A stretch of DNA of 34,028 nt, taken from positions 1 to 34,028 of the forward strand of contig CALXFG010000022.1 in the NCBI GenBank assembly GCA_944387505.1, read 5' to 3'. A program made the translations under genes and the position numbers. Shown piece by piece: positions 1 to 34,028 of this stretch. This DNA is from an uncultured Clostridia bacterium. Lineage in GTDB: Bacteria; Bacillota; Clostridia; TANB77; CAG-508. Numbering within the stretch: the first letter of the stretch is position 1; the number at the start of each line of letters is the position of its first letter. The notes beneath the pieces are model-generated. The model saw only the letters and a list, made by a program, of their open reading frames with translations, was not told the origin of the DNA and did no database searches.

Positions 1-16
1 TTAATGCTCCTGACAT
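1..16 (-). CDS. 5' end of an unidentified gene, cut by the window edge
   Basis: Five codons (MSGAL) read leftward off the window. The ATG at 16-14 is preceded by a strong AGGAGG at about 25-31 and lies downstream of a good sigma-A promoter at 60-88, so a real gene start is likely. Five residues cannot identify the product. A gene such as sepF would fit the neighbourhood of a HlyD-like gene in Clostridia, but that is a guess from gene order only. Confidence 0.5.
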
Positions 17-59
17 AAAAAAACCTCCTAAATTACTTCCTTTGTATTCATTTGTACTA

Positions 60-88
60 AGTATCTACTTTTTTTTTATTCTTGTCAA
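60..88 (-). promoter_or_regulatory. sigma-A type promoter for the gene leaving the window
   Basis: On the minus strand TTGACA (88-83) is followed after 17 nt by GATACT (65-60), with TAGATA an overlapping alternative. It lies between the HlyD-like gene and the truncated gene and points at the latter. Confidence 0.6.
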
Positions 89-155
89 TAGTTTTTCAAA
101 ATGTAATATTATTTTAATCTTTTTGTAACATTTTTGTAATATTTTTTTTATTCTA

Positions 156-1478
156 TCATTCTTCTACTTTACTTAAGTCTGGATTCAATATAACCTCATC
201 ATATAAACTAATTTTTTTATAGGAAATAATTTCTTCATTTGAAAACCCTAATTCTTTTAATTCTTCTGTATCATAAGGTTCTACGATAGAATATTTTTTT
301 CCTTCTTTTTTTACTTTTACTAATAATTTGTTTAAATATCCTGCTCTATTTCTTACGACATATGCCAAATCATTTTCTTTTACAATCGCCTGGTTAGGAA
401 CTTTTAAACCTGTTTCACTCCACCAAATTAAATCAAATGAAATTTTTCTATAACTAATTAACTCTTCTACACCTTTCTCTATTTTTAATATCAATACTCT
501 ATCATCATCCTCTTGTAGGCTATACATTATTTCTGCTGAAACTTCTGAACCACTTGGTAATCTCACTCTTACTTTATCACCTATTTCTGCATTTTTTGCT
601 TCTTCTGTATTGCTAATCGTTGCTATATAGCAGTATGTATTATCAATGATCTTTCCACTTTCTTCACTAGTTGGTACAATCTTTCCTGTTTTTAAGTCCA
701 AATTTTCCAAATATTCTTTCGTCAATGTAGAAAAGCATTCTTCAGTTGGTTTTAATACATCTTCTAATCCATCTACTTTATAAGATACAACTCCACTTTT
801 ACTTGAATTTACATATTCAGCACCTGAATTTAGCTCGTTTTCATAATTTTTTCTTTCTTGAATTAATTCCTTTAAATAAGAGCCTTGCGGACTTAATTCC
901 CCTGCAATATTCGCTTTTTTTGTAATTAATTCATTGATTTCTTTTTTATATTCTTCTAATTTTGTAGTATCATTAACACTACTAATTTCAAGTAATTTTT
1001 GATCTATTTGTGTTTCCAAGGCTTTCATATCACTTGCAGGTAATTCTTTTTCATTTGCCATGGCTTCTTGGATTTTCGTATCTAATTCCGCGATTTTTGA
1101 TTTTAAAGAATCTTCGTTTTTGGTATAATATCGAAATACTGCCTCATTAACAGCAACCTTTTCTCCTTCTGATTTTATTTTTTCCATTCCATTTTTATAA
1201 TTTTCACCTTGTACAACAACTTCATCTCTTATCACATATCCAATATCTGTTTCTTCTGAATATAAAGTTCCCTCTTCTAGTGTGAAAATATCTGTTGGTT
1301 GCTTGATTAATAAATATATCGTATAGATAACATATACAACTACTAGAAAAATAGCAATATAAATAATGATTTTTTTATTAAATTTAATTTTTCTCTTTGT
1401 GTCTTTTTCTTCTTTTTGTTTCTCTCCTAAAATTTCTTTTTCCTGTTGTTTCAACTTTATTATCATTCCTTTCATCAA
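156..1478 (-). CDS. HlyD-like membrane-anchored protein with coiled coil
   Basis: Predicted 440-residue protein: a charged cytoplasmic N-terminus (about residues 1-35), one membrane helix (about 36-58, IIIYIAIFLVVVYVIYTIYL), a Glu/Lys-rich helical region (about 105-215), then a beta-rich domain with the lipoyl/barrel character of membrane fusion proteins (for example VRLPSGSEVSAEI and VPNQAIVKENDLAYVV). This is the architecture of HlyD-family adaptors; Gram-positive members of this kind often lie beside cell-division genes, and their function is not settled. No transporter partner is adjacent. The start is uncertain: the first ATG has no clear Shine-Dalgarno, whereas AAAGGA at about 1467-1472 could serve a TTG at 1454. 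The gene follows miaA on the same strand and may share its transcript. Confidence 0.7.
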   Translation of the reverse strand: MMKGMIIKLKQQEKEILGEKQKEEKDTKRKIKFNKKIIIYIAIFLVVVYVIYTIYLLIKQPTDIFTLEEGTLYSEETDIGYVIRDEVVVQGENYKNGMEKIKSEGEKVAVNEAVFRYYTKNEDSLKSKIAELDTKIQEAMANEKELPASDMKALETQIDQKLLEISSVNDTTKLEEYKKEINELITKKANIAGELSPQGSYLKELIQERKNYENELNSGAEYVNSSKSGVVSYKVDGLEDVLKPTEECFSTLTKEYLENLDLKTGKIVPTSEESGKIIDNTYCYIATISNTEEAKNAEIGDKVRVRLPSGSEVSAEIMYSLQEDDDRVLILKIEKGVEELISYRKISFDLIWWSETGLKVPNQAIVKENDLAYVVRNRAGYLNKLLVKVKKEGKKYSIVEPYDTEELKELGFSNEEIISYKKISLYDEVILNPDLSKVEE

Positions 1479-1575
1479 GGTGTTTTTCTCTGTATGATTT
1501 TCTTATTATATAGAAAAGTTCACTTTTTCTTACTCCTATATGGGTTTCTTGCAAATACACCAAGATCTAAGTTTT

Positions 1576-2493
1576 CTATATGTCTTTTAAAATAATATTT
1601 ATATTATTTTGTATCGTATCTTCTGCATTAAGCCATATTGTTTGCTTATTTTTTCTAAACCAGGTCAATTGTCTTTTCGCATATCTTCTGGTTTCCATTT
1701 TTATTTTTTCTATCATTTCTTCTTTTGTTAGCTTTCCATCTAAATACTCTACCACTTCTTTATATCCTAATCCCTGCATAGCTGTTGGAAATGTATCATA
1801 TTTCGTTAAAATCTGTTTTACTTCTTCAACCAGTCCTTGTTCTATCATCATATCGACTCTTTTATTAATTCGATCATATAATGTTTGTCTATCCCAATCT
1901 AAAGCATACACTTTATAATCATATTCCACTTCTTTTTTTCTAGATTCTATTTCTTGTTCTGTCTTTGTTTTCCCTGTCGCATGATAAATTTCTAATATTC
2001 TTAATATTCTTTTTTTATCATTTGGACTAATCTTTTCTATTGCCTTTGCATCAATCTGTTTTGCTCTTTCATATAAAGTTTCTAACCCTTCTTCTTCCAC
2101 TTCTGCTTCTAATTTTTTTCTATATTCTTCATCTAGCTTAATATCTTGATATTCGATTTCATATATCAAGCTATCCAAATATAGACCTGTACCACCAACA
2201 ACAATCGGCATTTTTCCTTTTTGAATGATTTCTTTTATAGCTTTTTTGGCATCTGTTTTATAATCTGCCACACTATATCTTTCTTCTGGTGATACATATC
2301 CTATTAGATAATGTTTGATTCCTTGCATCTCCTCTGGTGTTGGTTTTGCCGTTCCAATATTCATATCTTTATAGATTTGCATAGAATCACAAGATACAAT
2401 TTCACCATGTATTTGTTTTGCCAATTCAATTGATAATGCTGTCTTTCCAGATGCTGTTGGTCCACATATCACAATCACTTTATTTTTCTGCAT
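1576..2493 (-). CDS. miaA: tRNA dimethylallyltransferase
   Basis: MiaA transfers a dimethylallyl group from DMAPP to N6 of A37 in tRNAs reading codons that begin with U. The N-terminal P-loop GPTASGKT, SCDSMQIYKDMNIGTAKP, the GGTGLYLDSLIY segment and the C-terminal RRYAKRQLTWFRK region are all family signatures, and a length near 305 residues is normal. The frame is open to an ATG at 2505, which overlaps the mutL stop (TAATG). I prefer the ATG at 2493, because GAGGTG sits five bases upstream and the family begins just before the P-loop. The overlap with mutL implies co-transcription and translational coupling. The adjacent tRNA-Tyr is a typical MiaA substrate class (UAY codons). Confidence 0.95.
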   Translation of the reverse strand: MQKNKVIVICGPTASGKTALSIELAKQIHGEIVSCDSMQIYKDMNIGTAKPTPEEMQGIKHYLIGYVSPEERYSVADYKTDAKKAIKEIIQKGKMPIVVGGTGLYLDSLIYEIEYQDIKLDEEYRKKLEAEVEEEGLETLYERAKQIDAKAIEKISPNDKKRILRILEIYHATGKTKTEQEIESRKKEVEYDYKVYALDWDRQTLYDRINKRVDMMIEQGLVEEVKQILTKYDTFPTAMQGLGYKEVVEYLDGKLTKEEMIEKIKMETRRYAKRQLTWFRKNKQTIWLNAEDTIQNNINIILKDI

Positions 2494-2504
2494 TTTGCAC
2501 CTCA

Positions 2505-5003
2505 TTACTTTCTGGCAAATTTTCTTTCAATATCATATTTTGTCATTTTGATAGCAGTTGGCCTACCATGTGGACAAGTAAAAGGATTTGGTAAAGCTAA
2601 TAATTTATCCATTAAGCTTTCTACTTCCTTTTCATCTAATGCCATATTGGCTTTTACTGCTGCCTTACACGCTACAGTTGCTATGAATTTTTCTTCTTTT
2701 TCTTGTTTTGCTGTTCTTGCTACTGTATTAATTTCATCTAATGTTTCTAAAAATAATTCTTTCGTATCTAAGTCAATACACACTGTTGGAACACCAGTCA
2801 ATTTGATTGTATTTTCTCCAAATTCTTCTAATGTAAATCCTGCTTTTCTAAACATTTCCATATTTTCTTTTGCAATGTCCATTTCTTTATGTGTTAATGT
2901 AATGACATCTGGTAATAATAACATTTGAGAATCTTTACTTGATTCACTATAATAATTTTCTTTTACCTTTTCATACATAATTCTTTCATGTGCAGCATGT
3001 TGATCAATAATATACATTTCTTGTCCAATTTCTATAATGATATATGTCTTAAATGCAATTCCAATAAACTTATATGCTGGTTTTTGATATTCTTCTATCC
3101 CCTCAAATACAGATACATTATCTTTTAATATATCGATGTCTTTTTCCTTCTCTTTTTCTTCTACTACTTCTTCATCATCTTGTATTGGTAATCTTCCAAA
3201 TAGTTTTGCATACATTTCATTAAAATCATCTGTTACCACTTGAGGATTATCATTTAATTGTTCCATTTTTTCTTTGATTTCTTTAAATTCTTGTTTAATT
3301 TCTGGATTTTCTATATTTTCAATCATTTCATTTGTGTTGTCCACTGTTTGTTCACTAGTTGTGGATTCTTGAGTTATTTCTGTTTTAGGATTTTCTAAAT
3401 GGTTTTCTTCATTTTCGTCTTTATTTTCTGTTTCATCTGTCACATGGATATCCGCATTGTCTTCGTTTTCTGTTCTTTGTTCTTCTGAATTTGTCTGTAT
3501 TTCATTCATACCTTCTTTTGGTTCTTCTTTTATAGTATATTCTTCCTTTTCTTCTTCTAATGTTTCTCCTATATGATCTTCTACTATTTGATTTTGTGTA
3601 TTTTCTTTTTCTTGTGTAATAGGTGTATTTATATTTTTTTCTTTAAGCTCTTTTTCCAAATTTTCTTTCATTTCTTTCAACTTAGCCAATATATCAGATG
3701 TATCAATTGGTTCTCCTGTATTTACATTTTTTTCTGTGCTCGTTTTAGCACGATAAACATCTTCTATAATATTACCCGTTGGTTGAACAGAATCGTTCTG
3801 TATCTCCTCAATTACATTTGTCTTGATTTTACTTTCTTCATCTGTATAGTTTTCAATTTGTTTTTCTCTCTGTTTTCTAAAAGAAAATAATCCTCCTACT
3901 TCTTGTCTTTGTCGTTTTTCTTCTTTTAGATTTTTTAATCTTTCTTCAAATGTTAATTCTCTTGCCGTTTCCATTTTTTCTTCATGTAAAGCCTTTTCTG
4001 AATTTGCTACTAATTCTGTTTTTAATAAAGTGTCTTTTATCGCATGATAAATTGCTTGAAACACTTTGTTTTCCTCTTCAAATCTAACCTCTAATTTAGC
4101 TGGATGCACATTGACATCTACTTTTGCTGGATTCATTTCAATATTTAACACCACAAATCCAAATTTTCCAATTGGAATTAATCCTTTATATGCTTGTTCT
4201 GTTGCTGCTGTTAAGGTTTTATCTTTTATATATCGTTTATTTACAAAAAATAATTGGTTTGAACGATTAGAACGTGCAATTTCTGGTTTTCCTACAACAC
4301 CTACAATATTCATATCTTCGTATTTATATGAAACCTCCATAATGCCATTGGCAATATCTTTTCCATAAATACTATATATAACGCTTTTGATATCTCCACT
4401 ACCATTGGTTTGTATAACTGTTTTTCCTGTATTAATCAACTTAATAGCAATATTTGGATTTACTAATGCAATTCTTGTAATTACGTCTTCAATATATCCT
4501 GATTCTGTATAATCTTTTTTTAAGAATTTATATCTAACAGGTGTATTAAAAAATAGATTTCTAACTGTAATGGTAGTTCCTGTTTTACATCCAGCCTCTT
4601 CTTTTTCTAAAACATTACCTGCTTCTACAACTACTCTATATCCTATTTCTTGTTCTTGCGTTTTTGATACCATTTCCACATTCGCAATTGCTGCAATACT
4701 TGCTAATGCCTCGCCTCTAAATCCCATTGAAGTAACTGTATCTAAATCATCTGCACTTCTTATTTTACTAGTTGCATGTCTTTCAAATGCAATTTCTAAA
4801 TCATCTTGAGCAATTCCTTTTCCATTATCACTTACTTTTATGTAAGAAATACCTCCATTTTTTATTTCTACTGTTATATTTGTTGCTCCTGCATCAATTG
4901 AGTTTTCTACCATTTCTTTTATAACAGATGCTGGTCTTTCAATAACTTCACCAGCTGCAATTTTATTAATTGTTAAATCATCTAATAAAACGATATTTCC
5001 CAT
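2505..5003 (-). CDS. mutL: DNA mismatch repair protein MutL (endonuclease type)
   Basis: MutL links mismatch recognition by MutS to strand removal. The N-terminal GHKL ATPase is complete: IAAGEVIERPASVIKE, ENSIDAGAT, DNGKGI and GFRGEALASIAA. The C-terminal dimerisation/nuclease domain carries DQHAAHERIMYE, the DQHA(X)2E(X)4E metal motif of nicking MutL proteins, plus ACKAAVKAN and CPHGRPT near the end. Between them, about residues 350-640, is an unusually long Glu/Lys/Asn/Thr-rich linker with no recognisable fold. This gives 832 residues against roughly 600-650 in many Firmicutes. The start has GAGGGAGG at good spacing. No mutS lies in the window. The downstream miaA start overlaps the stop codon. 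Confidence 0.96.
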   Translation of the reverse strand: MGNIVLLDDLTINKIAAGEVIERPASVIKEMVENSIDAGATNITVEIKNGGISYIKVSDNGKGIAQDDLEIAFERHATSKIRSADDLDTVTSMGFRGEALASIAAIANVEMVSKTQEQEIGYRVVVEAGNVLEKEEAGCKTGTTITVRNLFFNTPVRYKFLKKDYTESGYIEDVITRIALVNPNIAIKLINTGKTVIQTNGSGDIKSVIYSIYGKDIANGIMEVSYKYEDMNIVGVVGKPEIARSNRSNQLFFVNKRYIKDKTLTAATEQAYKGLIPIGKFGFVVLNIEMNPAKVDVNVHPAKLEVRFEEENKVFQAIYHAIKDTLLKTELVANSEKALHEEKMETARELTFEERLKNLKEEKRQRQEVGGLFSFRKQREKQIENYTDEESKIKTNVIEEIQNDSVQPTGNIIEDVYRAKTSTEKNVNTGEPIDTSDILAKLKEMKENLEKELKEKNINTPITQEKENTQNQIVEDHIGETLEEEKEEYTIKEEPKEGMNEIQTNSEEQRTENEDNADIHVTDETENKDENEENHLENPKTEITQESTTSEQTVDNTNEMIENIENPEIKQEFKEIKEKMEQLNDNPQVVTDDFNEMYAKLFGRLPIQDDEEVVEEKEKEKDIDILKDNVSVFEGIEEYQKPAYKFIGIAFKTYIIIEIGQEMYIIDQHAAHERIMYEKVKENYYSESSKDSQMLLLPDVITLTHKEMDIAKENMEMFRKAGFTLEEFGENTIKLTGVPTVCIDLDTKELFLETLDEINTVARTAKQEKEEKFIATVACKAAVKANMALDEKEVESLMDKLLALPNPFTCPHGRPTAIKMTKYDIERKFARK

Positions 5004-5041
5004 TGTTTCCTCCCTCTTTTGTTTCTAATTACTTTGGTGCT

Positions 5042-5070
5042 ATTATATCATTTTATCTTTGTTTTTGTAT
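5042..5070 (-). promoter_or_regulatory. probable promoter for mutL-miaA
   Basis: TATAAT (5047-5042) on the minus strand lies about 38 nt before the mutL ATG, with only a weak -35 (ATACAA, 5070-5065) at 17 nt. The -10 match is exact; the -35 match is poor. Confidence 0.45.
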
Positions 5071-5091
5071 AGGTTTTCATCAAAAATTTTC

Positions 5092-5400
5092 AAAAAGGGA
5101 TTTTGGGGACGGACGCATTTTTCCCTTTTTGTTAATTAAAAAGAAGAAAAATATAGAATATAAAAAAATGAAACAATTTTGCATATCTAAATTTGAATTT
5201 AGAAATTCTAAAATAAAAAAGTGAGGAAAGCTCATTTTGCTGATGATTTATAGCAACAATGAGAGAGGCTCACTTTTTTATTAAAGAATTTCTATGAAAA
5301 TTTAGCTTATACAAAATTGTATAATGACTTTATATTCTATATTTTTTGAATTATCAATTTAAAAAAGGGAAAAATGAGTCCGTCCCCAAAATCCCTTTTT
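5092..5400. repeat. 309-bp imperfect palindrome with GGGGACGGAC-type termini
   Basis: The gap between mutL and the ABC permease is filled by a near-symmetrical element centred at about 5246. Its 39-nt ends (5092-5130 and 5362-5400) are inverted copies with one mismatch, and each end is itself bounded by AAAAAGGGA/TCCCTTTTT. Inner blocks also pair across the centre: ATATAGAATATAAA (5151-5164) with 5329-5342, and ATAAAAAAGTGAG (about 5213-5225) with 5269-5281. It holds no credible gene. The termini match the element at 27092-27218, so this is a dispersed family of REP/MITE type. Its right edge is one base from the permease stop codon. Confidence 0.8.
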
Positions 5401-5401
5401 C

Positions 5402-8400
5402 TTATTCTACGCTTTTTAAACTTCCTATCATATCAATTTTCTTTAATGCAAAATAGGTCACAATATTAACAATAATAGAAAATACAAGTGTAATAGCTGT
5501 TGCATAAAGATAACTAATTGGATGTATCACTTTTTCAAATCGCAAAATATTAATTTCACAAGTTCCTAAAATATAGAAATTCAAGAAATATCCTGCCACC
5601 AATCCTAATACAATTCCAATAATCGTTAAAAGAATGGTTTCTCTTGTTACATAATCATATACTTCTCTATCGTAAAATCCTAATACCTTTATAGTCGCTA
5701 ACTCCCTAATTCTTTCACCTATATTAATATTAGATAAATTATATAATACAACAAATGCCAATAATCCTGCTGATACAATTAAAACAATGACAACATAATT
5801 TAGTGAGCTCATGGTATCATCTAAAGTTTTCATAGTTGTTGTTGTTAGAGTAACTGTTTGAACTTCATTTTGTGCTACCATTTCTTGCATGACGGTTTCT
5901 TCCTGTTCTTCATTCAAATTATTATCTTGTACCAACAATACATTTGTACTATATGTTTCGCCAAATACTTGTTGATATAATGCTTTTGACATATATACAT
6001 AATGACTAATATAATTTTCTGTTATTCCCACTACTTTTATTTCTTTTTCTATATCATCAGCAGTTGTCACAGTTATGGTGTCTCCTACGTTTGCATTAAT
6101 TAATTCTGCTAATTTATCTGTTATAATAATTCCCTCTTCTGATAATGTAAATGGTTCCTTTGTTTTCACATCTCTTAATTTTATTACTTTATCAATTTCT
6201 TGATTATCACTTGGAATAACAATTTGGACTGTTTCGCTATTATCACCTTTTTCAGCTGTTCCAGATTCCATATAGGTTTCTACTACTTCTTGTATATTTT
6301 CCTTCTGTTTTAGATTTTCTATATATGTATTTCTTTGTTCTTCTGTCAAAGCTGTTTTTAAACTGACTAACATATCATAATGAAATATATCTTCATACTG
6401 ATTTGGTAAAATAGATGATATAGAATCTTTTAATCCAAATCCTGCTAATATCAAAGAAGTACACCCCATAATACCAATAATGGTCATCAAAAATCTTTTC
6501 TTATATCTAAAAATATTTCTAACTGTTACTTTATGTGAAAATTTTAGTCGTTTCCAAATAAAACCTACTCTTTCTAATAGTACTCTTTTTCCGTATTTAG
6601 GTGCTTTTGGTCTTAATAATGTTGCTGGTGTTTCTTTGACTTCTTTTAAGATGGTATACAAGGTTGCTCCTACAATACAAATATAGATTAATCCTAATCC
6701 CATTGAAGAATATTGATGGTTAAATGATACAATAAATTCTGGTAATGTATACATCATTGAATACATATCCCATATAATTCTAGGTAATAGTTGGAATCCA
6801 ATATTCATTCCAATAACGCCACCAATAATACAAGCTAAACTAGAATAAATTAAATATTTTAGCATAATATGAAATTTATTATATCCTAATGCTTTCAATG
6901 TTCCAATTTCTTGTCTTTCTTCTTCTACCATTCTTGTCATAGAAGTTAATGAAACTAAAGCTGCTATTGCAAAAAATACAATAGGAAATACAATACTTAA
7001 ATTTTCTATACTTTCTGTATCTTGGATATAACTACTATATCCTGCATTTTGTTGTCTATCTAATATATACCATTCCGCTTTTTCTATTTCTGATACTTTT
7101 TCTCTTGCATCAATTAATTTTCCTTCTGCTTCTTGTATCTTGGTATTAAATTCCGCTCTTTTTGTTTCTAATTCTGCTTCTGCATCTTGAATTTCTTGTT
7201 TTGAAGCTTCTAATTCTTTTCTAGCATTCGCAATTTGTGTATACGTCTTATTTTTTGTTTGTTGTAAACTTGATTCTTGACTTTGAATTTGATTTCTTGC
7301 ACTAGCAATTTGTGCTTCTGCATTTTGTAATTCCTGTCTTCCACTAGCAATTTGATTGTCAATCTCTGTCATTCCTGCTTCAACAGATTGCTTATTGGTT
7401 TCATACACTTGTCTTGTTGCTTGTAATTTTGCAATTTCTTGATTGATTGTTGCTATTTCTTCTTCCGTTTCTGCTGTTTCTAATTTGGCTTGTTTTTCAG
7501 CAATTGAATTATCTGTAATTTTAATCGCATTATTAATGTTGTCTAATGTACTTTGTAAACCGGCTTTTTGATTTTCGGCCTCTTCAAACCCTTTTTCTGC
7601 TTCGATTTTTTCATTGTTTAATCGAAGTGCATTTTTTGCTACTTCTGTTTTTGCTGATTCTATTTTTGCCTCTGCATTTTTAAACTGTTGATTTGCTGTA
7701 CGTTCATTATTGTTAATTTCTGCTTCTCCAGATTCTATTTTTGCTTTTCCCTCATTAATTTCATTTTCTGCATCCTGAAGTTGTGTCTCTCCATTTTGTT
7801 TTTCCGTATTAAACTCTTCTTCTGCTTTTGCAATTTCTGCATTTGCTTCATTAATTAATTCTTGATATCTGGCATTTTCTCTTTCTTCTTTTATTTGTTC
7901 AATTTTATCTTTCGTTTCTTCTACATAATCTTCATATTTATGACTTCCCGTTTGATATTTATCACGATTTTGTAATGTAATATAGATTTCTGTATATACG
8001 TCTGAATTCACATTTTCTTTATTGACATAGATATAGTAATTAATAACACCTGTTCCTAATTTGGTGTTTCCTCTTTCTCTTGATATATATAAAGGACTTT
8101 CTACCACACCTACAATTTTTAGTGTTTTATTTTTTAAATATTCTGTTTCTTCTCCATCTGTTGTTCCTGTACTTTCTGTTTCTTCAGGTTCTATGTCAAT
8201 ATAATCTCCTATCTTTTTTCCTGTTCCCTCTAGGAAACTTTTTTCTACCACACATTCATCTATATTTTCAGGCATATTTCCTTCTACCAAAACAGGTTGA
8301 TTGACATCATCTACACATAAGATTTTTGAAACAATTTCTTTATCATTTGTTTGAATTAATCCATCTCTACTATATGTACCATATACATTTTCAACATTTT

Positions 8401-8644
8401 CTATATTAGATAATGCTTCTATATCAGCATCTGTTAATCCAAGTGTTGACATGACTTCAATATCATATACATTCTGATTTTTGTAATATGTATCAATTGA
8501 ATCTACCATATCTGGCGAAGAAGCTCTTAATCCTGCAAAGAAACCTACACCCAGTAAAGCCATCATCAAAATGGAAATAAATCGTTTATATGATTTCTTA
8601 ATTTCTTTAAAAGTATCTTTTAGTAATGCTTTTTTTATTTTCAC
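5402..8644 (-). CDS. ABC transporter permease, MacB/FtsX type, with long extracellular coiled coil
   Basis: About 1080 residues. There is a membrane helix near the N-terminus (ISILMMALLGVGFFAGL), a long extracellular part, then membrane helices in two FtsX-like blocks (around residues 550-680 and 720-1075, the last including YVVIVLIVSAGLLAFVVLYNLS). Roughly residues 255-520 are a heptad-like region rich in Ala/Glu/Gln, with recurring phrases such as NAEAQIASARNQI and NAEAKIESAKTEVAK. The conserved EERQEIGTLKALGY and IRELATIKVLGFY segments are typical coupling helices of FtsX permeases. The frame opens at TTG 8659, but I choose GTG at 8644 because a near-perfect GGAGGTGAT lies just upstream. 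The ATPase gene is directly upstream on the same strand. Substrate unknown; antimicrobial peptide or lipid export is typical of the class. Confidence 0.85.
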   Translation of the reverse strand: MKIKKALLKDTFKEIKKSYKRFISILMMALLGVGFFAGLRASSPDMVDSIDTYYKNQNVYDIEVMSTLGLTDADIEALSNIENVENVYGTYSRDGLIQTNDKEIVSKILCVDDVNQPVLVEGNMPENIDECVVEKSFLEGTGKKIGDYIDIEPEETESTGTTDGEETEYLKNKTLKIVGVVESPLYISRERGNTKLGTGVINYYIYVNKENVNSDVYTEIYITLQNRDKYQTGSHKYEDYVEETKDKIEQIKEERENARYQELINEANAEIAKAEEEFNTEKQNGETQLQDAENEINEGKAKIESGEAEINNNERTANQQFKNAEAKIESAKTEVAKNALRLNNEKIEAEKGFEEAENQKAGLQSTLDNINNAIKITDNSIAEKQAKLETAETEEEIATINQEIAKLQATRQVYETNKQSVEAGMTEIDNQIASGRQELQNAEAQIASARNQIQSQESSLQQTKNKTYTQIANARKELEASKQEIQDAEAELETKRAEFNTKIQEAEGKLIDAREKVSEIEKAEWYILDRQQNAGYSSYIQDTESIENLSIVFPIVFFAIAALVSLTSMTRMVEEERQEIGTLKALGYNKFHIMLKYLIYSSLACIIGGVIGMNIGFQLLPRIIWDMYSMMYTLPEFIVSFNHQYSSMGLGLIYICIVGATLYTILKEVKETPATLLRPKAPKYGKRVLLERVGFIWKRLKFSHKVTVRNIFRYKKRFLMTIIGIMGCTSLILAGFGLKDSISSILPNQYEDIFHYDMLVSLKTALTEEQRNTYIENLKQKENIQEVVETYMESGTAEKGDNSETVQIVIPSDNQEIDKVIKLRDVKTKEPFTLSEEGIIITDKLAELINANVGDTITVTTADDIEKEIKVVGITENYISHYVYMSKALYQQVFGETYSTNVLLVQDNNLNEEQEETVMQEMVAQNEVQTVTLTTTTMKTLDDTMSSLNYVVIVLIVSAGLLAFVVLYNLSNINIGERIRELATIKVLGFYDREVYDYVTRETILLTIIGIVLGLVAGYFLNFYILGTCEINILRFEKVIHPISYLYATAITLVFSIIVNIVTYFALKKIDMIGSLKSVE

Positions 8645-8695
8645 TCGCATCACCTCCAAACTTCATTTTAGTCCAATTGGACAATTGGGGACAAT

Positions 8696-8750
8696 TGGGG
8701 ACGTTTCTTTTTGGACATTTATTGAACGATTTGGCACGTCCCTAATGTTC
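8696..8750. repeat. REP-like palindromic repeat behind the ABC ATPase gene
   Basis: GGGGACGT (from 8696) pairs with ACGTCCC (8736-8742) around the 3' half of the gap. The right part, 8724-8750, is a 27-nt motif beginning GAACGATTTG, found again at 10767-10793 with 24 of 27 positions identical. It starts five bases beyond the stop codon of the ATPase gene. Short CAATTGG repeats precede it. Confidence 0.6.
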
Positions 8751-8755
8751 AAGGA

Positions 8756-9457
8756 TTACCATTCTATATTTTCTACTGGAATTGGATTTTGATTACTTTC
8801 GATACTTTCTGCAGTTCCATTTTTAAATCTGATAATTTTATCTGCCATTGGTGCAATCGCTGCATTATGAGTGATGATAATAACTGTCATATTTTCTTTT
8901 CTTGCTGTATCTTGCAACAATTTTAAGATTTGCTTACCTGTTTTATAGTCTAAAGCACCTGTTGGCTCATCACACAACAATAATTTTGGATTTTTAGCAA
9001 TTGCTCTTGCAATGGCTACCCTTTGTTGCTCTCCACCTGATAATTGAGATGGGAAATTCTTTTTTCTATCTGCTAATCCTACTTTTTCCATCACTTCATC
9101 TGGGCTTAAAGAATCTTTACAAATTTGAGTTGCCAATTCCACATTTTCAATTGCTGTTAAATTTTGAACTAAGTTATAGAATTGAAATACAAATCCAATA
9201 TCTTCTCTTCTATATTTAATTAATTGTTTGTTTTTTAATTTTGCCACATTTTTTCCATCTACGATGACATCTCCTGATGTAACCGTATCCATACCACCTA
9301 ATATATTTAAAGCTGTTGTTTTTCCCGCTCCTGATGGTCCGACAACAACAACTAATTCTCCTTTTTCTATCGAAAAGTTTGTATTATTTAAGGCTTTTAT
9401 GATAATTTCTCCCATTTTATATTCTTTACAAACATTTTTAAATTCTATATATGCCAT
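8756..9457 (-). CDS. ABC transporter ATPase, MacB/LolD family
   Basis: ATP-hydrolysing partner of the permease encoded downstream. All motifs are present: Walker [10 protein letters not shown] (near residue 40), the Q-loop in [18 protein letters not shown], signature [16 protein letters not shown], Walker [13 protein letters not shown] and the switch His in IIITHN. A length near 233 residues is standard. The frame starts at ATG 9463, but AAGGGAGA lies only one base before it and seven before the ATG at 9457, which I choose. The gap to the permease holds only a palindromic repeat, so the two genes are probably one operon. Confidence 0.92.
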
Positions 9458-9556
9458 ATTCATTCTCCCTTCTTTAAGAGATTTTGTTATTCATAAAAAT
9501 TTAACATCTAATAACAATATTTTTACAGAAAAATGACCATATATTTTTCTAATGAC

Positions 9557-9585
9557 ATTATATCATATGAAAATAAAAAGTAGAA
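9557..9585 (-). promoter_or_regulatory. probable promoter of the ABC exporter operon
   Basis: TATAAT (9562-9557) with a weak -35 TTCTAC (9585-9580) at 17-nt spacing, about 100 nt upstream of the ATPase start. The rest of the gap between this gene and the radical SAM gene shows nothing further. Confidence 0.45.
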
Positions 9586-9635
9586 GAAAATTTTACCATT
9601 TTAAATGTGAATTTTGAGTGAACTTTAAGATTTGT

Positions 9636-10634
9636 TTACACCACATATTCTATCGTATTATCCTTAAAATATTTATGCATTTCTTCTAATAAGAACTGCT
9701 TTCCCTCTTCTCTTAAATCTGATTTATACATATATTTTCCTTTTCCTCTTCCCTGCATTTTTTCTTTATCATAAATTTGAATCGCATTGGGAAAGGCTTC
9801 TTCATTAATTTTTGTATGCACAAAACTATATGTCATAAAAATAATTTCAAAAAATACTTGTTTCTTGGCTTTTTTAGATAATTTATTATCTAACTCTATA
9901 ATTAATTCTTTATATAATGTTTTCCAATTTTCAACCATAATCACAGGTGCAATTAATATTCCTACCTTGTATCCGGCTTCACTTAACTTGTTAATTGCTT
10001 CAATTCTTTCTTCTAATCTTGAAGTTCCAAACTCGACACGATTAATAATTTCTTTTGGATTTACACTCATTCTAATAATCACTTTTCCTCTATGATCTAA
10101 ATCTAATATGTCATCTACCATGGAAAATTTCGTTGGTAATGTTAAAAATCCTTTTTTTGTATCCTTAAAATTTTCAATTGTCCAAACTAAATTATTCGTA
10201 ATGGTATTTTCTAATATTAAATCACTATTACTACCAATTTCAAAAGTTAATTCTTTTTCTGAAGTTTCACTTGTTTTTATAATTTTTTCTAACATCTTTT
10301 CTCTATTGACAAATAAACGTAAATAAGCACATTTGTTATAATTACATACCAAATAGCAATACATGCAAGCAGCTGTACATCCTGAAGAAGTATATGGTAC
10401 TAAAAAATCTGAAGTTTTATGATTAGGAACAAATTTATGTGTTTTCCTAACACCAATAATTAAATTTCGTTTCATATCCATAAATTCTTTATTAGATTTT
10501 TTTCTCATCTCTTCTATATTATTATGATTTTCGATTTCTACTTTTGGTACTTCTTTATATTTTTCCATTAACTCTTTTCCCAATGTATAATTGACAATAT
10601 CTTTTTCAAAATAAATCGCTTTCGGTTTAAACAT
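9636..10634 (-). CDS. Spore photoproduct lyase-like radical SAM enzyme
   Basis: SplB uses a radical SAM mechanism to reverse the thymine dimer (spore photoproduct) formed in UV-irradiated spore DNA. The protein has about 332 residues, close to the usual 340, and carries the cluster motif CTAACMYC (C86, C90, C93, form CX3CX2C) followed by the family-typical Tyr (YCYL). Other matching segments are LPTKFSMVDDI, VIIRMSVNP and GYKVGILIAPVI. One feature is odd: where I recall the hydrogen-donor Cys (Cys141 of Bacillus subtilis, in a C-T-S-D context), this protein reads S-N-S-D at about 135-138. It may be a variant with different chemistry or target. I start at ATG 10634, which has AAAGG nine bases upstream, rather than 10643. 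Confidence 0.8.
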   Translation of the reverse strand: MFKPKAIYFEKDIVNYTLGKELMEKYKEVPKVEIENHNNIEEMRKKSNKEFMDMKRNLIIGVRKTHKFVPNHKTSDFLVPYTSSGCTAACMYCYLVCNYNKCAYLRLFVNREKMLEKIIKTSETSEKELTFEIGSNSDLILENTITNNLVWTIENFKDTKKGFLTLPTKFSMVDDILDLDHRGKVIIRMSVNPKEIINRVEFGTSRLEERIEAINKLSEAGYKVGILIAPVIMVENWKTLYKELIIELDNKLSKKAKKQVFFEIIFMTYSFVHTKINEEAFPNAIQIYDKEKMQGRGKGKYMYKSDLREEGKQFLLEEMHKYFKDNTIEYVV

Positions 10635-10688
10635 ATAAATCATCCTTTCTCAGACTAGTGTAACCAAAAGCAAATTTTTTAATCAAAT

Positions 10689-10793
10689 GGGGACGTATCA
10701 AAATGGACGAAAAATGGATAAAAGGGACAGGTCTCTTTTTTAACCTGTCCCTTTTGTTCCATTTTTGAACGATTTGACACGTTCCTAACGTTC
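10689..10793. repeat. REP-like palindrome with inner hairpin, overlapping the folA stop
   Basis: GGGGACGT (10689-10696) opposes ACGTTCC (about 10779-10785). Inside is a perfect 13-bp stem, AAAAGGGACAGGT (10720-10732) against 10743-10755, with a T-rich loop that could act as a terminator between folA and the radical SAM gene. The 27-nt motif at 10767-10793 matches 8724-8750 at 24 of 27 positions and contains the last Arg codon and TAG stop of folA. Confidence 0.65.
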
Positions 10794-11270
10794 ATAAGTT
10801 ACATATTCATATGTAAAATCATTTTCTTCATCCTCTGGTCCTTTTTCTCTACTGACTTCTTTCCATTTTGTTTCATCGATTCTTGGAAAGAACGCATCTC
10901 CATCAAAGTCTTTATCAATTTCTGTTATATACATTTTTTTTACATATGGCATTAGTAGATTATAGATAATAGCTCCGCCTATGACAAATGCTTCTTCGTC
11001 ATTTTCTATATATTCTTGTATTTGTAACATAGAATGTACCACTTCTACATTTTCATCATCTACTTTAAAATCTGGATTTTGTGTAAATACAATATGTTTT
11101 CTATTAGGAAGTACCCTTCCTAAAGATTCAAATGTTTTTCTTCCCATAATAATGGTATGTCCTGTTGTTAATGTTTTAAATCTTTTTAAATCATCTGATA
11201 AGTGCCATAATAATTGATTATCTTTTCCAATGGCATTATTTTTTGCTTTTGCTACGATAATACTTAACAT
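10785..11270 (-). CDS. folA: Dihydrofolate reductase
   Basis: Reduces dihydrofolate to tetrahydrofolate with NADPH, completing the cycle with the thymidylate synthase just upstream. The 161 residues show every landmark: MLSIIVAKAKNNAIGKDNQLLWHLSDDLKRF split over substrate and cofactor sites (W22 region, acidic D27-type residue in LSDDLKRF), GHTIIMGRKTFESLG, and FVIGGAIIYNLLMP with the Gly-Gly pair at the nucleotide site. AAAGGA precedes the ATG. The gap to thyA is 42 nt and shows no terminator, so the two are likely co-transcribed. The last codon and stop lie inside a repeat copy, as if the element had become the 3' end of the gene. Confidence 0.95.
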   Translation of the reverse strand: MLSIIVAKAKNNAIGKDNQLLWHLSDDLKRFKTLTTGHTIIMGRKTFESLGRVLPNRKHIVFTQNPDFKVDDENVEVVHSMLQIQEYIENDEEAFVIGGAIIYNLLMPYVKKMYITEIDKDFDGDAFFPRIDETKWKEVSREKGPEDEENDFTYEYVTYER

Positions 11271-11312
11271 GTTATTTTTCCTTTCGCTTAAATCCTTTTT
11301 ATTTTTTATTCA

Positions 11313-12170
11313 TTAAATAGCAACTGGTATTTTACCAATTTTTACATCTTTATTATAATCATATCCTTCAACTTCAAAATCTTCTACTCTAAATTCATAG
11401 AAATCCTTTGTTGGATTTTTAATAACTAGTTTTGGTGTCACATCCATTGGCTCTGCTTCTAATAATTTTTCAACAAGTGGTATATGTCTATCATAGATAT
11501 GACAATCTCCTATGTTATGTGTCAAAGTTCCTACTTCTAGTCCAGATACTTGTGCAAACATATATTGTAAAGCAGCATATTGCATTAAATTCCAACCATT
11601 TGCTGTTAACATATCTTGTGAACGTTGATTTAATATTAAATGTAATTTTCCTTCTTTTACTAGCCATTGTGTTCCATAAGCACATGGCTCTAATTCCATA
11701 TCTTTTAATTCTTCATGATTAAATATATTTGTCATGATTCTTCTACTTGATTGATCATGTTTTAATAAGTATAAAACATAATCTACTTGATCCATTACTT
11801 TTATTCCTTCTTTTGTCTTAAATTCATATTTTTTTCCTAATTGATATCCATATGCTTTTCCAATAGTTCCTTCTTCATTTGCCCATTGGTCCCAAATATG
11901 AGAATGTAAATCACTAATTTTATTAGATTTCTTTTGCCATATCCATAAAATTTCATCTATGGCATTTTTATATGTTTTTGTGTTATTTCTTAAAGTAATC
12001 ATTGGAAATTCTTTTCCTACATCATATTTATTTTGAACACCTACAATAGAAAAATAGTTAGCTTCTTCTCCATCATCCCATCTTGTTCTAACATGCGTTC
12101 CCTTTGATGAATACCCATTTTTTATAATTTCTTTGCAAGTTTTTATAAATTGTTCATCTGCTTGTGTCAT
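11313..12170 (-). CDS. thyA: Thymidylate synthase, phage phi3T / Bacillus ThyA type
   Basis: Converts dUMP and methylene-THF to dTMP and dihydrofolate. The 285 residues follow the Bacillus subtilis ThyA / phage phi3T branch rather than the E. coli type: ELLWIWQ-like DEILWIWQKKSN, HIWDQWANEEGTIGKAYGYQLGKK, then the nucleophile segment EPCAYGTQW, QRSQDM, and the C-terminal NIGDCHIYDRHIP. The Cys is followed by Ala, where ThyB-type enzymes have His; this branch tolerates that. RBS GGAGGAATCTAAA precedes the ATG, and a good promoter is present upstream. It is the first gene of a thyA-folA unit. Confidence 0.93.
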   Translation of the reverse strand: MTQADEQFIKTCKEIIKNGYSSKGTHVRTRWDDGEEANYFSIVGVQNKYDVGKEFPMITLRNNTKTYKNAIDEILWIWQKKSNKISDLHSHIWDQWANEEGTIGKAYGYQLGKKYEFKTKEGIKVMDQVDYVLYLLKHDQSSRRIMTNIFNHEELKDMELEPCAYGTQWLVKEGKLHLILNQRSQDMLTANGWNLMQYAALQYMFAQVSGLEVGTLTHNIGDCHIYDRHIPLVEKLLEAEPMDVTPKLVIKNPTKDFYEFRVEDFEVEGYDYNKDVKIGKIPVAI

Positions 12171-12201
12171 TTTAGATTCCTCCTATTATTTTATTTTTTT
12201 C

Positions 12202-12230
12202 AATATATCAAACTTTATATTTTTTTACAA
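12202..12230 (-). promoter_or_regulatory. sigma-A type promoter for thyA-folA
   Basis: TTGTAA (12230-12225), 17-nt spacer, TATATT (12207-12202), about 32 nt before the thyA ATG. I saw no folate riboswitch between it and the gene. Confidence 0.7.
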
Positions 12231-12344
12231 GCTCTTTTGTGGATATTTTTTACTAATATTTTTTTGTTTCTATGAATTTTTCTATATAATTTTTAATTTT
12301 TTCTATGCAACGTTTTTTATCAAAAAAAAAGATCTATCCTATTC

Positions 12345-12378
12345 TATAAAAAAGATTGGAGCATTTTACTCCAACCTT
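12345..12378 (-). terminator. intrinsic terminator after the 154-residue gene
   Basis: On the minus strand TTGGAG / CTCCAA (12374-12356, loop TAAAATG) is followed by TCTTTTTT. It lies 14 nt beyond the stop codon of the gene at 12388-12852 and separates the folC group from thyA. Confidence 0.8.
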
Positions 12379-12387
12379 TTTATAATT

Positions 12388-12852
12388 TCAATCAGATAAT
12401 CCCTTATTTATATGAAAAATACTTTTTATTTTATTTATTATTCTCTTAAATATAGATTCCTTATATTCTATTATTGTATCTTCTTTACTAATATCTTTAT
12501 GATACTTTGGAGAATTATCTTTTTTTAATATATCATCTGGGCTATATTTTTCTCGTAGTTCTTGTTGATATTTTCTATCATTTTCAGAATATATATCCCA
12601 TAATTCTTTTTTTCTTTTCTCATCTTTGCACCAATAATTATAATTTAACACTGCTAAAATAGATAAAGTTTCTTTATTCAAATTTTGCTCTTTTAATGGT
12701 TTATTGTCTACTATATTTTTTGAATAATCTTTCGCTTTTTTACTTTTAAATAGTGTTCTTAATTTTTCAGGTATTTCTCTTACATATTTTTCATCCATAA
12801 GATTAAGAATCATATCTACTTCAGCATAAGCTTCCATTGTAGATTGTTTCAT
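12388..12852 (-). CDS. Unknown 154-residue soluble protein
   Basis: I do not recognise a named family. The N-terminal third contains EAYAEVDMILNLMDEKYVREIPEKL-like helical sequence (about residues 7-31). The middle is rich in Trp/Tyr/Lys (NYNYWCKDEKRKKELWDIY) and the C-terminus is basic with a short amphipathic helix (FKRIINKIKSIFHI). No signal peptide or membrane helix is visible. A strong GAGGAGG precedes the ATG, and a terminator follows. It is last in the unit that runs from the PflX-like radical SAM gene through folC. Coding character matches its neighbours. Confidence 0.7.
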   Translation of the reverse strand: MKQSTMEAYAEVDMILNLMDEKYVREIPEKLRTLFKSKKAKDYSKNIVDNKPLKEQNLNKETLSILAVLNYNYWCKDEKRKKELWDIYSENDRKYQQELREKYSPDDILKKDNSPKYHKDISKEDTIIEYKESIFKRIINKIKSIFHINKGLSD

Positions 12853-12873
12853 TTGTATTCCTCCTCTATTTTT

Positions 12874-13509
12874 CTATTCATCTCCTAATGATGTCCCATC
12901 TTTTTCATTTTCTAGTTCTTTTATCTCTCTCCTTAAATTCCCACTCGCATTCCTAAATTCCTCTATTCTAACACCACTAGCAGCGCCTTCTATATTATCT
13001 GGTGTAATCCCTCTATGCTTTGTAGCAGATATACTTGCAATTGCACTATCTAATACTTCTGGAATCTCTTCAGCAGTCAATTGTTCATTTTCATGAAAGG
13101 TATCATATTGTCTATGTTTTTTCATTGCTTGTAATACAACTTTGTCTAAATTTTCTTTTGATATTTCTTTTAGGTGAACTTCTAGTATATCTGAAAAATC
13201 CATTCTTCTTAATGCAAATTCTCCATTTTTATCTTTTACAACAAAAAATTCATCATTTTTTACACTTTCGCTTCTTAACGCTTCTATTTTTTCTTTTGCC
13301 CATCCTTCTTTTTCTGGAAATCGTTTCTCGTAAATTTCTTTTACTTTTGTCTCTATATCTACATATTGTTCCTCTGGTAATATTTGTTTTAAATCTTCTA
13401 AATTTAACCATGTTTGTGTCATGCTCATAGCTTCTAGAAGTGTCTGTTTTGCTTCTTCTGGCATCTCTTTTAAGTTTTCTAGTTTTTTCTTTATTTCAAA
13501 AACTTGCAT
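12874..13509 (-). CDS. Unknown 211-residue acidic protein
   Basis: Family not recognised. The protein is mainly helical and charged: an N-terminal part with EIKKKLENLKEMPEEAKQ-type helices, a middle segment with DKNGEFALRRMDF, and a C-terminal stretch IASISATKHRGITPDNI followed by a short coiled helix (RREIKELENEK). The open frame extends upstream to 13578 and into folC, but AAAGGAG eight bases before the ATG at 13509 fixes the start there. No membrane helix or signal is present. It lies between folC and the 154-residue gene, with gaps of 61 and 21 nt. Confidence 0.65.
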   Translation of the reverse strand: MQVFEIKKKLENLKEMPEEAKQTLLEAMSMTQTWLNLEDLKQILPEEQYVDIETKVKEIYEKRFPEKEGWAKEKIEALRSESVKNDEFFVVKDKNGEFALRRMDFSDILEVHLKEISKENLDKVVLQAMKKHRQYDTFHENEQLTAEEIPEVLDSAIASISATKHRGITPDNIEGAASGVRIEEFRNASGNLRREIKELENEKDGTSLGDE

Positions 13510-13570
13510 AACATTTTCTCCTTTATCATTTTTATTTATTATCATAATAACATATATACTATTTTTTTGT

Positions 13571-14836
13571 CTATGCATTTAACTTTTTTACATCATCATA
13601 AATATAAAACGAACCAATGATAAAAGAAACAAAATCTCTTTTTTCTTTACAAAATTGTATTGCTTCTTTTAAATCCATTTCATATATTTCTGCCTTATCA
13701 TTTCTTTGTTTGGCATATTCATACATAAGATGATTGTCTGTAAATAAGTTCTTGTCATTTCCATTTGTAAAAATATAAACATTATCTTTATCTAAAATAT
13801 CTTCTATGATTTTGTGATAATCTTTAGATTTCAACACAGAAATCACATATATTTTCTTAGTTGTTTTATAATACAAATCTATTGTTTCTTTAAGATTCTC
13901 TATCGCTTGTTCATTATGTCCTCCATCAAATATCATTGTTGGATTTTGATGGATTAGTTCAAATCTTCCTTTATGGATAACGGTTTTTAATCCATTTTTT
14001 ATATTTTCTTCTGTAAGATGATATCCATTTTTATTTAATATGTCACAACATTCTAATACCAATGCTGCATTTTGTATTTGTTTTTTTCCTTTCAAATTTA
14101 CCTCTATATTGTGATACTGTTTATAATCAAATATCTCTCTATCATTTTTAAATCTTTGATTCTTTATTTCTGATTGTTTGACCATATGTAATATATTTTG
14201 TTTTGCTTTACAAGTGTTTTCAATGATATCATCTATGTTTGGTTTTTGTTCCATATATACTGTTTCAGAACTTTCTTTAATAATTCCTGCTTTTTGTTTA
14301 GCAATGTCTTCTAATGTATTTCCTAAAACTTTCATATGGTCATACCCAATAGAGCTGATAACAGAAATGATTGGATAGATGATATTGGTACTATCATATA
14401 GTCCTCCAAAGCCCACTTCCATTAAAACAATATCTACTTTTTGTTTAGAAAAATATAGAAATGCAATCATTGTAAAAAACTCAAAAAAATTTAGCTCTAT
14501 ATTTTCTTTTTCAATGATTGGTTGTACTTCTTCAAAAATTTCTTGTAGCTCTTCATCTTTAATATACTCACCATTAATACTGATTCTTTCATGATAAGAA
14601 ACCAAATGCGGCGAAATAAATTTTCCAATTTTTAAGTTCGCATTTATCAAAATGTTATTTAACATTTCAATCACACTTCCTTTTCCATTGGTTCCTGTAA
14701 CATGTATGTATTTTAATTTGTTTTGTGGATTTCCTAGTTTTTCCATTATGATTTTCATCTTTTGAACAGATTGATTTTTGTTTTTTACTTGTGATTTTCC
14801 TGCTAAAAGATTTTGTATATATTCTTGTACCTTCAT
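13571..14836 (-). CDS. folC: Folylpolyglutamate synthase / dihydrofolate synthase
   Basis: ATP-dependent ligase adding glutamate to folates (and in many bacteria to dihydropteroate). The Mur-ligase fold is clear: P-loop VTGTNGKGSV (about residues 48-57), folate-loop region FISPHLVSYHERI, EVGFGGLYDSTNII, and IGYDHMKVLGNTLEDIAKQKAGIIK with the conserved Lys. FDGGHNEQAIENL is the C-terminal domain signature. Length 421 fits. The frame is open to 14911 inside the upstream gene, but GAGGAAATC immediately before ATG 14836 sets the start. It is 13 nt from the preceding radical SAM gene, so the two are likely translated from one message. With thyA and folA it makes a local folate set. Confidence 0.93.
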   Translation of the reverse strand: MKVQEYIQNLLAGKSQVKNKNQSVQKMKIIMEKLGNPQNKLKYIHVTGTNGKGSVIEMLNNILINANLKIGKFISPHLVSYHERISINGEYIKDEELQEIFEEVQPIIEKENIELNFFEFFTMIAFLYFSKQKVDIVLMEVGFGGLYDSTNIIYPIISVISSIGYDHMKVLGNTLEDIAKQKAGIIKESSETVYMEQKPNIDDIIENTCKAKQNILHMVKQSEIKNQRFKNDREIFDYKQYHNIEVNLKGKKQIQNAALVLECCDILNKNGYHLTEENIKNGLKTVIHKGRFELIHQNPTMIFDGGHNEQAIENLKETIDLYYKTTKKIYVISVLKSKDYHKIIEDILDKDNVYIFTNGNDKNLFTDNHLMYEYAKQRNDKAEIYEMDLKEAIQFCKEKRDFVSFIIGSFYIYDDVKKLNA

Positions 14837-14849
14837 GATTTCCTCTTTT

Positions 14850-15734
14850 CTATACATCCCACTTAGGAACATACTCTTCTTCATGTTCTCCCAATTCTTG
14901 CATATATCCATTTTGAATATCTAAGTCATACACATAGTTTTCAATTTCTTGATATTCTTCTTTTGTCAATTTTCTATTTAAGTCTTTCATTTCTTTTGCT
15001 TTATATGTAGGAAAATATTGTGCCATAATATCAATATATACGGCTTCATCCATATTTTCTTTCAACCATTTCAAAATTTTCTTACTATTATCTATATTAT
15101 TGGGTAATACTAAATGTCTTATCATAACACCTTTTTCTATCATACCTTTATGATTAAATTTAGGACTTCCTACTTGTCTATACATTTCTTGTATTGCCTT
15201 TGTAGCAATTTCAAAATAATGATCTACTTTAGAATATTTTTTACCAGTTTCATTGTCATAATATTTTAAATCTGGTAAATATACATCAATATATCCTTCT
15301 AATAACTTTAATGTTTCGATATTTTCATATCCATTTGTGTTATATATAATTGGAATATGTAATCCATTTTTCTTTGCGATTTTGATTGCCTCTATAATCT
15401 GAAGTGCATAACTAGTTGGTGTTACTAAATTGATATTTTCTGCTTGTCGATTTTGTTGTTCTATAAATATATTTGCCAATTCTTCTATTGAAATTTCTTT
15501 TCCTTTTCCTTGCTGACTAATTTCATAATTTTGACAATATACACAATTCAAATTACAATTTGAAAAAAACACAGTTCCTGAACCGTGTTTTCCACTTATG
15601 CAGGGTTCTTCAAAATGATGAATGGAATATAATCCTATCTTTATTTTATCTGTACTTTTACATCTACCAATTTCACCTTTCGTTCGATTAACACCACACT
15701 CATGTGGACATATTTTACATTTTGTTAAATCCAT
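14850..15734 (-). CDS. Radical SAM protein, PflX-like (COG1313 type)
   Basis: The 294-residue protein begins with a Cys-rich segment (CKICPHECGVNRTKGEIGRC) typical of the PflX group, then the radical SAM cluster motif CNLNCVYCQN (CX3CX2C) near residue 60. Further matches are VTPTSYALQIIEAI, YNTNGYE, DVYLPDLKYYD and RHLVLPNN. The group was named after pyruvate formate-lyase activase but its substrate is not established, and no pfl gene is near. RBS GAGGGAGAAG lies before the ATG. It is 13 nt upstream of folC and follows the anchored unknown gene by 17 nt, so all three are likely one operon. Confidence 0.85.
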   Translation of the reverse strand: MDLTKCKICPHECGVNRTKGEIGRCKSTDKIKIGLYSIHHFEEPCISGKHGSGTVFFSNCNLNCVYCQNYEISQQGKGKEISIEELANIFIEQQNRQAENINLVTPTSYALQIIEAIKIAKKNGLHIPIIYNTNGYENIETLKLLEGYIDVYLPDLKYYDNETGKKYSKVDHYFEIATKAIQEMYRQVGSPKFNHKGMIEKGVMIRHLVLPNNIDNSKKILKWLKENMDEAVYIDIMAQYFPTYKAKEMKDLNRKLTKEEYQEIENYVYDLDIQNGYMQELGEHEEEYVPKWDV

Positions 15735-15751
15735 TCTTCTCCCTCAATTTT

Positions 15752-16447
15752 CTAAATATTTCGTACACTTGTTACATATATATTTCCATTTTCATCTTTT
15801 TTCAAATTCACTTCTTTTTTGCTAAATCTATCTATATTGTCTTTTACAAATTGTTGTATATTTGTTTCAGATTCTGTACTTTTTACTTCTCCAATGGTTT
15901 CATCATTTAGATTTTTTATTTGAATATTATACTCTTCATCAGTTGTTTCATAACCTTCAGAATAATCTTCTAAATATTCTACAATTTCTACAGTATATCC
16001 ATTATCATTTTTTTGTATTTTATCTAATAAAAATACATCTTCTTGATTATCTAATCCACTTCCAATTGCATAATAGGTATCTGTTTTCTCATCATATTCC
16101 ATATATTCATACCCTTCTTTCGGGAACTCCTTTTGTAAATCATCCCCAAATATTTCTTTTGTTTTATCTTGCAATTGTTGATAGGTTAATTGATATTCTT
16201 CCAAATTTTTCTTAACAACTTCCCATAGCCAAACATCTGGTGCATCATTAATATTATCAAATACTGGTAATGCATCTCCTGTAATTTCTCTCCACATATA
16301 TATTTTTTGTAAGTATGTTTCAATCTTATTAATTTCTTCAACTGACACCTCTGTATTCTGCTTATTGGTTATTCTACTTTGCTTATATATATACATTCCT
16401 ACAAAGATCATTAGTAATATAATAATGATTACAATCATTTTTTTCAT
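15752..16447 (-). CDS. Unknown membrane-anchored extracellular protein
   Basis: Starts with one strongly hydrophobic helix (MIVIIIILLMIFVGMYIY, about residues 4-21), which is an uncleaved signal anchor; the remaining 210 residues should be outside. That part is acidic, with many Asp/Glu/Tyr (for example EYMEYDEKTDTYYAIGSGLDN) and no family I recognise. The frame opens at 16471, but GAGAAGG six bases before the ATG at 16447 supports the later start. It is the first gene of the group leading to folC. The last residues read NIYVTSVRNI. Confidence 0.7.
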   Translation of the reverse strand: MKKMIVIIIILLMIFVGMYIYKQSRITNKQNTEVSVEEINKIETYLQKIYMWREITGDALPVFDNINDAPDVWLWEVVKKNLEEYQLTYQQLQDKTKEIFGDDLQKEFPKEGYEYMEYDEKTDTYYAIGSGLDNQEDVFLLDKIQKNDNGYTVEIVEYLEDYSEGYETTDEEYNIQIKNLNDETIGEVKSTESETNIQQFVKDNIDRFSKKEVNLKKDENGNIYVTSVRNI

Positions 16448-16570
16448 TGGCAACCTTCTCCCAATTTTCATTTTAAATATTTATCATTTTTTATTTTAAC
16501 ATAGTTTATCATAATTTTTTATATTTTTTTAAATTTATGACAGATTTCGACACCTTTCTACTTTTTCCTT

Positions 16571-16579
16571 TGTTATAAT
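16571..16579 (+). promoter_or_regulatory. extended -10 promoter for the 58-residue gene
   Basis: TGTTATAATT carries TATAAT at 16574-16579 with an upstream TG (extended -10). No good -35 is present at 17 nt. It lies 35 nt before the plus-strand ATG at 16614 and diverges from the membrane-anchored gene. Confidence 0.6.
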
Positions 16580-16613
16580 TAGATTTGTTAACTAAAGAAA
16601 AGGGGGTAAATCC

Positions 16614-16790
16614 ATGAACGTTGTAAAGTTACATGACAAAGATAGTAGAGTAGTTGGAAATGTTACTGGTCAAATAACCATTTCTATTTACAATAGTGAA
16701 TTTAAAGGACATCCAAACTTTTTAATTCAAGCAGATCATTCCGTTTCTGAAATTGCTGATATTATTGAAGATGTTTTGTATTCATATTAA
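16614..16790 (+). CDS. Small 58-residue protein, family unknown
   Basis: A short plus-strand gene in an otherwise minus-strand region. AAAGGGGG lies before the ATG, an extended -10 promoter 35 nt before it and a terminator directly after the TAA, so it is a complete stand-alone transcript. The sequence MNVVKLHDKDSRVVGNVTGQ followed by ITISIYNSEFKGHPNFLI is beta-rich and soluble, and the C-terminus SEIADIIEDVLYSY forms an acidic helix. No signal, Cys pair or DNA-binding helix is visible. Function unknown. The complete set of expression signals makes it more convincing than most ORFs of this size. Confidence 0.75.
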   Translation: MNVVKLHDKDSRVVGNVTGQITISIYNSEFKGHPNFLIQADHSVSEIADIIEDVLYSY

Positions 16791-16815
16791 GGCACATTTA
16801 TTGTGTCCTTTTTTA
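16789..16815 (+). terminator. terminator of the 58-residue gene, probably bidirectional
   Basis: AAGGCACA (16789-16796) pairs with TGTGTCCTT (16802-16810, one bulged T) and runs into TTTTTT. Read on the minus strand the same stem has an A-rich entry and a weak T tail, so it may also stop the tiny transcript from 16949-16977. Confidence 0.7.
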
Positions 16816-16860
16816 TTGTACTGATAAATTAGCTTTTTGTTTTATTAATCTACTTTTTTG

Positions 16861-16917
16861 CTATTCTGCTTTATCTTTTACTATCATTTTTCTAATATAT
16901 ATACTTTTCTGTTTCAT
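16861..16917 (-). CDS. possible 18-residue microprotein
   Basis: Eighteen codons, MKQKSIYIRKMIVKDKAE, preceded by AAGGTGAG three bases before the ATG and by a full promoter at 16949-16977. The peptide is basic and short. The signals are good but so short a frame can arise by chance; the transcript could instead be a small RNA. Confidence 0.35.
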   Translation of the reverse strand: MKQKSIYIRKMIVKDKAE

Positions 16918-16948
16918 TTTCTCACCTTTTTTGTTTCTTATGTGTTTC

Positions 16949-16977
16949 ATTATATTACATTCTTAGTCTTTTCGCAA
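16949..16977 (-). promoter_or_regulatory. sigma-A type promoter downstream of the intron-endonuclease remnant
   Basis: TTGCGA (16977-16972), exactly 17 nt, then TATAAT (16954-16949). It begins just past the stop of the 75-residue ORF and points at the 18-codon ORF. Confidence 0.6.
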
Positions 16978-16993
16978 TAATTAGTTTTCCCTT

Positions 16994-17221
16994 TTAAATA
17001 TCCACTCTATATTTTTCAGTTCTTTTTCCTAAATTAATTGTACTTTTATTGACAATATCTTTTTTAGGTATTAAATACATTTTTTGCTCTACATCTAATA
17101 TAAATATATAATCTACATTTGTATTTACTACTGTTTTATATTCTTTTCCTTTTGTCGTAAAATATGCTATTGCCATTCCTAAACCTGAATTTCCTTTTTC
17201 TTTATTCGTATCAAATTTCAT
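16994..17221 (-). pseudogene. Remnant of a PD-(D/E)XK group-I-intron-associated endonuclease
   Basis: A 75-residue frame with strong AAGGAG at its ATG. The N-terminus, MKFDTNKEKGNSGLGMAIAY then FTTKGK, and the C-terminal half, VDYIFILDVEQKMYLIPKKD, look like the two ends of the endonuclease family typified by I-Ssp6803I, an enzyme encoded in a tRNA group I intron. In that family a central stretch (a YDLVVD-like acidic strand and a VQ(V/C)K strand) carries the active site. Here it is missing: the sequence jumps from TKGK to EYKTVVNTN, a loss of perhaps 50-60 residues. It lies 69 nt beyond the 3' end of the intron-bearing tRNA-Tyr, same strand. Family assignment rests on my memory of the consensus. 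It may still be translated. Confidence 0.5.
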
Positions 17222-17265
17222 GGCTTCTCCTTATTAAAACATCTGTTTGTGTTGTGTGTAAAAAT

Positions 17266-17289
17266 AAAATACAAGTTTCCTTGTATTTT
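17266..17289 (-). terminator. terminator of the tRNA transcript
   Basis: Perfect 10-bp stem AAAATACAAG / CTTGTATTTT (17289-17280 and 17275-17266) with loop GAAA, followed by ATTTTT, starting one base after the CCA end of tRNA-Tyr. Read-through would transcribe the endonuclease remnant. Confidence 0.85.
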
Positions 17290-17290
17290 A

Positions 17291-17601
17291 TGGTGGGCAG
17301 GGAAGGATTCGAACCTTCGTACTCAAATGAGAACAGATTTCTTACTACTATAGTTTTCACTACCATAATTATATTATGTTTGTAGTCTGGACTTTCTCTT
17401 TATCTTTTTCAAGATACCAGGTATAAAGTCTCTACACTCGGAAATTTCTTTCCTAGCTCGGGATTGTCATCAGCCTAACTGTTAAGAGTTCCCCGAATTA
17501 GCCCGGTGTTCATCATATAATCACTTATATGAGCTGCAAGTTTAGGTTTTGATTAACCAAAGACCACAGTCTGCCGCCTTTAGCCACTCGGCCACCTACC
17601 C
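17291..17601 (-). tRNA. tRNA-Tyr (GUA) interrupted by a group I intron
   Basis: Exon 1 is 17601-17566 (36 nt), exon 2 is 17340-17291 (50 nt, CCA encoded). Joined they give an 86-nt class II tRNA: acceptor GGGTAGG/CCTGCCC (one G-U), anticodon stem GCAGA/TCTGT, loop CTGTAAA with anticodon GTA, a long variable arm (TCTCATTTGAGTAC), and T arm GAAGG TTCGAAT CCTTC. The 225-nt insertion falls between U35 and A36 of the anticodon, so no functional tyrosine tRNA can be made without splicing. Shared promoter at 17723-17751 with the CAU tRNA upstream; terminator at 17266-17289. Confidence 0.93.
17341..17565 (-). ncRNA. Group I self-splicing intron in the tRNA-Tyr anticodon
   Basis: The 225-nt intron follows exon base U and ends in G, as group I introns require. 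By hand (intron numbering from 17565) P1 is exon CUGU with IGS GCAG at 29-32 (U-G at the splice site). P2 is CATATAA/TTATATG. P3 is ACCGGG (59-64) with CCTGGT (135-140). P4 is TTCGGG with CCCGAG. P6 is GGAAA/TTTCC. P7 is GACTTT/AAAGTC. P8 is TATCTT/AAGATA with a GAAA loop, and P9 is ACTAC/GTAGT. Classical core elements lie at 17500-17488 (P-like, AATTCGGGGAAC), 17465-17456 (Q-like, AATCCCGAGC), 17437-17425 (R-like) and 17396-17381 (S-like, AAAGTCCAGACTACA). It has no room for a homing endonuclease. Confidence 0.92.
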
Positions 17602-17615
17602 ATATTAATTTATAA

Positions 17616-17692
17616 TGGTGCTCCCTCAAGGATTCGAACCTTGGACCCACCGGTTATGAGCCGGTTGCTCTGACCAACTGAGCTAAGGGAGC
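17616..17692 (-). tRNA. tRNA with CAU anticodon (Met, or Ile2)
   Basis: A 77-nt cloverleaf with encoded CCA: acceptor GCTCCCT/AGGGAGC, D arm TAGCTCAGTTGGTCAGAGC, anticodon stem ACCGG/CCGGT with loop CTCATAA, T arm CAAGG TTCGAAT CCTTG. The first acceptor pair is matched, so it is not the initiator. Elongator Met and TilS-modified Ile2 cannot be told apart by eye. It precedes tRNA-Tyr by 14 nt on the same transcript. Confidence 0.95.
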
Positions 17693-17722
17693 GTTTATCA
17701 CGCTTTTCCTAACGCAAGTTAC

Positions 17723-17751
17723 AGTATAAACTATTTTTATCTAGTTGTCAA
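17723..17751 (-). promoter_or_regulatory. strong sigma-A promoter of the two-tRNA operon
   Basis: Consensus TTGACA (17751-17746), 17-nt spacer, TATACT (17728-17723), about 31 nt before the CAU tRNA. Confidence 0.85.
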
Positions 17752-17839
17752 TACATTTTTTTAAATTCCTATAATTTCTTGCGAATTATTCATGACTTTT
17801 TGTCTAAAATATATTTTCATTTCTCTTTAAGGCTTAATC

Positions 17840-17868
17840 AAAGGAGTTAGTTTCAACCTAACTCCTTT
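17840..17868 (-). terminator. hairpin after the 285-residue gene
   Basis: Perfect 11-bp stem AAAGGAGTTAG / CTAACTCCTTT with a 7-nt loop, 14 nt beyond the stop of the gene at 17883. There is no clean T run on the minus strand; a T-rich tail exists on the plus strand. Confidence 0.55.
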
Positions 17869-17882
17869 GAATTTGTTTTTTA

Positions 17883-18740
17883 TTAATTATCTGAACTTTT
17901 ACCTTCTGGTAATGCTGGATATTGTATAACAATTCTAATCTTTGTGATATATCTAATTGCTCTTACAAGTTTAGTATTTTTAAATCTTTGCCATAGACTT
18001 GGTTTCTTTTCAAAAGTTACTTCTTGTTCATATTGCTGTTGTTCTACATTTACTTTTTCTTTTTTATTTACTTTCTGTTCTACTTTGGCTTCTTCTACTA
18101 CTGGCTCAACTTCTTCTACTGGTGCTGGAATAGATTTTAATGCATCTGCTATCTCAATTCCTATATAACTTAAAGCCTTTGATCTATCCTCTATTCTTTC
18201 CATATCAATTTCTATATGTAAATTAGATTCAAGATTTGTTACTCTAGCATTTAATAGTTTCATAGCATCTTGATAATTTTGAGATTTTTTTCCTCTACAT
18301 TTCCCAACAATCATTAATGTATCAATAATATCTTCTGGAAACTCATCTTCTGCATTTTTTACTTGATCTTTCCAATCTTTTTGTTTATTATCTACAGCAT
18401 CTATTAAATCTTTTAATCTTCCTGATAAAGCTATATTTTCTTCTCTTTGTCTAATCAATTCTTCTATTTTTTTTGTATTTTCCTCAAATTGATTTGTAGC
18501 ATACTCAACTAATCCATAAGCAGCTTTATAAACACTTGCTGGAAAGTTTTTCTTTTTTGGATATTCAATTAAATACGTTTTTATAGATTCTATTAAATCT
18601 TTAAAATAAGAATCATCTTCTAATTGTACAATTTGTTTTTTACTTTTTGGATTAATCAATTTATGTACTTTATCTATATTTGATAATATTTTTTCCTCCG
18701 TGATAACCATTCTCACATTTACTATGCCAGATCTAGACAT
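17883..18740 (-). CDS. Unknown 285-residue charged helical protein
   Basis: Family not recognised. About residues 1-200 are helical and soluble, with MVITEEKILSNIDKVHKLIN, a long amphipathic stretch (YATNQFEENTKKIEELIRQ) that may form a coiled coil, and LNARVTNLESNLHIEIDMER. Residues about 205-245 are a Pro/Val/Glu/Lys linker (PAPVEEVEPVVEEAKVEQK), and the end is basic and aromatic (SLWQRFKNTKLVRAIRYITK), a possible membrane-surface or nucleic-acid contact. RBS GGAGGTAATTTAC and a good promoter lie upstream, a hairpin downstream, so it appears monocistronic. No signal peptide is present. Confidence 0.7.
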   Translation of the reverse strand: MSRSGIVNVRMVITEEKILSNIDKVHKLINPKSKKQIVQLEDDSYFKDLIESIKTYLIEYPKKKNFPASVYKAAYGLVEYATNQFEENTKKIEELIRQREENIALSGRLKDLIDAVDNKQKDWKDQVKNAEDEFPEDIIDTLMIVGKCRGKKSQNYQDAMKLLNARVTNLESNLHIEIDMERIEDRSKALSYIGIEIADALKSIPAPVEEVEPVVEEAKVEQKVNKKEKVNVEQQQYEQEVTFEKKPSLWQRFKNTKLVRAIRYITKIRIVIQYPALPEGKSSDN

Positions 18741-18787
18741 GTAAATTACCTCCTTTTATCTTAAGCATATGATTTTATTCAATTATA

Positions 18788-18816
18788 ATTATACATTAAC
18801 CTACAAAAAACTACAA
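18788..18816 (-). promoter_or_regulatory. promoter of the 285-residue gene, with inverted repeat upstream
   Basis: TTGTAG (18816-18811), 17-nt spacer, TATAAT (18793-18788). About 30-60 bp further upstream is the inverted repeat GTTACAAAA (18848-18856) / TTTTGTAAC (18866-18874), a possible regulator site. The remainder of the 354-nt gap to 19094 holds only the hairpin at 18941-18964. Confidence 0.6.
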
Positions 18817-18940
18817 TACCAACGGAAGATTTTTATTTTAAGTTTTTGTTACAAAAACATTACAGTTTTGTAACATTTGTTATTTTATTGTAATTTTCCT
18901 ATTTTTCTAGTTCCTCCGTAGTATTTTATGAAACATAGTA

Positions 18941-18964
18941 AAAGCAGAATTAATATTCTGCTTT
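18941..18964 (-). terminator. hairpin after the acyl-CoA synthetase gene
   Basis: Perfect 10-bp stem AAAGCAGAAT / ATTCTGCTTT with a four-base loop, ending in TTTTACT on the minus strand. It is about 130 nt beyond the stop codon, with no other gene between. Confidence 0.5.
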
Positions 18965-19094
18965 GTCTACTTTATTTTTTCACTTATTGTATCAAAATCT
19001 TTATTTTCACTAATGCATCTTTTTATTGTGTAGAAAAATCTTCTTTTTTTATTGAACTAATATAGATTTTTTTCGTATCCAACAAGATTAAAGA

Positions 19095-20810
19095 TTACAA
19101 TACTGTTTTTATTTCTTCAAATCTTTTTACTTTCTGAGTAGTCGTTTTTATTAACTCTTTATTTGTCACACTGATTTCCCTTACATATTTATATGCAGGC
19201 ATTGTCTTATTCATCTTTTTAACTTCTTGCCAAATTTTTTCTTTTAATTGTTCTGGATCTTTTGTTCCATATATTTCTTCTACTAATTCTTCATCATATA
19301 CAATTTTTGCACTTATTTTATAGTCACCATCATCTTCTGGTTTTCCATAAACAAAAGATTCTTTTACACCTTCTATCTTGTTAATCAACGCTTCTATCTC
19401 TTCTGGATATATGTTTTTTCCATTTTTTAAAACTATAACAAATTTCTTTCTTCCTGCAATAAAGATAAAATCATCTTTGTCTATTCTAGCTAAATCTCCT
19501 GTATGTAACCAACCATCTTCTGTAATTGTTTCTTTTGTTGCTTCTTCATTATTATAATATCCTAGCATAACAGATGGACCTTTTACAAGTAATTCTCCAA
19601 TCCCTTCTTCATTAGGATCTTCAATTTTTACATCTAAGCTTGGGAAAGCCTTTCCAATAGAACCTAATCTTTGATACTTATCATCTTCTACAGAAATAAC
19701 TGGTGAACTTTCTGTTAATCCATATCCTTGGTATAATGTAAATCCTAATTCATTAAATCCTTTTTCTGTTTCTGGATCTAGAGCAGCCCCTCCTGCTACA
19801 AAGATTCTTATATTTCCGCCTAATGTATCATGAATTTCTTTAAATATTTTTTTTCTAATATCTATTCCAAATTTTAATAAAAATTGGCTAATTTTAATTC
19901 CTTTTTGTACTGTTTTCAATTTGCCTTTTTTCTCAATTGTTTTCATTACTTTTTTGTACATGGCTTCAAATAAAATGGGTACTGAAACCATGACACTTGC
20001 TTTATACTCTTTTAAGTTATCTGCTATATGTCTAATTCCTTCACAAAATGCAATGGAAGCTCCTCTTGATAATGGATATAAAAATCCAGTTGTACATTCA
20101 AATGTATGATGCAATGGCAAAAAAGATAAAAATCTATCTGTATCATAAATTCTTAAAACAGATGTAATATCCATCAAATTGGCACATATATTTTTATGTG
20201 ACAGCATAACTGCTTTTGACATAGCCGTTGTTCCTGATGTGAATAACATGATAGACATCTTTTCAGCATCAATCTTTGCATCTAAAAATTCTCTATTACC
20301 TGCTTCTAACAATTCTTTTCCTTGTTTGATTAATTCATGTTCTGAATATACACCATTTTCTTCTTTTTCTAAATCCATTGAAATGAAATATTTTACTTTT
20401 GTAGTATTTTCTTTTCTTATTTTGTCCATAACATCATTGTATTTTTTAGAATATACAATAGCTTCTACTTCTGAACGAATCATTAAACTTTCAATTTCAT
20501 TTTCTGGCAAAGACTTATCTAATGGAACAATAACACCTGTTCCATTCACAACTGCTAGATAAACAATTCCCCATTCATATCTATTTTCTGATATAACAGC
20601 AACTCTTTTATCTTTTAGTCCCATATTTACAAATTTAGTTCCTAATGCTTTTACATCATCTCTAAATTCTTTATGTGTAATTTCTCTAAATTTTCCTTCT
20701 TCCTCTGTCTTAAATACATAAGCTGGTCTATCTCCATAAAGTTTTTCAGACTTTTCTAACATATCTCTTAAATCTGTAAATTTCATAAAATCATGTATTG
20801 GCTCTCTCAT
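19095..20810 (-). CDS. Long-chain acyl-CoA synthetase (AMP-forming)
   Basis: Activates fatty acids through an acyl-adenylate to acyl-CoA. The 571 residues hold the ANL-family motifs: P-loop TSGTTAMSK (191-199), a middle YQGYGLTESSPVIS, WLHTGDLARIDKDDFIFIAG with the conserved Asp, and the hinge/C-domain GRKKFVIVLKNGKNIYPEEIE. The last catalytic Lys region is TTTQKVKRF. The length and FACL-like sequence favour fatty acids over aryl acids, but the chain length cannot be read from the sequence. AAAGGGG lies before the ATG. A TetR gene sits 65 nt upstream on the same strand, a common arrangement for fatty acid sensing control. Confidence 0.9.
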   Translation of the reverse strand: MREPIHDFMKFTDLRDMLEKSEKLYGDRPAYVFKTEEEGKFREITHKEFRDDVKALGTKFVNMGLKDKRVAVISENRYEWGIVYLAVVNGTGVIVPLDKSLPENEIESLMIRSEVEAIVYSKKYNDVMDKIRKENTTKVKYFISMDLEKEENGVYSEHELIKQGKELLEAGNREFLDAKIDAEKMSIMLFTSGTTAMSKAVMLSHKNICANLMDITSVLRIYDTDRFLSFLPLHHTFECTTGFLYPLSRGASIAFCEGIRHIADNLKEYKASVMVSVPILFEAMYKKVMKTIEKKGKLKTVQKGIKISQFLLKFGIDIRKKIFKEIHDTLGGNIRIFVAGGAALDPETEKGFNELGFTLYQGYGLTESSPVISVEDDKYQRLGSIGKAFPSLDVKIEDPNEEGIGELLVKGPSVMLGYYNNEEATKETITEDGWLHTGDLARIDKDDFIFIAGRKKFVIVLKNGKNIYPEEIEALINKIEGVKESFVYGKPEDDGDYKISAKIVYDEELVEEIYGTKDPEQLKEKIWQEVKKMNKTMPAYKYVREISVTNKELIKTTTQKVKRFEEIKTVL

Positions 20811-20875
20811 GGTTTAACCCCTTTCTTTTTTGTTTCCTTCTTGGAAAGAATTCAATGTTAGCAATACTGAGTTCA

Positions 20876-21445
20876 TTATTTCTCAATCAATCCTTCTATA
20901 ACTGTATTTTCAAAATCTTTATATAATTTCATAATATCAATTTCTTTTTCATTTCTTAATTTATATACCAATGTTGAACATATTAATCCATATATTTCAG
21001 AGGCAATAACTTTAGGATTTCCTTTTTTAATTTGTTTTTTCTCTATCCCCTCTTTTACTATTTCTTCGATTTTCTTAATATAGTCATAAATATGTTTTTT
21101 ACATTTTTGATTTCTTGCCTCATTTCCCCAAAATTGACTTAGTAAAATCGTTATCAAATCTTCATATTTCATAACAATTTTAATTTGGATTAAGACAATT
21201 GCTTTTAACTTATCTATATAATTATCATATTTTGCTGTTTTAATATCAATACTATTTTGCAATAGTTTCATACCTTCTTCAATTAAAAAGTTGAAGATTT
21301 CTTCTTTACTTGAAAAATGATAATATAATGTACCTTTTGCAACACCTACTGTTGCAGTAATTTCTTCAATACTTGTTGCATCATATCCTTTTTCAGCAAA
21401 TAATTTCATTGATGTTTCAAAAATCTTTCTTTTGGTTTTGTTCAT
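20876..21445 (-). CDS. TetR/AcrR family transcriptional regulator
   Basis: The 189-residue protein has the TetR DNA-binding domain at its N-terminus: KIFETSMKLFAEKGYDATSI and then EEITATVGVAKGTLYYHFSSKEEIF, with the recognition helix around residues 33-43. The C-terminal helical part (about 50-189) would bind the ligand and form the dimer; its ligand is unknown. It is followed by an acyl-CoA synthetase, so control by an acyl-CoA or fatty acid is a reasonable inference. A perfect 14-bp palindrome over its own -35 box suggests autorepression of both genes. Confidence 0.9.
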   Translation of the reverse strand: MNKTKRKIFETSMKLFAEKGYDATSIEEITATVGVAKGTLYYHFSSKEEIFNFLIEEGMKLLQNSIDIKTAKYDNYIDKLKAIVLIQIKIVMKYEDLITILLSQFWGNEARNQKCKKHIYDYIKKIEEIVKEGIEKKQIKKGNPKVIASEIYGLICSTLVYKLRNEKEIDIMKLYKDFENTVIEGLIEK

Positions 21446-21484
21446 TTTCTAAACATCCTTTCAACATGATATATCAATATTTAT

Positions 21485-21517
21485 ATTATATATGTAAACA
21501 CTCAATATTGCAATATT
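21485..21517 (-). promoter_or_regulatory. promoter with overlapping palindromic operator for the tetR-acyl-CoA synthetase operon
   Basis: TTGCAA (21513-21508), 17-nt spacer, TATAAT (21490-21485). The perfect 14-bp palindrome AATATTGCAATATT (21504-21517) covers the -35 box, a typical place for a TetR-family operator. Confidence 0.6.
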
Positions 21518-21561
21518 TTTTATAAGTTTTATACTATTTGTTCAGACATTTTTGTTATGAT

Positions 21562-22251
21562 TTATCTTATCATACATATAACAGAAAAAATAAAAATTTC
21601 TATAGCAACATTAAGTAACAATGCATAATTTGTACATTTTATTCCCTTATCATTTAATTTATCAAAATGATCTATCATTTCATGAATTTCTTCCTGTGAA
21701 GATATTTTTTTCCTTTCCATATATTCTTTAGCCAAAAACCTTGCCTTAATCATTGCATCATCTTCCAAATAACTCCTTACAAAATAATAGATACATCCAC
21801 CAATAGTTAAAATAGTTAGAAACATCATCTCATTCGGAAGTATATTTAATAATTTTAAAAGAGATATAATCAAAAAGTATATGATATATACATTTGAATA
21901 TATAAAATTAAATAACGATATTTTTCTATCCTGAATAGAATGCAAACATTCATGTGCAATCGTTTGTATTCTAGTAAAACTTTCTTTTACATCTGCTATA
22001 ATAATTTTGTTGGAAATTGCAATATATAGTGAATTGGTTGCATTTTTATCTTCTTCGATTTCAACTGTTTCATTATGTAATATTTTTAAATAATCTCTAC
22101 ACATTTCTACATTATCCGGATACTTTTTTACCAACTCGTCTAATTTTTTATTTTTAGCAATTGCTTCAATTTGTTTTTTGCTACTTCCAAATAATATTCT
22201 TAAAATAATCATTATACAAACTAAAAAAATGATAATAATTCCAAATTCCAT
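21562..22251 (-). CDS. Membrane zinc metallopeptidase-like protein (HEXXH)
   Basis: The 229-residue protein has an N-terminal membrane helix (about 3-20), a soluble part with zinc motif HECLH (100-104) in the context IQTIAHECLHSIQD, two further membrane helices (about 119-137 and 143-158), a segment LEDDAMIKARFLA (about 162-174) and a last helix at the C-terminus (about 208-227). The Glu in EDDA followed by Ala-rich helix resembles the third zinc ligand region of YugP-type neutral metallopeptidases. Substrate and role unknown. AAAGGG precedes the ATG; a 14-bp inverted repeat lies in the leader. No close operon partner downstream. Confidence 0.7.
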   Translation of the reverse strand: MEFGIIIIFLVCIMIILRILFGSSKKQIEAIAKNKKLDELVKKYPDNVEMCRDYLKILHNETVEIEEDKNATNSLYIAISNKIIIADVKESFTRIQTIAHECLHSIQDRKISLFNFIYSNVYIIYFLIISLLKLLNILPNEMMFLTILTIGGCIYYFVRSYLEDDAMIKARFLAKEYMERKKISSQEEIHEMIDHFDKLNDKGIKCTNYALLLNVAIEIFIFSVICMIR

Positions 22252-22285
22252 TTTGATTCATCCCTTTCTCTTCGTTTAAATGAAT

Positions 22286-22332
22286 ATTATTTTTTCTAAA
22301 GTAATTAGAATATTTATCTTAGAAAAAATAAT
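22286..22332. repeat. 14-bp perfect inverted repeat in front of the metallopeptidase gene
   Basis: ATTATTTTTTCTAA (22286-22299) and its exact complement TTAGAAAAAATAAT (22319-22332), 19-nt spacer. It could be an operator or a leader hairpin. Its AT content lowers the significance. Confidence 0.5.
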
Positions 22333-22343
22333 ACATATACAGT

Positions 22344-22393
22344 ATAAAGCTAATACATATAAGATTGTATACTCTTATATACATTAGCTTTAT
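22344..22393 (-). terminator. long hairpin after the ylbF-like gene
   Basis: Arms 22344-22363 and 22374-22393 pair over 20 bp with two mismatches and a 10-nt loop, 36 nt beyond the stop codon. No clean T run follows on the minus strand, so termination is probable but not certain. Confidence 0.55.
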
Positions 22394-22428
22394 TTTTAAC
22401 TTATAAACATTATTTCTGATACAACTGA

Positions 22429-22764
22429 TTACATAAACTCTCTTACTGCTTCTCCTATAATTTTATTAACATCTGTTAACAAAATATTAAATTTCATTTC
22501 AGCATCAAAATATTTTTTAGCATCCTCTATTTGTATCAGTTCTGCATACAATTCTTTCATTTTTTTGGTCTTTTCTTCATCTTCTTTTCCAGTTTGCATT
22601 TGTGTTAATTGTGCATCATATCTTGCTGCTTCAAACTCCCCTATCCTCTTTTTTAAGTCAGGATTTAGGGCCAATGCTTCTCTTGCCATTTTAAAATTTA
22701 CATATTCTTCTGATTGTTTTATTTCTGTTGCTAGTTTATTTGCTGTATCATATACATTCATCAT
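22429..22764 (-). CDS. YlbF/YmcA family regulator
   Basis: The 111-residue all-helical protein matches the Com_YlbF family: VYDTANKLATEIKQSEEY at the N-terminus, ALALNPDLKKRIGEFEAARY in the middle and EMKFNILLTDVNKIIGEAV at the end. In Bacillus subtilis members form the YlbF-YmcA-YaaT complex that affects RNase Y, competence, biofilm and sporulation. The other two partners are not in this window. GAAAGGA lies seven bases before the first of two consecutive ATGs. It follows the YerB-like gene by 17 nt, so the two are probably one unit. Confidence 0.85.
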   Translation of the reverse strand: MMNVYDTANKLATEIKQSEEYVNFKMAREALALNPDLKKRIGEFEAARYDAQLTQMQTGKEDEEKTKKMKELYAELIQIEDAKKYFDAEMKFNILLTDVNKIIGEAVREFM

Positions 22765-22781
22765 TTACACGTCCTTTCTAT

Positions 22782-23867
22782 CTACTCACTAACTGTATTG
22801 GTTGTTCCAGTTGTGTCTTCTGTTCCTTCTATTTCTACATCTGCATTTGTTGGACATATGTTTACAAATGTATTTCCATCATTTACTTTAATTTCTTTTC
22901 CATTCATATCTTGATAAAGTGTTTTTTCATCTCTTGCTTTTTTGATGCATTGAATTTGAATTGCCCTTCCATTTGTAATATAGTAACCATCAAATGTCCC
23001 TATATTTTTTAAACCTTGTCTACCTTTATTTTCTGAATCTGACAAAGTATAATTATTACAGAATGTGATAATTATATTTTTAGTAGTAATTGGTTCATCT
23101 GTTTCCCAATCTGTTTGTTCTTCTCCTCTTGCATATCTTACATATACTTTATTTTCTTTATCATATTCATAGGTTACAGTTTGTAAATCTGAATGTGGTA
23201 TTGTAATTTTCTCTGCTGCTAAGCCTTCTTCTAAATTTACTTCATCTGTTACATAGTTTAAAACACTTTTTTCTGTTGATGTTGTTCTATAATTTTTACT
23301 TTTGGCTGATTCTAATAATTTTTCTGTACTTGTGACCGCATTATGTGGTGCATATTTATCTTTCACTCTCCAGAAAGTTGTTCCATCTTCTGCAATTCCA
23401 TTAATATCATCTACACTATATTTTTTGATATCACTTTGTGCTTGTGGACTTTGTCCAAAATGTACATATATTGCATCATTTTCCATTGCATAATCTATAA
23501 AATAATGTCTAGCACTTCTAACTGGTCCTATTTTATCTAAGTCTGCACCTTTAAATAAGGCCATTAATCTAGTTTCTCCACCTTCAACAATCATTTCATA
23601 TACCATATATGCTTGGTTTAGCCCTGCTTGTGGCCAAGCATCACTATGGTTATCAATCATAACTGCAAATGGTCTGTCATTTCCTTTAAATATTTGTACT
23701 GTTTTTTCTTTTTCTGTCGCTCCTGTTTCTGTATTTTTTACACCTGGTATAGTTTCTGTACTATTTTTATCTTGTGTAATTTTATATGCTAATACAACAC
23801 CTGCTACAATAATCAAAACAACTAATATAGCAATTAAAACTTTTACTCCGCCTTTTTCCTTTTCCAT
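22782..23867 (-). CDS. YerB-family anchored protein (DUF3048)
   Basis: A 361-residue exported protein: positively charged start, one membrane helix (VLIAILVVLIIVAGVVLAY, about 10-28), a Thr/Glu/Lys linker, then the DUF3048 domain with RPFAVMIDNHSDAWPQAGL, VEGGETRLMALF, GPVRSARHYFIDYA and FWRVKDKYAPHNAV. There is no lipobox Cys, unlike the B. subtilis lipoprotein. The biochemical role of the family is unknown. Near the C-terminus, QCIKKARDEKTLYQDMNG is the conserved second DUF3048 part. It lies between ybeY (18 nt) and the ylbF-like gene (17 nt). Confidence 0.88.
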   Translation of the reverse strand: MEKEKGGVKVLIAILVVLIIVAGVVLAYKITQDKNSTETIPGVKNTETGATEKEKTVQIFKGNDRPFAVMIDNHSDAWPQAGLNQAYMVYEMIVEGGETRLMALFKGADLDKIGPVRSARHYFIDYAMENDAIYVHFGQSPQAQSDIKKYSVDDINGIAEDGTTFWRVKDKYAPHNAVTSTEKLLESAKSKNYRTTSTEKSVLNYVTDEVNLEEGLAAEKITIPHSDLQTVTYEYDKENKVYVRYARGEEQTDWETDEPITTKNIIITFCNNYTLSDSENKGRQGLKNIGTFDGYYITNGRAIQIQCIKKARDEKTLYQDMNGKEIKVNDGNTFVNICPTNADVEIEGTEDTTGTTNTVSE

Positions 23868-23885
23868 GCGTGCTCCCTTCTTATT

Positions 23886-24362
23886 TTATCGCAAAATGTT
23901 CAATGTTTTTAATATTTTTTCTTCTTTTGTTCGCATTTCTTTTTTTTCTTCCTCTTCCATATGATCATACCCCATCAAGTGGTAAAAACCATGAACTAAC
24001 ATATAGCTCAATTCTCTTTCAAAACTATGTCCATATTCTTTTGCTTGTTCCTCTACTCTTGGTATAGAGATAACAATATCTCCTAATATATCTTGATATT
24101 GAAAATCTTTTTCTTGTATTTTTTTGTTTAGCTCTTCTTTTTCAAACATAGGAAATGAAAGCACATCTGTTGGTCTATCTATCTTCCTATATTCTTTATT
24201 GATACTTTGTATATTTTCAGGATTTGTAAAGGTTACAGTAATATATAATTTTGAACTCTTTAAGCCTTCTTCTTTAAAGCATTTATCAAAAACCTTTTTC
24301 ACAATATTTTCCCAATCTGGCACTTTTTCAATATCTTTATAGATGATTTCATATGTTTCCAT
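23886..24362 (-). CDS. ybeY: Endoribonuclease YbeY (rRNA maturation factor)
   Basis: Single-strand endoribonuclease needed for 16S rRNA 3' maturation and ribosome quality control. The zinc motif is HGFYHLMGYDH (three His, residues around 124-134). LNKEYR-like INKEYRKIDRPTDVLSFPMF and LGDIVISIPRV are the other family signatures. Length 158 is normal. The ATG directly follows the stop of the upstream unknown gene (TAAATG), so translation is coupled. In most Firmicutes ybeY follows phoH in the yqfC-yqfD group; here a different gene takes that position. Confidence 0.94.
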   Translation of the reverse strand: METYEIIYKDIEKVPDWENIVKKVFDKCFKEEGLKSSKLYITVTFTNPENIQSINKEYRKIDRPTDVLSFPMFEKEELNKKIQEKDFQYQDILGDIVISIPRVEEQAKEYGHSFERELSYMLVHGFYHLMGYDHMEEEEKKEMRTKEEKILKTLNILR

Positions 24363-25577
24363 TTATGCAACTTCCTTTAATTTTTTTGTATATTTTCCTT
24401 CTGATATATATGCATTTTTTAATTCTCTCAATGCACCATAGTCGATCAATTTTCTTTTATAATATGTAATTAATTTACTATAATCTGTTTTGGTATTATC
24501 ACTTGCAATTTTTTTCATATCATTTTTAATAAATAAAACTTCTTTTTGTTTTACATATTCAATGAAATTTGTCTCTTTTAATTTGCATATTTCTTTATAT
24601 TTGTTCCAGAATGTTTTAAATTCTTCTCTATCTTTTGCATTTTCCCAATATACTTTTGTAGATAATAATTTTACATTATAATCTTCAAATAGATTGATTA
24701 GCATACTATATACTCTTTCTCTCTTTGTTGCTATTTTTGTATCTTGAACTAAAATTCTTGCATCTTTTAATAATTTTTCATAGCATTGTATAGCAACAAT
24801 TAATGGTAAACTATGAGTAAATAATTTTCTACTAATACTTAATAATAAAACATTTTTCTCTATCGTATCTTTTGTATCTAGTTTTCCTACTGTATAACTT
24901 TCATAATTTTCATATTCTTTTATCACATCTTTTGCAACTGCATCATTTCCGATTCTTATTTTTAATGCTAATATATTTTGTATATATTCTTCTAATGTAT
25001 AGAATATTTTTGTATAGATCCATTCCTTTGAACTTTCATAAGCATTCATTGTATCTGCTAACTTTATTGAATAATTTTTTAAGATTCCTTTATACAATGT
25101 ATCCATTTTTGAAATATAAAATTGATTGAATCTTTCAATTAACTTTTCTTTTCCAGATAATTGAATACCATCATTATCCAATTCTAATAAATATTTTTGC
25201 TTTCTATTTTTGTATTCTACATATTCATTTTCTTTCAAACTTGTTACTTCATAATATTTAGATAATGCTTCTTTTTCAAAATCTGAAGCAGTATCATTTT
25301 TTACTTTTTTATATATAGAATCCATGACATATTTATCTAATGCTTCTAAATAGCTTTCATATGCAGAATCATATTTTTCCTCAGCTTCTTTTTGATTATA
25401 ATTTTCATCACTATCTTGGAATGTTTCAAACGCTTTTAATAAACTATTTCTTTTAATTGAAATTAACATTCCATTAATCCCAATTTTCGTTGGTATTAAC
25501 ATTCTAGTTAAAGTTTTTGTGATTTTATTAAAAAATGTTTTATCTGTTCCTGTAATTCTCAAACTTTTTTCTTCCAT
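24363..25577 (-). CDS. Unknown 404-residue helical protein in the position of phoH
   Basis: Family not recognised. No Walker motifs are present, so it is not a PhoH ATPase. The protein is long, charged and helical with no membrane segment or signal: an N-terminal part (KIGINGMLISIKRNSLLKAF), a Tyr/Glu-rich middle (NQKEAEEKYDSAYESYLEA), a hydrophobic helix near SRKLFTHSLPLIVAIQCYEK, and a C-terminal LRELKNAYISEGKYTKKLKE. GAAGGG lies before the ATG. It is 13 nt after yqfD and abuts ybeY, so it is firmly inside this conserved operon. A role tied to sporulation or to ribosome maturation is inference from position only. Confidence 0.75.
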   Translation of the reverse strand: MEEKSLRITGTDKTFFNKITKTLTRMLIPTKIGINGMLISIKRNSLLKAFETFQDSDENYNQKEAEEKYDSAYESYLEALDKYVMDSIYKKVKNDTASDFEKEALSKYYEVTSLKENEYVEYKNRKQKYLLELDNDGIQLSGKEKLIERFNQFYISKMDTLYKGILKNYSIKLADTMNAYESSKEWIYTKIFYTLEEYIQNILALKIRIGNDAVAKDVIKEYENYESYTVGKLDTKDTIEKNVLLLSISRKLFTHSLPLIVAIQCYEKLLKDARILVQDTKIATKRERVYSMLINLFEDYNVKLLSTKVYWENAKDREEFKTFWNKYKEICKLKETNFIEYVKQKEVLFIKNDMKKIASDNTKTDYSKLITYYKRKLIDYGALRELKNAYISEGKYTKKLKEVA

Positions 25578-25590
25578 CTATATCATCCCT

Positions 25591-26775
25591 TCAAAACACA
25601 ATTTTTTCATTTGTCCCTATTTTCTCTAGCACTTCATATGTAACATAAATATCAATACTATTTTCATTTTCATAAGTATTAATATTTTTATTTACAATAT
25701 TCTCTTTATTTTCTATTTGTTTTTCCAATTCCTCTTCTATTTCTTGTATTCCTATTTTTTTTGCCTCTTCAATAGAATATTTCTTTTCGATTTCTTCATA
25801 TTCTTGATATGTCTTTTTTACTACGGAAATCGGCAAATAGAAGTTAGAAAATAGTTTTATTTTATTTTCAGTTTCTATTGTATCATAAAATTTAAATTTT
25901 GAAACCCCTTTCGGAAAATTTATTTCAAAATTATTTATTTTTATTCCATAATTTGTTTCAACATTTCCTGTAGTCTGTTTTTCCGTAGCTGTGTATGGGA
26001 TTGTCTTGTTCATAGTATACCAAACTCTTGCTTCTATTTCTCCTTTAGCATGCACATATCGAATTCCGGTATATTTTCCTTCCATCCATCCATTAATTAA
26101 TACATCTCCTACACTCACAGTATCTCCTACTTTTACATTTGCTGTTCCATCTTGTGCATTAATTTTCGTAATCACACCATTTTTATTTGAAACAATATTA
26201 CAATATTCATCTTCATCTACAATTTCTGGCTTTTGATCTGCTTTCACTACTCTAACAATTGCATTCGTTCCTTTTAACTCAATCCCTATCCATGCAATAT
26301 CATCTCTTTCTAATCTTAGTTTATTAATAATTTCTTTTGTATCTATATCATTTTTAAATGTTCCAATTGTTAATCCTGCCTCTTGAATATCTTCCATAAT
26401 GTTTTCAATGGGTAATCCATTTTCTTCTATAATTTCTATATTCCATACAAAAAGTGAACTAAAAAAGATGATGGCAAGAACTATAAGCAAAAACAAAGCA
26501 AACAATTTTCTCTTCTTATATTTATTAAGAAGAAAAGGTAATCCTCTTTTTGCTTTAATTGATATTTTGCATTGTGTTTTTTTTGCAATTTTACAAATTT
26601 CTCTAAAATGTTTTATTTCTACATTTAATGCTATATTAATGTCATTTACTTTCTTTATATTCCACATCATATAGTTTCGATTTCTACAAATATTAATAAA
26701 TCTTTCAATATAATATCCTTCTACGACAATTCTTAAATACCCATATATATAATTTATGATTTTTTTTATAATCAT
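25591..26775 (-). CDS. yqfD: Sporulation protein YqfD
   Basis: A 394-residue member of the YqfD family, made in the mother cell of sporulating Firmicutes (sigma-E regulon in Bacillus) and needed for late engulfment stages. The N-terminus (INYIYGYLRIVVEGYYIERF) and the long soluble part after one membrane helix (LFALFLLIVLAIIFFSSLFVW, about 90-110) match the family. The extracellular part has WIGIELKGTNAIVRVVKA and a barrel-like segment GVITKINAQDGTANVKVGD. The C-terminus ends in charged helices. AAGGAGAGATAG precedes the ATG. yqfC lies 16 nt upstream. Confidence 0.93.
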   Translation of the reverse strand: MIIKKIINYIYGYLRIVVEGYYIERFINICRNRNYMMWNIKKVNDINIALNVEIKHFREICKIAKKTQCKISIKAKRGLPFLLNKYKKRKLFALFLLIVLAIIFFSSLFVWNIEIIEENGLPIENIMEDIQEAGLTIGTFKNDIDTKEIINKLRLERDDIAWIGIELKGTNAIVRVVKADQKPEIVDEDEYCNIVSNKNGVITKINAQDGTANVKVGDTVSVGDVLINGWMEGKYTGIRYVHAKGEIEARVWYTMNKTIPYTATEKQTTGNVETNYGIKINNFEINFPKGVSKFKFYDTIETENKIKLFSNFYLPISVVKKTYQEYEEIEKKYSIEEAKKIGIQEIEEELEKQIENKENIVNKNINTYENENSIDIYVTYEVLEKIGTNEKIVF

Positions 26776-26791
26776 CTATCTCTCCTTATAT

Positions 26792-27070
26792 CTAATCTGT
26801 TAATCTTTCAAAATCAAAACTCTCCATTTTTCCTGTTACTCGTATATCATCATTTGTCATCGTTTCTAAATTCAAGTTATATCCATTAATACTAATAAGA
26901 CCTTTATAGGTGCTAATTCTTATAAAAAACTCTTCATATTCCAAAATTCCTTTATAGTTTTCTATAATCATTTCATCAAATCCAATCAAAGAAATTTTAG
27001 GGACATCAGAATACACTTCTTCTGGAATTTCCAATATCTTGTTTAATTTACGCATTCTATTTTTTTTCAT
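26792..27070 (-). CDS. yqfC: Sporulation protein YqfC (YabP/YqfC family)
   Basis: 92 residues; the family is recognised by ILEIPEEVYSDVPKISLIG and by the repeated beta motif GILEYEEFFIRISTYKGLIS followed by INGYNL. In Bacillus it is expressed under sigma-E and is needed for efficient sporulation. Always found just upstream of yqfD, as here (16 nt). AAAGGATGG is upstream of the ATG at rather long spacing. I could not identify a sigma-E promoter; the upstream gap is taken up by a palindromic repeat whose AT-rich loop contains TATAAT-like sequences. Confidence 0.9.
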   Translation of the reverse strand: MKKNRMRKLNKILEIPEEVYSDVPKISLIGFDEMIIENYKGILEYEEFFIRISTYKGLISINGYNLNLETMTNDDIRVTGKMESFDFERLTD

Positions 27071-27091
27071 GTTAATTATCCATCCTTTCTA

Positions 27092-27218
27092 AAAAAGGGA
27101 TTTGGGGGACGGACTCATTTTTCCCTTTTTCTTTAAATTTTCATTATATCTTTAATATTATACAAAAGGGAAAAATGAGTCCGTCCCCCAATTTCCCGAT
27201 TTGTCCGTCCCTAACCCC
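27092..27218. repeat. GGGGACGGACT-type inverted repeat pair between pdaA-like gene and yqfC
   Basis: Left arm 27094-27130 and right arm about 27164-27197 are inverted copies with a short AT-rich loop. Each copy carries GGGGGACGGACTCATTTTTC and its own AAAGGG/CCCTTT ends, so the unit can form a long hairpin. A further partial copy (TTTGTCCGTCCCTA) ends at about 27212. It is the same family as 5092-5400. Confidence 0.75.
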
Positions 27219-27222
27219 CTTT

Positions 27223-28047
27223 TCATTGTTCAAAATCATCAAGAGATTTAAATTCATATCCCGTATTTTTTGCTTCTTTTATGATAGTATCTAAAATATT
27301 GGTATTCGTTTTTGAATTTCCATGTAATAACATAATTTCTCCATTGTGAAGATTATTTAATATTTTTTCTTTTGCTTTTTCTTCGTTTGGTTGTTTTTCT
27401 TCATTCCAATCTTCATAAGCAAATGACCACATAACGGTTTTATATCCTAATGAATTTGTTACTTGTAATGACTTCTCACTAAATTCTCCTTTTGGTGGTC
27501 TTATATATTTCATTTCATATCCAAATTTTTCATATACACTTTGGTGTAAATCCATTACTTCTTTTTTGATTTCTTCTTCTGTTAAACTTGGCATGCTTTT
27601 ATGATTGACTGTATGATTTCCTATGATATGTCCATCTTCTATCATTTGCTTTACTAATTCTTCTTGTGTATTGATATAATGTGCTGTTAGAAAAAAAGTT
27701 GCCTTTACCTCATTTTCTTTTAATATTTCAAGAATCTGACTCGTATACCCAGCTTCATATCCCTCATCAAATGTTAAATAAATGGCTTTTGATTCACGAT
27801 TTCCTAATGCGATTCCATTATTGTCTTCTAGTACTTTTCTATTTTCACTTCCTACATCTGGTTGTTCATGATTATCATTTCTTTTTATTCCCCATTCTAT
27901 TTTTTTAGTGCTTACGCTTACTGTTCCTGCATTTGTATTTATAGGCTTTTCTTGCTGGCTTTGTATAATCGTTAATGATATCGTTACTATAAGCAATACC
28001 ATTATTCCTATATTTCTAACTGATTGTTTTCTTATCCTATTACGCAT
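27223..28047 (-). CDS. PdaA-like polysaccharide deacetylase
   Basis: The 274-residue protein has a membrane/signal helix (IGIMVLLIVTISLTIIQ, about 13-29) and a NodB domain from about residue 85: YLTFDEGYEAGYT (motif 1, TFDEGYE as in PdaA rather than the usual TFDDG), GNHTVNHKSMP (motif 2 with the metal His pair), RPPKGEFSE (motif 3) and a late LLHGNS. PdaA removes acetyl groups from muramic acid in the spore cortex, the step leading to delta-lactam, and the motif variant supports that subgroup. Signal anchor and neighbouring yqfC-yqfD fit a sporulation role. RBS GAGGAGG is strong. Confidence 0.85.
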   Translation of the reverse strand: MRNRIRKQSVRNIGIMVLLIVTISLTIIQSQQEKPINTNAGTVSVSTKKIEWGIKRNDNHEQPDVGSENRKVLEDNNGIALGNRESKAIYLTFDEGYEAGYTSQILEILKENEVKATFFLTAHYINTQEELVKQMIEDGHIIGNHTVNHKSMPSLTEEEIKKEVMDLHQSVYEKFGYEMKYIRPPKGEFSEKSLQVTNSLGYKTVMWSFAYEDWNEEKQPNEEKAKEKILNNLHNGEIMLLHGNSKTNTNILDTIIKEAKNTGYEFKSLDDFEQ

Positions 28048-28181
28048 TATGTTCCTCCTCTAATTTTCTTTTGTTTAATTTTATGAATCATATTTTAAAT
28101 TATTCCTTCACTATCAAGGTCTGTTATAAAACAGGTAAATCGGATAAAATTTTATTTCATCTTTTAGGATATTTTACTTTT

Positions 28182-28219
28182 TTACAGTACATTAAAATCA
28201 AATTTCCTAATTACTGTAA
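28182..28219. promoter_or_regulatory. inverted repeat upstream of the agr-like regulator promoter
   Basis: TTACAGTA (28182-28189) and TACTGTAA (28212-28219), 22 nt apart, about 88 bp before the -35 box. The half-sites resemble the TACAGT-like core of LytTR/AgrA sites, but the arrangement is inverted rather than direct. Confidence 0.35.
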
Positions 28220-28306
28220 ATTTACTTTTATCACCTTTTTCATTCCATTTCTATTTTTTACTGGTATTAACGCTTTTATCTGTAATATAAAATTATTACA
28301 AGAGTA

Positions 28307-28335
28307 TTGACAAGATGATTTTTTTAGAATATATT
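28307..28335 (+). promoter_or_regulatory. consensus sigma-A promoter of the regulator-kinase operon
   Basis: TTGACA (28307-28312), 17-nt spacer, TATATT (28330-28335), giving a leader of about 80 nt before the ATG at 28420. With the inverted repeat at 28182-28219 this is what I see in the 372-nt gap from 28048. Confidence 0.75.
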
Positions 28336-28419
28336 GTTGTTACTGCTGGAAAAATAAGGTAATTATTTTTTTATTGTCGAAACATATTATTTTATTAAAT
28401 AAAGAGGGGGGCTACTAGC

Positions 28420-29136
28420 ATGTTAAATTTTGTCATTTGTGATGATAATACAAACATTTTAGATAGATTAGAAAAACTATTAGAAACTATATTTACAAAA
28501 AATAATCTTGAAGGTCAAGTATCTTTCAAATTTAATAACTTTGAAGATTTATTGGCTTGTTTTGACAATGAAAATCAAATTGATGTTTTACTTTTAGATA
28601 TTAATTTAAAATCTCAGAAAACTGGTTTAGATTTAGCTGAAGAAATTAGAAAGAAAAATAAAGATGTTTATCTTATATTTACAACCGGTCATCTAGAATA
28701 TGCTATGATGGCTTATAAATATAAAACATTTGATTATTTAGCTAAGCCTATTACTTATGAAAGATTAGAAGATACTGTAAAAAGGCTTTTTGATGATGTT
28801 TATGGATTACCAAAGAAATATATTAAAATTGATAATAAGAATACACTTGTAGATGAAACGCAAATTCAATATATTAAAAGAGATGGTATGAAATTAAATT
28901 TTCATACCTCTTCTCGTGATTATGAGTCTTATAGTTCTTTTAACAAAATTCAAGATAAGTTACCTGACAATTTTGTAAGATGTCACAAATCTTATATTGT
29001 TAATTTAAACAATATCAAAAATGTGGATCCTGTTGCTCTAACCGTATATTTTAATAATGATACATATTGTAGCATTGGACCCAAGTATAAAAAGGAATTT
29101 ATGGAGGTTATAAAAAATCATGGAATTATTGAATAG
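28420..29136 (+). CDS. AgrA-like response regulator (REC-LytTR)
   Basis: Receiver domain at 1-120 with acidic pair D8/D9, phosphoacceptor Asp at 60 (LLLDINL), T88/T89 and Lys 109 (LAKP); LytTR DNA-binding domain at about 130-235 (YIKRDGMKLNFHT, FVRCHKSYIVNLNNI). The 238 residues match the AgrA/VirR/ComE type that controls peptide-sensing loci. GAGGGGG precedes the ATG. The kinase gene starts inside the last 17 bases of this gene, so the pair is translationally coupled. The likely targets are the agrBD promoter and its own. Confidence 0.93.
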   Translation: MLNFVICDDNTNILDRLEKLLETIFTKNNLEGQVSFKFNNFEDLLACFDNENQIDVLLLDINLKSQKTGLDLAEEIRKKNKDVYLIFTTGHLEYAMMAYKYKTFDYLAKPITYERLEDTVKRLFDDVYGLPKKYIKIDNKNTLVDETQIQYIKRDGMKLNFHTSSRDYESYSSFNKIQDKLPDNFVRCHKSYIVNLNNIKNVDPVALTVYFNNDTYCSIGPKYKKEFMEVIKNHGIIE

Positions 29137-30466
29137 TATTTGGAATGCGTTAACTACGCCTAATGAAGGTTTAATAAATATATTGTCTGTACCTTTTACG
29201 ATGATTGAAGTATATTTATCTACGCTTCTTTTTACTTCTTTATTAAACATTTCAACACAAAAGTATCAAAGACTAATTTATGTTTTACTAATTAGTTTAA
29301 TTGGTGTATTAGCTACATTTGTTATTCCTAGTCCTTTTAATTTAGTTATAAACTATTTATTAATGTTTATATTAATACCCATATTCTTCAAAACTAATTT
29401 ATTAAAAACATTTCTTTCTGTTCTTATTTCTTCTCTATCTTTTGCCTTAATAGGAATGTTTATCATGAATCCATATCTTGATTTATTTAATATTTCTTAT
29501 AATGATTCATTAACAATACCAATCTATAGAATAATCTATGTATTTATCCAATATTTTATCATTTTTCTTATTTATTTGGTTTTCAATGAAAACAAACTAT
29601 CTATTTTTATTTTTAATGATATAGATAAGAAACAAAAGAAAATTATTTACGCTAATTTATGTTTTGGAATATTTACAATTTTAACACAAGCATTAATAAC
29701 TGTTTATTACATAGATAATCTTCCTTTAATAATAACCTTTTTAAGTTTTCTATCTATGTTAGCATATTTTACAATTAGTATTTCTAGTTTAAGTAAAGTC
29801 ATGAAATTAGCTTCTACCACACAGAAATTGCAAAATGCAGAAGAATACAATAAAACATTAAGCATCTTACATGATAGCGTTAGAGGTTTTAAACATGATT
29901 TTGATAATATTGTTACAACTATTGGCGGATATGTCAAAACAAATGATATGGAAGGATTGAAAAAATATTATGTGCAACTGGAAGATGATTGTCAGAAAGT
30001 AAACAACTTATATGTTCTAAATCCTAAACTAATTAATAATCCTGGCGTATATAGTTTATTAACAACGAAATATCATGAAGCTGAAGAAAAAGGTATAAAA
30101 GTAAATATGTCACTTTTACTTGATTTAAATAAATTAAATATGAAAATATATGAATTCACTAGAATTTTAGGTATACTTTTAGATAATGCTATAGATGCAA
30201 GTAATGAATGTGAAGAAAAGATAATAAATATCATCCTTAGAGACGATGTTAAAAACCATAGGCAACTAATAACTATTGAAAATACATATAATGATAAAAA
30301 TGTTGACACTGAAAAAATATTTAATAAAGGATTTACTGGAAAAGAAAATCATACTGGATTAGGTTTATGGGAAGTGCGAAAAATTTTGAGTAAAAGTAAA
30401 AATTTAGATTTATATACAACAAAAAACGAAAAATATTTTTCTCAACAAATTGAAATATATTATTAA
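29120..30466 (+). CDS. AgrC-like sensor histidine kinase (GHKL)
   Basis: The 448-residue protein has about six hydrophobic segments within residues 20-225, as in AgrC sensors. The phosphorylated His is H259 in LHDSVRGFKHDFDNIV, followed by a dimerisation helix, an N box LLDNAIDAS (N356) and a G box TGLGLWEVRKIL (413-416). This is the HATPase_c_5 form found in AgrC. It should bind the processed AgrD peptide outside and phosphorylate the LytTR regulator. GGAGG lies before the ATG at 29120 inside the upstream gene. The kinase follows the regulator, whereas in Staphylococcus agrC precedes agrA. Confidence 0.92.
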   Translation: MELLNSIWNALTTPNEGLINILSVPFTMIEVYLSTLLFTSLLNISTQKYQRLIYVLLISLIGVLATFVIPSPFNLVINYLLMFILIPIFFKTNLLKTFLSVLISSLSFALIGMFIMNPYLDLFNISYNDSLTIPIYRIIYVFIQYFIIFLIYLVFNENKLSIFIFNDIDKKQKKIIYANLCFGIFTILTQALITVYYIDNLPLIITFLSFLSMLAYFTISISSLSKVMKLASTTQKLQNAEEYNKTLSILHDSVRGFKHDFDNIVTTIGGYVKTNDMEGLKKYYVQLEDDCQKVNNLYVLNPKLINNPGVYSLLTTKYHEAEEKGIKVNMSLLLDLNKLNMKIYEFTRILGILLDNAIDASNECEEKIINIILRDDVKNHRQLITIENTYNDKNVDTEKIFNKGFTGKENHTGLGLWEVRKILSKSKNLDLYTTKNEKYFSQQIEIYY

Positions 30467-30470
30467 AATT

Positions 30471-30509
30471 AAAATAGATATGAATGTATTTGTTCATATC
30501 TATTTTTTG
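30471..30509 (+). terminator. terminator of the regulator-kinase operon
   Basis: A 14-bp stem AAAATAGATATGAA (30471-30484) with TTCATATCTATTTT (30493-30506) and an 8-nt loop, running into TTTTTTG, five bases after the kinase stop. Confidence 0.8.
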
Positions 30510-30521
30510 TAAAATAATAAA

Positions 30522-30546
30522 AGAAAAAACAGCTTTCAAAAGCTGT
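30522..30546 (-). terminator. terminator of agrBD
   Basis: ACAGCTT/AAGCTGT stem (30546-30529 on the minus strand, loop TTGA) followed by TTTTTTC from 30528. It faces the other operon's terminator 13 nt away. Confidence 0.65.
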
Positions 30547-30563
30547 CTTGTATTGGATTGTAA

Positions 30564-30626
30564 ATATATAACTTTTTAAGTTATATATGGGTTGGCAAAA
30601 ATAATGTTTCGTCCTATTTTTGCCAA
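30564..30626 (-). other. two hairpins in the 3' region of agrD
   Basis: Directly after the agrD stop: a 12-bp stem TTGGCAAAAATA (30592-30603) with 30615-30626, 11-nt loop, then an 11-bp stem ATATATAACTT (30564-30574) with 30578-30588. Neither has a T run on the minus strand, so they look like 3'-UTR structures (stability or RNA function) rather than terminators. Confidence 0.5.
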
Positions 30627-30630
30627 GTCA

Positions 30631-30750
30631 TTAATCTTTTTTTATCATACTTTCTGGCATTTTAGGTTGATGTAGTACCCACATAAAAAAGCAAGCTGTG
30701 TTTGTAGCTTTAGCATATTTTTCTGCTACTTTAGATAAAAATTTGAACAT
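30631..30750 (-). CDS. agrD: AgrD-like cyclic lactone autoinducer precursor
   Basis: A 39-residue precursor of a thiolactone signalling peptide. The N-terminal amphipathic helix (MFKFLSKVAEKYAKATNTA) anchors to the membrane, the ring Cys is C20 (CFFMW), and the tail HQPKMPESMIKKD has the charged, Pro-containing form of AgrD leaders after the ring. The ring closes at a residue a few positions beyond the Cys; which one cannot be read from sequence (C20-W24 would give the usual five-member ring). RBS AAGGGGGAA lies eight bases before the ATG. The agrB gene ends 61 nt upstream on the same strand. Confidence 0.88.
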   Translation of the reverse strand: MFKFLSKVAEKYAKATNTACFFMWVLHQPKMPESMIKKD

Positions 30751-30811
30751 AATAGATTCCCCCTTATTATATATTTTTAAAAACACACCGGTATATGTTT
30801 TTTAAACTTTT

Positions 30812-31429
30812 TTAAACTGAAGCATCGCCATACACTTCATATCCATATTTATTTTTTGTTAATCTATATGCCAATTTTGTAATTGTTAATGTTTGTAAAA
30901 TATTGCCAAATAGTAGTATATTAGAAATCACATTATCTTGAATCAACAAAGCAGCCATAAGTCCTATTGAATATGCAATATATGCTATGATTTGTTTCTT
31001 TTTTCTATCTTTTTTAGATAATATTGGAACATTTTCTGTATCTGCTGGAGCATAAAGTTTTATCATAAACATTCCGAATATCCAACTAATTCCTATTAAA
31101 ATATATTTTGTTATATCATCCAATATAACATGTTGTGAAAGAAGTACATTTCCACAATAGAAGGTGGTTGTCCCTATTATACAACCTAAATGTGTTTTCA
31201 AATGAAATCCCCCAGATGCTCCTCTATATGGTGTTAATACAATAAACATAAATAATACTTCTTTTAACATTCCCAGAATATATGCGATTATAAATAGTAA
31301 GAAAATTTTTGGTATTTCACCTACTATATTTTGTAATCCATAATTGATTACTTCTGCTCTCTCGTCATCTATTTCTGGCATTTCTTTTCTGATTCTATTA
31401 GTCAAGAATGTGCAGATTGTATCTATCAT
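30812..31429 (-). CDS. agrB: AgrB-like peptide-processing membrane protease
   Basis: Cleaves the AgrD C-terminus and forms the thiolactone. The 205-residue membrane protein has four or more hydrophobic segments and the catalytic pair H76 and C83 in PYRGASGGFHLKTHLGC, spaced seven apart as in Staphylococcus AgrB. NYGLQNIVGEIPKIF and YAPADTENVP are further family landmarks. I use ATG 31429, since AGAGG lies eight bases upstream, rather than GTG 31438. Transcription runs toward the regulator-kinase operon, so the two halves converge. Confidence 0.9.
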   Translation of the reverse strand: MIDTICTFLTNRIRKEMPEIDDERAEVINYGLQNIVGEIPKIFLLFIIAYILGMLKEVLFMFIVLTPYRGASGGFHLKTHLGCIIGTTTFYCGNVLLSQHVILDDITKYILIGISWIFGMFMIKLYAPADTENVPILSKKDRKKKQIIAYIAYSIGLMAALLIQDNVISNILLFGNILQTLTITKLAYRLTKNKYGYEVYGDASV

Positions 31430-31455
31430 TTTCTTCACCTCTTCTTGCTAATTTG

Positions 31456-31521
31456 ATTGTAGCACTCTTATCATTTATAAATGTATTTTATTTTGTAAAA
31501 AGTGAATTTTCTTTTACAAAA
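31456..31521 (-). promoter_or_regulatory. agrBD promoter with two overlapping inverted repeats
   Basis: TACAAT (-10, 31461-31456) has only a weak -35 (ACATTT, 31484-31479). Upstream, TTTTGTAAAA (31491-31500) pairs with TTTTACAAAA (31512-31521), and AAGTGAATTTT (31500-31510) pairs with AAAATTCACTT (31519-31529). A poor -35 with paired sites 35-70 bp upstream is what an activator-dependent promoter, such as a LytTR target, would show. Confidence 0.5.
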
Positions 31522-31579
31522 ATTCACTTCTAATTATTTTATAAAAAAATTTTTAAGAAAATAAAAAAATATTTTTGTT

Positions 31580-31619
31580 GTATATAAAAAATATAGTTGG
31601 ACTTTCATTCCAACTATAT
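31580..31619 (-). terminator. terminator of the pseudouridine synthase gene
   Basis: An 11-bp stem ATATAGTTGGA (31591-31601) with TCCAACTATAT (31609-31619), followed on the minus strand by TTTTTTATA, eight bases beyond the stop codon. Confidence 0.8.
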
Positions 31620-31626
31620 TCAAAAG

Positions 31627-32328
31627 TTATATTTCTTCAATTATATTCTGCTCATTTTTTAATATACACCATGTTCCAATTGGTTCTGGTAAATCTTTAA
31701 ATTCCAATGTTTCTTTTGTTATTGGATGTTCAATTGTTAATTTATATGCCCATAAAGCAATCTGCTTTCCTCTTCCTCTCGTCCCATACTTTTGGTCTCC
31801 AAATATACTATGTCCAAAATGAGACAATTGTACACGAATTTGATGATGTCTTCCTGTATGTAAATTGATCTTCAATAGAGATAAATCTTTTACTTCATTA
31901 TATTTTAACACTTCATAATCCAGTTTCGCTTCTTTCGCATTTTTCTTTTCTTTATTAACTACTCTACTCATATTATTTCTTTCATCTTTATATAAATAAT
32001 CAACTAAAGTCCCTTTTGTATTTTCAATCTTTCCATCAACAACTGCTAAATATTCTTTTTTAAATACTTTTTCCCTTACTTGATTACTTAATCTTGAAGC
32101 AGCTTTTGAAGTTTTTGCAAATACCATTACTCCGCCAACAGGTCTGTCTAGTCTATGCACTAATCCTAAATACACATTTCCCGGCTTATTGTATTTTTCC
32201 TTTATGTACTCCTTTACAAGGGTTAGCATATCCATATCTCCTGTTTTATCTGATTGTGAAGGAATATTTGGTATTTTTTCAACAACAATAATATGATTAT
32301 CTTCATATATGATTTTTAGTTTGCTCAT
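31627..32328 (-). CDS. RluA-family RNA pseudouridine synthase
   Basis: Isomerises uridine to pseudouridine in rRNA or tRNA. The catalytic Asp lies in VHRLDRPVGGVMVFAKT (residues about 57-73), and HTGRHHQIRVQLSHFGHSIFGDQKYG is the second signature. The 233 residues lack an N-terminal S4 domain, so it belongs to the short YlyB-unlike, RluA/RluC-core-only class; the exact target cannot be assigned. GAGGAA lies before the ATG. A mobile-element-like repeat separates it from the methyltransferase gene upstream, and a strong terminator follows. Confidence 0.9.
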   Translation of the reverse strand: MSKLKIIYEDNHIIVVEKIPNIPSQSDKTGDMDMLTLVKEYIKEKYNKPGNVYLGLVHRLDRPVGGVMVFAKTSKAASRLSNQVREKVFKKEYLAVVDGKIENTKGTLVDYLYKDERNNMSRVVNKEKKNAKEAKLDYEVLKYNEVKDLSLLKINLHTGRHHQIRVQLSHFGHSIFGDQKYGTRGRGKQIALWAYKLTIEHPITKETLEFKDLPEPIGTWCILKNEQNIIEEI

Positions 32329-32366
32329 TTACATTCCTCTTCTAATTTCTTGATTTTTTCTACAAT

Positions 32367-32547
32367 ACTAGTTTAAAAAAGAATTAGTATATTGCTAGGC
32401 AAACGAGTTTTAAATTTATGAGGTGTGCTCTTTGCACATCAATGCTGAGGCTGTTAAGGCTTTGCTTGTTACAGCCTCAGTAAACTTTAGCTCTAAATTT
32501 AAAACGATGTTTAACGACGCAAGATGCTGATTATCTTTTAAACTAGT
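32367..32547. mobile_element. 181-bp MITE-like element
   Basis: Terminal inverted repeats ACTAGTTTAAAA start at 32367 and end at 32547; similarity extends about 55 nt inward with mismatches (both arms carry GTTTTAAATTTA near 50). The centre has a 10-bp stem, TGAGGCTGTT-like (about 32442) with TACAGCCTCA (about 32470-32479). No ORF is inside. The right end covers the last codons and TAA of the methyltransferase gene. No clear target duplication is visible. Confidence 0.65.
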
Positions 32548-33404
32548 TCCCATCTTCCATAAATCCCACAAGGCAAAACCAGCTTAGAATTTTCCATAGG
32601 AAGTCCAATTTCTCCAGATTCAATCTTTCCTTTATATTTTTTTGATACAGTTAAATGTAAAATATCTTCTAAAACTTTACTTGATATTCCTGTTGTATAG
32701 GAATTAATTAAAAAGAATAAAGGATTATCTGATAATACGTTTGTACATAATTCCACTAAATCATAGATATTATTTTCAAATTGCCATACTTCTCCTTTAG
32801 CACCTCTACCATATGAAGGTGGATCCATAATAATGGCATCATAGGTATTTCCTCTTCTAATTTCTCGATTCACAAATTTTACGACATCATCTACAATAAA
32901 TCGAACTGGTCTATCTTGCAATTTTGAAGATGTTACATTTTCTTTTGCCCAAGTGGTCATTCCTTTTGAACTATCTACATGACATACTGAAGCTCCTGCT
33001 GATAAACAAGCAACAGTTGCTCCTCCAGTATAAGCAAATAGATTCAATACTTTTATTTGTCTTTTTTCACTTTTAATTTTTTGTATCATCCAATCCCAAT
33101 TAACTGCTTGCTCAGGAAATAAGCCTGTATGTTTAAATCCCATTGGCTTAATGTTAAATGTTAAATTTTTATATTTAATTTGCCATTGAGAAGGTACTTT
33201 TTTCTTAAATTCCCATGAACCTCCTCCTGTTTTACTTCTATTATATACAGCATTCATTTCTTTCCATTTATTTGGAAAACTTTTATTTTTCCAAATAATT
33301 TGTGGATCTGGTCTAGATAAAATGACATTCCCCCATTTTTCTAATTTTTGCCCATCTGCCATGTCTAATATTTTATAATCTTTCCATTCATTTGCTATTT
33401 TCAT
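32538..33404 (-). CDS. Class I SAM-dependent rRNA methyltransferase (RlmI-like core)
   Basis: The 288-residue protein has motif I VLNLFAYTGGATVACLSAGA, VCHVDSSKGMTTWAKENV and the catalytic-type motif IV DPPSYGRGAKGEVWQ, as in the RlmI/RlmK family that modifies 23S rRNA bases. The usual N-terminal PUA domain is absent, leaving an N-terminal part with KWGNVILSRPDPQIIW. No Shine-Dalgarno is close to the ATG; the nearest AGGAGG is about 37 nt upstream. The C-terminus LPCGIYGRWELV and its stop lie partly inside a MITE-like element, whose inverted repeat supplies the last codons. Confidence 0.85.
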   Translation of the reverse strand: MKIANEWKDYKILDMADGQKLEKWGNVILSRPDPQIIWKNKSFPNKWKEMNAVYNRSKTGGGSWEFKKKVPSQWQIKYKNLTFNIKPMGFKHTGLFPEQAVNWDWMIQKIKSEKRQIKVLNLFAYTGGATVACLSAGASVCHVDSSKGMTTWAKENVTSSKLQDRPVRFIVDDVVKFVNREIRRGNTYDAIIMDPPSYGRGAKGEVWQFENNIYDLVELCTNVLSDNPLFFLINSYTTGISSKVLEDILHLTVSKKYKGKIESGEIGLPMENSKLVLPCGIYGRWELV

Positions 33405-33513
33405 AATTTTTTTTGAGTAACTTTAATAAACTACTCTTCCTCCTATTATTAGAATAGTTATATTTTACCATATTTTTTTGATTTTTCCAAGGGTATTTGA
33501 CGATTTAAAAATT

Positions 33514-33744
33514 TTATGATTTTAAATATTTTAAAAATTCTTCTAACTCAATATCAGCTTGTTCTAAGATGCTTTTTAAAGTTCCTTTTGCAATTTCGGA
33601 ATGCATTGGAATAATAAATATTTTTCCAGTCTTATCATTTATGTATTTAGCATGGCTTCCTCTCTGTGATATTTTATAAAATCCCAATTTTTTCATGACC
33701 TTAATAATTTTTTCTGGAGGTAGTATTGGGTATTTAGAACTCAT
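33514..33744 (-). CDS. hicA: HicA-like toxin
   Basis: The 76-residue mRNA interferase has the HicA dsRBD-like fold: PILPPEKIIKVMKKLGFYK, the catalytic His in RGSHAKY (H31) and IIPMHSEIAKGTLKSILEQA. Such toxins cut mRNA when the antitoxin is lost. Its ATG overlaps the stop of the upstream hicB by four bases (ATGA), the normal coupling, here in hicB-hicA order. Confidence 0.9.
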   Translation of the reverse strand: MSSKYPILPPEKIIKVMKKLGFYKISQRGSHAKYINDKTGKIFIIPMHSEIAKGTLKSILEQADIELEEFLKYLKS

Positions 33745-33944
33745 ATAGCCACCTCCAATGTTGTTAAATATGTTTCTTTAGGTTGTACAACTTCTTCATT
33801 TTGCAAATATAATTCTAAAGCTTCTCTTAAATTTTTTAACGCTTCTTCTATTGTTTTTCCCTGTGATGCAACATTATTGTCCAAACATTTTGCTACATAC
33901 CATTCTTCTTCTTTTTGTATCATAACATTATATTTTATACTCAT
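33741..33944 (-). CDS. hicB: HicB-like antitoxin
   Basis: The 67-residue protein has the partial RNase H-like fold of HicB: YNVMIQKEEEWYVAKCLD, then VASQGKTIEEALKNLREALE. It is short and lacks the usual C-terminal DNA-binding domain, so promoter control may depend on another factor or be absent. AAGGAG lies before the ATG. Confidence 0.88.
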   Translation of the reverse strand: MSIKYNVMIQKEEEWYVAKCLDNNVASQGKTIEEALKNLREALELYLQNEEVVQPKETYLTTLEVAI

Positions 33945-33970
33945 ATTTTTAGCTCCTTGTATAATATATT

Positions 33971-34005
33971 TAGGTTTTTTAATAAAGGTTTTACCTATAA
34001 ACCTA
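33971..34005. promoter_or_regulatory. nested inverted repeats upstream of hicBA
   Basis: TAGGTTT (33971-33977) pairs with AAACCTA (33999-34005), and AGGT/ACCT (33986-33996) is nested inside. It covers the expected promoter region of the module and may be an operator; the -10/-35 boxes are not clear. Confidence 0.4.
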
Positions 34006-34028
34006 TTGCCTCAATAATTATATTTTTG

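Follow-up and report, generated by a model that had tools for sequence, protein, structure and literature searches.

The tRNA-Tyr(GUA) gene of an uncultured Clostridia bacterium is interrupted in its anticodon by a 225-nt insert, which very probably is a compact, ORF-less, self-splicing group I ribozyme between positions 35 and 36 that is nearly neutral to its host and has been gained and lost repeatedly. Within the window, the 34,028-nt stretch of DNA analyzed here, the split gene occupies 17601–17291 of the minus strand, with the insert between U35 and A36. Readable from the sequences themselves are the gene, its junctions, the core fold and its covariation, a P10 pairing matched to the host tRNA, and a patchy distribution among relatives.

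The split tRNA-Tyr gene and its surroundings

All three parts of the gene lie on the minus strand. Exon 1 (17566–17601, 36 nt) ends in CUGU (C32 U33 G34 U35), the intron (17341–17565, 225 nt) begins after U35 and ends with the omega-G at 17341, and exon 2 (17291–17340, 50 nt) begins with A36 and includes a long variable arm and an encoded CCA. The joined exons form an 86-nt class II cloverleaf with a GUA anticodon, called tRNA-Tyr(gta) by ARAGORN, and with introns allowed the same program finds the gene de novo as c[17291,17601] with a 225-nt intron. Both results uphold the tRNA identity and the U35/A36 split position given in a preliminary description of this DNA, which had also proposed the fold of the joined exons as a check. 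The intron is preceded by U and its last letter is G, and ARAGORN’s own split of the window gene agrees; in relatives’ introns a U and a G at the ends are a requirement of the splitting script and are not independent evidence. As the preliminary description anticipated of annotation programs in general, the split gene is missing from the output of default ARAGORN and of the Rfam tRNA model, which call only the adjoining tRNA-Met. Genomes of this kind therefore seem to be without tRNA-Tyr.

The adjoining tRNA-Met(CAU) gene (17616–17692, minus strand; default ARAGORN and Rfam tRNA model) lies directly upstream, and upstream of it is a promoter-like TTGACA-17-TATACT sequence (17723–17751, minus strand) with 11 of 12 consensus matches. 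Promoter-like sites in the region number two, against a shuffle mean of 1.8, which is no excess over shuffles, and no terminator-like site was found in the tRNA-Met/tRNA-Tyr region. The Met-Tyr pair is present in 17 of 22 loci (L031–L052). Because a promoter-like site lies upstream of tRNA-Met and the pair recurs in relatives, the two tRNAs are probably cotranscribed. Elsewhere in the window, at 28420–31438, the open reading frames read as LytTR-type response regulator-, histidine kinase-, and AgrB-like genes, possibly an agr quorum-sensing locus.

The group I core and its covariation

Judged by its predicted structure, the insert is a group I intron. The Rfam Intron_gpI model (RF00028), which had been suggested as a check, matches 17569–17374 with 35.4 bits and an E-value of 1.8e-7 (481 nt searched); the match stands at the locus but is below the Rfam gathering score of 50, is absent from the window scan at gathering level, and goes unreported in a whole-genome search at E 0.1. 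This last miss is taken as a loss in the tool’s loose first pass, since the same model scores the locus in the 481-nt search. Because the score falls under the cut-off and the genome-wide search misses the locus, the fold was tested on relatives.

Across 28 tRNA-Tyr genes of relatives (28 of 31; left out are L053, partly masked, L160, which is L047’s contig, and L195, which carries an ORF), 98.8% of cells are paired in a P1–P9 fold with a P3/P7 pseudoknot, a percentage favored by the fold having been hand-drawn from the window sequence. Two-sided changes occur at 30 of 68 pairs; controls with slid partners give 3–10 and shuffles average 11.4, none of 500 reaching 30. All helices are on the minus strand. 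The P2 hairpin (17513–17532), closed by a GUGA tetraloop, has two-sided changes at 7 of its 8 pairs. In the 28-gene alignment P3 (17507–17502 with 17421–17416; 17416–17507 overall) encloses P4 (17497–17492 with 17462–17457), P5 and P6, and P9 (17344–17386) comprises two hairpins, P9a and P9b, the second with a GAAA loop. P7 (17432–17425 with 17395–17389; 17389–17432 overall) forms the pseudoknot with P3 and is paired and invariant in 28 of 28 genes, and the P8 hairpin (17415–17402) sits between its strands. P1 and P7 do not vary in these genes and so contribute no covariation. The window intron thus has P3, P4, P6, P7, P8, the pseudoknot, and the covariation of a group I core; its assignment to this class in the preliminary description is borne out by the fold in relatives, with the below-cut-off RF00028 match in its favor, and P1–P4 and P6–P9 can be drawn as it claimed, together with P5 and P10.

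A core pattern derived from this and related introns has a single occurrence in the window and none in 100 shuffles, and the folding energy of the intron is better than that of 200 of 200 shuffles (z -2.9). A plain free-energy fold does not draw the full core and places a rival long-range helix instead; such rival helices are common for group I introns in plain energy folds. A joint alignment of Tyr, Thr, Asn, Lys, and Leu introns (39 of 40 selected; L084 was left out, its motif not being found, as were introns not chosen) has 94.4% of cells paired and two-sided changes at 22 of 42 pairs, where slid controls give 6–10 and shuffles average 15.9; for the number of further pair types, 105 of 500 shuffles do as well as this alignment. 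Only 63% of upper P5 cells are paired, and 21 of the 39 introns fail to form one of the P8 pairs, partly because these helices differ between host tRNAs. The loops of P2 and P9b are of the GNRA type, and core letters are shared with tRNA-Leu introns. The tRNA-Leu introns belong to subgroup IC3.

The position in the anticodon loop would also suit an intron removed by proteins, as archaeal or eukaryotic tRNA introns are. Against this stand the size of the intron and its conserved ribozyme core, and we know of no splicing machinery of this kind in bacteria, which together make protein splicing extremely improbable. A BHB-type intron was rejected as a candidate on size and core. No ORF of at least 100 aa is listed in 17341–17565, 225 nt being too short for an endonuclease ORF, and the homing endonuclease that marks a self-mobile intron is absent from the window intron.

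Predicted splice-site guides and probable dependence on splicing

The predicted 5’ splice site is set by an internal guide, GCAG (17534–17537, minus strand), that forms P1 with the exon sequence CUGU (17566–17569), leaving a U.G pair at the site. This assignment of P1 is drawn from sequence; its pairs are present in 28 of 28 aligned Tyr genes and never vary. The UU beside the guide (17538–17539, minus strand) pairs as P10 with the AA that opens exon 2 (17339–17340), so that the window holds the splice-site features of a group I intron: U.G at the 5’ site, a terminal G, and a P10 UU facing AA. All 51 distinct Tyr introns and all 28 Asn introns have GCAG in their first 100 nt. Over the same span, 34 of 38 Thr introns match UGU by 3 bp and the other 4 by 4 bp. 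A four-letter word can arise by chance and is weak evidence alone, and introns that share descent do not count as independent cases. The P10 letters, the two that precede the guide, fit the Tyr exon in 45 of 51 Tyr introns and the Asn exon in only 3 of 51, and in Asn introns they fit their own exon in 28 of 28 cases and the Tyr exon in 0 of 28. The P10 rule as coded in the script does not hold for six of the 51 Tyr introns, in some of which a different GCAG may have been picked up. This host-matched P10 is the strongest sign of splicing at the predicted junctions.

From these features we infer transcription, the splicing chemistry, and the dependence of all Tyr codons on the intron. The pre-tRNA would be transcribed, probably together with tRNA-Met, and the intron would fold into P1–P9, with the guide GCAG on the exon CUGU setting the 5’ splice site and the adjacent UU pairing with the first AA of exon 2. 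A guanosine held in P7 would attack after U35, the freed U35 would attack after the terminal G, and the exons would join into a normal tRNA-Tyr(GUA). The intron would persist as a near-neutral selfish RNA, gained and lost repeatedly.

According to the accessible part of one source, the fungal tyrosyl-tRNA synthetase CYT-18 acts as a group I splicing factor (PMC3984707). The host’s own TyrRS, looked at for a CYT-18-like splicing role, is a 411-aa open frame. A separate observation concerns tyrS in the same genus, where a single additional base at a fixed position interrupts several genes. An in-frame CGG lies exactly at the break in 13 of 18 split tyrS genes examined, 11 at site 1 (L400, L401, L406, L407, L544–L548, L550, and L551) and 2 at site 2 (L402 and L549); two of these 13 have a further break downstream, and the other 5 of the 18 have another break or are unread there. 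CGG occurs in 0 of 9468 window codons and in 0 of 70 rpoB genes, and no CCG-anticodon tRNA-Arg is found among the host’s named tRNAs. This pattern suggests +1 frameshifting where a CGG codon goes unread; the accessible part of PMC8629427 deals with CGG as a rare and unassigned codon in low-GC Firmicutes.

The preliminary description raised the possibility that this is the only tRNA-Tyr gene. In the 1.86 Mb assembly (65 contigs, 93.9% complete) a whole-gene search lists one tRNA-Tyr match, and 30 tRNA-model matches include 28 named tRNAs, none of them Tyr, and 2 at contig ends without a name. One copy is thus seen, within the limits of a 94%-complete assembly. Among the matches listed in 23 intron-bearing genomes (of 94; the host’s own included and one partly masked), there is no second uninterrupted tRNA-Tyr. 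Two contigs of G031 (C42 and C56; L054 and L078) both break off within a tRNA-Tyr intron, pointing to two copies of the interrupted gene in G031.

A decayed intron that breaks the gene, with tRNA-Tyr supplied by another gene missing from the draft assembly, is the reading to weigh here. The assembly is incomplete, and Ala, Asn, and Ser tRNAs are also missing among its 28 named tRNAs; G055 may have a second copy, since one of its contigs begins within a tRNA 3’ end that shares 27 identical nt with tRNA-Tyr, and G030 and G037 have 31-nt matches to the tRNA-Tyr 3’ end, neither of which ARAGORN calls as tRNA-Tyr. However, the catalytic-core pairs are kept (as P7 illustrates in every aligned gene), the exons are intact, P10 matches the exon, and the intron-bearing genomes list no uninterrupted copy, so a broken gene is very unlikely. 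With the assembly 94% complete, the matches limited to those listed, and the G055 contig start to consider, it is likely rather than certain that tyrosine decoding depends on the ribozyme.

Distribution, gain, and loss

Among the matches listed, 16 of 57 same-genus relatives carry the intron in full, and at least 24 of the 57 have adjacent exons with no intron (e.g., L058 and L060). G015 also has exons without an intron, with a contig start inside exon 1. Since the whole-genome RF00028 search is empty, a separate model, R1, was built from introns of the host order and some Clostridia and Bacilli contigs. Of 238 genomes sampled from the host order, 79 have R1 matches, 118 in all, located in tRNA-Tyr (44, plus 1 partial), tRNA-Thr(UGU) (38), and tRNA-Asn(GUU) (26, being 24 and 2 assigned by hand); UCA tRNAs (2), Leu (1), and Lys (1) are minor hosts, and 5 matches have no tRNA assignment. 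A recent unique insertion was ruled out by the presence of the intron in same-genus relatives and in the 79 genomes of the order.

With the same model, 5 of 291 genomes match in a draw from the class, these being the host’s own and members of its order, and 5 of 398 match in a draw from the phylum, the own genome included; the other four phylum matches lie in a CAU tRNA (1), an Arg tRNA (1), and sites without tRNA assignment (2). By this model, then, the introns appear rare outside the order, with distant introns under-counted because of the set of introns behind R1 and the stricter filters of the large draws. A core-pattern scan of the genome contig collection finds at least 117 loci; 109 of the 117 listed lie in tRNA genes, mostly tRNA-Leu(UAA), CAU tRNAs, and tRNA-Arg(UCU), and 8 have no tRNA assignment. 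Eight tRNA-Tyr cases among the genome-contig matches listed come from records titled Clostridia, Clostridium, or Bacilli. Some ARAGORN isotypes in intron splits, such as His and Ser, are probably wrong splits.

Plasmid records have no match to the intron, and phage records have 6 partial matches covering 18–22% of the query. At least 120 stretches of viral contigs contain the intron core, none of those listed being assigned to tRNA-Tyr, and a viral scan for a tRNA-Tyr-type 3’ junction finds one stretch, in a CUA tRNA. The 120 viral stretches listed are in tRNA-Leu(UAA) (72), in other tRNAs (23, some of unsure isotype), and in no tRNA (25). In the accessible text of PMC3984707, phage introns known by 2014 are said to sit only in protein genes. 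The CUA (amber) tRNA, at 7423–7707 of a 217-kb viral contig (L540), is split by a 197-nt group I intron. In genome G088, UCA-anticodon tRNAs (L075:397–1088 and L076:941–1619) are interrupted by group I introns (620 and 583 nt) with ORFs that apparently read TGA as a sense codon, the L075 ORF matching PF11645. A phage origin of these two loci is a guess, made because of the tRNA cluster and the recoding.

Mapped on a 70-genome rpoB tree, in which 52 genomes have a scored state (18 without a clear tRNA-Tyr state, G015 among them, are uncounted, and the rpoB rows of G000 and G004, 410 and 628 aa, are partial), the Tyr intron requires at least 13 changes, against a shuffled mean of 16.1, with 35 of 500 shuffles as low. 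Very close pairs differ, G055 having the intron and G004 not, and G056 having it and G053 not.

These pairs bear on the proposal that the intron is a regulatory device, in which the rate of splicing limits mature tRNA-Tyr, and in some genomes also tRNA-Asn and tRNA-Thr, and so tunes translation. The rate of group I splicing depends on GTP and Mg2+, and 25 of the 79 intron-bearing genomes of the order combine a Tyr intron with one in tRNA-Thr or tRNA-Asn (in a further genome the Tyr intron is partial), 6 of the 25 having all three. Nevertheless, that very close relatives differ in the intron fits neutrality better than an essential switch, and a regulatory role is therefore considered unlikely.

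Distances between introns are correlated with rpoB distances (r 0.65, a value that none of 2000 permutations reached), which speaks against wholesale transfer and for much vertical descent; ribozyme constraint could also keep introns alike. G067, from another family, has an intron 94.5% identical to that of the window and an RpoB 80.5% identical over 329 aa, and the introns of G035 and G050 are 93% and 95% identical while their exons are only 79% identical. These comparisons are best matched by a good deal of vertical descent, many losses, and some transfer. The intron-only tree is poorly resolved, with 3 of 19 inner branches starred. The flanks of two sister pairs give no clean test of co-conversion, downstream flanks being largely unrelated in both. 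Upstream of tRNA-Tyr the flank matches for ~200 nt in one pair with near-identical rpoB and for 900 nt in the other (L532–L535), and integration or rearrangement may take place at the tRNA-Tyr 3’ end.

Mobility and relation to known tRNA introns

An intron at the same tRNA-Tyr site, between the same exon ends (ACUGU and AAAUCUG), occurs in a Bacilli metagenome-assembled genome (L195:48–733). It is 602 nt long and carries an ORF matching PF11645 PDDEXK_5 (6.2e-17), unlike the ORF-less window intron, and is expected to be the mobile form. An anticodon-specific intron endonuclease has reportedly been found for tRNA-fMet. The tRNA-Thr(UGU) and tRNA-Asn(GUU) introns of the order have a core that can be aligned with that of the Tyr intron but differ in host, and the P10 letters of the Asn introns suit the Asn exon instead of the Tyr exon.

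It is conceivable that reverse splicing, with GCA pairing to the UGU of anticodon loops, and not an endonuclease moves the intron between tRNA genes. Exon 1 of all three main hosts ends in UGU, the introns carry GCA, and the measured tRNA-Tyr introns of the order, at 198–250 nt, are too short for an endonuclease ORF. The PD-(D/E)XK endonuclease ORF of L195 and the correlation with rpoB count against this route, and since an endonuclease-bearing form exists at the tRNA-Tyr site, ordinary homing followed by ORF loss suffices; reverse splicing is thus the less probable route, though a tentative candidate. An order-wide active radiation, in which ORF-less introns recognize UGU, retool a GCA/GCAG guide and P10 for each host, and jump among Tyr, Asn, and Thr by reverse splicing, is likewise doubtful. 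If it were true, the decoding of up to three amino acids would be ribozyme-dependent in some cells.

The window intron resembles the group I introns of bacterial tRNA-Leu(UAA), tRNA-fMet, tRNA-Ile(CAU), and tRNA-Arg, which are also small, sit in the anticodon loop after a U, and share its core motifs; introns in tRNA-Leu, CAU tRNAs, tRNA-Arg, and tRNA-Tyr are all picked up by a single core pattern. Unlike the cyanobacterial and proteobacterial introns, it resides in tRNA-Tyr, splits the gene at 35/36, and belongs to Clostridia. In the accessible portions of the literature, a 2014 review limits bacterial tRNA group I introns to cyanobacteria and alpha- and beta-proteobacteria (PMC4033280), the fMet and Ile2 cases come from the authors of tRNAscan-SE 2.0 (PMC8450103), and a cyanobacterial survey claims Arg, Gly, and Lys hosts (PMC5733544); those portions of the three papers do not name tRNA-Tyr, tRNA-Thr(UGU), or tRNA-Asn as bacterial group I hosts, and the accessible open-licence literature yielded no group I intron in a bacterial tRNA-Tyr, Firmicutes included. 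The splicing mechanism would be that of the known bacterial tRNA group I introns, and the host genes and lineage look new. These introns would extend the bacterial set to Tyr, Thr(UGU), and Asn hosts and to a lineage in which about a third of the genomes sampled carry them. Close relatives with and without the intron, and guides matched to different exons, make its spread, loss, and retargeting directly testable.
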